DNA from: Ilumatobacteraceae bacterium
GTDB taxonomy: Bacteria; Actinomycetota; Acidimicrobiia; Acidimicrobiales; Ilumatobacteraceae
Direction: 5' to 3'
Assembly (NCBI GenBank): GCA_033344875.1
Contig: JAWPMO010000001.1
Span: 2,257,595-2,321,594, forward strand
Length of the DNA stretch: 64,000 nucleotides
In this document: positions 1-64,000 of the stretch, one piece after another
Layout of the letters: each line of letters begins with the position of its first letter
Position numbering within the stretch: position 1 is the first letter of the stretch
Notes under the pieces: model-generated
Databases searched by the model: none
Told to the model about the DNA's origin: nothing
Seen by the model: only the letters and a program-made list of their open reading frames with translations
Translations under genes and position numbers: made by a program

Positions 1-1
1 G

Positions 2-379
2 CGTTTGGTGACCGAGCTCGGGGCCACGACGATCAACATTCCCGCCGACCTACCGGCCGAGATCGTCGGCGAGCTACGCCGATCGACCGTACTGCCGCTC
101 GATCTGTATCTCGAAGGCTCCGATGGCATGGGCGGAACGGTGCGAATCGCCGAAGCCGTCGAGCTGCTGGATGTCGGTGCACCGATGTATCTCAAGTTCG
201 GTCTGCGCAATGCCACCCCCGTCTACCCATCCGGTGTGCACCGTGTCGAGAGCGCTTCGCTGCAGGCACGCGAAAAGGTGCGCCGAGCAGCGGTCGCGTT
301 GGAGTGGATGGAACACTTCGGCTCCTCGTTCGTGCAGTCCGCGCCCGGTGCCGCAGGACTGGCGGTGCCTCAACCATGA
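2..379 (+). CDS. 3' part of an unidentified protein (start outside window)
   Basis: The frame is open from the left edge to a TGA at 377-379, so only about the last 125 residues of a longer protein are present. Visible features are a DLYLEGSDGMGG segment, a hydrophobic strand leading into YLKFGLRNA, a PSGVH turn, and an Arg/Glu-rich helical tail. From memory this layout resembles the C-terminal half of TIM-barrel or U32-peptidase-like proteins found in catabolic clusters, but I cannot name the family with confidence. Its stop overlaps the next start (ATGA at 376-379), so it is translationally coupled to the creatininase-family gene and belongs to the same operon. Confidence 0.6.
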   Translation, partial: RLVTELGATTINIPADLPAEIVGELRRSTVLPLDLYLEGSDGMGGTVRIAEAVELLDVGAPMYLKFGLRNATPVYPSGVHRVESASLQAREKVRRAAVALEWMEHFGSSFVQSAPGAAGLAVPQP

Positions 380-1149
380 ACCCTCGGCTGCTCGCCCACC
401 GAACCCGAACTCAGGTCGCCGCCACACCACCCGACGTCGTCGTCGTGCCCGTCGGTGCCCTCGAACAGCACGGCCCACATCTGATGGTCGGGACGGACAC
501 GATGCACGCCGAGGCCGTTGCCCTGCGCGCAGCGGAGGCCGCGACCGACGTCGACGTCGTCGTCGCTCCGGCCGTCGCCTACGGCTGCTCGGACCACCAC
601 ATCCCGTTTGGCGCCACGCTCTCGTTGTCGAGTGCGACGCTGCTGGCGGTCCTTCGCGACGTCGTGCGGTCGGCCGCGGCATCCGGATTCCGACGGGTGT
701 TCTTCCTCAACGGCCACGGCGGCAACCACGAATTGATCCAAGTCGCTGCACGCGACGCAGCCCAAGAGTTCGGCATCGCCGTCGGGGCCGGCTCGTGGTG
801 GGCGATGGCCCGCGATGCGCTGATCGAGGCCGGCGGTGCTGACGGCACTCGCCTGCCGGGCCATGCAGGCGGGTTCGAGACCTCCGTGATCGGAGCGATC
901 CTCGACGAGCGGATCACGGATCTGCCCGGGCCGTCGTCGTCATTCGGCCCGACCGACCCACGCAACCCCGAAGCGGCTTTTCGCACCGAACGACCGGAAG
1001 GTTGGAGCGACACGGAGGGGTACACCGACGACCCCGGAGCGCTCGACATCGACACCGGGCGCCGGTTGCTCGAGGTCGCCGGCCGGGCGATCGGCGACGA
1101 CCTCACCCGCTTCGTTGCGCAAACCCCGATCACCACAGAGGAGCACTGA
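376..1149 (+). CDS. Creatininase-family amidohydrolase
   Basis: The 257-residue product has the creatininase-fold metal site: Glu30 and His32 in GALEQHGPHL, Asp41 in VGTDT, and the NGHGGNH loop with His114, followed by a later GGFETS glutamate. Members of this family hydrolyse cyclic amides or C-terminal peptide bonds (creatininase, the mycofactocin peptidase MftE, F420-pathway formamide hydrolases). It starts with ATG inside the ATGA overlap with the preceding stop and ends in a TGATG junction with the M20 gene. It differs in sequence from MftE at 46667-47320. Given its neighbours (M20 peptidase, amidohydrolase, two enolase-superfamily enzymes, aldolase) it probably opens a cyclic amide or cleaves an amide in a catabolic route. 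The substrate is unknown. Confidence 0.85.
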   Translation: MNPRLLAHRTRTQVAATPPDVVVVPVGALEQHGPHLMVGTDTMHAEAVALRAAEAATDVDVVVAPAVAYGCSDHHIPFGATLSLSSATLLAVLRDVVRSAAASGFRRVFFLNGHGGNHELIQVAARDAAQEFGIAVGAGSWWAMARDALIEAGGADGTRLPGHAGGFETSVIGAILDERITDLPGPSSSFGPTDPRNPEAAFRTERPEGWSDTEGYTDDPGALDIDTGRRLLEVAGRAIGDDLTRFVAQTPITTEEH

Positions 1150-2327
1150 TGTCTCAATCATTGGCGACGCTCGAGTCCGCCCTGGCGGCAGTCGATCATG
1201 ACCGCACGATCGACCTGGCGACCCAGTGTTGCTCGATCCCGTCGCCGCCTGGTGAGGAAGCGGCGCTGGCCGAGTTCATCGCCGATGTCCTCGACCGCAA
1301 GGGAATCGACGTCCACATCGAAGACGTCGTCGCAGGCCGCCCCAATGTGGTCGCCCGTGTACCCGGCGCGGACACCGCCCCGCCGCTCGTCCTCAACGGC
1401 CACATGGACGCCACGATCTACCCCGTCGGATGGAGCGGCGATCCGTTTCGGCCATGGCGCGACGGCAACCGGCTCTACGGCGCCGGGATCACCGACATGC
1501 AAGGCGCGTTGGCGGCGATGGTTGCAGCTGTCGAGGCTGCGCCCGACGCCGGAACGCTTCCCGGCGACCTGATCCTGCACGCCGTGATGCACCATGACAC
1601 GATCGGCTTGGGAGCCAAGTTCCTGATGGTGAGCGAAGGTCCGAACAGCGGCTACGGGATCTGCGGGGAACCGTCCGACATGGCGATCCACACCGCCAAC
1701 GGCGGTGCGATCAAATGGCAGATCCGACTACGCGGCAGTGGCGGGCACATCTCCCGCATGGAATCCGGAGTCGACGCGCTCGCCGCCGCCCACGACGTCT
1801 ACGCCGCCGTGTCACGCATCGAGTACGAACACGAGCCGTGCGACCGACTGCCGGATCTCCCCCGCTCGCTCGTCGGCATCGTGAAGGGTGGTGTCGCACC
1901 GGGAGCGATTGCTGAAGAGGCGTTCATCGAAGGCGACATCCGCACCGTCCCTGGGATGACCCGCGACGGCGTACTCCGGCAAGTTCGCGACGCAGCGCGC
2001 GCCGCGTGCGACGACAGGATCGAGCTGCGGGTCCGCTCGACCGCCGTGCAACAGCAGTTCCTGGGAGCGACCGAGGGGCCGCTGATCGATGCGCTGTCGG
2101 CCGCGCATGAAGCAGCGCTCGGTGCTGCACCGCGCATCACCAACGAACTGCCGACACAGGCCTTCGTGACCGATGCGGCCGACATGGTGGCCGGGGGGCT
2201 GGAGAGCGTCGTATATGGCGTCGGCGCGTGGCACTACGCACCTGACGAGTGGGTCGACGTCGACCAGTTGGTCGGTTCGGCCAGGTCCTACCTCGGCACT
2301 GCAATCGGGCTGGGAGCGCGCTCATGA
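1149..2327 (+). CDS. M20-family metallopeptidase with altered catalytic pair
   Basis: This 392-residue protein matches the ArgE/DapE/carboxypeptidase G2 family in length and layout: catalytic domain, inserted dimerisation domain (GGHISRMESG region), then the rest of the catalytic domain. Metal ligands are visible as His85 in NGHMD, Asp116 in TDMQG, Glu174 in CGEPS and His362 in AWHYAPDE. The usual Glu-Glu pair (catalytic base plus bridging ligand) is replaced by His149-Asp150 in VMHHDTIGLG. Spacing to the other ligands fits: 34 residues from Asp116 and 24 to Glu174, as in carboxypeptidase G2 to within one residue. It overlaps both neighbours by a few bases. It probably hydrolyses an N-acyl or peptide bond in the same pathway, with unusual chemistry or specificity. 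Confidence 0.85.
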   Translation: MSQSLATLESALAAVDHDRTIDLATQCCSIPSPPGEEAALAEFIADVLDRKGIDVHIEDVVAGRPNVVARVPGADTAPPLVLNGHMDATIYPVGWSGDPFRPWRDGNRLYGAGITDMQGALAAMVAAVEAAPDAGTLPGDLILHAVMHHDTIGLGAKFLMVSEGPNSGYGICGEPSDMAIHTANGGAIKWQIRLRGSGGHISRMESGVDALAAAHDVYAAVSRIEYEHEPCDRLPDLPRSLVGIVKGGVAPGAIAEEAFIEGDIRTVPGMTRDGVLRQVRDAARAACDDRIELRVRSTAVQQQFLGATEGPLIDALSAAHEAALGAAPRITNELPTQAFVTDAADMVAGGLESVVYGVGAWHYAPDEWVDVDQLVGSARSYLGTAIGLGARS

Positions 2328-3163
2328 TCGTCGACATGCACACCCACCTCTCCGAGCCGGAGCACTACGCCGGCGAGTTCCGACAGGGCATGGAGGCCAG
2401 CTGGTCGACCGTGGGGTTCTCGGAGGGCACGCCGGCGGTTCACCAGCCCGCGATGGACGGCGTCGACAGGGCCGTCGTGCTCGCGTTCGACGCCCCGAAG
2501 TCGGGCTTCGTCGTACCGAACGAGTATGTCGCCGCCTACGTGGCGACGGATCCCGATCGGTTGATCGGTTTCGCGAGTGTCGATGCGAATCGACCGGACG
2601 CGGTAGAAATCCTGCGATGGACCGCTGACGACCTCGGCATGCGAGGACTCAAGATCGGCCCGATCTACCAACACGTCGATCCAACCGGTATCGCCATGGA
2701 TCGCCTGCTCGGCGAGGCAGTCAGGCTCGGCATGCCGGTCCTCATCCACCAGGGCACCACTTTCGTTCGAGACGCCCCATTGGAGTACGCCCGACCGTGG
2801 CTGCTCGACCGGGTCGCCACGCGCCACCCGGACATGAAGATGTACATCGCTCACCTCGGACATCCGTGGTGCGACGAAACCATGGTCGTGATTCGCAAAC
2901 ACCCCGGGCTGTTCGCCGATGTGTCCGCCCTCCACACGCGACCGTGGCAGCTCTACAACGCGCTGCGCTCGGCGATCGAGTACGGAGTCGCCGACAAGCT
3001 GCTCTTCGGTACCGACTACCCGTTCGGCACCGCCGAACTCTTGATGGCCGCCATGTACGAGGTGTCGGCGATGGCCGAAAAGGTCGGGCTCCCGCCAGTT
3101 CCTCGCGACGTGATCGACGGCATCATCCACCGACCGTCGCTCGAACTGGTCGGCTTGGCATGA
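2324..3163 (+). CDS. Amidohydrolase-2 family (TIM-barrel) hydrolase or decarboxylase
   Basis: The 279-residue protein opens with the metal-binding MHTHLSEPEH motif and continues through LKIGPIYQH, PVLIHQGT, YIAHLGHP and LLFGTDYPFG, the ordered barrel-strand motifs of the amidohydrolase-2 family (ACMSD, gamma-resorcylate decarboxylase, lactonases such as LigI). The first HxH, the two barrel histidines and the late Asp of GTDYP supply a metal site. The family includes decarboxylases and hydrolases of dicarboxylates or lactones, so the reaction is open. The start ATG lies in an ATGA overlap with the M20 stop, and the gene overlaps the next one the same way. Confidence 0.85.
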   Translation: MIVDMHTHLSEPEHYAGEFRQGMEASWSTVGFSEGTPAVHQPAMDGVDRAVVLAFDAPKSGFVVPNEYVAAYVATDPDRLIGFASVDANRPDAVEILRWTADDLGMRGLKIGPIYQHVDPTGIAMDRLLGEAVRLGMPVLIHQGTTFVRDAPLEYARPWLLDRVATRHPDMKMYIAHLGHPWCDETMVVIRKHPGLFADVSALHTRPWQLYNALRSAIEYGVADKLLFGTDYPFGTAELLMAAMYEVSAMAEKVGLPPVPRDVIDGIIHRPSLELVGLA

Positions 3164-4296
3164 GCCCGATCACGATCGCCCGCATCGAGGCCTGGCCCAT
3201 CGAGGTTCCCATCCTGCCGGCGATGGTGATCTCATCGGCCGCTGGGACACATGCGGCATCGCCGTTCTGCATGGTTCGCCTGACCGACACCGACGGCGTC
3301 GTCGGCTACGGCGAAGTGTCGTGCACGCCCGGTTGGAGCGGGGAATGGGGGGTGACAGCGGCCCAGCTGATCCAACATTGCATCGCCCCGGCGGTGGTAG
3401 GCGTACCCGTGTCGGGTCCGCTCGCCATCCCGGCGATCCTCGAACGGGCACTCGCCGGTAACCGGTTCACCAAGGCCGCGGTCGAGATGGCCTATTGGGA
3501 CATCTGGGGCAAGCGCCACAACGCACCCGTTCACGAGATGCTCGGTGGACCGACCAAGAACGTCGTCCGCACCAAGTTCTCGCTGACAGGAATCTCGACC
3601 GATGCGGCCGTTGCCATGGCCAAGGACGCCGTCGCGTTCGGTTACACCGCCATGAAGGTCAAGGTGGCCCGCGGGCCACTGGATCAGGATCTGGAACGCC
3701 TCGGTGCCGTGATCGATGCCGTCGGACCTGACGTCGCCGTCGGCGTCGACGCCAACGCTGGTTGGAAGCGAGGCGAGGCCCACACCGCAGCGACGGCGCT
3801 CGCTGTCGCCGGTGCAGCGTTCGTCGAACAGCCCCTGCCTGCCGACGACCTCGACGGGATGGCCGACCTCAGGCGTTCGTTGGTGGTGCCGTTGGTGGCC
3901 GACGAGTCGGTCGGGACGCCGCGGGACGCCGCCCGGGTGATCGCCGCCGGTGCGGCCGACGTCCTCTCGATCTATGTCGGCATGTCGGGTGGACTCGGCC
4001 CCGCGGTCTCGATCGCGTCGGCGGCGGCCGCCGCCGGATTGGGTTGGACGATCGGATCCAACATGGAACTGGGTGTCGCCACCGCGGCCCACATCCAACT
4101 GGCGCTCGGTGCACCGGGTCTCGCCGACGACCTCGTGCCGTGCGACATCATCAGCCTGTACTATTACGATGAACTGTTGGTGCCCGGCTTGCCCGTGACC
4201 GCAGGATTCGTGCGGCCGACCACGGAACCCGGACTCGGCGGAGAACTCGACCTCGCCGCCGTCGACCGGTATCGCTCAACCAGCTCTGCGTCGTGA
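3160..4296 (+). CDS. Enolase-superfamily protein, MLE-like subgroup (copy 1)
   Basis: The 378-residue protein has an N-terminal capping domain and a C-terminal barrel of the mandelate racemase/muconate lactonizing enzyme group. It has Lys166-Val-Lys168 on strand 2 and magnesium ligands Asp197 (VDANAG), Glu223 (VEQP) and Asp248 (ADES). These sit one residue below the P. putida muconate cycloisomerase numbering (167/169/198/224/249), so the register is secure. The partner lysine of that enzyme (273) aligns with Tyr272 in SIYVGMSGG, so the opposite-face acid/base is lost. Overlaps couple it to both neighbours. Family reactions begin with proton abstraction next to a carboxylate (racemisation, dehydration, cycloisomerisation). 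Which one applies here is unknown. Confidence 0.88.
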   Translation: MSPITIARIEAWPIEVPILPAMVISSAAGTHAASPFCMVRLTDTDGVVGYGEVSCTPGWSGEWGVTAAQLIQHCIAPAVVGVPVSGPLAIPAILERALAGNRFTKAAVEMAYWDIWGKRHNAPVHEMLGGPTKNVVRTKFSLTGISTDAAVAMAKDAVAFGYTAMKVKVARGPLDQDLERLGAVIDAVGPDVAVGVDANAGWKRGEAHTAATALAVAGAAFVEQPLPADDLDGMADLRRSLVVPLVADESVGTPRDAARVIAAGAADVLSIYVGMSGGLGPAVSIASAAAAAGLGWTIGSNMELGVATAAHIQLALGAPGLADDLVPCDIISLYYYDELLVPGLPVTAGFVRPTTEPGLGGELDLAAVDRYRSTSSAS

Positions 4297-5405
4297 TCGT
4301 TACCGACCTGAGGGCAACGGCTGTCTCGGTCCCGCGACGAGCTGAGCTGCTCCCCAAGACCGCGCACGGTGAGGTCGCCACCAGCGAGTACGTCATCGTC
4401 GAGGTCTTCACCGACGCCGGCCTCGTCGGACTTGGAGAGGTCACGTGCGCACCTGGCTGGAACGGAGAGGAGCACTCTGGCTCCGTCAGGCTGCTGCGAG
4501 GTCCGATCGCCGAGACCCTGCGGGGATCCGACCCGACCCAGTGGCGAGCCGTGCTCAGTTCGATCGGTCGAGCGAGCCGCAATCGGCCGTTCCTCCGCGC
4601 AGCGGTCGAGATGGCGTGTCTCGACCTCGCCGGGAAGGCCACGGGTCGCAGCGTGTCAGAGCTGCTCGGCGGCATCCACCGAACTTCGATCGAGACCAAG
4701 ATCGTCCTGCCTGCGAGGGCGGCAGATTTTGTGGCCAAGGCAGCGATCGTCGCGATCGACAACGGCGCACGGAACTTCAAGGTGAAAGTCGGACTCGACG
4801 TCGACGACGATCTGGAACGAGTCCGGGGGGTGAGAGAGATCGTCGGCCCGGACGCACCGATCACAGTGGATGCCAACGAAGGCTGGACCGCCGAGCAAGC
4901 CCGCCGGGCCGTCACCGAGTTGGCGGCGTTGGGGGTCGAGGCAATCGAGCAGCCCATCGCTCGTGGCGCTGACATGATGTGTCGCGATCTCCGAACGGCA
5001 AGTGCTGCAGCAATCGTCGCCGACGAGTCGATTTGGACGACGGCAGATGCGGTCCGACTCAGCACGCAGCAAGCTTTTGACGTCTGGTCGATCTACCCGG
5101 GCAAGCTCGGCGGCAGTGACGTCTGTGCCGCTGTCGCCGAGATCGCCGCCGCAACCGGTGTCGGGATCGCAATCGGATCGAATCTCGAGCTGGGCATCGG
5201 TTCGGCGATGATGGCCCACGTCGCAGCGCTTCTTCCAGCGCTGTCGCCCGCCATGCCGGCCGACATCATCGGCCCGTTGTACTTCGAGCACAGCATCATC
5301 AGCGACGCCTCGTTCGTCCGTTGGGACGGCGTCAACGTCCCGACCGGGCCCGGTCTCGGCGTCGAAATCGACGCAGATGCTCTCGCCCACTTCGCGATCG
5401 AATGA
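4293..5405 (+). CDS. Enolase-superfamily protein, MLE-like subgroup (copy 2)
   Basis: The 370-residue paralogue of the preceding gene starts at GTG 4293 inside a GTGA overlap. It keeps Lys163-Val-Lys165 and metal ligands Asp193, Glu219 and Asp244. Like copy 1 it has a tyrosine (Tyr268, in SIYPGKLGG), 24 residues after the third metal ligand, where muconate cycloisomerase has its second catalytic lysine. Both copies share the GSNxELG strand-8 motif and an early GYGEV/GLGEV-type stretch followed by TCAPGW or SCTPGW, so they look like an old duplication specialised for related substrates or for two subunits. It ends 28 bases before the aldolase-family gene. Confidence 0.88.
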   Translation: MIVTDLRATAVSVPRRAELLPKTAHGEVATSEYVIVEVFTDAGLVGLGEVTCAPGWNGEEHSGSVRLLRGPIAETLRGSDPTQWRAVLSSIGRASRNRPFLRAAVEMACLDLAGKATGRSVSELLGGIHRTSIETKIVLPARAADFVAKAAIVAIDNGARNFKVKVGLDVDDDLERVRGVREIVGPDAPITVDANEGWTAEQARRAVTELAALGVEAIEQPIARGADMMCRDLRTASAAAIVADESIWTTADAVRLSTQQAFDVWSIYPGKLGGSDVCAAVAEIAAATGVGIAIGSNLELGIGSAMMAHVAALLPALSPAMPADIIGPLYFEHSIISDASFVRWDGVNVPTGPGLGVEIDADALAHFAIE

Positions 5406-5422
5406 GCGAGCCGTCCGTCTCC

Positions 5423-5430
5423 AAGGAGGA
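5423..5430 (+). promoter_or_regulatory. Strong ribosome-binding site of the aldolase-family gene
   Basis: AAGGAGGA ends three bases before the ATG at 5434. It is the only near-perfect Shine-Dalgarno sequence in this operon, whose other genes rely on stop/start overlaps, so the last enzyme may be made at a higher or independent rate. Confidence 0.7.
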
Positions 5431-5433
5431 CCG

Positions 5434-6366
5434 ATGACCACACCCGAAATGCGCGGGGTGCTCCCCGTTCTACAAATGCCGTTCGACGACAACGATCAGG
5501 CGGATGTCGCGGTCCTGCGTGACGAGATCGACTGGTTGTTCGACCATGGAGTCGACGGCGTCGTGACCGGGATGGTGTCGGAAGTGCTCCGGATGACCGC
5601 CGACGAACGCGACGATCTGACTCCTGTGATCTGCAAGGCGGCCGCGGGTCGCGGCGCTGTTGTGATCAGCGTCGGGGCCGAAGCCACGTCCGCGGCGGTT
5701 CGGCACGCTCGCGTTGCCGCGGACGCAGGTGCAACGGGCCTGATGGTCGCCCCACCGATGCTCACCCGGCTCGACAGAACGGGCCTCACCGGGTACTTCA
5801 CTGCGGTCGCCGAAGCGGTTTCAATCCCGATCGTGGTCCAAGACGCCAGCGGGTACGTCGGTGCCGCCTTGCCGATCGACGTCCAAGCGCAATTGTTCCG
5901 TGATCTCGGAGACCGGGTCATGTTCAAGCCCGAGGCACCGCCGATCGGCCCACTGCTCTCACAGCTGCTCGCTGCAACCGGCGGCAAGGCACGCATCTTC
6001 GAAGGCACAGGCGGACTCCACCTGATCGACAGCTTCCGTCGAGGTGCCGTCGGAACGATGCCAGGGTCCGACGTCGCGTGGGCACTCGTCGACCTCTGGG
6101 CGGCGCTTCAGCGCAGCGACCATGCGCGGGCCTACCGAATAGCCGGTCCTCTTGCGCTGCTAATTGCGCTACAGACGAGCCTCGACAGTTACGTATTCGT
6201 CGAAAAGACCCTGCTCGTGGCGCAGGGCGTCTTTCGGTCGTCACGCATGCGCGGTCCGGCCGGCCACGCTGCCGATCAACACACGGTCGATGAGGCGATT
6301 CGATTGATGGCATTGCTTCGCGACGAGGTCGAACAACCGATCGTCGTCGACGACACCCGAGACTGA
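5434..6366 (+). CDS. DHDPS/N-acetylneuraminate lyase family protein
   Basis: The 310-residue length and pattern fit the class I aldolase family of DapA and NanA. The Schiff-base lysine is Lys165 in MFKPEA. The usual catalytic tyrosine (Tyr133 of E. coli DapA, 28 residues before the lysine) is Asp137 in VVQDASGY, and the GTTGE motif reads GMVSE, so the proton-relay Thr-Thr-Tyr set is absent. It is therefore not lysine-biosynthetic DapA. It more likely cleaves or dehydrates a 2-keto acid produced by the upstream enzymes. It is the last gene of the operon; the following 126 bases hold no gene and then the promoter of an unrelated ABC-F gene. Confidence 0.82.
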   Translation: MTTPEMRGVLPVLQMPFDDNDQADVAVLRDEIDWLFDHGVDGVVTGMVSEVLRMTADERDDLTPVICKAAAGRGAVVISVGAEATSAAVRHARVAADAGATGLMVAPPMLTRLDRTGLTGYFTAVAEAVSIPIVVQDASGYVGAALPIDVQAQLFRDLGDRVMFKPEAPPIGPLLSQLLAATGGKARIFEGTGGLHLIDSFRRGAVGTMPGSDVAWALVDLWAALQRSDHARAYRIAGPLALLIALQTSLDSYVFVEKTLLVAQGVFRSSRMRGPAGHAADQHTVDEAIRLMALLRDEVEQPIVVDDTRD

Positions 6367-6478
6367 TGTCAGTTCACGGCCGGCGAGCTGATCCAGACCA
6401 ACCACTACTCCACCGCGATCACCCACGTCCCGACCTGACCGGGAGCTATCCCACAGCTGCTCGCGTGAGGACGCCACC

Positions 6479-6484
6479 TAGCAT
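6479..6484 (+). promoter_or_regulatory. Leaderless -10 element of the ABC-F gene
   Basis: TAGCAT lies eight bases before GTG 6493. A TANNNT hexamer at this distance places the transcription start at or next to the start codon, and no Shine-Dalgarno sequence is present. I see no clear -35 hexamer. Confidence 0.5.
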
Positions 6485-6492
6485 CAGCCGCC

Positions 6493-8073
6493 GTGGGATC
6501 GATCCAGGTGACCGGGCTCGGGTGGAAACTCCCGAGCGGCGACGAGCTGTTCCGTGACATCTCGTTCTCCGTCGGCAACGGCGACCGGGTCGCGCTCGTC
6601 GGCGCCAACGGCGTGGGCAAGTCGTCGCTGCTCCGGATCCTGATCGGCGAGCAGGCGGCGACGGCGGGCACCGTCTCGATCGACGGGCGACTCGGCGTGA
6701 TGCGCCAGCTCGTCGGCATGGGCGACGCCGACGGCGTCGACACCGTGCGGGAGTTGCTGGTCTCGCTCTCCCCCGAACGGATCGTCGATGCCGACCGTCG
6801 GCTCGCGTTCGCGACCACCCAGCTCGATGCCGACCCGATGAAGTACGCGACCGCGCTCGGGGCGTGGGGCGACGTCGGTGGCTACGACATCGAGGTCGCG
6901 TGGGACGAAGCCTGCGGGCGAGCGCTCGGCGCCGACCTCGCCCAGGTGGCGGATCGGCCCCTCCGCACCCTGAGCGGCGGCGAGCAGAAGCGGCTGGCGC
7001 TGGAGTTCCTCCTGCGCGGCGAGTCCGACATCCTCGTGCTCGACGAGCCCGACAACTTCCTCGACGTCCCGGCCAAACGATGGCTGGAACAGCAGCTCAT
7101 CGCCACCCGCAAGACGGTCGTGTTCGTGAGCCATGACCGCGAACTGCTGGCCGCGGGCGCCACCAAGATCGTCACCCTCGAAGCGTCGGGAGCGTGGACG
7201 CACGGCGGCGGGTTCGGCGGCTACGCCGAGGCCAAGGAGGCGCACGCGACCAAGCGAGCGCACGACACGGCACTGTTCGACGACGAGAAACAGCGGCTCG
7301 AGGACTACGTGAAGCTGATGCGCCAGCGGGCCTCGATCAGCGAGGCCTTCGCCCCGAAGCTCAAGGCCGCCGAGTCGAAACTCCGACAGTTCCTGGAGAA
7401 GAACGAGCGGCCGCCGGAGATGCGCGAGCAGAAGATCGACGTGCAACTCCGCGGCGCCCGGACCGGCAAACGAGCCGTGATCGCCGAAGGGTTGGAGGTC
7501 GCCGGTCTGACCGAACCGTTCGATCTCGAACTCTGGTACGGCGAACGCGTCGCCGTGCTCGGTGGCAACGGCGTCGGCAAGAGCCACTTCCTGCGCCTGC
7601 TCGGCGGCGACACGACGGTCGAGTCAGCGGGGACCTGGCGGCTGGGCGCCAACGTCGTCGCCGGCCTGTTCCACCAGACCCACGAGCACCCCGAGTGGGT
7701 GGGCCGGACGCTCGTCGAGATCCTGCACGACCACGACGTGGTCCTCGCTCCCGCCATGGGCATGCTGCGGCGGTACGAGATCCAGGGGTGCGCCCATCAG
7801 CCGTTCGAGACGCTGAGCGGCGGGCAGCAGGCGCGGTTCCAGATCCTGCTGCTGGAGATCAGCGGCGCGACGTTGCTCCTGCTCGACGAACCGACCGACA
7901 ACCTCGACCTCGTCTCCGCCGAGGCGCTGGAGGTCGGGCTCGCCCAGTTCGACGGCACGGTGATCGCGGTCACCCACGACCGTTGGTTCCTCCGCGGGTT
8001 CGACCGTTTCGTCGTGTTCGGTGACGACTGCGCCGTCACCGACCACCCCGAATGTCCACCCGCCTGGCGCTGA
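6493..8073 (+). CDS. ABC-F family ATPase
   Basis: This 526-residue soluble protein has two tandem ABC modules and no membrane segments. Walker A motifs are GANGVGKSS and GGNGVGKSH, signatures are LSGGEQKRLALE and LSGGQQARFQ, and Walker B motifs are ILVLDEPDNFLD and LLLLDEPTDNLD. A charged linker with an Arg/Lys-rich region joins the modules, as in translation factors EttA, Uup and the ribosome-protection proteins. Such proteins act on the ribosomal E site to relieve stalling or antibiotic inhibition. The specific subfamily (housekeeping or resistance) cannot be decided from sequence alone. The GTG start agrees with the leaderless promoter. Confidence 0.93.
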   Translation: MGSIQVTGLGWKLPSGDELFRDISFSVGNGDRVALVGANGVGKSSLLRILIGEQAATAGTVSIDGRLGVMRQLVGMGDADGVDTVRELLVSLSPERIVDADRRLAFATTQLDADPMKYATALGAWGDVGGYDIEVAWDEACGRALGADLAQVADRPLRTLSGGEQKRLALEFLLRGESDILVLDEPDNFLDVPAKRWLEQQLIATRKTVVFVSHDRELLAAGATKIVTLEASGAWTHGGGFGGYAEAKEAHATKRAHDTALFDDEKQRLEDYVKLMRQRASISEAFAPKLKAAESKLRQFLEKNERPPEMREQKIDVQLRGARTGKRAVIAEGLEVAGLTEPFDLELWYGERVAVLGGNGVGKSHFLRLLGGDTTVESAGTWRLGANVVAGLFHQTHEHPEWVGRTLVEILHDHDVVLAPAMGMLRRYEIQGCAHQPFETLSGGQQARFQILLLEISGATLLLLDEPTDNLDLVSAEALEVGLAQFDGTVIAVTHDRWFLRGFDRFVVFGDDCAVTDHPECPPAWR

Positions 8074-8075
8074 CC

Positions 8076-8106
8076 CGAACGGAGCGAACCCGGTTCGCTC
8101 CGTTCG
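8076..8106. terminator. Bidirectional hairpin terminator between ABC-F gene and sdhB
   Basis: Perfect inverted repeat: 8076-8089 pairs with 8093-8106 around a 3-base loop. It fills the whole 33-base gap between two convergent stop codons. There is no T-tract, as is common for GC-rich actinobacteria. Confidence 0.75.
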
Positions 8107-8883
8107 TCAGGTGCGGCTGAGCGACTTGCGGTTCTTGAACTTCGACTTCAGGTAGTCGGAGTTCATGAGGGCGATCACGTCGATCGAGATCTCCTTCGGG
8201 CACGCCGCCTCGCACTCGCCGTGGTTCGTGCACGAGCCGAAGTGCTCGTCCATCTCCTCGACCATCGCCTCGGCTCGCTGGTAGCGCTCGGCCTGGCCCT
8301 GCGGGAGCAGGTTGAGGTGGGCGAGCTTGGCGCCGGTGAAGAGGTTGGCCGCACCGTTGGGGCACGCCGCCACGCACGCACCGCAGCCGATGCACGCGGC
8401 CGCGTCCATCGACGCGTCGGCGACCGGCTTGGGGACCGGGATCAGGTTGGCGTCGGGCGCACCACCGGTGGCGCTGGTGATGAAGCCGCCCACCTCGACG
8501 ATGCGGTCGAACGGCGACCGGTCGACCATGAGGTCCTTGATGATCGGGAACGCCCTGGCGCGCCACGGCTCGATCGTGATCACGTCGCCGCTCTTGAAGG
8601 TCCGCATGTGGAGCTGGCACGTGGCCGTGCCCTTCTGCGGACCGTGGGCCAGACCGTCGATCATCAGCGAGCAGGTGCCACAGATGCCCTCGCGGCAGTC
8701 GTGGTCGAACACGATCGCCTCCTGTCCGGACTCGATCAGTTGCTCGTTCAAGATGTCGAGCATCTCGAGGAAGGACGCCTCGTCGCTGATCTTCTCGATG
8801 ACGTGATGCTCGAACTGGCCCGGCGAGTCCGGGCCGGCCTGGCGCCAGATCTTCAGGGTGATGTGCGTCAACGTGTTGCTCAT
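8107..8883 (-). CDS. sdhB: Succinate dehydrogenase iron-sulfur subunit
   Basis: The 258-residue protein has the three iron-sulfur signatures in order: CREGICGTC plus a later Cys for the 2Fe-2S centre, CIGCGACVAACP for the 4Fe-4S centre, and CTNHGECEAACP for the 3Fe-4S centre. It passes electrons from SdhA to the membrane anchor and quinone. The longer spacing and HGECEAACP form are typical of the SdhABC type with a single five-helix cytochrome b subunit. It is the last gene of sdhCAB. A GGAGGAG Shine-Dalgarno sequence precedes the ATG, in the 40-base gap after sdhA. Confidence 0.95.
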   Translation of the reverse strand: MSNTLTHITLKIWRQAGPDSPGQFEHHVIEKISDEASFLEMLDILNEQLIESGQEAIVFDHDCREGICGTCSLMIDGLAHGPQKGTATCQLHMRTFKSGDVITIEPWRARAFPIIKDLMVDRSPFDRIVEVGGFITSATGGAPDANLIPVPKPVADASMDAAACIGCGACVAACPNGAANLFTGAKLAHLNLLPQGQAERYQRAEAMVEEMDEHFGSCTNHGECEAACPKEISIDVIALMNSDYLKSKFKNRKSLSRT

Positions 8884-8923
8884 GACTGGTCGCTCCTCCG
8901 GGGGGCCGTCTGCGTCGCGGCGT

Positions 8924-10842
<1,919 letters not shown>

Positions 10843-10846
<4 letters not shown>

Positions 10847-11712
10847 GCGTCGACCTCCGTCGCGATGATCGTCGTGGTGCCCATGGCGTCGATCTCCTCC
10901 ATCTCCCGAAGTTCGTGCACCGTGGTGACGTCGGGATCGAAGTCGATCACCCCGGCGAGGGTCATGATCGGGAACGACACGTTGCCGACGACGATCAACG
11001 TGGCGACTCCGGCGGCGATGCTCTTGCGCCACTGGTTGAAGCGGGGGTTGTTCCAGCCGATCGACTGGAACAGGCTCCAGGTGCCGTGGAACAGGTGGAT
11101 GCCGAGTGCGATGTTGGCGACGATGTAGAGGATCGCCACCGGCACCCGGCTGAGGCTGGCGTCGAGGTTGCGGTACACCATGCCGTGTTCGAAGTCGGGG
11201 TTGACCCAGCCCCAGGTCAGGTCGGCGAGGTGCCACAAGATGAACAGCAGGACGATGACACCCGTCCAGCGCATCGTGCGGCTGGCGAAGTTGGCGATCT
11301 GGTAGTCGCGCTCGGACTGGTACTTGACCGGGCGGGCCGTGCGGTTCATCACGGTCAGCGTGTACGCGGCGTGGATGTGGAGCAGGAGCGCCGCGATCAG
11401 CGCGATCCGCATGATCCACAGGAACACGCCGTGCGGCAGGATCGGCACGAGCAACTCACGGAGGAACTCACCGTAGATGTCGATGTCGTACACCTCCTGG
11501 CCGTTCTCGGTCACGGTGCCGATGTACGCCTTGAGGTTGCCGACCATGTGGCCGATCACGAAGCCGATCCCGATGATGCCGGTGATCGCCATGACGTATT
11601 TCTTGCCGAGGGCGGTCGAGTAGAAGTCGAGCAGGAACGGCTTGCGTTTGCCGCCCTTGCCGGCGGCGGTACCCGACACGGGGCCGCGACTGCGGTTGAT
11701 GGTCTGTGCCAT
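10843..11712 (-). CDS. sdhC: Succinate dehydrogenase cytochrome b558 subunit
   Basis: The 289-residue membrane anchor has about five hydrophobic helices and scattered histidines suited to haem ligation ([32 protein letters not shown]), as in the Bacillus-type SdhC. It links SdhAB to menaquinone. I chose the ATG at 11710-11712 ([10 protein letters not shown]) over a longer frame because a TAGCGT -10 element lies seven bases upstream. It heads the sdhCAB operon and is divergent from the pyrophosphatase gene. Confidence 0.92.
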
Positions 11713-11719
11713 GCCGCCG

Positions 11720-11725
11720 ACGCTA
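11720..11725 (-). promoter_or_regulatory. Leaderless -10 element of sdhCAB
   Basis: On the reverse strand TAGCGT sits seven bases before the sdhC ATG, so the transcript would begin at or very near the start codon. The rest of the 176-base divergent region serves sdhC and hppA; I see no gene in it. Confidence 0.55.
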
Positions 11726-11873
11726 CTCGCCGACACGACACCACCCCGAAACGCGACGTTCACCCATCTCCACGAACGCGAGTCCATCGCTGACTACGAT
11801 CGGAGCGCTGAAACCCCAGGTTGGAGAGTGGGGGTCTGACCGACCATCATTGTGCGACTTGTATTGACGCCTC

Positions 11874-11879
11874 AGGAGG
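11874..11879 (+). promoter_or_regulatory. Ribosome-binding site of hppA
   Basis: AGGAGG nine bases before GTG 11889 supports this start and shows that hppA, unlike its divergent neighbour, has a leadered transcript. Confidence 0.7.
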
Positions 11880-11888
11880 CACGCAACC

Positions 11889-13991
<2,103 letters not shown>

Positions 13992-14023
13992 TCCACGACT
14001 GATCCGAACACCGTTGTGTCGAA

Positions 14024-14050
14024 CGAGCCCGGGCCGAGCGCCCGGGCTCG
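14024..14050 (+). terminator. Hairpin terminator after hppA
   Basis: A perfect 11-bp stem (14024-14034 with 14040-14050) closes a CGAGC loop 33 bases after the hppA stop. No T-tract follows. Confidence 0.7.
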
Positions 14051-14139
14051 CTCGCGTCCGGGGTCGGAATTCGTCCGGGCGACACCGGCCGATATGCAAG
14101 ACGGTACTGCCGGGGCCGACCGCGGCCGACCGAAGAGGC

Positions 14140-15393
14140 TCAGGCGCCTCGGTGGACCACGCTGCGACGCGACCGCTTGACGGCGTACATCGCTTCATCG
14201 GCGGCAGCCAACAGATCCTCGGGTCGACGCCCGACGTCGCGCGTGTCGGCCTGCCCGATGCTGGCCGTGCAGTCGACCGCGAGATCCGGTGAGACGTCGA
14301 TCGGTACGGCGAGTGCTTCGTCGAGTCGGCGCAGCAGGTCCGCCGAGTCGACCATCATCGGCTCGTAGACGATCGCGAACTCGTCGCCACCGAGACGCGC
14401 GACCTGATCGGCGTGCGCGACCGCGCTGCGCAGACGGCGTCCCGTTTCCTTGATGACGGTGTCGCCGGCGCGGTGGCCGAGCTGGTCGTTGACCCGCTTG
14501 AGGCCGTCGAGGTCGACGAACGCGACCGCGAGCGGCTCGCCCGTGCGCGCGGTGCGTTCGAGCTCGGCGTCGAGGAACGTGTGGAAGCAGCGGCGGTTCC
14601 CGAGGCCGGTCAACGGGTCGCGGACGGCCAACTCGGCGGTGGCCGCCTGGAGACGACGGAGTTCGGTCACGTCGCGGGTCACACCCTGCATCCCGTCGCG
14701 GATCGGCCGGATGCTGGTCTCACCGATCACGATCGAGCCGTCGGCGTGACGGAACCGGAGGTCGACGCGACTCGGAACGGCCTCACCTCGCGAGGCCGCG
14801 GTGACGAGCTCGATCGCTCGTCCGTCGGTGATCCGATCGATCAGCGCGAAGTCGTCGACCAGCTCGGCCGGCGTGTACCCGAGGATGTGTTCGACCGAGG
14901 GGCTCAGGTAGTCGAACCGCACGACGGGGTCGTTGCTGATGCGCCACACGATGTCGGACGACTTGTCGGCCAGGTCTCGGAACCTCGCCTCGCTCTCGAC
15001 CAGGCTGAGCTCCGCCTGATGCCGGGCCGTGACGTCGCGGCCGATCGAGAGCACCTGCGGCTCGAGATCGGAGTGCAGGTATCGGTCCGCCCATTCGATC
15101 CAGCGTTCGACTTCACCGGGCCGCTCGCGAGGTTCGGTGTCGGTCAACAGCGGGCTGTTCGGACCGAGCCGAGCGAGCTGCGATCGGAGCCCGAGCATCT
15201 CGTCGGACGACAGGTACGAGTCGAGGCTCGTCCCGACGGCGCGGTCGGGCGTCGTGCCGTACAGCGCCGCCCAGGCCACGTTGCAGTACGTGATCACGTG
15301 GTCGGAGACTCGAAACCGGTTCACGAGCTCCGGCAGGAGGTCGAGCATCGCCTCGGCGGCACCGGCACCCTGCCCGAGGGCGGCGCGCTCCAC
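14140..15393 (-). CDS. PAS-PAS-GGDEF diguanylate cyclase
   Basis: The protein of about 417 residues has two PAS-type sensor domains (first around the VITYCNVAWAALYG segment, second around SSDIVWRISNDP to GYTPAEL) followed by a GGDEF domain with DPLTGLGNRR, FVDLDGLKRVND, and an intact RLGGDEFAIV active site. It should make cyclic di-GMP in response to a signal sensed by the PAS domains. There is no membrane segment and no EAL domain. The start is uncertain: GTG 15393 and the ATG at 15348 are both in frame and keep both PAS domains. It is convergent with hppA and divergent from the sugar-kinase gene. Confidence 0.88.
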   Translation of the reverse strand: MERAALGQGAGAAEAMLDLLPELVNRFRVSDHVITYCNVAWAALYGTTPDRAVGTSLDSYLSSDEMLGLRSQLARLGPNSPLLTDTEPRERPGEVERWIEWADRYLHSDLEPQVLSIGRDVTARHQAELSLVESEARFRDLADKSSDIVWRISNDPVVRFDYLSPSVEHILGYTPAELVDDFALIDRITDGRAIELVTAASRGEAVPSRVDLRFRHADGSIVIGETSIRPIRDGMQGVTRDVTELRRLQAATAELAVRDPLTGLGNRRCFHTFLDAELERTARTGEPLAVAFVDLDGLKRVNDQLGHRAGDTVIKETGRRLRSAVAHADQVARLGGDEFAIVYEPMMVDSADLLRRLDEALAVPIDVSPDLAVDCTASIGQADTRDVGRRPEDLLAAADEAMYAVKRSRRSVVHRGA

Positions 15394-15572
15394 GTCGTCG
15401 CGGCGACCATCGTCGAGGGCGCGCTCCGGACCGGAGCTCTCGCCTGCCCATCGTCGAGGCAGGAGTTCGTGGGCGGTCGGAGTACCTATGACTTCGTATC
15501 GGAAGGCGGCAGCCGCGAGTTGAGACCAGATCGTCGGTGTCGGAGCACTTCTCGATGCTGCGTCGCGCGGCC

Positions 15573-15578
15573 TACGCT
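15573..15578 (+). promoter_or_regulatory. Leaderless -10 element of the ribokinase-like gene
   Basis: TACGCT lies eight bases before ATG 15587 with no Shine-Dalgarno sequence between, consistent with a leaderless transcript. Confidence 0.5.
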
Positions 15579-15586
15579 CGCCGACC

Positions 15587-16465
15587 ATGCGCGGATTCGA
15601 TGTGGTCGTCGTCGGAAGTCTCAATCTCGACCTGGTGACCAGGACGGAACGGCTCCCGGGACCCGGCGAGACCGTCATCGGCGGCTCGTACGCCGAGTTC
15701 CCCGGCGGCAAGGGCCTCAACCAGGCCGTCGCCGCCGCCCGGGCGGGCGCGAGCGTGGCGCTGGTCGGTGCCGTCGGCGGCGACCATGCCGGCGCGCTGC
15801 TGCGCGGGGTCGCCACCGACGAGGGCATCGACGTCTCGCACCTGGTGACGATCGACGACGAGCCGACCGGCCGGGCGATCATCTCCGTCGACGAGGCGGG
15901 CGAGAACTCGATCATCGTCGTCCCCGGCGCCAACGCACGGGTGGCGCCGCGCGACATCCCCGTCGGTCGGGTCGTGATCGCCCAGCTCGAGATCCCGCTC
16001 GGCACCGTCGCCGCCGCGTTCCGACTCGCCCGCGGCCGCGGCGCCACCACGGTGCTGAACCCGGCCCCGGCCGCCGAACTCGCCGCTGAGTTCCTCGCTT
16101 CGTGCGACATCGTCGTCCCGAACGAGCACGAGGTCGTCCTCCTCGGTGGCACCGACCGGTTGCTCGACCACGGTGTCTCGCAGATCGTGGTCACACGGGG
16201 CGGCGCCGGCGTCGACGTCGTCACTCGTCCCTCCTCGATCCATCTCGACGCATTCCCGGTCGACCCGGTCGACACGACCGGTGCCGGCGACGCCTTCTGT
16301 GGCGCCCTCGCCAGCCGGCTCGCCGCGGGCGATCCCCTGCTCGCCGCGGTCCAGTTCGCCGCAGCCGCCGGCGCGCTCGCGACCACGAAGCCCGGCGCGG
16401 TGCCGTCGCAGGCGCGCCGCAGCGACATCGAGGCACTGGCCGCCACCCGCACGCCGGCGACCTGA
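15587..16465 (+). CDS. rbsK: PfkB-family carbohydrate kinase, ribokinase-like
   Basis: The 292-residue protein has the PfkB fold with the N-terminal GSLNLDLVTR motif, the GGKGLNQAVAAARAG signature and the C-terminal DTTGAGDAFCGAL motif holding the catalytic Asp and anion hole. The Asn-Leu-Asp start and GGKGxNQ match ribokinase best, so ribose to ribose 5-phosphate is the likely reaction, though no ribose transporter or regulator is nearby. It stands alone between a diguanylate cyclase gene and a DAC-domain gene, each with its own promoter. Confidence 0.85.
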   Translation: MRGFDVVVVGSLNLDLVTRTERLPGPGETVIGGSYAEFPGGKGLNQAVAAARAGASVALVGAVGGDHAGALLRGVATDEGIDVSHLVTIDDEPTGRAIISVDEAGENSIIVVPGANARVAPRDIPVGRVVIAQLEIPLGTVAAAFRLARGRGATTVLNPAPAAELAAEFLASCDIVVPNEHEVVLLGGTDRLLDHGVSQIVVTRGGAGVDVVTRPSSIHLDAFPVDPVDTTGAGDAFCGALASRLAAGDPLLAAVQFAAAAGALATTKPGAVPSQARRSDIEALAATRTPAT

Positions 16466-16513
16466 CCGCGACCGGGGCGCCGGACGCGCCCGCACCCGGC
16501 GCTGTCGTCGTCG

Positions 16514-16519
16514 TACAGT
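16514..16519 (+). promoter_or_regulatory. Leaderless -10 element of the DAC-domain gene
   Basis: TACAGT ends six bases before GTG 16526, supporting this start and a leaderless transcript. Confidence 0.5.
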
Positions 16520-16525
16520 CGATCC

Positions 16526-17530
16526 GTGCACGCCGACGCCGAACGCCACGAACTCCCGGTCCTCCCGGGTCGGCTGCAGCGGCTCGCCGACGAACTGCTC
16601 GACGAGGGCGTCCCGGCACTCGACGGGGCACCCGATCCGGTCGGCGCGCTCGTCGAACTCGCCTATGCGCTTCGGCCCCAACTGCACGAGGGCCGGGTGC
16701 CCACCTACGGGGTCCTGATGCCGCCGATGACCCCGAACTTCGACCGCGACCATCGCATCGGGGCCGACACGATCGATCTCATCGACGTCGCTCAACTCGA
16801 CGTGCAGTTCGCGAGGAGGTTCGCCGACGGCGTGACGAGCTTCGCCGTGCGTTCGGGTGACACGATCACCCACATCGCCGGCTTCGGCCGCAACATGGCC
16901 GATGAGTACGACCTCGTCGGCTTGCAGGCGCGGTTGGGCGGGCTGATTCTCCAGCGACACCCCGGCGGCCAGGTTCGGGTGTTCGGCCCGCACGGCGTCG
17001 TCCGCTGGAACGGCATCACCTGGCAGCACGACGCGCCGGTCGACGCCTGGATCGACCGTCTCGCCACGGTGACCGGCGACCTGCCGATCGACGGGGTGCG
17101 ACCCCTGCTGCGATTCGCGATCCACGAACTCGGCGGACGCCGGATCGGGGCCACGCTGATCTGGCGGCCGACCGAGCATCCGCCACCGGCACGTGGGATC
17201 GAAGCGCTGGTCCACCACGCGCCGCGTCTCCGACTCGACCACGTCGGCGAAGAGGCAGCGATCGCCCAGGCGCTCTCCCAGACCGACGGGGCGGCGATCT
17301 TCGACGACGAACCGGCCCTCGTCGCGCTCGGTATGCGGCTCGGACCGTCGCCCGAGGCCGAGTCGGCCGTCGCAGCGATGAGCGGCATGCGCCACACGTC
17401 GGCCGTTCGCTACTCGTACGACGACCCGCACGCGGTCGTGATCGTCGTCTCGGAGGACGGCCCCGTGACCCTGATGCACGCCGGCAGAGCCATCGCGGCG
17501 GCCGACCCGGCAACCGAACAGATCGGCTGA
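16526..17530 (+). CDS. DisA_N (diadenylate cyclase) domain protein
   Basis: The 334-residue protein has an N-terminal domain of about 220 residues that I do not recognise, then a C-terminal DAC domain. The DAC motifs are TDGAAIFDD with Asp254-Gly-Ala256, and GMRHTSAVRYS with Arg289-His290, followed by AVVIVVSEDGPVTL. In known enzymes DGA and RHR bind and join two ATP molecules into cyclic di-AMP; here the third residue of RHR is Thr291. No DNA-binding HhH domain follows, so it is not DisA itself, and there are no clear membrane helices as in CdaA. It resembles the CdaZ/orphan DAC architecture. Cyclase activity is likely but not assured. Confidence 0.75.
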   Translation: MHADAERHELPVLPGRLQRLADELLDEGVPALDGAPDPVGALVELAYALRPQLHEGRVPTYGVLMPPMTPNFDRDHRIGADTIDLIDVAQLDVQFARRFADGVTSFAVRSGDTITHIAGFGRNMADEYDLVGLQARLGGLILQRHPGGQVRVFGPHGVVRWNGITWQHDAPVDAWIDRLATVTGDLPIDGVRPLLRFAIHELGGRRIGATLIWRPTEHPPPARGIEALVHHAPRLRLDHVGEEAAIAQALSQTDGAAIFDDEPALVALGMRLGPSPEAESAVAAMSGMRHTSAVRYSYDDPHAVVIVVSEDGPVTLMHAGRAIAAADPATEQIG

Positions 17531-17554
17531 CGACGGGCGGTTGGCCGACGGGCG

Positions 17555-18361
17555 CTACTCCTCGGCGACGAAGTCGATCAGGCGCTCGACGGCGCCGACC
17601 AGTTCCGGTTCGAGATCGGCATACGTCGTCACCTGGTTGCGCAACCGCGGCCAGAACCCCTCGAAAGGCACGCCGAGCGCCCGGCACATCCCTTCCTTCC
17701 ACGGCTGCCCCTTCGGCACGTCGGGCCATGCATCGAGCCCCACAACCTTCGGGCGGATGCCGGCCCAGACGTCGACGAACGGATGGCCGGTGATCAGGAC
17801 CGAGGGGTGATCGACGGTGGCAGCGATGCGCGACTCCTTGGAGCCGGCGACGAGGTGATCGAGCAACACACCGAGCCGCCGCCGACCGCCCGGACCGAAC
17901 TCGTCGACCATCGACCGGAGGTCGTCGGCGCCGTGCAGCGGTTCGACGACGATGCCCAACTCGCGCAGATCGTCGCCCCACACGTGTTCGAGCAACTCGG
18001 CGTCGTGCTTGCCCTCGACCCAGATCCGGCTCGCCTTGGCGACCTGTGCGACCCGCCCGCGGTCACCGGCGATCGAACCGGACGCGGTCACGCGCTGGGT
18101 CGCGGTCGCCTGCTTCGCCGGACGGGAGAGCGTCACCGGCTTGCCGTCGAGCAGGAACCCGCCGGCCTTCCAGGTGAAGTGGCGAAGGTGCTGTTTGCGA
18201 TCCCGCAACGTGACGGCCTCGTGGTTCCACCTCACCACGTCGCCGCAGAAACCGCTCGCACGGTCTTCGACGACCAGCCCCACCGCCACTTCTACCGACG
18301 GGTAGGAGGTCGGACGCTTCGACTCGGCGAAGGCCACGAGGATGTCCTGTTCGTACTTCAT
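17555..18361 (-). CDS. DUF3097 family protein
   Basis: The 268-residue protein is an actinobacterial DUF3097 member. An N-terminal beta-rich part (VEVAVGLVVEDRASGF, FTWKAGGFLLDGKPV) is followed by a segment RIWVEGKHDAELLEHVWGD that looks like a Toprim strand-Glu motif, and a later VLLDHLVAGSKE region with acidic residues. A nucleic-acid role has therefore been suggested by fold only; no function is established to my knowledge. The start ATG at 18359-18361 gives the conserved MKYEQDIL opening. It is convergent with the DAC-domain gene and divergent from the DUF4349 gene. Confidence 0.82.
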   Translation of the reverse strand: MKYEQDILVAFAESKRPTSYPSVEVAVGLVVEDRASGFCGDVVRWNHEAVTLRDRKQHLRHFTWKAGGFLLDGKPVTLSRPAKQATATQRVTASGSIAGDRGRVAQVAKASRIWVEGKHDAELLEHVWGDDLRELGIVVEPLHGADDLRSMVDEFGPGGRRRLGVLLDHLVAGSKESRIAATVDHPSVLITGHPFVDVWAGIRPKVVGLDAWPDVPKGQPWKEGMCRALGVPFEGFWPRLRNQVTTYADLEPELVGAVERLIDFVAEE

Positions 18362-18416
18362 TCGACCGTCGAGTGTGCCACGGGAACCAGCGTGCGTCGC
18401 GGCACGTCCAACCCAC

Positions 18417-19490
18417 ATGGGGAGCACGACGACATCACGAATCCGACGAACACCACGACGAACACCACGACGAACACCACGACGCGGACGATCCGCCCTG
18501 ATCGTGGCGAGCGCGCTCGCGCTCGCAGCCTGCGGTGGCGACGACGACGCGGCGACCGCCGATACGGCCGAACCCGCGTCGGCGGCGATGTCGGCGGCGG
18601 ACACCGCCGACGGGGGCGACGGGGGCGACGGCTTCATCGCATCCGACGACGGCGGTGACCGCGCCGCCGCCGATCGACCGAGCGAGGGCGGGTTCGACAT
18701 CGGTGTCGTCGGCCGCGACGTCATCATCGAGATGCGCGTGGTCGTGAGCAGCGACGACATCGAACGCACCGTGGCGTCGGTCATGGCCTCGGCGGCGACG
18801 CTGGGCGGCGGTGTCGCCTCGTCGGACGTGAACTACGGCAACGACGCCGTCGGCGGCTCGGACGGATACGCCGTGCTCGTCGTGAAGGTGCCGCCCGAGT
18901 CGGTCGACCGACTGCTCTCCGGCCTCGACGACAGCGGCACCGTGCAATCGATCAACCAGAGCGCCCAGGACGTGACCGAGCAACTCGTGAACCTCGACGT
19001 CCGGATCCGGAACGCACGTCAGAGCGTGGCCAACGTGCGCGAGTTCATGGACCGCACCGAGAACCTGAACGAGCTCGTCACCCTGGAGGCCGAGCTGACG
19101 CGGCGCCAGACCGAACTCGAACAACTCGAGGCGCAGGAACGCAACCTGACCGATCGTGTCGCGTTGTCGACCATCACGATCGAGGTGATCCCGACGGCCT
19201 CGGTGCCTGAGCCACCCGTCGAACCCGAGCCGAACGACGGCATCGGCGACGCGTTCGAGTCCGGCTGGGAGGCCTTCACGGCCCTGCTGTTCGGCATCGG
19301 CTTCGTCGTGGCCGCCACGCTGCCGTTCCTGGTCTCGGGCCTCCTGCTCGCACTGCTCGCCTGGGCGATCATCCGGCGCCGCGACGGTCGCCGGCCGCCG
19401 GCATCGCACCCGGCAACCGACGAATCGGCGGTCGAGGAGCCGGCCGTCGAGGAGCCGGCGATCGACGACACGCGGACGCCGATCGGCTGA
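18417..19490 (+). CDS. DUF4349 lipoprotein with C-terminal membrane anchor
   Basis: The 357-residue protein begins with an Arg-rich stretch built from a 12-base repeat (RTPRRTPRR), then a hydrophobic signal with lipobox LAAC followed by an acidic low-complexity spacer. The DUF4349 domain follows (RDVIIEMRVVVSSDDIERT onward) with a predicted coiled coil (LEAELTRRQTELEQLEAQ), then a C-terminal transmembrane helix, RRR stop-transfer and a short tail with EEPA repeats. It is an envelope protein of unknown role. The start could be later than the ATG at 18417, since the Arg-rich leader is unusually long for a signal peptide. Confidence 0.8.
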   Translation: MGSTTTSRIRRTPRRTPRRTPRRGRSALIVASALALAACGGDDDAATADTAEPASAAMSAADTADGGDGGDGFIASDDGGDRAAADRPSEGGFDIGVVGRDVIIEMRVVVSSDDIERTVASVMASAATLGGGVASSDVNYGNDAVGGSDGYAVLVVKVPPESVDRLLSGLDDSGTVQSINQSAQDVTEQLVNLDVRIRNARQSVANVREFMDRTENLNELVTLEAELTRRQTELEQLEAQERNLTDRVALSTITIEVIPTASVPEPPVEPEPNDGIGDAFESGWEAFTALLFGIGFVVAATLPFLVSGLLLALLAWAIIRRRDGRRPPASHPATDESAVEEPAVEEPAIDDTRTPIG

Positions 19491-19497
19491 GACCGGC

Positions 19498-20172
19498 TCA
19501 GCGACGTCGCGAGCGCCAACCGTCGGCTGTGAGGACGAGATCCGACGTGGCACCGTCGGGGAACGCGAACGGTGCCCGCAAACCGGTGTGGGCGATGACC
19601 GGCTCGAGTTCGATCGGGCCGAGCCGGTCGGCCGTCGTCCAACGGCGCCATCGGTGTGCCGGCACCTCGACGAGTTCGATGTTCGTTCGGTCGAGCATCT
19701 CGATCTCGCCGTGCGCGACACCGATCTGCTCGTAGCCGTCGTCGATGCCGGTCACGCCACCGATCGCGTACCACTCGATGTCGGTCGCCATCGGCGTCGG
19801 CACGCCGTAGCCGCGCCCGAGCGCTTCGTCGGGCTCGTCGAGCGCCGCGGCGTGCGCCTCGTTGCCGATCGACCATTGCCGCATCGGCGAGACACAGTGG
19901 TGCTCGGCCCACATCTCCGGCGCCTTCACCACGAACGGGTCGGCACGCACCTTGACCTCCCACTCGGTCAGGTGCAGGACGGGGAAGCCGTCCTGCACCA
20001 CCGCCGACCAGTACCAGGCGACCCGTCCGAGCAGTCGGTGGCCCGAGACGAAGCCGACCGATGCGTCGGGCGCCCACGCGGCGAACACCCACTCGTCGAC
20101 CGTCGCGTCGGCATGAGGGAGCTCGTCGGCGAGCGACCGGGTGCCGCTCGGGGGTGTGATGGGCGGGGTCAT
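19498..20172 (-). CDS. Hypothetical protein, conserved-looking (no family assigned)
   Basis: The product of about 224 residues is rich in Trp and acidic residues and has no signal peptide or membrane helix. Recognisable stretches are DEWVFAAWAPDASVGF, VAWYWSAVVQDG and HHCVSPMRQWSIGNEAH. The strand-rich pattern could fit a lipocalin-like (CrtC/AttH-type) fold, but that is a guess. Two ATGs occur in tandem (20175 and 20172); the second is chosen because a TAGTCT -10 element is eight bases upstream of it. It is divergent from the SCP2-like gene with only 22 bases between starts. Confidence 0.65.
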   Translation of the reverse strand: MTPPITPPSGTRSLADELPHADATVDEWVFAAWAPDASVGFVSGHRLLGRVAWYWSAVVQDGFPVLHLTEWEVKVRADPFVVKAPEMWAEHHCVSPMRQWSIGNEAHAAALDEPDEALGRGYGVPTPMATDIEWYAIGGVTGIDDGYEQIGVAHGEIEMLDRTNIELVEVPAHRWRRWTTADRLGPIELEPVIAHTGLRAPFAFPDGATSDLVLTADGWRSRRR

Positions 20173-20180
20173 CATCGGGC

Positions 20181-20186
20181 AGACTA
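20181..20186 (-). promoter_or_regulatory. Leaderless -10 element inside a small palindrome
   Basis: On the reverse strand TAGTCT precedes the ATG at 20172 by eight bases. The surrounding AGAC-N5-GTCT (20181-20193) is palindromic, and the forward-strand gene starts two bases further on, so both divergent promoters must share these bases. Confidence 0.45.
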
Positions 20187-20194
20187 TGGGTCTC

Positions 20195-20602
20195 ATGAGC
20201 GACGACAGCACCGTGCGATACCTCAGCCTGGCCTGGATCCGTGAACTCACCCGCGAAGTGGCCGAGAGCGAGACCCTCGCCGAACTGGCCAGGGATCACA
20301 CGATCGGCGTGACCCAGGTGGTGACCGACGGCCCGGAGGGCGACGTCACCTACCACCTGCAGATCGCCGAGGGCATCGCGTCGTTCGCCGCCGGCGCGGC
20401 CTACCCCGAGGACGTCAAGATGGAACAGGACTGGGCCACCGCCGTCGCTGTCGCGACCGGTGCGTCCAATGCACAGGACGCGTTCATCAACGGCCGGATC
20501 CGACTGTTCGGCGACCAGCAGGCGCTCATGGGCGCGCAACCGGTCTTCGCAGCGCTCGACCAGGTCTTCTCCACCGTCCGCGAGCGCACCGCCTACGAGT
20601 AG
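20195..20602 (+). CDS. SCP2-like sterol-carrier-domain protein
   Basis: This 135-residue protein has a pattern like small SCP2 domain proteins: WIRELTREVAES, a strand pair around GVTQVVTDGPEGDVTYHLQI, IAEGIASFAAGAAYPEDVKMEQDWATAVAVATG, then NGRIRLFGDQQALMGAQPVFAALDQVF. Such domains bind lipids or acyl chains. It ends two bases before the Fpg/Nei gene, so the two are co-transcribed; the pairing looks like chromosomal convenience rather than shared function. Confidence 0.7.
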   Translation: MSDDSTVRYLSLAWIRELTREVAESETLAELARDHTIGVTQVVTDGPEGDVTYHLQIAEGIASFAAGAAYPEDVKMEQDWATAVAVATGASNAQDAFINGRIRLFGDQQALMGAQPVFAALDQVFSTVRERTAYE

Positions 20603-20604
20603 CG

Positions 20605-21444
20605 ATGCCAGAACTGCCCGAGGTCCACGCGCACGCCGAGCGACTCGCCGAGCAGTTCGCGGGTCGCGTCCTCGTCCGGTTCCGGCCGCTGACATTCACG
20701 GCGCTGCGCACCGCGGTTCCTCCCCCCGACGACGCGTACGGCCAACCGCTGCTCGGCGTCGGTCGACGCGGCAAGTACATCCTGCTCGAGTTCGAGTCGG
20801 TGCAATTCGCCGTCCATCTGATGCAGGGCGGCCGTCTGCTCGTCGACGAGAAGCAGTCGGCCAAACCCCGCGGCGGCCAGGCCCGGTTCGTGTTCGACGA
20901 CGGCCCGGCGCTCCTGCTCACGGAACAGGGCACCGAACGTCGTGCGGGCGTGTGGTGCCTGCCGCACGACTCGGCGCTCGACACGCCACCGCTCGACGTC
21001 CTCGGCCCCGATGCCGACACGGTGACGCCCGAGCGGTTGGCCGAACTGTTCGCGAAGAAGAACCAGCGGATCCACGGGTTCCTACGTGACCAGCGTTCGA
21101 TCGCCGGGATCGGACGTCGACTCGCGAACGAGATCTGCCATCGGGCGAAGATCAGCCCGTTCGCCATGACCGGCAAGCTCGGCCTCGACGGCGCCACGAA
21201 GGTGGCCGAGGCGATTCGCGCCACGATCGACGAGGGCCTCGCGTACGAACGCAGCCGCACCGACATGAGCGCCTCGAAGGACCGGCCGAGCGCGGTGCAC
21301 GGGCGGACCGGTGATCCGTGTCCGGTGTGCGGCGACGAGATCCGTGCCGTCGAGTACTCCGGCTACACGGTCAACTACTGCCCCACGTGCCAGACCAACG
21401 GCAAGGCGCTCGCCGACAACACCACCAGCAGGTTCCTCAAATAG
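20605..21444 (+). CDS. Fpg/Nei family DNA glycosylase-AP lyase
   Basis: The 279-residue protein begins PELPEV, with the N-terminal Pro as catalytic nucleophile and Glu3 as acid. It has the GRRGKYILLEF lysine motif, the helix-two-turn-helix region around IAGIGRRLANEICHRAKISPF, and a C-terminal zinc finger CPVCGDEIRAVEY to YCPTCQTNGK. It removes oxidised bases and nicks the AP site. About 16 residues (ending TTSRFLK) extend beyond the finger where classic Fpg stops. Whether it is MutM or an Nei paralogue cannot be settled here, so no symbol is given. Confidence 0.9.
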   Translation: MPELPEVHAHAERLAEQFAGRVLVRFRPLTFTALRTAVPPPDDAYGQPLLGVGRRGKYILLEFESVQFAVHLMQGGRLLVDEKQSAKPRGGQARFVFDDGPALLLTEQGTERRAGVWCLPHDSALDTPPLDVLGPDADTVTPERLAELFAKKNQRIHGFLRDQRSIAGIGRRLANEICHRAKISPFAMTGKLGLDGATKVAEAIRATIDEGLAYERSRTDMSASKDRPSAVHGRTGDPCPVCGDEIRAVEYSGYTVNYCPTCQTNGKALADNTTSRFLK

Positions 21445-21482
21445 CCGCCGAGGCGGCCAAGGAGCATCCGACTCGCTCGCAC

Positions 21483-21488
21483 TAGCCT
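21483..21488 (+). promoter_or_regulatory. -10 element of valS
   Basis: TAGCCT lies ten bases before the valS ATG at 21499, giving a leaderless or nearly leaderless message. No T-box leader is visible in the 54-base gap after the glycosylase gene. Confidence 0.45.
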
Positions 21489-21498
21489 GAGCGGCCGA

Positions 21499-24400
21499 AT
21501 GAGTGCCACCGATTCACTTCCCGAGCTCGCCAAGGCGTACTCCCCCGCCGACGCCGAACCCGCCGTCAAGGCGGCATGGGCGGCGTCCGACGTGTTCCAC
21601 GCCGAGCCGGTCGCCGACGATCAGCCCACCTATTCGATCGTAATCCCGCCACCGAACGTCACGGCGGCGCTCCACCTGGGCCACGCACTCAACAACACCC
21701 TCCAAGACGTCCTGATCCGGTACCACCGGATGCGCGGCGCCGAGACACTCTGGATGCCCGGCACCGACCACGCCGGCATCGCCACGCAGTCGGTCGTCGA
21801 GAAGCGACTCCTCAACGACGGCGTCAAGCGTCTCGAGATGGGACGCCAGGCGTTCGTCGCCCGCACCCAGGAGTGGAAGGACGAGTACGAGCGGATCATC
21901 CTCGACCAACTCCTCGCGATGGGCGCCTCGTGCGACTACGAGCGCACCCGCTTCACGATGGACGAGATGTGCGCCACCGCGGTGCGCCACGCGTTCTTCA
22001 CGCTCTTCGGCGACGGGCTGATCTACCGCGGCAAGCGCCTCGTCAACTGGGACCCGGCGACCCGCACGGCGCTGTCCGACGACGAGGTCGAGAACCAGGA
22101 GGTCGACGGTCACATGTGGTACCTGCGGTACCCGCTCGCCGACGGCTCCGGGCACATCACCGTCGCCACGACGCGCCCCGAGACGATGCTCGGCGACTCC
22201 GGCATCGCCGTCAACCCGAACGACCCGAGGGCCGACGAACTCGTCGGCAAGACCGTGATCCTCCCGATCGTCGGTCGCGAGATCCCGATCGTCGCCGACG
22301 ACTACGTCGTGATGGCCGATCCCGAGAGTTCCGACGCCAAGGCCCAGTACGCGTCCGGGTTCCTCAAGGTCACGCCGGCGCACGATCCGAACGACTGGGA
22401 GATCGGCCTCCGACACGACCTCGACGTCATCAACGTCATGGGCCCCGACGGCGCGATCTCCGACCAGTACGGCTGGAACGACGTGTCGGCCGAGGCGGGC
22501 AACTTCGTCGGGATGTCGCGCGAAGTGGCGCGTGCCGGCATCGTCGAGTGGTTCAGCGAACGAGGGCTACTCGAGAACGTTCGTGACTACACGCACTCGG
22601 TCGGCCACTCCTACCGCAGCCACGTGCCGATCGAGCCGTGGCTCAGCGATCAGTGGTACGTCGCGGTCACCGACGACCGCCTGCGTGGTTCGGCGATGCG
22701 GGCCCAGGACCCCGACCAGTCGCCGCCGCTGCCCGCCGACGTGGACGCTCGGTCAGAGCGTCCCGGTGACGGCGAACTCCAGATCTTCCCGCCGCGCTAC
22801 GCGAAGACCTACCACCAGTGGCACGACAACATCCGCGACTGGTGCATCAGCCGTCAGCTGTGGTGGGGTCACCAGATCCCGGTCTGGACGCGGCTGATGC
22901 CGCTCGCCGACGCAGATGCCGCCGTCACCGAGGCGCTCGCCGACCGCGAGGTCGACGAGGGTGCGCTGATCCGGAGCCGGTGGACGGCAGCCGGCGCACA
23001 TCACCTGGTTCGCAGGGTCACCCCCGGCGAGATCGAAGAGGCGATCTGCGTGCCGCCTCCGGCCACGCTCCGCCGTCTCGAGACCGACGAAACCCTCCTC
23101 GAGGCCGAGCTGGTCGCCGAGCTCGAGCGCGCCGGATTCGTGCGCGACGAAGACGTGCTCGACACGTGGTTCTCGTCCGGGCTGTGGCCGATGTCGACGA
23201 TGGGCTGGCCCTGGCCGGAGGACCACCCCGAGACCATCGGACTCCTCGACTCGTTCAACCCGACGTCGCTGCTCACGACGGCGCGCGAGATCATCACGCT
23301 CTGGGTGAGTCGGATGGTCATGTTCAACCGCTACTTCCTCGACGGCCAACTGCCGTTCGCCGACGTGTTCATCCACGCGATGATCCAGGACGGCCACGGC
23401 CAGAAGATGTCGAAGAGCCTCGGCAACGGTGTCGACCCGCGCGACATCATCGAGGGACACGGCGCGGACGCGATGCGGTTCACGCTCGTGCAGATGACGA
23501 CCGACACGCAAGACGTCCGGATGCCGGTCGACCTGGTGTGCCCGCACACGGGCGAGGCGTTCACCCCCGAGTTCATCACGACGCCCGCCGGTCACGTCGT
23601 CGCCGCCCCGATCCAGACCTCACCCGGCGACCCGACCAAGCGGATGGTGAGCGCGTACGGCGTCGCGTCCGGAACCGCCACCCCGACCGACGACATGCCG
23701 CTCGCGCTCAACACCAGCGCGAAGTTCGACCTCGGCCGCAACTTCGCGAACAAGCTGTGGAACGCCACGCGCTTCGCGCTCAAGCGGGTCGACGCGGCCC
23801 AGCCGGTCGCCACCCCGGTCGACGTCTCCGAGCGCCCGTTCCCCGACCGGTGGATCGTCGCTCGACTCGCCCGCACCGTCTCCCGTCTCGAGGCGGCGCT
23901 GGCCGACTATCAGTTCAACGCATACGCCGACACGCTCTACGACTTCGTCTGGCACGACGTCTGCGATCGCTACCTCGAGATGGTCAAGCCGACGATCGAC
24001 GACGACCACCAGCAGCAAGCGGTGCTCGTCTCGGTGCTCGACGCCGTGCTGCGCATCATGCACCCGGTCTGCCCCTTCGTCACCGAGGCCCTCTGGCCCC
24101 ACGTCACCGCCGCGCGGTGCGGCGACGTCGACGGACTCTCCCTGCCGCCGTCCGAACTGCTCGCCGGAGCAGCCTGGCCGGTCGTCGACCCGGCGCTCGA
24201 CGACAGCGGCGCGATCGACACCTGGCAGCGAGCCGACCAGTTGATCGGTGCGATCAGGACGGTCCGTGGCGCCCAGAGCATCCCGCCTCGCAAACGGATC
24301 ACCGTGCACGCCCCGTCCGAGACGATGACGTTGATCGCACGCGCCGACGGCGTGGTCGAGGTGTTGGCCGGCGTCGGTGAACTCGTCGACATCGCGGGCG

Positions 24401-24675
24401 AACGACCCACGGTCGCGAGCCCGATCACGTTCGAGGGCGCCGAGATCCTGCTCAGCGGACTGCTCGACGACGTCGATCTCGACCAGGAACGCGACCGCCT
24501 CCAGAAGATCATCGACGGCAAGACCAAGCAGATCGCCGGTTTCCACGGCCGCCTCGCCAACGAGGGGTTCCTCGCCAACGCGAAACCCGAGATCGTGGCC
24601 GACACCCGCACGATGCTCGCCGCCGCCGAAGCCGACCTTGCCGCCGCCCGGACGGCGCTCACCAACCTCGGCTGA
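21499..24675 (+). CDS. valS: Valyl-tRNA synthetase with two large insertions
   Basis: The 1058-residue class I synthetase has the HIGH motif as HLGH within PPPNVTAALHLGHALN, the editing domain, WWGHQIPVW, the DTWFSSGLWPMSTMGWP motif, KMSKS at residues 636-640, an anticodon-binding helical domain and a C-terminal coiled coil. Bacterial ValRS is usually 870-950 residues. The excess lies in two places: about 40-50 residues between WWGHQIPVW and DTWFSS, and about 55-60 residues (roughly 675-740) after the post-KMSKS helix, containing a CPHTGEAF segment. It charges tRNA-Val and edits Thr. Confidence 0.96.
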   Translation: MSATDSLPELAKAYSPADAEPAVKAAWAASDVFHAEPVADDQPTYSIVIPPPNVTAALHLGHALNNTLQDVLIRYHRMRGAETLWMPGTDHAGIATQSVVEKRLLNDGVKRLEMGRQAFVARTQEWKDEYERIILDQLLAMGASCDYERTRFTMDEMCATAVRHAFFTLFGDGLIYRGKRLVNWDPATRTALSDDEVENQEVDGHMWYLRYPLADGSGHITVATTRPETMLGDSGIAVNPNDPRADELVGKTVILPIVGREIPIVADDYVVMADPESSDAKAQYASGFLKVTPAHDPNDWEIGLRHDLDVINVMGPDGAISDQYGWNDVSAEAGNFVGMSREVARAGIVEWFSERGLLENVRDYTHSVGHSYRSHVPIEPWLSDQWYVAVTDDRLRGSAMRAQDPDQSPPLPADVDARSERPGDGELQIFPPRYAKTYHQWHDNIRDWCISRQLWWGHQIPVWTRLMPLADADAAVTEALADREVDEGALIRSRWTAAGAHHLVRRVTPGEIEEAICVPPPATLRRLETDETLLEAELVAELERAGFVRDEDVLDTWFSSGLWPMSTMGWPWPEDHPETIGLLDSFNPTSLLTTAREIITLWVSRMVMFNRYFLDGQLPFADVFIHAMIQDGHGQKMSKSLGNGVDPRDIIEGHGADAMRFTLVQMTTDTQDVRMPVDLVCPHTGEAFTPEFITTPAGHVVAAPIQTSPGDPTKRMVSAYGVASGTATPTDDMPLALNTSAKFDLGRNFANKLWNATRFALKRVDAAQPVATPVDVSERPFPDRWIVARLARTVSRLEAALADYQFNAYADTLYDFVWHDVCDRYLEMVKPTIDDDHQQQAVLVSVLDAVLRIMHPVCPFVTEALWPHVTAARCGDVDGLSLPPSELLAGAAWPVVDPALDDSGAIDTWQRADQLIGAIRTVRGAQSIPPRKRITVHAPSETMTLIARADGVVEVLAGVGELVDIAGERPTVASPITFEGAEILLSGLLDDVDLDQERDRLQKIIDGKTKQIAGFHGRLANEGFLANAKPEIVADTRTMLAAAEADLAAARTALTNLG

Positions 24676-24776
24676 GCGCGTCGGCCCGCCGGCGGCACTC
24701 ACGTTTCGGCCGTTTCGTGCCGAAGAACCGGGTGTGGACCGCCAAATTTCCGTTCGACTCTCCCCGAACCCGCCGC

Positions 24777-24782
24777 TAGCCT
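24777..24782 (+). promoter_or_regulatory. -10 element of the L,D-transpeptidase gene
   Basis: TAGCCT is four bases before the first ATG (24787) and seven before the second (24790). The usual spacing in this window favours initiation at the second ATG. Confidence 0.45.
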
Positions 24783-24786
24783 TCTC

Positions 24787-25575
24787 ATGATGCGATCAAG
24801 GCTGGGGCAGCTCGCGACACTCACCGTCGCCGGGGCGACACTGATCGTGGCCACCGCGTCCGCCGCGGCCGCCGTCCCACCACCCGACTCCGGGTCGACC
24901 ACGACGACCAGCGTGCCGGCGTCGTCGACCACCACGACCACCGCCACGACGACGACGACCCTGGCGCCGACGACGACCACCACCACCACCACCACGACGA
25001 GCACCACGACGACCACGACCACACCACCCGCACCGCTCGTGGTCGAGATCCCGGCCGCCCCGCAGCGCGTCACGCCGAGTCGAGGCACGGCCGCACAGGT
25101 CACCGACACGCTGCCGCCGCCTCCGACCACGACGACGACCACCCTGCCCCCCGAGTGGGTGCTGCCCGCCAACTCCGGGACCGGACGCCGCGTCGTCTAC
25201 TCCAAGTCGCGCATGCGGGTCTGGACCGTCGAGAGCGACGGGTCGGTCTCCAAGACGCACCTCGTGTCGGGCCGTCGCACCTGGAACCAACCGCTGCCGG
25301 GCACCTACCAGGTGTTCTCCCGCTCCCGGTACACCTGCAACATCAACAACCCGCACATCTGCTGGCAGTTCATGGTGCGGTTCACCAAGGGGCCGGGCGG
25401 CGACAACATCGGGTTCCACGAGATCCCGACCGACACCCGCACCGGCTACAAGCTGCAGTCGCTGAGCCAACTCGGTCAGGCCCTGTCGGCCGGCTGTGTG
25501 CGCCAGGCCCCGAGCGACGCCGCGTTCATCTGGGACTGGGCGCCGATCGGCACCCGCGTCGTCGTCCTCGGCTGA
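24787..25575 (+). CDS. Secreted L,D-transpeptidase (YkuD) with Thr-rich linker
   Basis: The 262-residue protein has a signal peptide (LATLTVAGATLIVATASAAA), a long Thr-rich spacer (residues about 37-80 and again near 115), and a C-terminal YkuD catalytic domain. The active-site motif is complete: His211 in FHEIP and Cys237 in LSAGCVRQ. It should form 3-3 cross-links between meso-diaminopimelate residues or attach proteins to peptidoglycan. No Ig-like or LysM domain is present; the Thr-rich segment probably spans the wall. The start may be the second of two tandem ATGs. The LCP gene follows 58 bases downstream with its own -10 element. Confidence 0.9.
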   Translation: MMRSRLGQLATLTVAGATLIVATASAAAAVPPPDSGSTTTTSVPASSTTTTTATTTTTLAPTTTTTTTTTTSTTTTTTTPPAPLVVEIPAAPQRVTPSRGTAAQVTDTLPPPPTTTTTTLPPEWVLPANSGTGRRVVYSKSRMRVWTVESDGSVSKTHLVSGRRTWNQPLPGTYQVFSRSRYTCNINNPHICWQFMVRFTKGPGGDNIGFHEIPTDTRTGYKLQSLSQLGQALSAGCVRQAPSDAAFIWDWAPIGTRVVVLG

Positions 25576-25617
25576 TCTGCCACCCCGCCTGCACCGGATC
25601 GGGCGCCGGCACACGGG

Positions 25618-25623
25618 TACGCT
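25618..25623 (+). promoter_or_regulatory. -10 element of the LCP gene
   Basis: TACGCT ten bases before ATG 25634; no Shine-Dalgarno sequence is seen. Confidence 0.45.
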
Positions 25624-25633
25624 GGCGTCCGAC

Positions 25634-26935
25634 ATGGCCACCTCGAAACCCCGCCGCACCTGGCCGCAACGACTCACGTTCGTCACCGTCATCGTCGCCT
25701 CGCTGGCGTGTTTCGCCACCGCCGCTGGCCTCGCGGCCGGACAGTGGGTGCTCTCCCAGCGACGCCTCGTCGACATCGATCCGGTCGATCCCGCCACGCT
25801 GAACGCCTCGGGGGACGGCCCGACGATCATCCTGCCCGGAGCGACGACGACGCTGCCGTCAGACGCCGGCGCACCGACGACCAGCATCGTGCTCGCCGAA
25901 CCCGACGCCGCGAACTTCCTCGTGGTCGGGTCGGACAACGGCGGCTGCAGCGACCAGATCGGCACCGGCGACCGCGACGACCTGGGCGAGCGCAGCGACA
26001 CGATCATGGTCTGGCGTGCCAACCCCGAGACCAACCAGCTCGCCGTCCTCTCCTTCCCACGCGACCTCTACGTCGACATCGGCGGCCGGCGCGATCGCAT
26101 CAACACCGCCTATCGCCGCGACGACCCGACTCGACTGATCGAGACCATCGCCGCCAACTTCGGCGTACCGGTCGACCACTACGTGCAGGTCGACTTCTGC
26201 GCATTCCGCGAACTCGTCAACTCCGTCGGCGGTGTCGAAGTGCCGTTCGCCATGCCGGCGCGCGACCGCCGCAGCGGCCTGGCGGTGCCCACCACCGGTT
26301 GTGTCAACCTCGAGGGCGACATGGCACTCGCGTACGTGCGGTCCCGCCACTACGAGTACGAGGATCCGGCGGGCAGCGGCAACTGGGAACAGGACGGCAC
26401 GTCCGACTTCGGGCGGATCGCACGCCAGCAGGATTTCCTGCGCCGCGTCGTCGCGAAGGTGATCAACGACGGTCTGACCTCGCCGAGCGTCGCGTCGGCG
26501 CTGATCACCACCAACCGGAAGTACCTCGTGACCGACACCGGCCTGACCGTGAACCGGATGCTCGAGTTCGCCAACACGCTGCGGCGGCTCGACCCGGCCG
26601 ACATCACGACCTACCGCATCGAGTCGTCGAGCGAGACACTCTCCAACGGCGACAAGGTCGAGCGTCCCCGCATCGGTGGCAGCAACATGCAGGCGATCCT
26701 GTCGGTGTTCTCCGGACAGGCTCGCCTCGCCGACGCTCCCGATCAGGTCTTCGCGACCACCACCACCGCCGCGCCCCGCACGACGACCACGACCTCACCC
26801 GACAACGGGTCGAGTGCCGACGAGACCACGGAGGACACCACCGACGAGAGCGTCACGACGACGACGTTGCCGGTGATCGAAGCCGAGGAGAACACGGTCG
26901 GGATCGTTCCCGACCGCGACTCGATCTGCAACTGA
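25634..26935 (+). CDS. LytR-CpsA-Psr (LCP) family cell-wall ligase
   Basis: The 433-residue protein has a short cytoplasmic N-terminus, one transmembrane helix (residues about 13-35) and an extracytoplasmic LCP domain: FLVVGSDN, ERSDTIMVWRANP, VLSFPRDLYVDI, RINTAYR, VDHYVQVDF, then GCVNLEGDMALAYVRSRH with the phosphate-binding arginines. LCP enzymes move polyprenyl-phosphate-linked glycopolymers onto peptidoglycan. A Thr/Ser-rich acidic tail follows the domain and ends in Cys-Asn. Next to an L,D-transpeptidase it forms a small cell-wall pair on the + strand. Confidence 0.92.
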   Translation: MATSKPRRTWPQRLTFVTVIVASLACFATAAGLAAGQWVLSQRRLVDIDPVDPATLNASGDGPTIILPGATTTLPSDAGAPTTSIVLAEPDAANFLVVGSDNGGCSDQIGTGDRDDLGERSDTIMVWRANPETNQLAVLSFPRDLYVDIGGRRDRINTAYRRDDPTRLIETIAANFGVPVDHYVQVDFCAFRELVNSVGGVEVPFAMPARDRRSGLAVPTTGCVNLEGDMALAYVRSRHYEYEDPAGSGNWEQDGTSDFGRIARQQDFLRRVVAKVINDGLTSPSVASALITTNRKYLVTDTGLTVNRMLEFANTLRRLDPADITTYRIESSSETLSNGDKVERPRIGGSNMQAILSVFSGQARLADAPDQVFATTTTAAPRTTTTTSPDNGSSADETTEDTTDESVTTTTLPVIEAEENTVGIVPDRDSICN

Positions 26936-26943
26936 TCGACGGG

Positions 26944-27966
26944 TCAGCGTTCGAGCACCCGTGACATCGCAGCGATGATCGTCGAGGGGCCGTCGACGGT
27001 CGTCCATCTCGCGCCGACGGCCTCGGCCAGCTCGGCGGCCTCGTCGCTGTCGCCCTCCGGGGCGATCACGATCAACTCGTCGAGGCCCATCGCGGCGCCG
27101 ACGACATCGCCCGGTTCCGTCGACCGACAATCCGACAGCAGGATCGTGACCTGCCGTGACGCCGACGACGCCCTGAGCTGCGCTCCGGCGGCCAGCAGCG
27201 CCCCGGCGACGTCGGTGGTGCCGTGGCCGCGCAGCGCCAGCACACGGTCGATCACATCGTCGACCGACCGGGTCTCCCACATGGCCTTCGGGGCGACGAC
27301 ATCGCGAGCGAAGCACAGCACCGCGTACTCGCCTTCGGCGCGAGCGGCGACCGCTGCGGCCGACAGCGCCGCCGTCGCGAGCGGCGCACCGTGCATCGAA
27401 CCGCTGCGGTCGACGACGAGACACCATGCGGTGGCCGGCTTCGCCCAGGCTCTGACGAGCAGGTCGTCCGGGTCGATCGCGCGCTGCTCGGCGCGCGCCT
27501 GCACGAGCGCATCGAGACTGCCGTCGACGTCGAGATCGCCGCGGTCGGGGCGGTAGCTCATCGAGACGACCTTGCCGATCCCCGGCGCATCGGCGGGCTC
27601 GTGGCGCGCCAGGTCGAGGAACAGCCGTGCCGCCAACGAGCGCGCCAGTTCGCGCAGCCCGACGTCGGTGGCTCGGGTCATCTCCGCGAGCAACGCCAGT
27701 GCGTCGTCCGGATCGGCGTCGAGTGCCTCGGCGAGCGCCGCCTCGTCGAGTTCGCCCACGTCCGGTGAAACGTCGTCGAAGGTCGGGTTCGCCTCCAACT
27801 GGCGACGCGGCGTCGAACTCCGCCGAGCCTCGTCGATGATCTCGTCGGCGTCCTCCCCCGCCGCGACCGGCGGCGGGGTCAGTCCGCCGGGATCGCCCCG
27901 CTCGGGGCCGGCGCTTTTCCCGGGTCGGACGGATCGTCGGGCGACGCCTCGAACACCTGCCGCCAC
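26944..27966 (-). CDS. VWA domain protein (CoxE-like)
   Basis: The protein has a helical N-terminal half (ELDEAALAEALDADPDDALALLAEMTRA onward) and a C-terminal von Willebrand factor A domain with an intact metal site: VVDRSGSMHG, the later LRGHGTTDVAGAL threonine, and LLSDCRS. It is the usual partner of a MoxR AAA+ ATPase in a chaperone/metal-insertion pair. The start is uncertain. GTG 27966 overlaps the ATPase gene by 88 bases; a CTG at 27882 would form a CTGA overlap with its stop; a later GTG near VGELDEAAL would also keep the VWA domain. Confidence 0.8.
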   Translation of the reverse strand: MAAGVRGVARRSVRPGKSAGPERGDPGGLTPPPVAAGEDADEIIDEARRSSTPRRQLEANPTFDDVSPDVGELDEAALAEALDADPDDALALLAEMTRATDVGLRELARSLAARLFLDLARHEPADAPGIGKVVSMSYRPDRGDLDVDGSLDALVQARAEQRAIDPDDLLVRAWAKPATAWCLVVDRSGSMHGAPLATAALSAAAVAARAEGEYAVLCFARDVVAPKAMWETRSVDDVIDRVLALRGHGTTDVAGALLAAGAQLRASSASRQVTILLSDCRSTEPGDVVGAAMGLDELIVIAPEGDSDEAAELAEAVGARWTTVDGPSTIIAAMSRVLER

Positions 27967-28799
27967 AGCTCGGTCACGATCGCCTCGGGATCGCGATGGC
28001 ACCCTTCACGCACGCGGATCCGACCCGAGAGCGCCACCAGGGCTGCATCGAGCGAGACCTCGGGGTCGGTGATCGGACGGCGACGGACCTGGCCGAGCGA
28101 GACAGCGACCGCGCACATGTCGATCGCCCCTCGCACCGACGAGCCGATCCTGACGTCGGCGTGCTCACGGGTCAGACGGACGAGCTCGACCGTGCGCGCG
28201 GCCCAGTCGGCGTCGACATCGGGTTGGTGCCGGGTCGTGATCGCCGCCTCGTCGGCCGCGTCCTGGTAGCCCACCGAGAGGCGACACACCCGGTCGTAGA
28301 TCGCCGAGGAGATCCGCGCCGTCCCGATCGCGTCGAACGGGTTCATCGCCGCCACCAGCCTGAAGCCGGGCTCGGCCCCGATCGTGCCGAGACGTGGCAC
28401 GTTGATCTCGCGCTCGCTCATCACCGAGACCAGCACGTTGAGGGTCTCCTCGGGAACACGGTTCAGTTCTTCGACGTACAGCAGCGCGCCCCCGCGGAGC
28501 GCGGCGACGAGCGGTCCGTCGACGAAGACGTCGGCGTCGTAGCCCTCGGCGAGCACACGCGCGGGGTCGAAGTGGCCGATCAGCCGGGAGGGTGTGAGTT
28601 CGGCGTTGCCCTCCACGAACTCGAAGCCGATGCCGAGCTCGCGAGCGACCGCCCGCAGCAGCGTCGACTTGCCGGTGCCCGGCGGACCTTCGAGCAGCAT
28701 GTGCCGGTCGGCAGCCAGCGCCGCGACGACGAGATCGATCTCGCGTCGCCGCCCCACGACCTGGGTCGTGAGACGGTCGACGAGTTCGTGGTGGTTCAC
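27879..28799 (-). CDS. MoxR-type AAA+ ATPase
   Basis: The 306-residue protein has Walker A LLEGPPGTGKST, a MoxR-style Walker B YVEELNRVPEETLN, sensor 1 AAMNPFD and a C-terminal lid domain. MoxR ATPases work with VWA proteins to activate or metallate client enzymes. The GTG start at 28799 lies 14 bases after the stop of the NDMA-dependent alcohol dehydrogenase gene on the same strand, and the VWA gene overlaps its 3' end, so the three genes look like one transcript. That arrangement makes the dehydrogenase a candidate client. Confidence 0.88.
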   Translation of the reverse strand: MNHHELVDRLTTQVVGRRREIDLVVAALAADRHMLLEGPPGTGKSTLLRAVARELGIGFEFVEGNAELTPSRLIGHFDPARVLAEGYDADVFVDGPLVAALRGGALLYVEELNRVPEETLNVLVSVMSEREINVPRLGTIGAEPGFRLVAAMNPFDAIGTARISSAIYDRVCRLSVGYQDAADEAAITTRHQPDVDADWAARTVELVRLTREHADVRIGSSVRGAIDMCAVAVSLGQVRRRPITDPEVSLDAALVALSGRIRVREGCHRDPEAIVTELWRQVFEASPDDPSDPGKAPAPSGAIPAD

Positions 28800-28813
28800 C
28801 CGGTGCGCAACCG

Positions 28814-29938
28814 TCAGTCGAACAGGATCACGCCGCGGATGTTCTCACCGTTGCGCATCGCGTCGTAGCCCTCGTTGATCTGATCGAGGGTGTAGGTCTT
28901 CGTGACCAGGTCGTCGAGGTTGAGCTGACCCTGGAGGTACAGCTCCATCAGGCGTGGAATGTCGCGACGCATGTTCGCGGATCCGAACCACGAGCCGACG
29001 ATCTGCTTCTCGAACGCCGAGAGGAACAGGCCGGGAACGGCGATGCTGCTCTCGGTCACGGGGTGGATGTTGGTCACCACGACGCGCGATCCCTTGCCCG
29101 CCATCCAGAACGCCTCGCCGAGCGCGTCGCCGTCGCCGGTGCCCATTGCCATGATCACCTTGTCGTAGCCACGATCCCAGGTGGCGTTGCCGAGGTCGGC
29201 GGTCGCCTCGGCCATCGACGCGTACGTGTGCGTCGCTCCGAACTCCATCGCCTTCTCGCGCTTGAACTCCACCGGGTCGATCGCGGCGACGACGCGCGCG
29301 CCCGCCATCTTCGCTCCCTGGACGGCGTTCGCCCCGATCCCGCCGACGCCGACGACGGCCACGTAGTCGCCGGGCTGGACGTCGGCGGTGTTGACCGCGG
29401 AGCCCCATCCGGTCACGACACCGCAACCGAGCAGGCACGCCTTGTCGAGCGGCCAATCCTTGTCGATCTTCACACAGCTCGCCTCGTTGACGACGGTGTG
29501 CTCGGCGAACGTGCCGAGCAGGCACATCAGCCCGAGGTCGTGGCCGTCGTGACTGTGGTGTCGTGCCGTGCCGTCACCGATCTGCATGCCGGCGCCGAGG
29601 CCCGCAGCATCGTTGCAGAGATTCGACTTGCCACGCGCACACCATTCGCACCGGCCACAGGCCGGGATGAAGCCGAACACGACGTGGTCACCCGGTTCGA
29701 GGCCGCTGACCCCTTCACCCACCTCCAGCACGACGCCGGACCCCTCGTGTCCACCGATCATCGGCGGGCCCGGAGCGGCACCGGCGAGATCGCCGGTGAG
29801 AACGTGCTCGTCGGAGTGGCACATGCCCGACGCGGCGAGTTTCACGAGCACCTCACCCTTCTTGGGTGGATCGAGTTCGATCTCCTCGACGCTCCAGGGG
29901 GTGTTGAGTTCGCGAAGAATGGCAGCGCGTGTCTTCAT
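28814..29938 (-). CDS. NDMA-dependent (mycofactocin-dependent) alcohol dehydrogenase
   Basis: The 374-residue zinc-dependent MDR dehydrogenase opens MKTRAAILRELNTPWSVEEI, the hallmark of the NDMA-dependent class in which NAD stays bound and mycofactocin is thought to reoxidise it. Catalytic zinc ligands include Cys40 and His64-Glu65; structural zinc ligands are Cys94, Cys97, Cys100 and Cys108. The NAD site is GVGGIGANAVQG. The C-terminal DQINEGYDAMRNGENIRGVI is also typical. The mycofactocin genes lie at 43-49 kb in the same window. It leads a set with MoxR and VWA genes and is divergent from a hypothetical gene 60 bases away. Confidence 0.9.
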   Translation of the reverse strand: MKTRAAILRELNTPWSVEEIELDPPKKGEVLVKLAASGMCHSDEHVLTGDLAGAAPGPPMIGGHEGSGVVLEVGEGVSGLEPGDHVVFGFIPACGRCEWCARGKSNLCNDAAGLGAGMQIGDGTARHHSHDGHDLGLMCLLGTFAEHTVVNEASCVKIDKDWPLDKACLLGCGVVTGWGSAVNTADVQPGDYVAVVGVGGIGANAVQGAKMAGARVVAAIDPVEFKREKAMEFGATHTYASMAEATADLGNATWDRGYDKVIMAMGTGDGDALGEAFWMAGKGSRVVVTNIHPVTESSIAVPGLFLSAFEKQIVGSWFGSANMRRDIPRLMELYLQGQLNLDDLVTKTYTLDQINEGYDAMRNGENIRGVILFD

Positions 29939-29998
29939 GTCGGGACTCCGTCTCTCGATGGGCGTTGTGTTCGGGACTGTAGCCACCATGCTGGAGGC

Positions 29999-30511
29999 GT
30001 GCCGAAGCCAGCCGAACTGCTCGACTCGCTGCGGGCGATGACGTCCGACGAACTGCACGAGATGGCCGAACCGGTTCGCCAGGTGCAGATCGAACGGGCA
30101 CTCGACCGTGGCGACCACGAGGCGATCATCGCCAGGGCGTTCGAGGTCGGCTTCGGCCGAGACGGGTTGGCCGAACAGCCGTGGATCGAGGCCGACGTCC
30201 TCGTCTGCCCCGGCGGCCTGATCGCCAAGTCACGCTCCAGTCACCGATGCCGGTTCGTGAGCGTCGACGACGCATGGGTGTGGGACTCCGGATTGCTGAT
30301 GCGCGAGGACAAACGCTCGATCCCGGGCGCCCAGGACGGGTTCCGGGCCGTCGCGCTGCTCCCGGTGGTCGACGGCATGGAGCTCGACGTCGTGAGCGGG
30401 CGTGCCCGCTCGACGGGCCATTCGGTCGAACACGTCGTGTCGTACGAGGTGCGCGGCGGCGAGCTGGTCGAGGTCGGCCAACGCAACGTCGTCGCTCGCG
30501 ACATGCGCTGA
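29999..30511 (+). CDS. Hypothetical protein, 170 residues
   Basis: I do not recognise this family. The GTG start follows a GGAGG-like stretch and gives an acidic helical N-terminus (LLDSLRAMTSDELHEMAEPVRQ) then a beta-rich part (ADVLVCPGGLIAKSRS, CRFVSVDDAWVWDS). No signal peptide or membrane helix is evident. It is divergent from the NDMA-dependent dehydrogenase with 60 bases between starts, so the two may share control. Confidence 0.6.
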   Translation: MPKPAELLDSLRAMTSDELHEMAEPVRQVQIERALDRGDHEAIIARAFEVGFGRDGLAEQPWIEADVLVCPGGLIAKSRSSHRCRFVSVDDAWVWDSGLLMREDKRSIPGAQDGFRAVALLPVVDGMELDVVSGRARSTGHSVEHVVSYEVRGGELVEVGQRNVVARDMR

Positions 30512-30558
30512 TCCGGAACGTCGGCGGTCGTCGGCGATCGACGTGGCAGGCTGAGCCG

Positions 30559-31392
30559 ATGCAGCGACGATTCGAACAGCTCGACGTGTTCTCCTCCACC
30601 CCGTGGTCGGGGAACCCGCTCGCCGTGGTCGTCGACGGTGACGGCCTCTCCGACGACGAGATGCAGCGGTTCGCGAACTGGACCAACCTGTCGGAGACCA
30701 CGTTCGTCCTGCCGCCGACCACCCCGGACGCCGACTATCGCGTGCGGATCTTCACGACCACCTTCGAGCTGCCGTTCGCCGGGCACCCGACGCTCGGGAC
30801 GTGCCGGGCCTGGCTCGATCACGGCGGTCGACCGGCCGACGGCGACACGATCGTGCAGGAGTGCGGGGCCGGTCTCGTCACCATCCGTCGCGACGACGAC
30901 CGCCTGGCGTTCGCCGCTCCCCCGCTCGTGCGATCGGGCCCGGTCGACACCGCACTCCGCGAGCGGATCGAACGCACGCTCCGCACGCCGGTCGTCGACG
31001 CCGCCTGGTGTGACAACGGCCCCGGCTGGGTCGCGGCCCTGCTGGCGTCGGGTGACGAGGTGCTGGCGCTCGAACCCGACTTCGGCGACACGCTCGACCT
31101 CAAGCTCGGTGTGGTCGGTCCGGCCGGCGATCGAGACCCCGACGGCCACGATGTGGAGGTCAGGGCCTTCTTCCCGGGTCTGACCTCGATGCTGGAGGAT
31201 CCGGTCACCGGGAGCCTCAACGCGTCGCTCGCCCAGTGGCTGATGGGCCGCGACCCCACGCTCGAGTCGTACGTCGCACGCCAGGGCACCGCCCTGGGTC
31301 GAGCGGGGCGCGTCCACCTCCGGCGCGAGGGCGGGGAGATCTGGGTCGGCGGCCGCGTCTCGCGCTGCGTGAGCGGGCACGTCGAGCTCTGA
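30559..31392 (+). CDS. PhzF-family protein
   Basis: The 277-residue protein has the two-lobed PhzF (diaminopimelate-epimerase-like) pattern: FEQLDVFSSTPWSGNPLAVV at the start, NLSETTFVLPP with the catalytic-type Glu, and GHPTLGTCRAW, then in the second half FFPGLTSMLEDPVTGSLNASLAQWL with the Gly-Ser-anchored strand. PhzF itself isomerises trans-2,3-dihydro-3-hydroxyanthranilate, but most members have unknown substrates and no other phenazine gene is present. A NANNNT hexamer (CAGGCT) six bases before ATG 30559 could be its promoter. Confidence 0.85.
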   Translation: MQRRFEQLDVFSSTPWSGNPLAVVVDGDGLSDDEMQRFANWTNLSETTFVLPPTTPDADYRVRIFTTTFELPFAGHPTLGTCRAWLDHGGRPADGDTIVQECGAGLVTIRRDDDRLAFAAPPLVRSGPVDTALRERIERTLRTPVVDAAWCDNGPGWVAALLASGDEVLALEPDFGDTLDLKLGVVGPAGDRDPDGHDVEVRAFFPGLTSMLEDPVTGSLNASLAQWLMGRDPTLESYVARQGTALGRAGRVHLRREGGEIWVGGRVSRCVSGHVEL

Positions 31393-31413
31393 CGCGACGC
31401 ACCGTGTTCCCGA

Positions 31414-34401
31414 TCAGCGCGGGACGACGGTCACCTCGATGTACCGCTCGGGTGACATGTGTGCGTCGATGTACGACCGGACCCGGCCGGCGGTGACCGA
31501 CTGGAGCTCCTGGTACTCGAAGATGTAGTCGTCGAGCTCGCGGGCCGGATGGATCTCGGCGTCGAGCAACTCCTGGACGAAGGTGCCGTTGTTGACGAAG
31601 TTGAGCGATTCCTCAACCTGTGCGTAGGCATTGAAGAATTCCTGGTCGGACGGCCCGTCGGTGCCCAGTTCGTCGAACTCGGCGACCACGAGATCGGCGA
31701 TGGAACCGACCCGGTCCGGTGATCCGGTGACGAACACGTACGTCTCGATCGCCGGTTCGGGATCGGTGGTGATGTACGACACCGCCGACGGCGAGTAGCT
31801 CTCGCCGAGCTCCTCGCGGACCACGTCGGTGAGCCGAGCCCTGATCAACTCGGTCGTCACGTCGGCGGTCACCCGCAGGCCGGCGTCGATGTCGTCGACC
31901 GGGCTCGTGAACAGCATCGTCACCGTCGCGGTGTCGCCCGTGCCGGCCGCGACCTCGGCGCTCGCGACGCCCGCCGGCGGCGGGTCTTCGACGTCGATCC
32001 ACGTCTCCGCCACGCCCGAACCGGGGAGCGACCCGAAGTACGAGTTCGCCAGTTCCGTGACCGCGTCGATGTCGATGTCACCCGCGAACACGAACACCCA
32101 GTCGGAGGCGTCGCCGTACCGGTCGCGCCAGACACGCTCGACGCCGTCGAGGTCGAGCGTCGCGAACTGCTCGGGCGTCGGCAGCGAGGCGTAGCGCAAC
32201 TCGTCGGGATAGCGGAGGTCTCGTACGGCGTCGTCGGCCGCGGCCCGGGCATCGGACGCCGGGTCGGCGACGAGCGGACCGACGCGGTTCTGCAGTTGGC
32301 TCAACGCGATCGGGTCGAACCGGGGCTCGGTCATGTAGAGGTGCAGTTTCTGGAACAGCACCTCGATGTCGGCCACGGCTCCCGAGCCGGCGAAGTGGTC
32401 GACGTAGGGATCGATCCAGGCGCCGACCGCGGCGTCGGCACCGGCGGTGATCTGCGCGATCTCGGCCTCGTTGAAGTCGGCGACGCCGCTCGACGTGACG
32501 ATGTCGGCGGCGTACAGCGCGTCGACCACGTCGGCATCATCGACCAGCGACGAACCACCCGGGCTCGCCGCCTGATAGAAGACCTGCCCCTCGACGATCG
32601 TGTTGCTGTTGAGAATGACCGTCACCCCGTTCGGGTACACGATCCGCACCGGGTCGAACAGCGAATCGCCCTGCGGGAGCACCGACTCGATCGCGAGCGG
32701 AGCCTGCGGATCCGGACGGTCCATGAGCGCTTCTGGCAGGGCGCGTCGGGCGGCACGGGCTTCGACCGGGCGCTCGGAGGTGGCGGCGATCGCCGCCAGC
32801 ACCTCGGCTTCGGTCGGCATCCGATCGGCGACGCTCTCGGGCGTGGAGATGATCACGTGTGGGGCCGAGTTCGCCCATCGCGCCTGGAACCGGAGCGTCA
32901 TGGCCTCGGGTGTGATCGCGTCGAGGATCGACGTGACGATCTCGTACTCGTCGGTGATCGAGGGATACGGCGCGTCGTCGAGGAACGCCTGGATCAAGGT
33001 GTCGGCGTAGTCACGGTCCTGGTTGCTCTCGCGGCCGTCGTAACGGGAGTCGTAGAACGACCGGAGTGTCTCGCGGGCGAGGTCGGTCTCCTGCTCGGTG
33101 AACCCGAACCGGTACGTACGCTCGTACTCGTCGAGCAGTGTGACGAGCGTGTCGCCGACCCGGGCCGCGTCGGTGAACGTGTAGAGCGCCGGAGCGTCGA
33201 GCGAATCGACGAAGCTGTTGCCACCGCGGGTGACGGCATCGAAGGGCGCCAGGCCGGCGGCGAGGTCCTGATCGAGCCGTCGTACGAGTGCGTCGTAGAT
33301 CATCTCGTCGAGCAACGCGGCACGGGCCGCGAGCGTGCCGGAGCCCTCGACCGCCGGCAGCGGCAGTGTGACCTCGACGTCGACGGTCTGCTGGTCGGGG
33401 TCGGCGTGGAGAGCGAACGCAGGCTCGAGGTCGACGTCGAACGAGGCGTCGGGGCGTTCGGGCAGTTCCTCGGTCGCGGCGGCCGCTGGGCCGAACAGCC
33501 GCTCGATGTCGACCACGATCTCATCGACGTCGATGTCACCGACGACGACGATCGCAGCGTTGTCGGGTCGATACCACTCGTCGTAGTACGAGCGCAGGAC
33601 GTCGCGCGGCATGGTCTCGATCGAGGTGTTGTCGCCGATCGGCGACCTGCGGTCGTACGGGGTGTCGGCCAGGTACATGTCCTGGGCGACGTCGAACAGC
33701 CGCCCCTGGGTGCTCTGCGTTCGCACCCGCCACTCGTCGAGTACGACACCTCGCTCGGCGACCACCTGCGCCTCGTCGAACAGCGCGTGCGAGAGCCACT
33801 GCTCGAGCACCGTCAGGCCCAACTCCACGGTCTCGTCCGCGTTCGGCACGGTCAGCGTGTACACCGTCTCGTCGAACGCCGTGTATGCGTTGACGTCGGC
33901 ACCGAAGGCGGCGCCGAAGCTGCGCAACGTGTCGATCAGTTCGTTCTCCGGGAACTTCTCGGTGCCGTTGAACAGCATGTGCTCGACGAAGTGGGCCACG
34001 CCCGTCTGATCGCTCGACTCGTCGACCGACCCCGCCTTGATCGCGAGTCGTACGTCGGCCTTCGAACCCGGATTGTCGTTCTGCCGCACGTAGTAGGTCA
34101 GCCCGTTGTCGAGGACGCCGGTGCGGACGGCGTCGTCGTTCGGGATCGGCTCGTCGCTCGTGTCGACCAGACCGGGGAGCTCCGGGCCGACGGGGCGGGC
34201 GTCGGGATCACCGGAACCGGGTTCGGTCGTCGTCGTTCGGCTCGGACCGGACGTCCCGGTGCCATCGCCATCGACACCGACATCGCCATCGCCATCGCCA
34301 TCGATGGCGCTCGTCGTCGTGGACGACGAGTCGTCGTCGCCCGACGAGCACGCCGTCACCGTCAACGCGCACACCAGCAAGATCCCGCCACACCGTCGCA
34401 T
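31414..34401 (-). CDS. M16-family zinc metalloprotease lipoprotein (two modules)
   Basis: The 995-residue protein has a lipoprotein signal (lipobox LTVTAC) and an Asp/Gly repeat spacer (DGDGDGDVGVDGDG). Two M16 modules follow. The first holds the inverted zinc motif HFVEH with a distal ELIDTLRSFGAAFGADVNAYT region. The second lacks HxxEH and would serve as the non-catalytic half that closes the chamber, as in pitrilysin-type enzymes. It probably degrades peptides outside the membrane. A TAAGGT -10 element six bases upstream supports the ATG at 34401. Confidence 0.9.
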   Translation of the reverse strand: MRRCGGILLVCALTVTACSSGDDDSSSTTTSAIDGDGDGDVGVDGDGTGTSGPSRTTTTEPGSGDPDARPVGPELPGLVDTSDEPIPNDDAVRTGVLDNGLTYYVRQNDNPGSKADVRLAIKAGSVDESSDQTGVAHFVEHMLFNGTEKFPENELIDTLRSFGAAFGADVNAYTAFDETVYTLTVPNADETVELGLTVLEQWLSHALFDEAQVVAERGVVLDEWRVRTQSTQGRLFDVAQDMYLADTPYDRRSPIGDNTSIETMPRDVLRSYYDEWYRPDNAAIVVVGDIDVDEIVVDIERLFGPAAAATEELPERPDASFDVDLEPAFALHADPDQQTVDVEVTLPLPAVEGSGTLAARAALLDEMIYDALVRRLDQDLAAGLAPFDAVTRGGNSFVDSLDAPALYTFTDAARVGDTLVTLLDEYERTYRFGFTEQETDLARETLRSFYDSRYDGRESNQDRDYADTLIQAFLDDAPYPSITDEYEIVTSILDAITPEAMTLRFQARWANSAPHVIISTPESVADRMPTEAEVLAAIAATSERPVEARAARRALPEALMDRPDPQAPLAIESVLPQGDSLFDPVRIVYPNGVTVILNSNTIVEGQVFYQAASPGGSSLVDDADVVDALYAADIVTSSGVADFNEAEIAQITAGADAAVGAWIDPYVDHFAGSGAVADIEVLFQKLHLYMTEPRFDPIALSQLQNRVGPLVADPASDARAAADDAVRDLRYPDELRYASLPTPEQFATLDLDGVERVWRDRYGDASDWVFVFAGDIDIDAVTELANSYFGSLPGSGVAETWIDVEDPPPAGVASAEVAAGTGDTATVTMLFTSPVDDIDAGLRVTADVTTELIRARLTDVVREELGESYSPSAVSYITTDPEPAIETYVFVTGSPDRVGSIADLVVAEFDELGTDGPSDQEFFNAYAQVEESLNFVNNGTFVQELLDAEIHPARELDDYIFEYQELQSVTAGRVRSYIDAHMSPERYIEVTVVPR

Positions 34402-34407
34402 CCGGCG

Positions 34408-34413
34408 ACCTTA
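34408..34413 (-). promoter_or_regulatory. Leaderless -10 element of the M16 gene
   Basis: TAAGGT on the reverse strand lies six bases before the M16 ATG. Confidence 0.5.
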
Positions 34414-34457
34414 GAGGGGGCGGAGCCATCGACCGAAGATGCGCGCCGGTTCGGGCG

Positions 34458-35936
34458 TCAGCGAGGTCGTGTCACACGGGCGACGGACGACTCGTACCAG
34501 GTCGACGCGTCGATCAACTCCCGCGAGCGTGCAGCGGCCGGATCCCCGGCCGGTGGGGACAGGTCGGCTTCGACGAAACGCAGCATCGAGTCGAGCGCAT
34601 CGATCGCGTCGGGGGTGTCACGTCGTCGGCGTCGGAGTTCGTCACCGACCTCGAGCAGCGTCCTGACCATGACCAGTTGGACCGACGGTTGCCCGATCGC
34701 GAAGTGGCGGATCTGGTTGTAGGCGGCGACGACGATGTCGTCGTAGGTCGCGACCCGTGAGCGGAAGAAGTCGCAACCGTCGAGTGTCATCGACGGTTCG
34801 TGCAGCCGGCGTTCGAGAACGGCGAGCACGACCTCGCCGAGTTGTTCGATCACCGCGGCGGCGGTGTTCGGGTCGTTGACCCCTGGGGACAGCGCCTTGT
34901 TCGCGATGTCCTCGAGCATCGTGAACCCGAACGCGAGATCCTGCTGCATCGAACGCTGTTCGCCGATCGCGAAGGCACCCCGCAGGTCGCGCATGAGCGA
35001 TGACAGGTCGTCGGCGCTCGGCGGTGGCCAGAGCACGAGCAACGGTGTGCCGGCGCCGACATAGCTCCCGGCCGATACGTCGAGTCGGACCGTACTGTCG
35101 TCGTCGATCGATGCCCGGATCGCCTCGAGGCTGATCTGCTGCACCCAGCCGCGACGGTCGGCGGTCAGCACGGCGCCCGGCTCGGTCGGTGGCCGGAGCT
35201 CCGACCTGACGCGCTCGTCGGTCGACTTCGCATCGGTGGCCGAACCCGATGGAGGTCGCGTGCCGTCGTCGTCGGCCCCCTCGATCGGCCCGGAGACGTC
35301 GAACCGAACCGAGAGTTCCGGGTAGGTCTCCTCCACCAACTGGACCATCTCCTCGACCAACTGCCGCGTCACGGCCGATGCTCGGAGACTCTGCGAGGTG
35401 TGGCTGATCGAGGCGAGCAGCGCAAAGACCGCCGCGATCGCGAAGAGGACGGCGAGGAACACCGACAGGCGCGGGATGTAGGCCGATCCCTCGGCGTCGA
35501 GCGGGCCGCGCACTTCACGGAGGACGAGCAGGCTGTACGTGAACGTCGCCAGCAGGACGCCGATCATGTTCTGCTGGAACCGGTCGCGGAGGAAGGAGCG
35601 AAGGACACGGGACGTGTAGACGCTGCTCGACATCTGGATCGCGACGAGCGTCAGCGAGAAGACGACCGATGCGGCGCCGATCGTGCCGGAACTGATCGCA
35701 CCGAGCAGGGCTCTGGCGCTCTCGACGGTCGTGTCGAGGAAACCGGGGAACGCGTCGTTCTCCTGGGTGCGCTGGTCGATCCATGTCACCAGCTGGGACA
35801 GACCGATCGCCGCGACGATCCAGACGACCGGCACGGCGAACAGGCTCGACCGCGCCGACTCCACGTACGAGCGGATGACGACGAGCACGCGGCCGCCGTC
35901 GCGCCAGCCGTCGTTCGCGACTCGTCCGGGCTTCAT
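34458..35936 (-). CDS. DUF2254 membrane protein
   Basis: The 492-residue protein has four hydrophobic helices in its first 180 residues (LFAVPVVWIVAAIGLSQLV, the SGTIGAASVVFSLTLVAIQM region, NMIGVLLATFTYSLLVL, and LSVFLAVLFAIAAVFALLAS), then a large soluble C-terminal part with DLAFGFTMLEDIANKALSPGVNDPNTA, the family signature. Function is unknown; it resembles a channel or transporter-like membrane protein with a cytosolic domain. The start could also be GTG 35960, eight codons upstream. Confidence 0.85.
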   Translation of the reverse strand: MKPGRVANDGWRDGGRVLVVIRSYVESARSSLFAVPVVWIVAAIGLSQLVTWIDQRTQENDAFPGFLDTTVESARALLGAISSGTIGAASVVFSLTLVAIQMSSSVYTSRVLRSFLRDRFQQNMIGVLLATFTYSLLVLREVRGPLDAEGSAYIPRLSVFLAVLFAIAAVFALLASISHTSQSLRASAVTRQLVEEMVQLVEETYPELSVRFDVSGPIEGADDDGTRPPSGSATDAKSTDERVRSELRPPTEPGAVLTADRRGWVQQISLEAIRASIDDDSTVRLDVSAGSYVGAGTPLLVLWPPPSADDLSSLMRDLRGAFAIGEQRSMQQDLAFGFTMLEDIANKALSPGVNDPNTAAAVIEQLGEVVLAVLERRLHEPSMTLDGCDFFRSRVATYDDIVVAAYNQIRHFAIGQPSVQLVMVRTLLEVGDELRRRRRDTPDAIDALDSMLRFVEADLSPPAGDPAAARSRELIDASTWYESSVARVTRPR

Positions 35937-35964
35937 CGCGCCACCCGGGCGAACGCCCACAATT

Positions 35965-35997
35965 GACGAACCGACCGGAGGGGCCGGTCGGTTCGTC
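35965..35997 (-). terminator. Hairpin terminator between small membrane gene and DUF2254 gene
   Basis: A perfect 14-bp stem (35965-35978 with 35984-35997) and a 5-base loop lie 48 bases downstream of the small reverse-strand gene ending at 36046. The position also falls just upstream of the DUF2254 start, so it would isolate the two transcripts. Confidence 0.7.
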
Positions 35998-36045
35998 GGT
36001 GGGGTCGGGGATTCGGTGTCGACTCGATGGTCGACGGGATGATGC

Positions 36046-36318
36046 TCAACTCGCCGTTCGGGGGGAGTCGTCCTGACGGCGACGCTTGATGATCATGGCG
36101 ACGACGAGAGCGACGGCGACGATCCCGACGACCGAGAACAGGCGGCGACGGCGTGCGGCGGCCCGGTAGTCGTCGAGACCGGGCACGTGGCCCGCTGCGC
36201 TGCTGACCGCGTCGGCGGCGTTGCCGGCGAGATCGCGCAGTTCCTCGGCGAAGTTGCTCACGTCAGGCGTGGAGACGTTGGGCATGTCGGGCAGGGAGAC
36301 CTTGTTGGTGAAGTTCAT
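36046..36318 (-). CDS. Small membrane protein, 90 residues
   Basis: The protein has a soluble N-terminal half (VSTPDVSNFAEELRDLAGNAADAVSSAAG), one transmembrane helix (LFSVVGIVAVALVVAMII) and a basic tail (KRRRQDD). The ATG at 36318 is chosen because GAGGTGA lies five bases before it; a GTG three codons upstream sits inside that ribosome-binding site. I do not recognise a family; the helical segment resembles DUF883/YtxH-like small stress proteins in layout only. Confidence 0.65.
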   Translation of the reverse strand: MNFTNKVSLPDMPNVSTPDVSNFAEELRDLAGNAADAVSSAAGHVPGLDDYRAAARRRRLFSVVGIVAVALVVAMIIKRRRQDDSPRTAS

Positions 36319-36328
36319 CGTCGTCACC

Positions 36329-36403
36329 TCAGACCCGGCGCCGGCCGAAGATGAACAACAGCAGGGCGATGATGGCGAGGACGATCAGGATCGTGTACAG
36401 CAT
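36329..36403 (-). CDS. Tiny single-helix membrane peptide, 24 residues (putative)
   Basis: The frame encodes a basic-ended hydrophobic helix, LYTILIVLAIIALLLFIFG followed by RRRV, starting at ATG 36403 and stopping at 36329-36331. Its stop overlaps the ribosome-binding site of the next reverse-strand gene, which suggests coupling. The composition is unlike random sequence in this GC-rich genome, but the length is too short for a firm call. Confidence 0.4.
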   Translation of the reverse strand: MLYTILIVLAIIALLLFIFGRRRV

Positions 36404-36512
36404 GACGGTCGAGTACCCCCGGCGCGACCGGCCCAAACCTGCACCGGGGCACCGACGTCGGGTCGGCTGACGGGTCGGCGTCCGACGGCGGTGACCGGCT
36501 TCGACCACTTGG

Positions 36513-36572
36513 TGTGACGACGGGTGTGACGACGGGTGTGACGATGGGTTTGACGATGGGTTTGACGAGGGG
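36513..36572. repeat. Five-unit 12-bp tandem repeat
   Basis: Five head-to-tail 12-base units (consensus TGTGACGAYGGG, the last two starting TTTGACGA) lie between the divergent tiny peptide gene and the DUF6458 gene, about 60 bases upstream of the latter's ATG. The 231-base region 36404-36634 otherwise contains no gene I can support. Confidence 0.8.
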
Positions 36573-36634
36573 GGTGCTCGGGTACCGACGACGCATCGGA
36601 CGAGCCGTTCGTTCGCGTCGAAAGGAACCACACC

Positions 36635-36883
36635 ATGTTTGCTGCACTCGGAATCATCCTCCTCGTCGCCGGGGCGATCCTGACCTTCGCGGTCGACCGT
36701 CAGGCCGAGGGTGTCGATCTCGCCGCCATCGGCTGGATCGTGATGGCCGGCGGAGCACTCTCGTTGCTGGTCGCCATGATTCAGGGCGCCGGCTGGATGT
36801 CGATGAACAAGTCCAAGATGCACACCGAGACCCACGTGTCACCCGACGGTCGACACCAGGTCGAGGAGACCCACACCGCCTGA
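36635..36883 (+). CDS. DUF6458-like small membrane protein
   Basis: The 82-residue protein has two transmembrane helices (FAALGIILLVAGAILTFAV and IGWIVMAGGALSLLVAMI) joined by the short DRQAEGVDLAA loop, then a polar tail MHTETHVSPDGRHQVEETH. This pattern matches the actinobacterial DUF6458 group. An AAAGGA ribosome-binding site precedes the ATG. Function unknown; a strong terminator follows. Confidence 0.75.
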   Translation: MFAALGIILLVAGAILTFAVDRQAEGVDLAAIGWIVMAGGALSLLVAMIQGAGWMSMNKSKMHTETHVSPDGRHQVEETHTA

Positions 36884-36931
36884 CACACGACACGACACGA
36901 GTGCCGTCCCGCTCCCGCCGGGCGGCTGCAA

Positions 36932-36961
36932 CGAGGGACCGGGCAGCCGCCCGGTCCCTCG
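36932..36961 (+). terminator. Intrinsic terminator after the DUF6458-like gene
   Basis: A perfect 13-bp stem (36932-36944 with 36949-36961), 4-base loop, and a TTTT run four bases later form the most conventional intrinsic terminator in the window. Confidence 0.85.
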
Positions 36962-37063
36962 GTCGTTTTCGGCCCTGGTGTGTCCCCTGGTGCGTCCCCT
37001 GTCACGTGACGCGTGAGTATCGGTGTCGTGTTTCGTCCGTCCGCCACGGGGTATGGATCGACC

Positions 37064-37600
37064 ATGACGAACACCGCCACCGACTCGAAACCCACCTCCA
37101 AGATCGCCGGTCTCTCCGACGAGCAGTCCGTGTCGATCATCTCCATCCTCCAGGAGCGCCTCGCGTCCCTGCTCGACCTCCAGCTGACGCTGAAGCACAT
37201 CCACTGGAACGTCGTCGGCGTCAACTTCATCTCGGTGCACGAGTTCCTCGACCCGCAGGTCGACGCCGTGCGCCTGATGTCCGACGCCGTCGCCGAGCGC
37301 ATCGCCACCCTCGGCGGCGAACCCCTCGGGACGCCCGGTGCGATCATGAAGTTCCGCACCTGGGACGACTACTCGCTCAACCGTGAACCGACCGTCCGGC
37401 ACCTGTCTGCCCTTGACGACGTCTACTCCGGGGTCGTCGCCGACCATCGCAAGGCGGTCTCACAGCTCGGTGACCTCGACCCGGTGACCGAGGACCTGTT
37501 CATCGGCCACCTCGCGGAACTCGAGCAGTTCCAGTGGTTCGTCCGAGCGCACCTGCAGGACGCTTCCGGCGACGTCACGTTCCGTAACACCGAGAGCTGA
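37064..37600 (+). CDS. dps: Dps-family ferritin-like protein
   Basis: The 178-residue protein has a four-helix ferritin-like pattern with the Dps ferroxidase residues: LKHIHWNVVGVNF (His/Trp), then HEFLDPQVDAVRLMSDAVAERIATLGG (Asp, Glu). A short disordered N-terminal tail with several Lys/Thr could bind DNA. Dps dodecamers oxidise and store iron and shield DNA during stress. It is a single gene bracketed by terminators. Confidence 0.9.
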   Translation: MTNTATDSKPTSKIAGLSDEQSVSIISILQERLASLLDLQLTLKHIHWNVVGVNFISVHEFLDPQVDAVRLMSDAVAERIATLGGEPLGTPGAIMKFRTWDDYSLNREPTVRHLSALDDVYSGVVADHRKAVSQLGDLDPVTEDLFIGHLAELEQFQWFVRAHLQDASGDVTFRNTES

Positions 37601-37647
37601 ACGCTCCCCCGACACGCCGGCCCCTCCGGCACACGGATCCCGCAGTG

Positions 37648-37673
37648 CGAAGCCCGGCTCCGGCCGGGCTTCG
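37648..37673. terminator. Bidirectional terminator between dps and the HelD/HelR-like gene
   Basis: An 11-bp perfect stem (37648-37658 with 37663-37673) and a 4-base loop lie between two convergent genes. Confidence 0.75.
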
Positions 37674-37685
37674 TCGCGTCTCCGG

Positions 37686-39629
37686 TCAACCGATGACCGA
37701 CGGGGGCTCCCCGTCGGTCACGAACGCCAACTCCTGCACGGCTCGGGTCATCGCCACGTACAGGAGTCGCGCACCGCGCGTCGTCCCGTCGAAGATCTCG
37801 TGCGGGTTGGCCACGACCACCCCGTCGAACTCGAGCCCCTTGACCGCCTCGGGGGCGAACAGCGGGACGTCGTCGTGGCCGAGCTCGTGGACGTGATCGA
37901 CGGCGTCGAGGCCGACCGTCGACAGCGCAGCCCGGATCTCGTCGTGCCGTTCGGGCGGGGCGACCACACCGGTCAACCGATGACGGTGCTTGACCTCGAC
38001 GACGGTCGCGGCCGCGACCGCACCCACCTCGCCCGGGTCGGCGTCGCTCCAGCTCGGCGGAGATCCGTTCAGGCGCACCGAACGACTCGGGGTCGCATCG
38101 ACCCCGGTGTGCGGCAGCAGACGATTGGCCACGCGCAGGATCGGCTCGGGCACGCGATAGCCGATCGTCAGGTCGGCGACCGCGCCGTCGGCCCCCAGGT
38201 GCCGGAACACGTCGTGCCAGCGCTCCTGACCGGCCGGTGTGGTCGACTGCGCCACGTCGCCGACGAGCGTGCACGAGCCGGTCGGGGTCCGGCGTCCGAT
38301 GCACCTCAGCGCGACGGCGGAGTGATCCTGTGCCTCATCGACGACGACGTGCGCGTACGTGAACGGGGTGCCGTTCAACAAGGTGTTCGCCTCGTCGACG
38401 AGGAACTGATCGGCCGGCGTCCAGGCGCGACGCTTTCCGCGCTGCCCCGGCAGGTACCGGTCGACGAGCGTCACCGGCTTCTGGGTCGGCCATGCCTTGT
38501 TGATCGCCGACTTCAGTGCGCTCGCCTCGGTCCACCGATCCTCGCCGCCACAGCGCCGTCGGAGTTCCTGGCGGGCCAGTGCCCGCAGCCGTTCCTTCCG
38601 TTCGTTGATCGGCACCTTGCCGCCCTTCGCCGTGGTGATCCAGCGGGCGACCTCGTCGGCGGTGAAGGTGTGCGTCCGAGCGCCGATCGGGACCCGGACG
38701 TCGTCGTCGGGCGGTTGGATCGTCGACAGCGCCAGCGCCTCGAGTTCGTCGAGACGATCGGCCGAACCCTTCCAGCGGGCGTCGTCGAGATCGTCGGTGC
38801 CGGTCGTGTCGACTCGGGGGATGCAGAGTTCGAGGGCCGTGCACTGCCGGACGCTGCGCTCGCCGAGCGACGGCAGCACGTTGGCGATGTAGTCGAGGAA
38901 CGCCTGGTTCGGTCCGACGACGAGCACACCGTCGCGGGCCAGCCGAGCACGGTGCTCGAACAGCAGGTACGCCGCTCGGTGCAGCGCCACCGCGGTCTTG
39001 CCCGTGCCCGGACCGCCCTGGACGATCAGCGCCTGGTCGATGTCGGAGCGGATCACGATGTCCTGCTCCGCTTGGATCGTGGCGACGATCTCGCGCATCT
39101 CGCCGGACCGCGTCGCGCCGATCTCGGCGAGCACCGGGTCGGGAATCCCCGAGGCGACATCGACGGCGTCCGGGTCGTCGAGCTGTTCGTCGAGGTAGGC
39201 GGTCAGTTCGCCCTCGTCGAGGGTGAAGCGGCGGCGGAACGCCACACCCAGCGGATCGATCGCGGTCGCCCGGTAGAACGGCGCCGAGATCGGCGCACGC
39301 CAGTCGACGACGACCGGGTCGTGACCGTCGTCCTCGATGTGGCGCCGGCCGATGTACCAGCGGTCGACGCCGTCGCCATCGGGCGACGGTTCGTCGATCC
39401 GACCGAAGAACTCGCCGGCGCCGGGCGACCGGAGCGAATCGAGCGCCTCCCACACGGTCATCTCGACGTACTCGGCCGTGATCTCGTCGGCGGACGACTG
39501 CGGGTCGACGTGCTCCAGCCGGGCGATCATGCGATCGCGACAGTGCCGGGCGAACGCGAGCCGATCGCGCTCCGATCCGAGATCGGGGAACGCCTCCGGG
39601 GGCGCGACGGGTGACGGGTCGGACGACAT
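37686..39629 (-). CDS. HelD/HelR-like RNA-polymerase recycling ATPase
   Basis: The 647-residue superfamily-1 protein has a HelD-type N-terminus (a helical arm, then YIGRRHIEDDG and VVDWRAPISAPFYRA), Walker A GGPGTGKTA, Walker B VVDEAQDHS, a VKGLEFDGVVV motif V and YVAMTRA motif VI. Actinobacterial HelD/HelR binds RNA polymerase, removes stalled complexes and can displace rifampicin. No nuclease domain is present, so it is not RecB or UvrD. A TACGGT -10 element ten bases upstream supports the ATG at 39629. Confidence 0.85.
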   Translation of the reverse strand: MSSDPSPVAPPEAFPDLGSERDRLAFARHCRDRMIARLEHVDPQSSADEITAEYVEMTVWEALDSLRSPGAGEFFGRIDEPSPDGDGVDRWYIGRRHIEDDGHDPVVVDWRAPISAPFYRATAIDPLGVAFRRRFTLDEGELTAYLDEQLDDPDAVDVASGIPDPVLAEIGATRSGEMREIVATIQAEQDIVIRSDIDQALIVQGGPGTGKTAVALHRAAYLLFEHRARLARDGVLVVGPNQAFLDYIANVLPSLGERSVRQCTALELCIPRVDTTGTDDLDDARWKGSADRLDELEALALSTIQPPDDDVRVPIGARTHTFTADEVARWITTAKGGKVPINERKERLRALARQELRRRCGGEDRWTEASALKSAINKAWPTQKPVTLVDRYLPGQRGKRRAWTPADQFLVDEANTLLNGTPFTYAHVVVDEAQDHSAVALRCIGRRTPTGSCTLVGDVAQSTTPAGQERWHDVFRHLGADGAVADLTIGYRVPEPILRVANRLLPHTGVDATPSRSVRLNGSPPSWSDADPGEVGAVAAATVVEVKHRHRLTGVVAPPERHDEIRAALSTVGLDAVDHVHELGHDDVPLFAPEAVKGLEFDGVVVANPHEIFDGTTRGARLLYVAMTRAVQELAFVTDGEPPSVIG

Positions 39630-39639
39630 GGGGTCCGTC

Positions 39640-39645
39640 ACCGTA
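39640..39645 (-). promoter_or_regulatory. -10 element of the HelD/HelR-like gene
   Basis: TACGGT on the reverse strand, ten bases before the ATG; no Shine-Dalgarno sequence is apparent. Confidence 0.4.
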
Positions 39646-39731
39646 GCGGCCGGCCCGGTCGCGTCCCACGCCGGTTTCGTCGTCACCGTGACCGATCCGC
39701 CATCATGCGTGCGACCCGAAAGGACACACCC

Positions 39732-40532
39732 ATGGACATCCAACAACTGTTCTCCGTCGAGGGCAAGATCGTGCTCGTGACCGGCGGTTCTCGCGGCATC
39801 GGCGAGATGATCGCGGCCGGCTTCCTGGCCAACGGAGCGAAGGTCTACATCAGTTCCCGCAAGGCCAACGCCTGCCAGGCGACGGCCTTGCGGTTGATGG
39901 AGCGCTTCGGCGGCGAGTGCATCCCCGTCCCAGCGGACCTGTCCGGTCTCGAGGGCGCCCAGGCGGTCGCCGCCGCGATCGGCGAGCACGAGGACCACCT
40001 CGACGTCGTCGTGAACAATGCCGGCCAGGCCTGGGGTGCACCGCTCGAGGAGTTCCCCGAGAAGGGCTGGGACCGGGTGCTGTCGGTCAACGTGAAGGGC
40101 CCCTTCTTCGTGATCCAACAACTCCTGCCGCTGCTCGAGGCGGGCGCGACGGCCGACGACCCGTCGCGAATCGTCAACATCGGCTCGATCGACGGCATCC
40201 GTCCGCCGAGCCTGCAGACGTACTCCTACAGTCCGTCGAAGGCCGCGATCCATGCGATGACCCGCCAGTTGGCGGCCGAACTCGCGCCACGCCACGTCCT
40301 CGTCAACGCGATCGCGCCCGGACCGTTCCCGACCTGGATGCTGTCGACCGGGGTCGGTGGCGGCGGCGACGTCGAGAACACGGATTGGGAGGCCGTCGGC
40401 CAGATGACACCCGTCGGCCGCGTCGGGACGCCCGAAGACATCGCCGGGCTGACGATCTTCCTGTCGAGCCGCGCCGGCGCCTTCACGGTCGGCGAGATCA
40501 TCACCTGCGACGGCGGCATCGTCGTCGGCTGA
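39732..40532 (+). CDS. Short-chain dehydrogenase/reductase
   Basis: The 266-residue SDR has the cofactor motif TGGSRGIG, NNAGQAWG, catalytic Ser in NIGSIDGI, and YSYSPSK with catalytic Tyr and Lys. The closing CDGGIVVG is typical of classical SDRs. GGSRGIG followed later by SSRK suggests NADP(H) preference. The substrate is unknown. It has a GAAAGGA ribosome-binding site and ends in a very strong hairpin, so it is a single-gene transcript. Confidence 0.9.
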   Translation: MDIQQLFSVEGKIVLVTGGSRGIGEMIAAGFLANGAKVYISSRKANACQATALRLMERFGGECIPVPADLSGLEGAQAVAAAIGEHEDHLDVVVNNAGQAWGAPLEEFPEKGWDRVLSVNVKGPFFVIQQLLPLLEAGATADDPSRIVNIGSIDGIRPPSLQTYSYSPSKAAIHAMTRQLAAELAPRHVLVNAIAPGPFPTWMLSTGVGGGGDVENTDWEAVGQMTPVGRVGTPEDIAGLTIFLSSRAGAFTVGEIITCDGGIVVG

Positions 40533-40537
40533 ACTCG

Positions 40538-40572
40538 GCCGTGCCGCACCCGCCACCCGGGTGCGGCACGGC
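40538..40572 (+). terminator. Hairpin terminator after the SDR gene
   Basis: A perfect 15-bp stem (40538-40552 with 40558-40572) and a 5-base loop begin five bases after the stop codon. It also sits just before the ABC transporter start, whose CAGACT -10-like hexamer (40572-40577) touches the stem. Confidence 0.8.
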
Positions 40573-40584
40573 AGACTGTCCGCC

Positions 40585-41355
40585 ATGTCGTTGCCGCCCC
40601 CCGTGGCATATCCGCTCCGCATCAGCGGACTCACGAAGTGGTTCGGCGAAACGCTCGCCCTCGATGAACTCACGCTCGACGTGCCGCCGGGGAGCTGTTT
40701 CGGCCTGGTCGGGCCGAACGGCAGCGGGAAGTCGACGACGTTGCGATCGGTGATCGGGCTCGTCCGGGTCGATCACGGCACGATCGAGGTCGGCGGACAC
40801 GACGTCGTGACCGACCTCCGGGCCGCGCGAGCCGCAACCGGCGTGGTGCTCGATCCGCTCCAACTCTTCGAACGCCTGACCGCGACCGAGTTCCTGCGCA
40901 CGATCGGCGAGCTCCGCGAACTCGACCGCGAGCTGGTCGCCGAGCGCACGACGCAGCTGCTGACGACCCTCCAACTCGCGGCCGATGCCGACCGGCAGAT
41001 CGCCGGCTACAGCCACGGGATGCGCAAGAAGACCTCGCTCGCGGCAGCGCTGCTCCATCGGCCACGCCTCCTGCTGCTCGACGAGCCCTTCGAGGGCGTC
41101 GATCCGGTGTCCGCGAGGACGATGCGTTCGATGCTCGATCGTTTCCGCGACGGCGGGGGCACCGTCGTGCTGTCGAGCCACGTCATGGACCTGGTCGAGC
41201 GACTGTGCGACCACACCGCCGTCATCCACCGGGGGCGGGTCGTCGCGAGCGGGCCGACCGACGCGTTGCGCGACGGCAGGCGACTCGAGGATGCCTTCAT
41301 CGACGTGGTCGGTGCGAGCGAGGTCGATCATGATTCGCTCCCGTGGCTCGGCTGA
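40585..41355 (+). CDS. ABC transporter ATP-binding protein (ABC-2 type)
   Basis: The 256-residue ATPase has Walker A GPNGSGKST, a divergent signature YSHGMRKKTSLA in place of LSGGQ, Walker B LLLLDEPFEGVD and the switch histidine in VLSSHVMD. The SHGM(R/K)KK form is common in ATPases of ABC-2 exporters such as EcsA. Its stop shares TGATG with the permease start, so both subunits are made together. Substrate and direction are unknown, but export is most likely for this class. Confidence 0.92.
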   Translation: MSLPPPVAYPLRISGLTKWFGETLALDELTLDVPPGSCFGLVGPNGSGKSTTLRSVIGLVRVDHGTIEVGGHDVVTDLRAARAATGVVLDPLQLFERLTATEFLRTIGELRELDRELVAERTTQLLTTLQLAADADRQIAGYSHGMRKKTSLAAALLHRPRLLLLDEPFEGVDPVSARTMRSMLDRFRDGGGTVVLSSHVMDLVERLCDHTAVIHRGRVVASGPTDALRDGRRLEDAFIDVVGASEVDHDSLPWLG

Positions 41356-42932
41356 TGCACGGACCGGGCGCGACCTTCATCCGACTGCGGTGGCGACTGT
41401 GGCGTGGGGCGATCCGCCACGGCGGCACCGAACAGGTGGGAGCCGTCGTCGCCACGATCGCGTCGGCGCTGATGGGGTTCGGCGTGGGCACGGCCGTGTT
41501 GATCGCCGGTCGCCGCAGCGACCGGCCGGAGGACCTGGCGGTGCTGTTCTGCTCGCTCGTCCTGGTCGCCGTGGTGGGGTTCGGCATCGTCGCCGGGATC
41601 TCGCAACCGATCGATCCGCGTGTGATCGCCGCCGAGCCGCTGTCGGATCGTGACCGTTCGGTCGGCCTGCTCGCCGCCGCGGCAGCGAGCCCGCCCGGCC
41701 TGGCCGGCATCGCGATCGGTGTCGGTCTCGGAGCCGGCCAGACCCGCTCGGTCGGCCACCTCCCCGTCGTCGTACTGGCCGTGACGGCGTGGTTGATCTC
41801 GCTGCTCCTCGTCGCCCGAACGGCGACCAACCTCCTCGCCATGTTCACCAGTCGCTTCCCTCGTGCCGGCCAACTGGTGGTGGGGTTCGCCGGACTGCTG
41901 TTCTACGGCATGTTCCAGTTCGTGCCGGCGCTGCTCGGCCGGCTCGACACCGGCGGACGCGCTCGCCTCGCCGACGGTCTCGCGTGGACGCCACCCGGGC
42001 AGATCGGCCGGGCCTTCGGCGGCGGCGGAGGAGCGTGGCTGCACATCGCGGCCGGCGGCGCCTGGTTGCCGATCCTCGGCCTGGCCTTCGTGTGGTCGAC
42101 GCGCGAGCTGTCGCTGTCGGTCCGGCGTGCGGGTGGGCTCGACACGGGCAACACCGAACGCGGGTGGATCGGTCGGCTCGCCCGGCGATGGTGCGGCAGC
42201 GGGCCCGACGGCGCGATCGCGTGGCGCAGCATCCTCACCCGGTTCCGCGCCCCACGCACCGCGCTCGAGACCTTCACCGGCGCGGGTGTCGGTATGGCGG
42301 CCGTGCTCGTCCCTGCGGTCGCGCGCGACGGCGCCGGCAGCGGGGCGGTGCTCGTCGGCGGCGCCGTGCAGCTCGCCGTGCTGTTCATGTCGGGCAACAG
42401 CTTCGGGAGCGACGGCCCGGCGCTGACCCACGAGTTGTTGACGGGGACCGACCCGGGCGCGCTCGTCAGGGGCAAGGCGCGCAGCATCGCGATCGTGGCG
42501 TCGCCGCTGGCGCTGCTCGGCCCACTCGCAGCGGCCGCGGCCACCGGCGAGTGGCGATACCTGGTGGCGGGTGTCGGCGTCGGCATCGGCGGGTTGCTGG
42601 CGGGCACCGGCGCCGCCGTGGTCCAGTCGGCACTCGTGCCGATCGCGATCCCCGAGTCGGACAACCCGTTCGCCGGTGGCGAGTCCGGCAAGGGGATGAT
42701 CGCGGCGATGCTGCTCGGCGCGGTGCTGGCATGTCTCGCCGTCGTGACCGTTCCGGTCGCGCTGGCGCTGTTCTGGGCGACCGACCGAGGTCGCGTCGGC
42801 CTCGTCACGTTGTTCGGCGCGCTCACCGTCGTGGTGGGCTGGTCGATCCTGCGCCTCGGTGTCCGCATCGCCACCGCGAGGCTCACCGGTCGGCAACCCG
42901 AGTTCATCAGCGCTGTCACTCCGGCACGCTGA
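41355..42932 (+). CDS. ABC transporter permease-like membrane protein
   Basis: The 525-residue protein has about ten to twelve hydrophobic helices grouped in two halves, joined by a soluble loop (RRAGGLDTGNTERGW to LTRFRAPRTALE). It is the membrane partner of the preceding ATPase. The start is taken at ATG 41355 (TGATG junction); a GTG four codons upstream is also in frame. No fused ATPase or extracellular domain is present. Confidence 0.85.
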   Translation: MHGPGATFIRLRWRLWRGAIRHGGTEQVGAVVATIASALMGFGVGTAVLIAGRRSDRPEDLAVLFCSLVLVAVVGFGIVAGISQPIDPRVIAAEPLSDRDRSVGLLAAAAASPPGLAGIAIGVGLGAGQTRSVGHLPVVVLAVTAWLISLLLVARTATNLLAMFTSRFPRAGQLVVGFAGLLFYGMFQFVPALLGRLDTGGRARLADGLAWTPPGQIGRAFGGGGGAWLHIAAGGAWLPILGLAFVWSTRELSLSVRRAGGLDTGNTERGWIGRLARRWCGSGPDGAIAWRSILTRFRAPRTALETFTGAGVGMAAVLVPAVARDGAGSGAVLVGGAVQLAVLFMSGNSFGSDGPALTHELLTGTDPGALVRGKARSIAIVASPLALLGPLAAAAATGEWRYLVAGVGVGIGGLLAGTGAAVVQSALVPIAIPESDNPFAGGESGKGMIAAMLLGAVLACLAVVTVPVALALFWATDRGRVGLVTLFGALTVVVGWSILRLGVRIATARLTGRQPEFISAVTPAR

Positions 42933-42940
42933 GTGGCGGC

Positions 42941-42946
42941 TACGCT
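42941..42946 (+). promoter_or_regulatory. Leaderless -10 element of the 130-residue membrane protein
   Basis: TACGCT lies seven bases before GTG 42954, pointing to this codon rather than GTG 42933 as the start. Confidence 0.5.
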
Positions 42947-42953
42947 GTCGAGC

Positions 42954-43346
42954 GTGGTCTGGGTGATCGGTCTCGTGGTGCTGGTCGTCGCGGTCGCGCT
43001 CGTTGCGATCGTGCTCCGACGTCGCTCCGCGTCCGGCACCCGCCCGGCGGCACCCGCTGCCGCAACCGTCGCCGCGCCACCGCCCGACGTCCCCATGACC
43101 GACCTCGAAGCTGCCCTCGCCAAGGTCACCGACCGCACGGGTCGTCCGATCCGCGACCACATCGACGCCGAGACACAGCACGTCGACGACCTCCGTGTGC
43201 CCGACGACACCGGGCCCCTGCTCCGCCGCGCGCTCGATCACGTCGAACAGCACCATCCCGAACAGTCCCACCCCGAAGAGCCCGGTGCCGAACCGTCCGG
43301 CACTGCCGACGCCGCCACCGATCGCGCGGCACGCGACGCCGACTGA
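42954..43346 (+). CDS. Small membrane-anchored hypothetical protein, 130 residues
   Basis: An N-terminal transmembrane helix (VWVIGLVVLVVAVALVAIVL) is followed by RRR, an Ala/Pro-rich spacer, a short helical region (TDLEAALAKVTDRTGRPIRDHIDAETQ) and an acidic low-complexity tail. I do not recognise it. GTG 42933, directly after the permease stop, would add seven residues, but the promoter position favours 42954, which puts the helix at the very N-terminus. It lies 68 bases upstream of mftA on the same strand. Confidence 0.6.
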   Translation: MVWVIGLVVLVVAVALVAIVLRRRSASGTRPAAPAAATVAAPPPDVPMTDLEAALAKVTDRTGRPIRDHIDAETQHVDDLRVPDDTGPLLRRALDHVEQHHPEQSHPEEPGAEPSGTADAATDRAARDAD

Positions 43347-43402
43347 CCAACCGCCGACGCACCCCGGTGGGGGCGGGTACCGGCCGGGTTCGGCGTGCGC
43401 AG

Positions 43403-43408
43403 TACGCT
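43403..43408 (+). promoter_or_regulatory. Leaderless -10 element of mftABC
   Basis: TACGCT ends six bases before the mftA ATG at 43415. The cofactor-precursor operon would therefore start at or next to the mftA start codon. Confidence 0.55.
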
Positions 43409-43414
43409 GGGCCC

Positions 43415-43537
43415 ATGGACCAGGACACCACCGCCCACGAGGCCGACGACGGCAGCTCCGTCACGGCCGACGCGCCCGAGGCCGAAGAACTGTTGATCGA
43501 GGAGATCTCGATCGACGGCATGTGCGGCGTGTACTGA
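43415..43537 (+). CDS. mftA: Mycofactocin precursor peptide
   Basis: This 40-residue acidic peptide ends in ISIDGMCGVY, the diagnostic mycofactocin C-terminus. MftC decarboxylates and cross-links the final Val-Tyr, and the dipeptide is later cut free. The leader (EELLIEE just before the core) is the part bound by MftB. The stop is four bases before the mftB start, so mftA, mftB and mftC form one unit. The motif is intact, so the peptide should be functional. Confidence 0.96.
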   Translation: MDQDTTAHEADDGSSVTADAPEAEELLIEEISIDGMCGVY

Positions 43538-43541
43538 GCGC

Positions 43542-43829
43542 ATGGCGACGCTCGAGGCGACCACACTCGCGGAGCGCTCTCTCGAACTCCACCCTCAGGT
43601 GGCACTGCGGCCCGAACCCTTCGGTGCCCTCGCGTACCACTACGACACACGCCGGCTCATCTTCCTGAAGCACCCCGACGTCGTCCGGGTCGTGCGAGCG
43701 CTCGCCGATCACCCATCGGTCGCCGCGACGCTCGACGCGTGCGACGTCGCCGGCGAACGCCGGCCGGCATTCGAACGTGCGCTGGCCTCGCTCCTCGCAT
43801 CGGAGATCCTGCATGACCGCCCTCGTTGA
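43542..43829 (+). CDS. mftB: Mycofactocin peptide chaperone (RRE protein)
   Basis: The 95-residue protein matches MftB in size and pattern: LHPQVALRPEPFGALAYHYDTRRLIFL followed by a winged-helix-like half (VVRVVRALADHPSVAATL). It presents MftA to the radical SAM enzyme MftC. The gene overlaps mftC by 17 bases. Confidence 0.93.
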   Translation: MATLEATTLAERSLELHPQVALRPEPFGALAYHYDTRRLIFLKHPDVVRVVRALADHPSVAATLDACDVAGERRPAFERALASLLASEILHDRPR

Positions 43830-44958
43830 ACAACTCAAGACCGGCCTCGACGCACCCATCTGTCTCACCTGGGAGCTGACCTACGCCTGCAACCTCGAGT
43901 GCGTCCACTGTCTGAGCTCGTCGGGACGACGCGACCCACGCGAGCTGTCCACCGACGAGGCCAAGGCGGTGCTCGACGAGCTGCACGACCTCCAGGTGTT
44001 CTACATCAACATCGGTGGTGGCGAGCCGATGATCCGTCGTGACTTCTTCGAGCTGGTCGAGTACTCGATCAGCAAGGGCGTCGGCGTCAAGTTCTCGACC
44101 AACGGCGCGTTCATCGACGCCGAGAAGGCCCGGCGCCTGGCGGCCATGGACTATCTCGACGTCCAGATCAGCCTCGACGGCACCGACGCCGTCACCAACG
44201 ACGCCGTGCGCGGCGACGGTTCGTACGCGACCGCGATCCGTGCGATGGACCACCTGCGCGACGCCGGCTTCGTCGAGCGCAACGGGCCGTTCAAGATCTC
44301 GGTGGTCGTCACCCGCCACAACGTCGGCCAGCTCGACGAGTTCAAGGCGCTCGCCGACGCCTACGGCGCCCAACTCCGGATCACCCGCCTTCGTCCGTCG
44401 GGCCGCGGCGCCGACAGCTGGCACGATCTCCACCCCACCAACGCCCAGCAGCGTCAGATCTACGAGTGGCTGCTGCTGCACGGCGAACAGGTGCTCACCG
44501 GCGACTCGTTCTTCCATCTCAACGCGCTCGGCGACGAGAACCTCCCGGGGCTCAACCTGTGCGGCGCCGGTCGCGTCGTCTGCCTGATCGACCCGATCGG
44601 CGACGTCTACGCCTGTCCATTCGTGATCCACGACGAGTTCCGGGCGGGCAACGTCCGAGACACCGGCGGGTTCAGCCGTGTGTGGAAACACAGCGATCTG
44701 TTCCGCGACCTGCGCGAACCCCAGTCGGCCGGAGCGTGCGCCTCGTGTGGTTCGTTCGATGCCTGCCAGGGCGGCTGCATGGCCGCCAAGTTCTTCACCG
44801 GCATCCCGCTCGACGGTCCCGACCCCGAGTGCGTCAGCGGTCACGGCGAGCTCGCCCTCGCGCACGTCGGCGACGGGTCCGCCCCGCGCCCGATGATGGA
44901 CCACTCCAAGCGGACCTCCCCCGTCACGCCCACCCCCGTCGCACTCGGCAGGAAGTAA
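43813..44958 (+). CDS. mftC: Mycofactocin radical SAM maturase
   Basis: The 381-residue protein has the radical SAM triad Cys26-x3-Cys30-x2-Cys33 in TYACNLECVHC, the SAM-binding NIGGGEPM loop, and a SPASM domain for two auxiliary clusters (LCGAGRVVCLIDPIGDVYACPF, then CASCGSFDACQGGC). It oxidatively decarboxylates the last Tyr of MftA and forms the Val-Tyr carbon-carbon bond. The ATG overlaps the end of mftB. plsY follows nine bases after the TAA stop, in the place where mftD usually lies. Confidence 0.96.
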   Translation: MTALVEQLKTGLDAPICLTWELTYACNLECVHCLSSSGRRDPRELSTDEAKAVLDELHDLQVFYINIGGGEPMIRRDFFELVEYSISKGVGVKFSTNGAFIDAEKARRLAAMDYLDVQISLDGTDAVTNDAVRGDGSYATAIRAMDHLRDAGFVERNGPFKISVVVTRHNVGQLDEFKALADAYGAQLRITRLRPSGRGADSWHDLHPTNAQQRQIYEWLLLHGEQVLTGDSFFHLNALGDENLPGLNLCGAGRVVCLIDPIGDVYACPFVIHDEFRAGNVRDTGGFSRVWKHSDLFRDLREPQSAGACASCGSFDACQGGCMAAKFFTGIPLDGPDPECVSGHGELALAHVGDGSAPRPMMDHSKRTSPVTPTPVALGRK

Positions 44959-44967
44959 GCCACCGAG

Positions 44968-45540
44968 ATGTGGTGGTTGCTGGTGCCACTGGCCTATCTG
45001 GTCGGCACCTTCCCGAGTGCGACGCTCGTCGCCTCGGCGAACGGCATCGACATCCGACAGGTCGGGTCGGGCAACCCGGGCGCGTCGAACGTCACCAGGG
45101 TGCTCGGTTGGCGCCGTGGCATGTGGGTGTTCGTCCTCGACGCGGCGAAGGGTGCGCTGACCGCAGGGGCCGGGTTGCTCGTCGCGGGCCGTCCGGCCGG
45201 GTACGTGCTCGGTGGCGCCGCCGTCATCGGTCACGTGTTCCCGGTGTGGAACCGCTTCCGCGGCGGCAAGGGGGTGGCGACCGGCGGCGGCATCTTCGCC
45301 TCGCTGTCTCCGCTGGTGTTCGCCCTCCTCGTCGCGCTCTGGTTCCTCATCTCGAGGGCGACCAAGACCGCCTCACTGGCCTCGCTCGTGATCGTCATCC
45401 TCCTCCCGATCGGCGTGGGCATCGTGCGTCAGGAGCTGTGGGAGGTGATCGCGACCATCGCCGTCAGCACGCTCGTGATGGCGAGACACCTCGGCAACAT
45501 CAAGCGGCTGGTCACCCGCCGCGAGCACGCGATCGGCTAA
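44968..45540 (+). CDS. plsY: Glycerol-3-phosphate acyltransferase PlsY-like
   Basis: The 190-residue membrane protein has about five helices and the three PlsY motifs: GSGNPGASN, the GGKGVAT loop within GHVFPVWNRFRGGKG, and ARHLGNIKRL near the end. It should transfer an acyl group from acyl-phosphate to glycerol 3-phosphate. Its placement nine bases after mftC, on the same strand, implies co-transcription with mycofactocin genes, which is not the usual context. It is convergent with a kinase-like gene 12 bases downstream. Confidence 0.9.
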   Translation: MWWLLVPLAYLVGTFPSATLVASANGIDIRQVGSGNPGASNVTRVLGWRRGMWVFVLDAAKGALTAGAGLLVAGRPAGYVLGGAAVIGHVFPVWNRFRGGKGVATGGGIFASLSPLVFALLVALWFLISRATKTASLASLVIVILLPIGVGIVRQELWEVIATIAVSTLVMARHLGNIKRLVTRREHAIG

Positions 45541-45552
45541 CGGCGGTCCCGG

Positions 45553-46614
45553 TCAGAACAGCGCCCGCAGGAGCGGCGTGAGATCGAGTTCGTCGAGCGC
45601 CGGCAGTTGCACGTCGACGGCGTCGTGGAGCAGGTGCTGCCAGAACTCGTACCGGAAGAAGTGACGGCCCTCGCGCACCACGTAGTTCAGGAGGAAGAAG
45701 CGGTACGCCTCGCCGAGGAACCGCACCTCGCCCTCGGTCAGCGGGAAGGCATCGTGGTACGCCTTGAGGAACATCTGGAAACGCGGTTCGAGCAGGGTGT
45801 GCGAGCCGTACGTGAAGACCGAACGGTCGCCGGTCCGGGACGACACTCGCGAGAGGAAGTAGAAGTCGAGGAGGCGCGACTCGAGACGGAACCAGTCGTA
45901 GTCCCATCGGGAGAACATCCGGAAGGAGTCGGGATCGGCCGGATCGGTCTCGACCGAGAAGTTCCCCAGGTTCCAGTCGACGAGCACCGGGATCTTCGGC
46001 CAGTAGTCGTACCCCGACTCGTGGATCGTCGTGAGCAACCGGTGAGTGTGCCGTCGCACCAGGTCGATCCGGCTGCGATCGAGGCCGAAATGGTCACGGG
46101 CGTTGCGCGACCCGAGCATCTCGAACAGGTTGACGGCGTCGCTCTTCGCCGTCTTCGACGGGGCGGGGATCATCCGCGACACGCTCGTACACGCGCGGTG
46201 GAAACGCCCGATCTCGCCCCCGAGTCGCTGCACCTGCCCCGAGGTGAGCACCTTCGGCAGGCGGTCGCGCATCTCGACCTCTTCGTAGAAGACGACCCAC
46301 ATCTCGCCGTCGTAGTAGAGGTACGGGCGACCGTCGAGCGTGAGCGCGTTGGCCATGAAGTCCTCGTACGGTCCACCGTGCAGCAGCTGGTTGGTGCGGT
46401 GCAGCCGGTCGTGGTCCTCGGCGAAGAGGAAGAACGACCCGTAGCTCGACGACTTGGCGATCACCGACGAACCGTCGTCGAGACTCAGCCGGTAGACGCG
46501 GTTGGTCGACACCATCGCGCTGAGTTCGTCGGTCGCGGCGACCCGACGATCGTCGCCGAAATCGTCCCACGCGGCGGCGATGACGTCGCGATGTCGAGCG
46601 TCGAGGAGGTCCAC
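45553..46614 (-). CDS. APH/choline-kinase-fold protein inside the mycofactocin locus
   Basis: The 353-residue protein reads like a protein-kinase-like phosphotransferase: an N-lobe with RVYRLSLDDGSSVIAKSSS (candidate nucleotide-binding Lys), then IGRFHRACTS, and a C-lobe with VDWNLGNF, where Asp213 and Asn218 match the catalytic Asp and Asn of the Brenner motif (normally HGDxxxxN), and DYDW (Asp238/Asp240) as the metal-binding acidic motif. The usual His-Gly before the catalytic Asp is Leu-Val. Substrate unknown. Start GTG 46614 is divergent from mftE, 52 bases away. Confidence 0.75.
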   Translation of the reverse strand: MDLLDARHRDVIAAAWDDFGDDRRVAATDELSAMVSTNRVYRLSLDDGSSVIAKSSSYGSFFLFAEDHDRLHRTNQLLHGGPYEDFMANALTLDGRPYLYYDGEMWVVFYEEVEMRDRLPKVLTSGQVQRLGGEIGRFHRACTSVSRMIPAPSKTAKSDAVNLFEMLGSRNARDHFGLDRSRIDLVRRHTHRLLTTIHESGYDYWPKIPVLVDWNLGNFSVETDPADPDSFRMFSRWDYDWFRLESRLLDFYFLSRVSSRTGDRSVFTYGSHTLLEPRFQMFLKAYHDAFPLTEGEVRFLGEAYRFFLLNYVVREGRHFFRYEFWQHLLHDAVDVQLPALDELDLTPLLRALF

Positions 46615-46652
46615 GGTCCAAGCCTCGCACACGGGATCGCTCGCCCCATCGC

Positions 46653-46658
46653 TAACGT
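46653..46658 (+). promoter_or_regulatory. Leaderless -10 element of mftEF
   Basis: TAACGT ends eight bases before the mftE ATG at 46667, so mftE and mftF form a second transcription unit separate from mftABC. Confidence 0.55.
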
Positions 46659-46666
46659 CGGGCGCG

Positions 46667-47320
46667 ATGGACCTCGGAGCGACGACCTGGCCCGACGTGG
46701 GTGCCCCGATCGTCGTCGTGCCCGTCGGCTCCTGCGAGCAACACGGCCCCCACCTGCCGCTGCACACCGACACGACGATCGCCACCGCGCTCGCCCGATC
46801 GCTCGCCGCGCACCGCGACGACTGCGTCGTGGCCCCGCCGATCACCATCTCGGCCAGCGGCGAGCACGCCGGCTTCCCGGGAACGTTGTCGATCGGCACG
46901 TCGGTCATGGCCGACGTCGTCGTCGAGCTGGCGCGTTCGGCCGACTGGGCCGCCGGCGTCGTGTTCGTGAACGGTCACGGCGGCAACCACGCCGCGATGC
47001 AGCGCGCCGCCGAGGTGTTCGAGCACGAGCAGCGGCGGGTGCTGATCTGGTGGCCGCAGCAGGACGGGGGCGACCCGCACGCCGGGCGCACCGAGACGTC
47101 GCTGATGCTGGCACTCGCACCCGACGAGGTGCGTCGCGACCGAAGCGAGCCGGGGCCCGTGCCGCCCATGTCGGAACTGGTGCGGCACGGCGTCAAGGCG
47201 CTCAGTCCGAACGGTGTGCTCGGCGACCCGGCCGGTGCCGACGAAGCCCAAGGCGCAGCGATGTTCGCACAGCTGACCGAGCAGCTCCGCGCCGACGTCG
47301 CCGCGTGGGCGACGCCGTGA
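46667..47320 (+). CDS. mftE: Mycofactocin peptidase (creatininase fold)
   Basis: The 217-residue protein has the creatininase-type metal site: Glu24 and His26 in GSCEQHGPHLPLHTDT, with Asp35, then the NGHGGNH loop. It cuts the modified Val-Tyr dipeptide from MftA. Its junction with mftF (GTGA overlap) secures the assignment over other creatininase-family roles. It is somewhat shorter than mycobacterial MftE. The distantly related creatininase-family gene at 376-1149 belongs to another pathway. Confidence 0.92.
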   Translation: MDLGATTWPDVGAPIVVVPVGSCEQHGPHLPLHTDTTIATALARSLAAHRDDCVVAPPITISASGEHAGFPGTLSIGTSVMADVVVELARSADWAAGVVFVNGHGGNHAAMQRAAEVFEHEQRRVLIWWPQQDGGDPHAGRTETSLMLALAPDEVRRDRSEPGPVPPMSELVRHGVKALSPNGVLGDPAGADEAQGAAMFAQLTEQLRADVAAWATP

Positions 47321-48609
47321 CCGTTCGCCGTTACCGGTTCGACGACGGGGCGCAACGACACGGTCACGTACTGATCGGCGGATCGCCCCTGAAGTTGTTC
47401 CGGCTCACCGAGGCCGGGTCGCGGGTCGTCGACCGGATCGAGGCCGGTGAGGCGGTCGACGAATCGTCGCTCGTGATGTCGCTGGTCGACGCCGCCGTGG
47501 TGCATCCGGTCGCCGAACCTCCCGGGCGGTTCACACCAGACGACGTGACGATCGTGACGCCGGCGTTCGGTCGGGCACCGTACGTCGATCCCGGCACCAT
47601 CGTCGTCGACGACGGCTCCCGACCGGCGATCCCCGACGCCACGGTCCGGCTCGACCACAACCGAGGTCCCGGAGCCGCCCGGAACGCCGGCCTCCGACGC
47701 GTCACGACACCGCTGGTCGCCTTCGTCGATGCCGACATCCGACTCCCCGTCGGCTGGCTCGACGGTCTGCTCCCCCACTTCGACGACGACCGATTGGCGC
47801 TGGTCGCGCCACGGGTTCGGTCGGCGCCCGGACCGTCGCTCCTCGACCGGTACGAACGGGAACACAGCCCGCTCGACCTCGGACCGCGTCCCGGGCGTGT
47901 GCGGGCGGGCAGCCGCATCGGCTACCTACCGGCCGCCGTCATCGTGTGCCGCACCGACGCCGTCCGAGAGGTCGGCGGCTTCGACGAGGACCTGCGCTTC
48001 GGCGAGGACGTCGACCTCGTGTGGCGGCTGGACGAGGCGGGCCACCGCATCAGGTACGAGCCGACCTCGAGCGTGAGCCACGACCCACGGCCGAACTGGC
48101 GAACCTGGTTCCGACAACGGGTCGGGTACGGATCATCGGCCGCACCGCTCTCGCGTCGGCATCACGGTGCGCTCGCCCCGTTGCGAATGAGCGGATGGAG
48201 CGTTGGGGCCTGGGTCTCGGGCCTGTTCGCCCACCCGGTGATCGGCGCCACGATCGGTGTCGGCTCGGCCGCCGCCCTCATCCGCAAGCTCGACGAGGTG
48301 CCACCCCGTGCCGCCTTCCTGCTCGCGTGGCGGGGCAACCTCGACGCAGGCGGCCAGATCGCCGAGGCGGTCCGGCGCGTCTGGTGGCCGGTCCTCCTGC
48401 TCGTCGCGTTGCGATCCCGCCGCGCTCGGTCGGGCCTACTCCTCGCGGCGCTGGCGTCGCGCCATCCGATCCGGTTGGCCGACGACGTGGCCTACTCGGT
48501 CGGGGTCTGGCGTGGCGTCGTCCGCGAGCGGACCGTCGCTCCGCTCGTCCCCGAGGTCAGTTCGTGGCCGGGACGCCGTCCGACATGGCGACGCGGAGAC
48601 GCTCGCTGA
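47317..48609 (+). CDS. mftF: Mycofactocin glycosyltransferase
   Basis: The 430-residue protein has a short N-terminal domain (LKLFRLTEAGSRVVDRI), then a GT2 domain: TIVVDDGS, NRGPGAARNAGL, FVDADIRLP with Asp138 and Asp140 as the DxD-like metal site, and FGEDVDLVWRLDEAGHRIRYEP. C-terminal hydrophobic segments follow. MftF adds a chain of beta-1,4-glucose to premycofactocin. The start is GTG 47317 in a GTGA overlap. Its 3' end overlaps the convergent DUF4395 gene by 53 bases. Confidence 0.92.
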   Translation: MTVRRYRFDDGAQRHGHVLIGGSPLKLFRLTEAGSRVVDRIEAGEAVDESSLVMSLVDAAVVHPVAEPPGRFTPDDVTIVTPAFGRAPYVDPGTIVVDDGSRPAIPDATVRLDHNRGPGAARNAGLRRVTTPLVAFVDADIRLPVGWLDGLLPHFDDDRLALVAPRVRSAPGPSLLDRYEREHSPLDLGPRPGRVRAGSRIGYLPAAVIVCRTDAVREVGGFDEDLRFGEDVDLVWRLDEAGHRIRYEPTSSVSHDPRPNWRTWFRQRVGYGSSAAPLSRRHHGALAPLRMSGWSVGAWVSGLFAHPVIGATIGVGSAAALIRKLDEVPPRAAFLLAWRGNLDAGGQIAEAVRRVWWPVLLLVALRSRRARSGLLLAALASRHPIRLADDVAYSVGVWRGVVRERTVAPLVPEVSSWPGRRPTWRRGDAR

Positions 48610-49051
48610 TGTCGTTGCAGTCGTCGCACTCCCAGAAGAACCGGTAGGCGATGCAGCCGAGGCAGACCGCGAATGCCGACTCGAGCGTCGCCGCGATCGC
48701 GAGGAGCCCGATCACGACCACCGATACCGTCGGCGCATCGGCGAGCCAGGCGACGGCTGCGACCGAGGTGAACGTGACGCCGATCGCCTGCGCGAAACGT
48801 TTCGGCGGGCCGGGCACGAAGCGATGCTCGACCGAGGTGAGCCGTGGCGTGACGATTCGGGTCGCGAACTGCCCGAGCGGGCTCAGCGTCGGCCCGGTCG
48901 CGACTCGGGCGACGAAGCCGTAGACGAGCGGCACCAACAGCCATCCCTGGCCGGTGATCAGGAATGCAACCGCCTGCAGCACCACCCCGGCAGCGACGAC
49001 GCGCGCCGATGTCTCGTTGACCGGATCGGGAAAGCTGAAGAGCTGCCGCAC
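48557..49051 (-). CDS. DUF4395 membrane protein
   Basis: The 164-residue protein matches DUF4395: FPDPVNETSARVVAAGVVL at the start, three or four helices, the PGPPKRFAQAIG loop and CLGCIAYRFFW. An extra CDDCNDIS segment follows, giving two CxxC pairs near the C-terminus. It is often near thioredoxin-like proteins elsewhere, but none is here. The start is GTG 49051, preceded at seven bases by TAACGT. Confidence 0.85.
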   Translation of the reverse strand: MRQLFSFPDPVNETSARVVAAGVVLQAVAFLITGQGWLLVPLVYGFVARVATGPTLSPLGQFATRIVTPRLTSVEHRFVPGPPKRFAQAIGVTFTSVAAVAWLADAPTVSVVVIGLLAIAATLESAFAVCLGCIAYRFFWECDDCNDISERLRVAMSDGVPATN

Positions 49052-49058
49052 GTCCGAA

Positions 49059-49064
49059 ACGTTA
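49059..49064 (-). promoter_or_regulatory. Leaderless -10 element of the DUF4395 gene
   Basis: TAACGT on the reverse strand, seven bases before GTG 49051. Confidence 0.5.
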
Positions 49065-49140
49065 TCCGGATGAACTTGATCGGACTACTCGGGTATCGGT
49101 GCCGCAGCGGGCCCGAACGGCCGCTCTCCCCTCCACCCGC

Positions 49141-49146
49141 TACCGT
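49141..49146 (+). promoter_or_regulatory. Leaderless -10 element of the alanine-racemase-like gene
   Basis: TACCGT eight bases before GTG 49155. The divergent DUF4395 promoter is about 80 bases away. Confidence 0.5.
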
Positions 49147-49154
49147 GCCTCGGC

Positions 49155-50072
49155 GTGACGATCCGACTGACCGTCGACCGCGACCGCTGGTGGCAGCACG
49201 CCACCGACGTCGCTGCCTCCGTGGAGGGACTCGTCCCCGTCGTCAAGGGCAACGGCTACGGATTCGGTCGGAACAACCTGGCGATCGCCGCCAGCCGACT
49301 CAGCCCGATCATCGCCGTCGGCACCGTGCACGAACTCGACGGGCTCCCCGACGACGTCACGGTGGTGGTGTTGACCCCGACGCTCACACCACCGTCCGAC
49401 ACCGCCGCGGTGCTGACGGTAGGCAGCCACGGGCATCTCGACGCCCTCCAGGGCTGGGAAGGCCGCGTGATCGTCAAGCTCGAGTCGCCGATGCATCGCT
49501 TCGGCGGATCGGTCGGGCTGGTCGCCGAGGCACAGCGTCGCGGGCTCCGCACGGTCGGCGTGGCGATCCATCCGCCGCTCGCCGGCACCGACGAGGACCG
49601 ACTCGGCTTCATCACCGAGCAACTCCCCCACATCGACCCCACCCTCGACGTGTGGCTCAGTCACCTGTCGCCGGGCGCCTACGAACTGCTGCCCGACACC
49701 CACCGGTACAAGTTGCGGATCGGGACCTACCTGTGGCACGGCGACCGCGAAGCGATCCGGCTCGAGGCCGACGTGCTCGACACCCGCCCTGCCGAAGCGG
49801 GCAGCACCGCCGGATACCGCCTCAACACGATCGACGGCGACTCGACGATCGTGATGATCGGCGCCGGAAGCGCTGCCGGCGTGGCACCGCTCCCCGACGG
49901 CCGCAGCCCGTTCCACTTCGCCCGCCGCCGGCTCGAACTGATCGAGCCGCCGCACATGCACACGTCGATGGCACTCGTGCCGTTCGGCGAACCGTGTCCG
50001 ATCGTCGGTGATTGGGTCGATCTCCAACGTCCGTTGACCATGACGTCGGCCGACGAACTCCGATGGATCTGA
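49155..50072 (+). CDS. Alanine-racemase-like PLP protein
   Basis: The 305-residue protein has the N-terminal barrel motif VPVVKGNGYGFGR with the PLP lysine, a VKLESPMHRFG segment at the place of the VKVDTGMxR motif of alanine racemase, and a C-terminal beta domain ending MALVPFGEPCPIVGDWVDL. It is about 60 residues shorter than Alr, and the GYGDGY motif carrying the second catalytic tyrosine is not recognisable (AGYRLNT lies nearby). It may be a racemase of another amino acid or an inactive homologue. It overlaps the next gene by ten bases. Confidence 0.7.
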   Translation: MTIRLTVDRDRWWQHATDVAASVEGLVPVVKGNGYGFGRNNLAIAASRLSPIIAVGTVHELDGLPDDVTVVVLTPTLTPPSDTAAVLTVGSHGHLDALQGWEGRVIVKLESPMHRFGGSVGLVAEAQRRGLRTVGVAIHPPLAGTDEDRLGFITEQLPHIDPTLDVWLSHLSPGAYELLPDTHRYKLRIGTYLWHGDREAIRLEADVLDTRPAEAGSTAGYRLNTIDGDSTIVMIGAGSAAGVAPLPDGRSPFHFARRRLELIEPPHMHTSMALVPFGEPCPIVGDWVDLQRPLTMTSADELRWI

Positions 50073-51130
50073 GCTCACGCCGGCCGGGTCCCGACGTCGT
50101 CAGGGCGGTCGCGATGGCCGGCGTGGTCATGATGAACTTCCACGGCTACCTCATCCTGCGCGGCGCCCGTCGCGACGGCGGCGCCGTGTACGACCTGTTC
50201 GATCCGTGGACGGGTCCACTGTCGACACGATTCGCGGCGACGTTCGTGCTCACGGCCGGCGTCGGGGTGACGCTGATGACCCGGTCGTCGATCGGCGATC
50301 CCGCACGCGTCACGGAGATGCGATGGCGGCTGGTGCGGCGCGGCGTGCTCCTCTACGCCGGTGGCCTGCTGTTCGACTTCGTCTGGCCCGGCACCATCCT
50401 GCCGTTCTACGGCGCGATGTTCGTGCTCGCCGCACTGATGTTCACGATGCGGATCCGCTGGGTCGTGCTGATCGGCGTCGCCGCGGCCATCGCCGGGTGG
50501 TCGATCGAGTGGTGGAGGTTCGAGCGTGAGCTCGACGGGGCCTCGACCACTTGGCTCACCGATCCGGGCGCACTGTCGCCCAGGGGGCTGCTGTTCGACG
50601 TCTTCGTCAACGGCACCCACCCGCTGCTGCCGTGGCTCGCGTTCTTCTGCGCGGGCATCGTGCTCGGTCGGCTGTTGACCACCGCCTGGTGGCGGCCCGC
50701 CGCCGTGGTCGCCGGCTTCGCGCTGTACTCGACGGCGACCGTCGCCAACACGCTCGGCACCGGCCAACGCAGTCTCGTCCTGCTCAGCGACGACCCGTTC
50801 GACCGTGGTCTCGTGTACGTCGCCAGCGCGCTCGGCACCGCGTTGATCGCGTTCGGGGCGATCTCCTGGATCGCCGACCGCTTCGAGCGGACCGCCGCCG
50901 TCGACACGCTCCAGCGTGCCGGTCAGATGTCGCTGACGATCTACCTCGGTCACGCGCTCCTGTTCAACCTGCTGGTCGATTGGCTCGATGTCGTCGAGCC
51001 TCGCGGCGTCGGTACGGCGCTCGCCGCCACCGTGGTGTACTGGCTTCCCGCCACCGCACTCGCCGTGATGTACCAGCGCCGGCACGGCCGGGGGCCGGCC
51101 GAGCGCCTCTATCGACGACTCACCGCCTGA
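50063..51130 (+). CDS. DUF418/heparan-acetyltransferase-like membrane protein
   Basis: The 355-residue protein has about nine to ten membrane helices, beginning RPGPDVVRAVAMAGVVMMNFHGYL, typical of the acyltransferase-3/DUF1624/DUF418 (YeiB) clan, and ending with QRAGQMSLTIYLGHALLF, a DUF418-type signature. Such proteins are thought to move acyl groups across or at the membrane. Overlap with the racemase-like gene implies joint translation, so the pair may modify an envelope component, but this is inference. Confidence 0.8.
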   Translation: MDLSSRRPGPDVVRAVAMAGVVMMNFHGYLILRGARRDGGAVYDLFDPWTGPLSTRFAATFVLTAGVGVTLMTRSSIGDPARVTEMRWRLVRRGVLLYAGGLLFDFVWPGTILPFYGAMFVLAALMFTMRIRWVVLIGVAAAIAGWSIEWWRFERELDGASTTWLTDPGALSPRGLLFDVFVNGTHPLLPWLAFFCAGIVLGRLLTTAWWRPAAVVAGFALYSTATVANTLGTGQRSLVLLSDDPFDRGLVYVASALGTALIAFGAISWIADRFERTAAVDTLQRAGQMSLTIYLGHALLFNLLVDWLDVVEPRGVGTALAATVVYWLPATALAVMYQRRHGRGPAERLYRRLTA

Positions 51131-51153
51131 CCGGCAGCCCGAGCGTCGAGGAG

Positions 51154-52137
51154 CTACAGCACCTCGCTGAACGTGCTGCACGACTGCGGGTCGCCGGTTT
51201 GGAACCCTCGCTGGAACCACTGCACACGCTGCGCCGACGAGCCGTGGGTCCACGACTCGGGATCGACCCGGCCCGACGTCTTCTGCTGGATCGCGTCGTC
51301 GCCGACCGCCGCCGCAGCGCCGAGCGCCTCCTCGACCTCGCGCGGGTCGTCGAACAGGTCGCGGTCGCTGGCGTCGCGCGCCCAGGCTCCGGCGAAGCAG
51401 TCGGCCTGGAGTTCGAGCGCCACCGAGTACTGGTTGGCGCGCTGCGGGTCTTCCTGCTGGGCTCGACGCATCTGCTCGTTGATGCCGAGCACGTTCTGCA
51501 CGTGGTGGCCGAACTCGTGGGCGACGATGTACTGCGCCGCGAGGTCGCCGGTCGCACCGAACTGGTTCTGCAGCGTCACCAGGAAGTCGAGGTCGAAGTA
51601 CACGAGGCTGTCGAGCGGGCAGTAGAACGGCCCGGTCTGGCTCGACGCCTGCCCACAGCCGGTGTTGGTGAACCCCGAGAAGAAGACGGTCTGGGTGTCG
51701 ATGTAATCGACCCCGAACGACAGCGGTAGCTGATCGATCCAGTACTCCGACACATCGTCGGTCGCCCCACACAGGATCTGTTCGAGTTCGGAGTCACAGG
51801 GCGCTTCGCCTCCGCCGGTCGCCGACGAGTCGCCCTCCGTCGCCGGCGCCACCGGAGAACCACCGGTCGGCAAGCCACCGACGCCACCGCCACCGAGCAG
51901 CTTCGGGAGGATGAACACGGCACCGAGCACGAGAATCGCGACGAGCCCGCCGCCACCCTTCAGGAGGCTGCCGAGCCCTCCGGCCCCGCCGGGGATCGGC
52001 AGGCCTCCGCCACCGCCACGGCTTCCACCGCCGAGCCCGCCCTTGAGCAGGTCGCCGAGACCGCCGGACGCACCGCCACCGCCCTGCCCGCGCCGATCCT
52101 GGATACGGCTGGAACTGCGGGAGCGAATCTTCGTCAT
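51154..52137 (-). CDS. Neutral zinc metallopeptidase, YpfJ-like
   Basis: The 327-residue protein has a long Gly-rich N-terminal region (KGGLGGGSRGGGGG and similar), one membrane helix (GLVAILVLGAVFILPKLLG), and a periplasmic or exposed domain with the zinc motif HEFGHH and the downstream ELQADCFAGAWAR glutamate. Cys pairs around CDSELEQILCG and TGCGQ...FYCP could form disulfides outside the cell. Family members are membrane-anchored proteases of unknown substrate. Confidence 0.9.
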   Translation of the reverse strand: MTKIRSRSSSRIQDRRGQGGGGASGGLGDLLKGGLGGGSRGGGGGLPIPGGAGGLGSLLKGGGGLVAILVLGAVFILPKLLGGGGVGGLPTGGSPVAPATEGDSSATGGGEAPCDSELEQILCGATDDVSEYWIDQLPLSFGVDYIDTQTVFFSGFTNTGCGQASSQTGPFYCPLDSLVYFDLDFLVTLQNQFGATGDLAAQYIVAHEFGHHVQNVLGINEQMRRAQQEDPQRANQYSVALELQADCFAGAWARDASDRDLFDDPREVEEALGAAAAVGDDAIQQKTSGRVDPESWTHGSSAQRVQWFQRGFQTGDPQSCSTFSEVL

Positions 52138-52175
52138 GCCGTCAGTCTCGCAAATCCTGCGCGCGCCGGGGCGGC

Positions 52176-53117
52176 TCAGGTCGCCTCGGGCGTCGGGGCC
52201 GAGATCCGCGGCGCCGACACATCGCGTCGGATGCCACGCAGACCGATCGCGCCGGCGCCGATGAGCGGGCCGCGATCACCGAGCCGGACGGGCGTGATGC
52301 GCGCCGCCGCACCGTGGCCGACCCGGGCCACCTGGTCGATCTCCTCCTGTGCCGCGTTGAAGAACGTCGCGGCGAAACCGAGCGCCACCCCACCGCCGAC
52401 CACCACGAGATCGATGTCCATCGAGGTGCAGATCATGCCAGCGGCGCGTCCGACGAGGCGGCCGGTGCGTCGCATGATGTCGTAGGTCGGTTCGGTCGGT
52501 GAGCGACCGGTGATCGCTTCGATCGCGAGACCCGACGCCTCGGCCTCGAGGCAGCCTCGCGCCCCACAGCCACAACGTCGCCCGCCCGGCTCGACGATCA
52601 TGTGGCCGACGTGGCCGGCGTTCCCGGTCGCACCGTCGAGGAGTTCACCGTCGATCACGAGACCACCACCGACCCCGGTCGACACGGTCATCGCGCAGAA
52701 GCTGGAGACCCCCTGTGCCGCACCGAGCCAGCCCTCCGACAGCGCGAGCGCCTTGGCGTCGAGGTCGCCGTACACGGGAAGGCCCGTCAGGTCGACGAGA
52801 TGTGACCGAAGGGGGAACCGCCGCCACGAGGAGATGTTGACCGGCGAGACGGTCTCGCAGTTGCGTTCGATCGGACCGGCACAGCCGATCCCGATCGCTC
52901 GAACCCGGACGTCGTGCTGCTCGGCTCGGTCGAGTTGCTCGGCGACGATCGACGCGAGTGCCGCGAAGTGTGACTGCGGGCCGACGTCGGGCTCGACGTC
53001 GATCCGGCTGCGGTCGAGCAGCGCGCCGCGAGACGTCATGAGCCCGGACGCGAACTTGGTCCCGCCGATGTCGATCGCGAGGATGACGTCGCGCTGTTGA
53101 CCCGACGGTGTGCTCAT
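52176..53117 (-). CDS. ROK-family sugar kinase (glucokinase-like)
   Basis: The 313-residue protein has the phosphate-binding AIDIGGTKFASGL motif, STGVGGGLVIDGEL, a GHMIVEPGG strand, and the ROK zinc motif CGCGARGCLEAEASG. No helix-turn-helix domain is present, so it is a kinase rather than a ROK repressor. Glucose is the likely substrate but N-acyl sugars are possible. The ATG at 53117 is supported by a TAGCGT -10 element eight bases upstream. Confidence 0.9.
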   Translation of the reverse strand: MSTPSGQQRDVILAIDIGGTKFASGLMTSRGALLDRSRIDVEPDVGPQSHFAALASIVAEQLDRAEQHDVRVRAIGIGCAGPIERNCETVSPVNISSWRRFPLRSHLVDLTGLPVYGDLDAKALALSEGWLGAAQGVSSFCAMTVSTGVGGGLVIDGELLDGATGNAGHVGHMIVEPGGRRCGCGARGCLEAEASGLAIEAITGRSPTEPTYDIMRRTGRLVGRAAGMICTSMDIDLVVVGGGVALGFAATFFNAAQEEIDQVARVGHGAAARITPVRLGDRGPLIGAGAIGLRGIRRDVSAPRISAPTPEAT

Positions 53118-53125
53118 CGCCGTCG

Positions 53126-53131
53126 ACGCTA
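53126..53131 (-). promoter_or_regulatory. Leaderless -10 element of the ROK kinase gene
   Basis: TAGCGT on the reverse strand, eight bases before the ROK ATG. Confidence 0.55.
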
Positions 53132-53260
53132 CCTGCGCGCACTCGCCCGCGACCGGTCCCCTCACGATTCGCGCTGATCATGGCGCCGTGCGGATTGCGG
53201 GCCGTTCCCGACCCGTTAGCGTCTGGCTGTCCGCTCGAGGCGAACCGACGATCCATCACC

Positions 53261-55138
<1,878 letters not shown>

Positions 55139-56079
55139 TCTCGTAGAGCACCTCGGCGAGCGCATTGGCGGCCGTGATCGCGCTGAACCGCTGCGGTCGC
55201 TCCGGGGTGCAGCAGCTCGGCACCGGCGCGAGCACGGTCCACGGACGAGGGTGGCAGAACTGCACGACGCTGTAGCGCTCGCCCTCGTAGCCGGGCGCTG
55301 CCACCACGCGGTGCCAACCGATCGGGATCGTGCCGTTGGTCAGCCGTTCCAGCATGATCCCGGTGTTGATGATGACCTGGCCCTCGGGTGCGACCGCGTC
55401 GACCCACTCGTCGTCGACCTTGACCTGGAGCCCCGGTGCGGTCGCTCGCGGCAGCGCGGTGATCAGGTTGATGTCGCCGTGCGCACCCGCCCAGACGTGT
55501 CCGTCGGCGGGCACGTCGGTCATCGGTGGGTAGCGGATCGCTCGCGTGAGCGTCGGGCCGTCCTTGACCATGTCGTCGAAGAACGTCTCGTGACAGCCGA
55601 TGCCCTCGGCGATGACCCGGAGGAAGCGCCGCTGCAGATCGGCGATCGCATCGTGGAATCGGTACAGCACGTCGGTGATGCCCGGCACGACCGACTCGGG
55701 GAGCACCTGGTCGGGATACGCCGTCGCGAAATCGTTCCGGAGCGGGTGCCCTGCGGCGATGGGGGTCGACCAGTTGAGCATCTCCTTCCAGTCGGGCTGA
55801 TCGCTGTCGGCGGCGGTCTCGACCAGGAGGCCGGTGTAACCGGTCTGTCCGTTCGCCCCGGGCACGCGGAACTGCTCCTTGGCGTCCTGCTCGAGTTGGA
55901 AGAACGTGGCGAGCATGCCGTACGCGGTGTCGATCAGGTCTTCGGAGACGTCGTGCTGCGTGTAGACGAATCCGGTCGCGAGACTGCGGGCGACGCCGTC
56001 GACGACGGCGCGCCGCGCCGGGCCGGTGCTGTTCTCGAAGGCCAACAGGTCGACGTCGAGGATCTCGCTCATGTCGTGA

Positions 56080-56085
56080 ACGCTA
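56080..56085 (-). promoter_or_regulatory. -10 element overlapping the upstream stop codon
   Basis: TAGCGT seven bases before the oxygenase ATG. Its first three bases are the TAG stop codon of the upstream gene. Confidence 0.55.
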
Positions 56086-57093
56086 CTGGGATTCGGGCGC
56101 GCCACCGGGCGCGAAGAGCGCGGGCGCCCCGCCCGTGTGGATGAACACCAAGTCGCTGCCCTCCGGCCACCGGCCGGCCTCGGCGTTGCCGATCATGCCG
56201 GCCAGACCCTTGCCGCTGTACACGCGGTCGAGCACCCAGCCCCCGTGCCGTGCCGCCCAGCGGATCGCTGCGTCGCCGGCGCCGGTCGGGACGGCGTAGT
56301 CGTCGCCGATCCAGTTCGGGTCGAGCTGGACGTCGGACCGGTCGAACGATCCCCGGTCGCCTCCGATCAGGTCGATCGTGTCGTGGGTGAGTTTGCCGAT
56401 GTCGGGCATGCCCATGTTGACGCCCTTGGCGACGCCGATCGCGAGCACTTCCGGGACGGCGGCACCTCCCGCCCTGACCAGGGCACGACCGGCGAGCAGC
56501 CCGGCGTGTGTGCCACCGCTCGACGAGGTGTGCACGATCGCCGCCGGCCGGATGCCCTGGGCGGCGCACTGCTCCATGATCTCGACGAACGCCGCCGCGT
56601 ACCCGACCGCGCCGACCGCCGTGGATCCGCCGATCGGGATCGCGTAGGGAGCGGAACCCGACGCACCGAGTTCGTCGGTCAGCGCTTCCCGAGCGATCTC
56701 GAGCTCGCCCCAGTGGCTCTCCTCGGCGCCCGTGTGATGCAGCTGAGCGCCGAACAGGGCGGACAGCAACTGGTTCCCGGTCGCGACCTCCGGACGGTCA
56801 CCGGAGAGCACGAGGTGCACTTCGAGCCCGAGCACGGCGCCGGCGGCAGCGGTCATCCGGCAGTGGTTCGACTGGGCGGCGCCGACCGTGACGAGTGACC
56901 GAGCACCGTCGGCGACGGCCGCACCGCACAGGAACTCCAGCTTGCGGGCCTTGTTGCCGCCGAGGCCGAGCCCCGTGAGGTCGTCGCGTTTGACCCACAG
57001 CCGCGAGCCGCCGGGGAGCACGGGGCCCCGTTCGAGCGGGGTCGGCAGGGTCGCGAGGCGCGCCCTCGGAAGATGACCGAACACCGTCGGCAT
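56083..57093 (-). CDS. D-cysteine desulfhydrase / ACC deaminase family PLP enzyme
   Basis: The 336-residue type II PLP enzyme has RDDLTGLGLGGNKARKLEF with the PLP lysine, GAAQSNHCRMTAAA for phosphate and carboxylate binding, and SSSGGTHAGL. In the regions that separate the two activities it reads VYSGKG (Ser, where ACC deaminase has Glu) and HTGGAPALFA (Thr, where ACC deaminase has Leu), which favours D-cysteine desulfhydrase. The ATG at 57093 overlaps the ung ATG on the other strand; a GTG three codons upstream is also possible. Confidence 0.85.
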   Translation of the reverse strand: MPTVFGHLPRARLATLPTPLERGPVLPGGSRLWVKRDDLTGLGLGGNKARKLEFLCGAAVADGARSLVTVGAAQSNHCRMTAAAGAVLGLEVHLVLSGDRPEVATGNQLLSALFGAQLHHTGAEESHWGELEIAREALTDELGASGSAPYAIPIGGSTAVGAVGYAAAFVEIMEQCAAQGIRPAAIVHTSSSGGTHAGLLAGRALVRAGGAAVPEVLAIGVAKGVNMGMPDIGKLTHDTIDLIGGDRGSFDRSDVQLDPNWIGDDYAVPTGAGDAAIRWAARHGGWVLDRVYSGKGLAGMIGNAEAGRWPEGSDLVFIHTGGAPALFAPGGAPESQ

Positions 57094-57766
57094 GATAGGC
57101 ACATCAGGCGTGACGACGGACTGGAACCCCCTGCTGCGCGGCGAGTTCGACGAACCGTACTGGGACGAACTGCAGCAGTTCGTGCGCCGGGAGCGGGAGC
57201 GTGGACCCGTGTACCCGCCGCACGACGAGGTCTTCGCCGCGCTGCATCTGACCGACTACGCCTCGACGCGCGTCATGATCCTCGGCCAGGACCCCTACCA
57301 CGGCCCCGGCCAGGCCCACGGGCTCGCCTTCTCGGTTCGCGACGGGGTCCGGGTCCCACCCTCGCTGGCGAACATCCACAAGGAGCTGCACGCGGATCTC
57401 GGCCAGCCGGTGCCGTCACACGGCAACCTCGAGGCCTGGGCGCGACAGGGTGTGCTGCTGCTCAACACGACGCTCACCGTCCGAGGTGGCGAGGCGGCGT
57501 CGCACCAGGGTCGCGGCTGGGAGACCTTCACCGACCGGGTCATCCGGGTCGTCGACGCCAAGCCGGAACACGTCGTGTTCATCCTGTGGGGTGGCCATGC
57601 CCGCAGGAAGAAGACGTTGATCGACGGCGATCGGCACACCATCCTGGAGTCACCCCATCCCTCCCCGCTGTCCGCCCACCAGGGATTCCTCGGGAGCCGG
57701 CCGTTCAGCCGAGCCAACGAGGCCCTCGAAGCGCACGGCCAGGCCCCGATCGACTGGACGCTCTGA
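57092..57766 (+). CDS. ung: Uracil-DNA glycosylase, family 1
   Basis: The 224-residue protein has the UDG active-site motif VMILGQDPYHGPGQAHGLAFSV, the GVLLLNTTLTV strand and the HPSPLSAHQGF leucine-loop motif with the catalytic His. It removes uracil from DNA. The ATG at 57092 overlaps the divergent start by two bases; GTG 57110 (giving VTTDWNPLL) is an alternative that fits the usual start of Ung better. YihY follows with no gap. Confidence 0.95.
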   Translation: MIGTSGVTTDWNPLLRGEFDEPYWDELQQFVRRERERGPVYPPHDEVFAALHLTDYASTRVMILGQDPYHGPGQAHGLAFSVRDGVRVPPSLANIHKELHADLGQPVPSHGNLEAWARQGVLLLNTTLTVRGGEAASHQGRGWETFTDRVIRVVDAKPEHVVFILWGGHARRKKTLIDGDRHTILESPHPSPLSAHQGFLGSRPFSRANEALEAHGQAPIDWTL

Positions 57767-58645
57767 ATGCCCTGGACCGACCATCCGAAGGTGACCGCAC
57801 TGCGGCGACGCAACTCGTTCGTCGACGTCGTCGTCGAGACCCTCGACGGGTTCCGCCGACACCTCACCGGCCGCAACAGCGCCGTGCTCACCTACTACGG
57901 GTTCCTGACCCTCTTCCCGCTGTTCCTCGCCGCGACGACCATCCTCGGTCTGCTGCTCGAGAGCAAGCCCGAGTGGCGGGACGAACTCGTCGGCTCGGCG
58001 GTCGAGTCGGTGCCGTTCATCGGCGACCAGATCGCCGGGGGCCAGATCGGCACGAGTTGGCTGGCGTTGGCGATCGGTCTGGCCGCCGCGCTGTGGGGGT
58101 CGATGAAGGCGTTCGTCGGGCTCCAGGTCGCCTACGACGACACCTGGGAGATCCCGCTCGACGACCGCGCCGGATTCGTCGCGCAGCGCACCCGGGCGCT
58201 GATCGGTCTCGCCGTCATCGGCGGCGCGCAGGTCGCGACCGTGGTCCTCGCCTCGCTCGTCGCCGAGGCCGACCTCCCACGGATCGGGCAGGTCCTCCTC
58301 GTCCTCGGCGGGCTGGCGATCAACCTCGCCATCGTCGGACCGATGTACCGGTTCCTCACCTCGGCGGACACCTCGTGGTCGATGGTCCTGCCCGGAGCCG
58401 TCTTCACCGGCATCCTGTACACGGTGATCCAGATGTTCGGTACCCAGGTCACGTCCGAGCTGGCGAAGAGCGACAAGTACGGCGAACTCGGGTCGGTACT
58501 GGCGCTGCTCAGCTGGCTGAGCCTGCACGCGGTCATCAACCTGTTCGGCGCCGAGATCAACGCCGCGCGGCAGCGCCTCGCCGAACGGAGCGACACCACC
58601 CCGTCGTCGCCGATCCTGGCCGAGCCGCCCCTCGCCGACGCCTGA
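57767..58645 (+). CDS. YihY/BrkB-family membrane protein
   Basis: The 292-residue protein has a cytoplasmic N-terminus (VDVVVETLDGFRRHLTGRNSAVLTYYGFLTLFPLFLA, the YihY entry motif) and about six helices, then the LLSWLSLHAVINLFGAEINAA motif of the last helix and a polar tail. Function is unsettled; some members have been called BrkB or proposed as transporters. The ATG begins immediately after the ung TGA, so the two genes form an operon. Confidence 0.88.
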   Translation: MPWTDHPKVTALRRRNSFVDVVVETLDGFRRHLTGRNSAVLTYYGFLTLFPLFLAATTILGLLLESKPEWRDELVGSAVESVPFIGDQIAGGQIGTSWLALAIGLAAALWGSMKAFVGLQVAYDDTWEIPLDDRAGFVAQRTRALIGLAVIGGAQVATVVLASLVAEADLPRIGQVLLVLGGLAINLAIVGPMYRFLTSADTSWSMVLPGAVFTGILYTVIQMFGTQVTSELAKSDKYGELGSVLALLSWLSLHAVINLFGAEINAARQRLAERSDTTPSSPILAEPPLADA

Positions 58646-58663
58646 CGACCACCCGGCGGGCGA

Positions 58664-59893
58664 TCAGTCGGTCGCGACGTCGGTGACGATCACCGATGAC
58701 CGCTCGAGCGTGCGGTGCACCGGGCAGCGGTCGGCGATCCGCACCAGGCTCGCCAACTGGTCGGCGTCGAGATCCCCGTCGAGGCGCAGGACACGGGTGA
58801 ACCGATCGACACGAGGCTCCGATGGCTCGTCGGCGGCAGCAGCGTCGGCGTCGTGCACCCGGTCGTGCGAGACCTCGACCGTCACCCGATCGAGCGGAAG
58901 TCGTTTCCGGTCGGCGTACATCCGCAGCGTCATCGAGGTGCAGGCGCCGAGTGCCGCACCGAGCAGGTCGTACGGGCTCGGGCCGGCGTCGTACCCGCCG
59001 ATCGACACCGGCTCGTCGGCGAGGAATCGGTGCCGGCCGGCCACCACGTGGTTCAGGAACGCACCCTGGGTCGTCTCGGCCACGACGACCTGCGCCGAGG
59101 GGTCGGGGACCGCCGCCGCACGGCTCTGGTCGGCGAGGTATCGAGCCGCCCACGTGCCGATCATCGACGCGCAGTGCGCAGCGTCGACCGGATCGGCGAG
59201 GAGGTGATCGGCGCCGTCGAGCGAGACGAAGCTCTTCGGATGGCGAGCGGCACCGAAGATCGCCGCGGCGTGCTCGACCCCGACGACGTTGTCGATCGGC
59301 GAGTGCATGACCAGCAGCGCGCCGTTGAACCCCGCGGCCGACGACGTGACGAGATCGGCCCGGAGATCGTCGAGAAACTGCTGGCGGATCGTGAACCGGC
59401 GCCCGTGCAGGTCGACGCAGGCCTCGCCGTCGGCGGCGATCTGGTCGAGCGCACCGTCGAAGAGGTGGGCGACGTGCCCGGCGTCGGACGGCGCACCGAT
59501 GGTCGCGATCGCGGCGACCTCCGGGATCCGGCTCGCCGCCACGATCACCGCCGCCCCTCCGAGCGAATGACCGACCAGCAGCTGCGGGCCGGCGTGGTGC
59601 TCGCGCAGCCACGCTGCGGCCGCGATCAGGTCGTCGACGTTGGAGGAGAAGTTCGTGTTGGCGAACTCCCCTTCGCTCGCGCCCAACCCGGTGAAGTCGA
59701 AGCGCAGGAGTCCGTAGCCGAGATCGGTGAGCGTGGTGGCGATCCGCGACGCCGCCTTGACGTCTTTGGAACACGTGAAGCAGTGGGCGAACAGCGCGAA
59801 CGCCTTGGGCGGGCCCGCCGGCAGGTCGAGCCGTGCGGCCAGGAGGTGACCGTGGCTCCCCGGGAAGGTGACGCGTTCGACGTGTGATGGCAC
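58664..59893 (-). CDS. Alpha/beta hydrolase fused to OsmC-like domain
   Basis: The 409-residue fusion has an N-terminal hydrolase (residues about 1-255) with nucleophile GHSLGGAAV, a MHSPIDNVV acidic site and the His of DGADHLLADP. An OsmC-like peroxiredoxin domain (about 270-409) follows, with YDLLGAALGACTSMTLRMYADRK holding one redox Cys and DRCPVHRTLE the second. Both active sites look intact. It may hydrolyse an ester and reduce organic hydroperoxides. GTG 59893 is chosen because TACCGT lies seven bases upstream; an ATG eight codons earlier is also in frame. Confidence 0.88.
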   Translation of the reverse strand: MPSHVERVTFPGSHGHLLAARLDLPAGPPKAFALFAHCFTCSKDVKAASRIATTLTDLGYGLLRFDFTGLGASEGEFANTNFSSNVDDLIAAAAWLREHHAGPQLLVGHSLGGAAVIVAASRIPEVAAIATIGAPSDAGHVAHLFDGALDQIAADGEACVDLHGRRFTIRQQFLDDLRADLVTSSAAGFNGALLVMHSPIDNVVGVEHAAAIFGAARHPKSFVSLDGADHLLADPVDAAHCASMIGTWAARYLADQSRAAAVPDPSAQVVVAETTQGAFLNHVVAGRHRFLADEPVSIGGYDAGPSPYDLLGAALGACTSMTLRMYADRKRLPLDRVTVEVSHDRVHDADAAAADEPSEPRVDRFTRVLRLDGDLDADQLASLVRIADRCPVHRTLERSSVIVTDVATD

Positions 59894-59900
59894 CGCGCCG

Positions 59901-59906
59901 ACGGTA
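59901..59906 (-). promoter_or_regulatory. Leaderless -10 element of the hydrolase-OsmC gene
   Basis: TACCGT on the reverse strand, seven bases before GTG 59893. Confidence 0.5.
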
Positions 59907-59954
59907 CCAGCGCACATGGAGGTGTCGTCCCGGATCCGACCGGCCGACGAGGCG

Positions 59955-59982
59955 TTGATCCGGCCCACGAGGATGCGATACT
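59955..59982 (+). promoter_or_regulatory. Putative nhaA promoter
   Basis: TTGATC (59955-59960) and GATACT (59977-59982) are separated by 16 bases, and GTG 59991 follows eight bases later. This is one of the few starts here with a passable -35 as well as a -10 element. Confidence 0.45.
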
Positions 59983-59990
59983 GCTCCGTC

Positions 59991-61328
59991 GTGGCGCTGA
60001 ACGACACCTCATCCTCCCCGGTCGTCCGGTCGGTCAACGACAAGCTGATCCGACCACTCGGCGACTTCCTCCACAAGGAAGCCAGCGCCGGGCTGCTGCT
60101 CGTTCTCGCTGCGGTGACCGCGTTGATCTGGGCCAACTCGCCGTGGTCCGACAGCTACTTCGACCTGCTGTCGACCGAGGCGTTCATCGGGATCGGCGAC
60201 TTCGAGATCGGCCTCGATCTGAAGGAGTGGATCAACGACGGCGCGATGGTGCTGTTCTTCTTCGTCGTCGGACTCGAGATCAAGCGAGAACTCACCCAGG
60301 GCGAACTTCGCGATCCCCGCCAGGCGGCGTTGCCGATCATCGGCGCGATCGGCGGGATGATCGTCCCCGCCGTCATCTTCGCCGCGCTCAACGCCGGCGG
60401 TGAGGGCCAGGACGGGTGGGGCATCCCGATGGCCACCGACATCGCGATCGTCATGGGCGTCGTGGCGTTGATGGGCACCCGGGCACCGTCGTGGTTGAAG
60501 TTGTTCCTGCTCGCGCTCGCCATCGTCGACGACATCGGCGCGATCCTCGTGATCGCCGTCTTCTACTCCGAGGGCGTCTCGTTCGAGTGGCTGGCCGTCG
60601 CGATCGGAGCGGTCGTCGTCGCGGCGCTCTCCCGCTCCACGCTCACGTCGATCGGCCCGTACCTGGTGCTGGGTGCGATCTGTTGGGTCGGCCTCCACGA
60701 GGCCCACATCCACCCCACGCTGGCGGGGGTCACCTTCGGCATGATGGCGCCGGTGCGCCCGTTCCGGACCACGGCGCTCGTCGACGCCGACGAGTTGGCG
60801 CAGCGTCCCAACGCCGCGAATGCGCTGCGGGTGTCCACCCAGGCTCGCTCCACCGTGTCGATCGTCGAGTGGCTCGAGTACAAGCTGCACCCGTACTCCG
60901 CGTTCCTGATCGTCCCGATGTTCGCACTCGCCAACGCCGGCATCCGGATTCCGGCGTCCGAGGTCGGCGCCGCGTTCTCGAACCCGGTCACCTGGGGGGT
61001 CATCCTCGGATTGGTCGTCGGCAAGGCGGTCGGCATCACCGCGTTCACGCTCGGCGCCGTCGCGCTCAAGATCGGTTCGCTCCCGGTCGGTGTCACACCT
61101 CGCTACGTGATCGGCGCCGGTGCGCTCGGCGGGATCGGTTTCACCGTCTCGCTGTTCGTGACCGAGCTCGCCTTCGGTGAAGAACTCGTCGGGACCGACG
61201 CACGACTCGGGGTGCTGATCGCATCGTTGCTCGCCGGAGCGATCGGTACCGCCATCCTGATCCCGGGTCGCGTCGTCGACGATCGGTCGATGGACGACCA
61301 CCTGCCCGAGCCCGTCGCGCCCGTCTGA
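59991..61328 (+). CDS. nhaA: Na+/H+ antiporter NhaA
   Basis: The 445-residue protein has 11-12 membrane helices and NhaA motifs: WINDGAMVLFFFVVGLEIKRELTQGEL, GWGIPMATDIAIVMGV, LALAIVDDIGAILVIAVFYS with the paired transport aspartates, and ALANAGI in the second half. It exchanges Na+ or Li+ for H+. I favour GTG 59991 on promoter spacing; an ATG six codons upstream is also in frame. Another cation/proton antiporter gene follows. Confidence 0.95.
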   Translation: MALNDTSSSPVVRSVNDKLIRPLGDFLHKEASAGLLLVLAAVTALIWANSPWSDSYFDLLSTEAFIGIGDFEIGLDLKEWINDGAMVLFFFVVGLEIKRELTQGELRDPRQAALPIIGAIGGMIVPAVIFAALNAGGEGQDGWGIPMATDIAIVMGVVALMGTRAPSWLKLFLLALAIVDDIGAILVIAVFYSEGVSFEWLAVAIGAVVVAALSRSTLTSIGPYLVLGAICWVGLHEAHIHPTLAGVTFGMMAPVRPFRTTALVDADELAQRPNAANALRVSTQARSTVSIVEWLEYKLHPYSAFLIVPMFALANAGIRIPASEVGAAFSNPVTWGVILGLVVGKAVGITAFTLGAVALKIGSLPVGVTPRYVIGAGALGGIGFTVSLFVTELAFGEELVGTDARLGVLIASLLAGAIGTAILIPGRVVDDRSMDDHLPEPVAPV

Positions 61329-61377
61329 CCGCTCCGCAGTGAACGAAACGTGACGAAATCGACTAGAACGGTGGCCT

Positions 61378-61410
61378 ACGGCGAGTTCGGCAACCGGCTG
61401 AACTCGCCGT
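61378..61410. promoter_or_regulatory. Inverted repeat before the CPA1-type antiporter gene
   Basis: An 11-bp perfect inverted repeat (61378-61388 and 61400-61410) with an 11-base spacer lies between the nhaA stop and ATG 61421. It could be an operator, a weak nhaA terminator, or a leader hairpin close to the start codon. No T-tract follows. Confidence 0.5.
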
Positions 61411-61420
61411 CGTCGTCCCC

Positions 61421-63238
61421 ATGATCCTCGCTGCCTCCGAATCCGCCATCGGCCCGACGCTCGCCGTGATCGTCGGGGTCGGCATGGCCGCGCAGTGGCT
61501 GTCCTGGCGGACGCAGATTCCGTCGATCATCCTGCTGCTGGTCGCCGGCCTCGTCCTGGGCCCGGTCACCGGCGTCGTCGATCCCGACGCATTCCTCGGT
61601 GGCACCCTGTTCCCGATCGTGTCGATCTCCGTCGCCCTGATCCTGTTCGAGGGCGGTCTCGACCTCCCACCGCGAGAACTGAGAGCCACCGGCACCGTCG
61701 TTCGCCGCTTGATCTCGGTCGGCGCGGTGATCACGTTCTTCGTCGCGATCTGGGGCGCCGAGCAACTGTTCGACATCAGCCGTGGTGCGGCCGCCGTGCT
61801 CGCCGCCGTGCTGGTCGTCACCGGACCGACCGTCGTCGGGCCGCTGCTGCGCTTCGTCCGGCCAAACGGTCGCACCGGCCCCATGCTGCGCGCCGAGGGC
61901 ATCCTGATCGACCCGATCGGTGCCACCGCGTCGCTGATCGCGTTCGAGGCCGCATTGACCGAAGACACGGGCGAGGCGCTCAGCACGATCCTCGGCGTGA
62001 TCGGGCTGACACTGCTCGCCGGCATCGGCATCGGGTTCGTCGCGGCGTACATCCTCGATCATGCGCTGCGCCGGTTCCTGATCCCCGACCACCTGGGCAA
62101 CCCGATCGCGCTGGCGTTCGTGATCGTCGCCTTCGTCGTCAGCAACGAGATCCAGGAAGAGGCCGGTCTCCTGACCGTGACCGTCATGGGCATCTGGCTC
62201 GCCCGCCGCGACACGGCCGCCGTCCGCCAGCTGCTCGAGTTCAACGAGAGTCTCCGCACGCTGCTCATCTCGGCGCTGTTCATCCTGCTCGCGGCTCGCA
62301 TCGAGACCGACCAACTCCGCGACGTCGCACTGCCGTCGCTCGCGTTCCTGGCGCTGCTCGTGTTCGTCGCGCGGCCGATGTCGGTGATCGCGTCGACCGT
62401 TCGCAGCAGCCTCTCCTGGCGCGAACGACTGTTCCTGATGGCGATGGCTCCTCGCGGTATCGTCGCCGCCGCCGTGTCGGCGATCTTCGCGCTCCGGCTC
62501 GAGGAGGAGGGGGTGCGCGGGGCCGAGCTCATCGTGCCGATCGTGTTCCTCGTCATCATCGGCACGATCGTCGTGTACGGCTTCCTGGCCGGTCCGTTCG
62601 CGCGGGTGCTCGGGCTCGCCGAGGCGAGGGCGAACGGTGTGCTGATCGTCGGTGCCCATTCGGTCGCCCGCGGGCTGGCGTCGTCGCTGCGCGACCTCGA
62701 GGTCACGACGATGCTGGTCGACACCGACCCGTACAACGTGACGCGCTCGGTGGCGCTGGGACTCCCGGCTCGGCGACTCAGCGTGCTCACCGAGGAAGCC
62801 GCCCACGATCTCGATCTGCGCGGCATCGGCCGCATCCTCGCGATGACCCCCAACGACGAGGTCAACGCGCTCGCCACGAGTCGGTTCTCGCGCCAGTTCG
62901 GTCGTCGCGAGACGTTCCAGCTCGCCCCCAACGGCGAGCAGCGCTCCGGCGCGCTCCCCGAGGAACTGTTGGGGCGGATCGTCGGCATCGAAGGCCTCGA
63001 CTACGCGACGGTCGACGAACGCGCACGGCAGGGTTGGCGCGTCCGGTCGGCCGATGCGACGCCGTCGATCTCCGCGATGACCGAGGGTGGGCTGTTCATC
63101 CCCCTCGCCAGGGTCTTCGAGGGCCAGCTCGGATTCATCTGCCGCAACGACCCGGTCCCCACGCAGGGCACGGTGATCGGTCTCGCGGCCCCGTCGGTCC
63201 AGAAGGAACTCGACGGCGTGAACGTCGCCGCCAAGTAG
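61421..63238 (+). CDS. CPA1-type Na+/H+ antiporter with nucleotide-binding domain
   Basis: The 605-residue protein has about 12 helices (from LAVIVGVGMAAQWLSWRTQIPSI) including LILFEGGLDLPPREL and LRAEGILIDPIGATAS, which carry the CPA ion-site aspartates. After the last helix a cytosolic Rossmann-like domain begins VLIVGAHSVARGLASSLRDLEV with an acidic second strand (MLVDTDPYN), as in KTN/TrkA_N regulators, then a further small domain. It should exchange monovalent cations for protons under nucleotide control. It is the second antiporter in a row. Confidence 0.88.
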   Translation: MILAASESAIGPTLAVIVGVGMAAQWLSWRTQIPSIILLLVAGLVLGPVTGVVDPDAFLGGTLFPIVSISVALILFEGGLDLPPRELRATGTVVRRLISVGAVITFFVAIWGAEQLFDISRGAAAVLAAVLVVTGPTVVGPLLRFVRPNGRTGPMLRAEGILIDPIGATASLIAFEAALTEDTGEALSTILGVIGLTLLAGIGIGFVAAYILDHALRRFLIPDHLGNPIALAFVIVAFVVSNEIQEEAGLLTVTVMGIWLARRDTAAVRQLLEFNESLRTLLISALFILLAARIETDQLRDVALPSLAFLALLVFVARPMSVIASTVRSSLSWRERLFLMAMAPRGIVAAAVSAIFALRLEEEGVRGAELIVPIVFLVIIGTIVVYGFLAGPFARVLGLAEARANGVLIVGAHSVARGLASSLRDLEVTTMLVDTDPYNVTRSVALGLPARRLSVLTEEAAHDLDLRGIGRILAMTPNDEVNALATSRFSRQFGRRETFQLAPNGEQRSGALPEELLGRIVGIEGLDYATVDERARQGWRVRSADATPSISAMTEGGLFIPLARVFEGQLGFICRNDPVPTQGTVIGLAAPSVQKELDGVNVAAK

Positions 63239-63243
63239 CCCCG

Positions 63244-63618
63244 ATGACCGAGTTCCTGTTCGTGTACGGCACGCTCCGTCCTGGCGACGTCCGGTGGCCG
63301 CTGCTGCAGCGGTACGTCGACGACGAGGGGGTCGACGACACGACGACCGGCCGGCTGTTCGACACGGGTCTCGAGTATCCGGCGGCCGTGTTCGGCGAGG
63401 GCGACCGGATCCACGGGCGCACCTACCGGCTGAATGCCGAACTGCTCGTGGATGCACTGGCCGTCCTCGACGAGGAGGAGGACACGGTCGACGGCGTGTA
63501 CCGACGGGTGCGGGTCGTCACGGCCGGGGGCATCGACGCGTGGGCGTACGCCTACGGCGACGGCCTCGAACTGACGCCGATCCCGTCCGGCGATTGGTTC
63601 GACCGCCCCGTCCGCTGA
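63244..63618 (+). CDS. Gamma-glutamylcyclotransferase-like protein
   Basis: The 124-residue protein starts with the GGCT/AIG2 signature LFVYGTLRPG and has the catalytic-type Glu in LDEEEDTVDGVYRR. It may convert gamma-glutamylamine bonds to 5-oxoproline, though small bacterial members are mostly uncharacterised. It begins five bases after the antiporter stop and is likely co-transcribed. Confidence 0.85.
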   Translation: MTEFLFVYGTLRPGDVRWPLLQRYVDDEGVDDTTTGRLFDTGLEYPAAVFGEGDRIHGRTYRLNAELLVDALAVLDEEEDTVDGVYRRVRVVTAGGIDAWAYAYGDGLELTPIPSGDWFDRPVR

Positions 63619-63625
63619 CCCGACG

Positions 63626-64000
63626 TCACCGCTCGGCAGCGTGACGGCGCACGAACTCGCCGATCTCGGCGATCGAGGCGCGGGCCTCCGGTACGACCGG
63701 TGCCATCAGGTGCCAGACGTGCCACAGGTCGTCGGCCACCCGGAGATCGACATCGACCCCGGCGGCTCCAGCGCGGTCGGCGAACGTGTCGCTGTCGCTG
63801 AACAGCAGTTCGTTGCGCGACACCTGGACGAGCGTCGGTGGGAGTCCGGTCAGGTCACCGAACAGCGGAGAGACGGCCGGGTCGTCGGCGGCGACGTCAC
63901 CGCGATAGAAGCGCGTCGCACGCTCGACCGACGCCGGCAGGATCAGGATCTCGGAGTCGGCATTCGCCGTATGGCTCTCACCGTCGCCGGTCAGGTCGAG
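63626..64000 (-). CDS. 3' part of an alpha/beta hydrolase (Abhydrolase_3 type), cut by window edge
   Basis: The reverse-strand frame stays open to the right edge, so only the last 124 residues are here. The segment begins LDLTGDGESHTANADSEI, a lid/strand region typical of acetyl-esterase or HSL-like hydrolases, and contains the catalytic-acid region NELLFSDSDTF and the catalytic-His region DDLWHVWHLM. The nucleophile Ser and oxyanion HGGG motif would lie outside the window. Confidence 0.75.
   Translation of the reverse strand, partial: LDLTGDGESHTANADSEILILPASVERATRFYRGDVAADDPAVSPLFGDLTGLPPTLVQVSRNELLFSDSDTFADRAGAAGVDVDLRVADDLWHVWHLMAPVVPEARASIAEIGEFVRRHAAER

Follow-up and report, generated by a model that had tools for sequence, protein, structure and literature searches.

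A dispersed mycofactocin pathway in an Ilumatobacteraceae genome and a candidate alternative to its MftD step

The analysed DNA, a stretch of 64,000 nucleotides referred to here as the window, probably contains two modules, mftABC-plsY and mftEF, of a complete, dispersed mycofactocin pathway whose MftD step is an exchangeable module, the alternative in related genomes being an OYE/ETF/FixCX gene cassette that would act as a second premycofactocin synthase. Gene content, mutual exclusion of the two gene sets, shared positions and a constant MftA core form the observed basis of this reading. The replaceability of the MftD step by another gene set is a point beyond the preliminary description of this DNA, which was concerned with the split layout of the locus.

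Mycofactocin modules of the window and their layout in the family

The genes mftA, mftB, mftC, mftE and mftF were previously described as intact, and each indeed scored above its curated family cut-off (Table 1). The gap between mftC and mftE is filled, as described, by plsY and a reverse-strand gene. The product of the latter gave no match in NCBIfam, Pfam or the PDB sequences and yielded a poor structure model (mean pLDDT 44); homologues with identities of 74% and 64% were located near mftC in two other loci (L039 and L047). A separate -10 element for mftE was unsupported, with 0 promoter-like sites in 43000-48700 against 0.2 expected from shuffles, in a simple scan that says little for a high-GC actinobacterium.

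Table 1 Features of the window discussed in the text.
Feature	Coordinates	Strand	Evidence
VWA (CoxE-like) protein, same block as the MoxR-type ATPase and dehydrogenase	26944..27798	-	PF05762, 34 bits (cut-off 26.4)
MoxR-type AAA ATPase, adjoins dehydrogenase	27879..28799	-	PF07728, 90.6 bits
NDMA-dependent alcohol dehydrogenase, presumed mycofactocin client	28814..29938	-	TIGR03989, 527 bits (cut-off 440)
mftA, precursor peptide, 40 aa, C-terminus IDGMCGVY	43415..43537	+	TIGR03969, 51.7 bits (cut-off 25); translation
mftB, chaperone	43542..43829	+	TIGR03967, 104 bits (cut-off 33)
mftC, radical SAM maturase	43813..44958	+	TIGR03962, 618 bits (cut-off 265)
plsY, glycerol-3-phosphate acyltransferase	44968..45540	+	TIGR00023, 143 bits (cut-off 137)
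353-aa protein, kinase-like by motif only	45553..46614	-	Between plsY and mftE
mftE, peptidase	46667..47320	+	TIGR03964, 262.5 bits (cut-off 172)
mftF, glycosyltransferase	47317..48609	+	TIGR03965, 350 bits (cut-off 280)

The genome-wide search for mftD proposed in the preliminary description was carried out with the family profile and located a full-length, stand-alone mftD at 3270984-3272132 (682.7 bits; cut-off 470.85), 968,540 bases from mftC. All seven mftD-profile matches in the genome fall outside the window, in agreement with the reported absence of mftD there, and the 968 kb separation bears out the stated difference from the single mycobacterial block. Because a full-length mftD stands elsewhere in the genome, the pathway is, as judged by gene content, complete but dispersed and not broken, and the stand-alone mftD would supply the oxidation step for the modules in the window. 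The absence of mftG from the window was likewise upheld, no GMC match being present there at E 1e-60 or better. Genome-wide, mftG was not found over the cut-off (best GMC match 254.8 bits versus 387.45) in a search with the GMC profile, TIGR04542 and NF038210 being outside its scope. None of the 10 window proteins scanned (60 genes called) matched the mftR model TIGR03968 at E 1e-15 or better.

A reading of the split layout as a peculiarity of this genome was not supported; the same dispersed modules are ordinary across the family. Synteny was read in loci of our own selection, comprising 20 family mftC loci, 8 outside the family and 20 mftE loci; seven loci from low-GC genomes, which were poorly gene-called, were read by tblastn. 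A plsY gene lies downstream of mftC, on the same strand and within 6.7 kb, in 19 of the 20 family loci read and in 0 of the 8 loci outside the family. No mftD was found within 14 kb of mftC in any of the 35 mftD-bearing family genomes: nine carry both genes on one contig, spaced by at least 14.6 kb, and the other 26 carry them on separate contigs, where a short spacing across a contig end is possible. The mftABC-plsY genes, the mftEF genes and the oxidation step thus behave as separate modules in the family. All five congeners with mftC have mftE far off or on a different contig, so the spacing of mftABC and mftEF in the window is the tighter form within the genus; mftABC adjoining mftEF, with plsY, was also seen in G070 and G005. 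A splitting of an ancestral block by plsY and the kinase-like gene was rejected, since family members regularly have plsY beside mftC. An assembly artefact, raised in the preliminary description as a way in which its reading could fail, is unlikely because the genome is a single contig and a single-contig congener keeps the mftABC-plsY-kinase order.

Mutual exclusion of mftD and the etf cassette

MftD is treated as a core step of mycofactocin synthesis. In a family sample of 101 genomes, mftC was present in 83, and no mftD was recognised in 48 of these 83, so that rules requiring MftD miss over half of them. The available part of a published account (PMC11162802) states that the redox-cofactor rule of antiSMASH 6.1.1 requires the MftD profile.

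A six-gene cassette consisting of OYE_1, OYE_2, etfA, fixC, fixX and etfB, with mft_etfB as its marker, was found in relatives. Across the 101 family genomes, mftD was present in 34 over the cut-off and in one more as an edge fragment, mft_etfB in 44 (35 over the cut-off and 9 below it at 148-197 bits, followed by a gap) and OYE_2 over the cut-off in 42. Among the 83 mftC genomes, 35 carry mftD, 42 carry mft_etfB, none carries both and six carry neither; four of these six have OYE_2. The etfB gene was also present in G004 and G049, which have no mftC over the cut-off. Similar exclusion was observed in a phylum sample of 296 genomes, in which the best few candidates per genome were scored: the 36 mftC genomes comprised 29 with mftD, 6 with etfB, 0 with both and 1 with neither (G279). 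OYE_1 exceeded its cut-off in 28/31 etf-type genomes, with fragments in the remaining three, and in 0/49 mftD-type genomes, where the best score was 306 bits against a cut-off of 628.

The exclusion of mftD and etfB gave a Fisher p of 1.5e-17, a statistic that ignores kinship. On an MftC tree, five independent pairs on supported branches were all opposite in type (p 0.0625); this was a quick tree with a long-branch warning, containing 78 of the 83 family mftC genomes and 8 others, with five genomes of partial mftC left out.

Could the scattered layout be a meaningless rearrangement, and the absence of mftD a product of incomplete assemblies or of divergent MftD proteins that were missed? Many of the relatives are draft genomes, and completeness is 78-93% for the six that have mftC but lack both markers. 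However, mftD is absent from whole genera, including the 97-99% complete genomes G010, G008 and G022, and chance loss would not yield 42 etfB carriers versus 0 among the 35 mftD genomes, which makes this explanation very improbable. A diverged MftD in the mftD-less genomes was rejected from the score distribution, which drops from 608 bits for complete MftD to 342 bits or less for other members of the LldD family; the G031 fragment, at 370, is the only score between the two.

Cassette position and the predicted product

In genus g13, mftD lies directly 5' of mftE in all five mftD-type genomes (one divergently), and in both etf-type genomes the etf/fix genes directly precede mftE, which is the slot of mftD. 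Outside g13, all six cassette genes lie between mftC and mftE. In all 31 cases with etfB and mftE on one contig, etfB lies upstream of mftE in the same orientation, and in 18 of them within 250 bases; the mftE positions for G020 and G080 come from partial matches below the cut-off. Unbroken mftC-to-etfB loci were recovered in five cases (L078, L139, L140, L141 and L165). Of the 20 mftE loci retrieved from genomes without mftD, 13 had homologues of EtfA, EtfB, FixC and FixX together. Kutzneria sp. 744 and Streptomyces sp. AC512 are examples of cassette-bearing strains without mftD; named loci were screened for mftD inside the locus stretch, among the matches listed.

It is improbable, on this evidence, that the cassette is instead an analogue of MftG that regenerates oxidised mycofactocin by passing its electrons to the respiratory chain while some other enzyme deaminates AHDP. 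Homology marks ETF and FixC/FixX as carriers that deliver electrons to quinone, and MftG has been reported, in the portion of PMC11778925 available, to link mycofactocin with respiration in mycobacteria. The cassette, however, occupies the position of mftD and excludes mftD, not mftG. An mftG over the cut-off was present in 2/80 genomes, of which one was mftD-type and the other etf-type. The distribution of the cassette therefore does not just mirror that of mftG, and mftD-type relatives lacking MftG have no need of the cassette. Replacement of mftG by the ETF cassette was rejected as a candidate since hardly any genome of either type has mftG, although an MftG-like role and a synthase role could coexist.

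The MftA core is IDGMCGVY in 85 of 86 mftC loci and IDGLCGVY in one, and NDMA-dependent dehydrogenases of one family lie beside both mftD-type and etf-type loci. Because the core is constant and these dehydrogenases accompany both types, genomes of the two types probably make the same cofactor. A different product that retains the AHDP amine, with the cassette as redox partner of the variant cofactor, would fit the cassette's gene order and gene content, which are new relative to MftD systems, but is quite unlikely given the identical MftA core and the shared dehydrogenase family. It also sits poorly with a BGCFlow report of mftD-less Saccharopolyspora clusters, the accessible part of which cites work that detected methylated mycofactocin in S. 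erythraea (PMC11162802). In relatives, the dehydrogenase/MoxR block is situated upstream of mftABC.

A candidate second premycofactocin synthase and its precedents

OYE_1, OYE_2, EtfA and EtfB of the cassette scored over the cut-offs of TIGR03996, TIGR03997, NF038209 (mft_etfA) and TIGR04503 (mft_etfB), respectively, while FixC and the ferredoxin-like FixX fell below those of their models. The proteins belong to the OYE, ETF, FixC and FixX families and have no homology to MftD. FixC (249 bits, 7koe_C) and EtfA (90 bits, 7koe_B) both matched PDB entry 7koe. Among PDB sequences, OYE_2 matched trimethylamine dehydrogenase, which is found together with an ETF in 1o94, and histamine dehydrogenase (206 bits over most of its length). 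Amine dehydrogenases are not the closest relatives of either OYE, however, as 2,4-dienoyl-CoA reductase (249 bits with OYE_2 over most of its length) and NCR score higher; OYE_1 had no match to histamine or trimethylamine dehydrogenase at E 1e-30. Both OYEs have a Ser aligned with the Tyr of the dienoyl-CoA reductase motif ..SEGYL.., which we take to be catalytic in that enzyme.

We infer the reaction itself, the OYE that would act and the direction of electron flow. An OYE-family flavoenzyme with FMN and a 4Fe-4S motif would oxidise the AHDP amine to an imine, which would hydrolyse to the redox-active alpha-keto amide. An ETF dedicated to mycofactocin would accept the electrons from the OYE, with FixC and FixX as the onward route to quinone; the cassette synthase would probably be quinone-linked. 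MftD, by contrast, is taken to use oxygen. The balance tips modestly towards the fuller proposal that MftD and the six-gene cassette are two non-homologous premycofactocin synthases that have replaced each other repeatedly, the cassette sending AHDP electrons to quinone, tying synthesis to respiration and perhaps dispensing with oxygen. The loose position of mftD in the present genome is probably due to the oxidation step being an exchangeable module in this group. Deletion of mftD in M. smegmatis abolishes mycofactocin, according to the available text of PMC7491314, so producers without mftD need a substitute. If correct, the proposal would explain cofactor production in mftD-less organisms by a second synthase, give a role to four protein families named merely as mycofactocin-associated, and make a respiration-linked, possibly oxygen-independent route testable.

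The window shares the MftA, B, C, E and F families with the mycobacterial mftABCDEF system, and MftD is encoded elsewhere in the genome. It differs in that the locus is not one block, plsY follows mftC and mftG was not found over its cut-off; within the family, mftD is absent from about half of the mftC genomes. A partial published precedent is provided by Saccharopolyspora clusters (PMC11162802), which, in the part of the account available, are alike in having no mftD, an OYE_2 (TIGR03997) and an MftA ending in IDGMCGVY; that part makes no mention of OYE_1, ETF, FixC/FixX, exclusion of mftD or exchange at the same position. The NCBIfam names mft_etfA, mft_etfB, mycofact_OYE_1 and OYE_2 already tie these families to mycofactocin, but give no role, and the listing makes no link between them and loss of MftD. 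FixC, EtfA and a FixX-like ferredoxin are shared with the FixABCX/EtfABCX complex (7koe), from which the cassette is distinguished by its order etfA-fixC-fixX-etfB, its location inside mycofactocin loci and its association with OYE_1 and OYE_2.

Mycofactocin genes in the window and the genome

The mycofactocin genes mftA, mftB, mftC, mftE and mftF were each identified above the curated NCBIfam cut-offs, in agreement with the preliminary description of all five as intact, and the translated MftA ends in IDGMCGVY. A row of four genes including an NDMA-dependent alcohol dehydrogenase lies ~14 kb upstream of the mft genes in the window and adjoins mftABC in several relatives. The three genes following mftF are also found downstream of mftF in many family (Ilumatobacteraceae) loci.

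Coordinates of the mycofactocin genes and associated features (window positions, except mftD)
Feature	Position	Remark
Creatininase-family protein, second	484-1149	66 bits with the MftE model (cut-off 172)
LytR-type gene, VWA, MoxR ATPase, NDMA-dependent alcohol dehydrogenase	25634-29938	row of four
NDMA-dependent alcohol dehydrogenase	28814-29938	TIGR03989, 527 bits (cut-off 440)
mftA	43415-43537	NCBIfam model, above cut-off
mftB	43542-43829	NCBIfam model, above cut-off
mftC	43813-44958	NCBIfam model, above cut-off
plsY	44968-45540	directly after mftC
353-aa protein gene	45553-46614	reverse strand, ahead of mftE
mftE	46667-47320	NCBIfam model, above cut-off
mftF	47317-48609	NCBIfam model, above cut-off
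DUF4395, alanine-racemase-like and DUF418 proteins	48557-51130	after mftF
mftD	3270984-3272132	whole-genome contig, outside the window

The genome is assembled as one contig of 4.97 Mb. A genome-wide profile search for mftD and mftG, neither of which had been seen in the window, located mftD (682.7 bits, cut-off 470.85) at a distance of 968,540 bases from mftC; mftD is present in this genome and not missing. In a congener, also assembled as one contig, mftD lies amid neighbours shared with this genome, such as a pair of ABC-transporter genes and a series of genes for ribosomal and single-strand-binding proteins (read from translations), and the stand-alone mftD site is therefore inherited within the genus. 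No mftG was found above the cut-off in the genome, the best GMC match reaching 254.8 bits against the 387 required by the broader MftG model. MftG above cut-off is absent from most relatives as well.

The arrangement in the window is normal for the family. In 19/20 family mftC loci read, plsY lay downstream of mftC in the same orientation at a distance of at most 6.7 kb (≤110 bases in 13/20), compared with 0/8 loci read outside the family. mftC and mftD share a contig in 9/35 mftD genomes, at spacings of 14.6 kb to 3.6 Mb, and mftE is distant from mftC or on a different contig in all five congeners with mftC.

Distribution of mftD and the OYE/ETF/Fix cassette

Among 101 family genomes, mftC was above cut-off in 83, mftE in 71, mftF in 66 and mftD in 34, with a 370-bit mftD fragment in a further genome (G031). 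Seven genomes of one genus, g2 (G001, G071, G028, G045, G059, G083, G094), carry mftC with mftE above cut-off in none, and a different peptidase may release the MftA core there.

Twenty mftE loci from mftD-less genomes were fetched and their gene order read. The order etfA-fixC-fixX-etfB was found with mftE in 13/20 (11 via gene calls; L075 and L076 via tblastn), while in the remaining 7 at least one cassette gene was absent from the gene calls or beyond the fetched region; the etf genes of L077 sit on a separate contig. EtfA scored 343 bits with NF038209 mft_etfA (cut-off 240) and EtfB 209 bits with TIGR04503 mft_etfB (cut-off 200); the remaining two proteins are FixC- and FixX-like and scored under the cut-offs of the FixC/FixX models. 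OYE_2 (TIGR03997; 950 bits, cut-off 793) lies upstream of the etf/fix genes. A PQQ-type propeller-repeat protein precedes mftE in four etf-type loci, that is, with mft_etfB and without mftD (L060, L064, L065, L074).

mft_etfB was accepted in 44/101 family genomes, 35 above cut-off and 9 at 148-197 bits, below which scores drop to 125 (a second fragment in G057) and lower. The 83 family mftC genomes comprised 35 with mftD, 42 with etfB, 0 with both and 6 with neither (Fisher p = 1.5e-17 for the exclusion, a value that ignores kinship). OYE_2 was above cut-off in 42/101 family genomes, including 4/6 with neither gene and none of those with mftD. In the phylum (Actinomycetota) sample of 296 genomes, with the best few candidates per genome scored, mftC occurred in 36: mftD in 29, etfB in 6, both in 0 and neither in 1 (G279, with a distant mftC at 335 bits). 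Outside the family, the 26 mftC genomes gave 22, 3, 0 and 1, respectively.

Profile searches for OYE_1 (TIGR03996) and mftG covered 31 etf-type and 49 mftD-type genomes. All 31 etf-type genomes yielded OYE_1, 28 above cut-off and 3 as edge fragments; the mftD-type genomes gave 0/49 above cut-off, the highest score being 306 bits (cut-off 628). mftG was above cut-off in 2/80, one of each type. Since mftD and the cassette never occur together in these samples and mftG occurs with either, the cassette excludes mftD and not mftG.

Shared position and exchange between types

In genus g13, mftD lies immediately 5' of mftE in 5/5 mftD genomes (4 same strand, 1 divergent), and the etf/fix genes occupy that position in both etf-type genomes (2/2). 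Both types also occur within genus g2. Whenever a single contig holds both genes, etfB precedes mftE in the same orientation (31/31), within 250 bases in 18 and 6.1 kb in all; two of the mftE matches are partial. The contiguous order mftC-OYE1-OYE2-etfA-fixC-fixX-etfB was observed in L078, which kinship codes place in another class, in L140 (Streptomyces sp. AC512_CC834) and in L141 (Kutzneria sp. 744). L139 and L165 show this order with a single additional gene between the OYEs; mftE follows directly in L078, L139 and L165.

A rapidly built phylogeny of 86 MftC sequences, with long branches flagged, indicated at least 11 changes between the types. Five independent pairs on supported branches were all opposite (p 0.0625, too few pairs to reach 0.05). 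G079 carries two mftC genes above cut-off, on C25 and C6, the former being the longest branch of the tree.

A 4.5 kb Thermogemmatispora MAG contig (L143) carries homologues of the mycofactocin-type etfA, fixC, fixX and etfB (FixC 51% identical), with no mft genes seen on this short contig, hinting that the cassette extends beyond Actinomycetota.

Proposed chemistry and product of the cassette

OYE_2 matches NCR and 2,4-dienoyl-CoA reductase as well as two amine dehydrogenases, those for histamine (206 bits) and trimethylamine (179 bits), the latter being present together with an ETF in PDB entry 1o94. OYE_1 matches dienoyl-CoA reductase and NCR, with no amine dehydrogenase match at E 1e-30. 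Both retain the C-x2-C-x3-C-x11-C motif, like dienoyl-CoA reductase, and have Ser at the aligned position of its catalytic Tyr. The best match of the cassette FixC is FixC in 7koe, an entry also containing EtfA. From these similarities we infer that a cassette OYE would oxidize AHDP, the MftD substrate, and pass electrons to the ETF; the putative path would run from AHDP through OYE_1 or OYE_2 as candidate oxidase to ETF, FixC/FixX and quinone.

NCBIfam names already tie the cassette families to mycofactocin. The absence of mftD with OYE_2 in Saccharopolyspora is also published, the BGCFlow study (PMC11162802) listing 17 such clusters without mftD and with TIGR03997, and Haft 2011 places TIGR03966 in most, not all, mycofactocin species (PMC3023750). 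No paper pairing mycofactocin with an electron transfer flavoprotein, or tying it to the OYE pair and ETF, was found in searches of mainly open-access papers. Within that scope, mutual exclusion, full cassette, shared position and repeated exchange are new.

The two types probably make the same product. In M. smegmatis, mftD deletion abolished mycofactocins and led to AHDP accumulation (PMC7491314), and work cited in BGCFlow attributes a methylated mycofactocin to S. erythraea (PMC11162802). MftA was found upstream in 86/86 mftC loci, ending in IDGMCGVY in 85 and IDGLCGVY in one. NDMA-type dehydrogenases were located near mftC in 5/8 mftD-type and 11/12 etf-type family loci read, and all five scanned were above the TIGR03989 cut-off.
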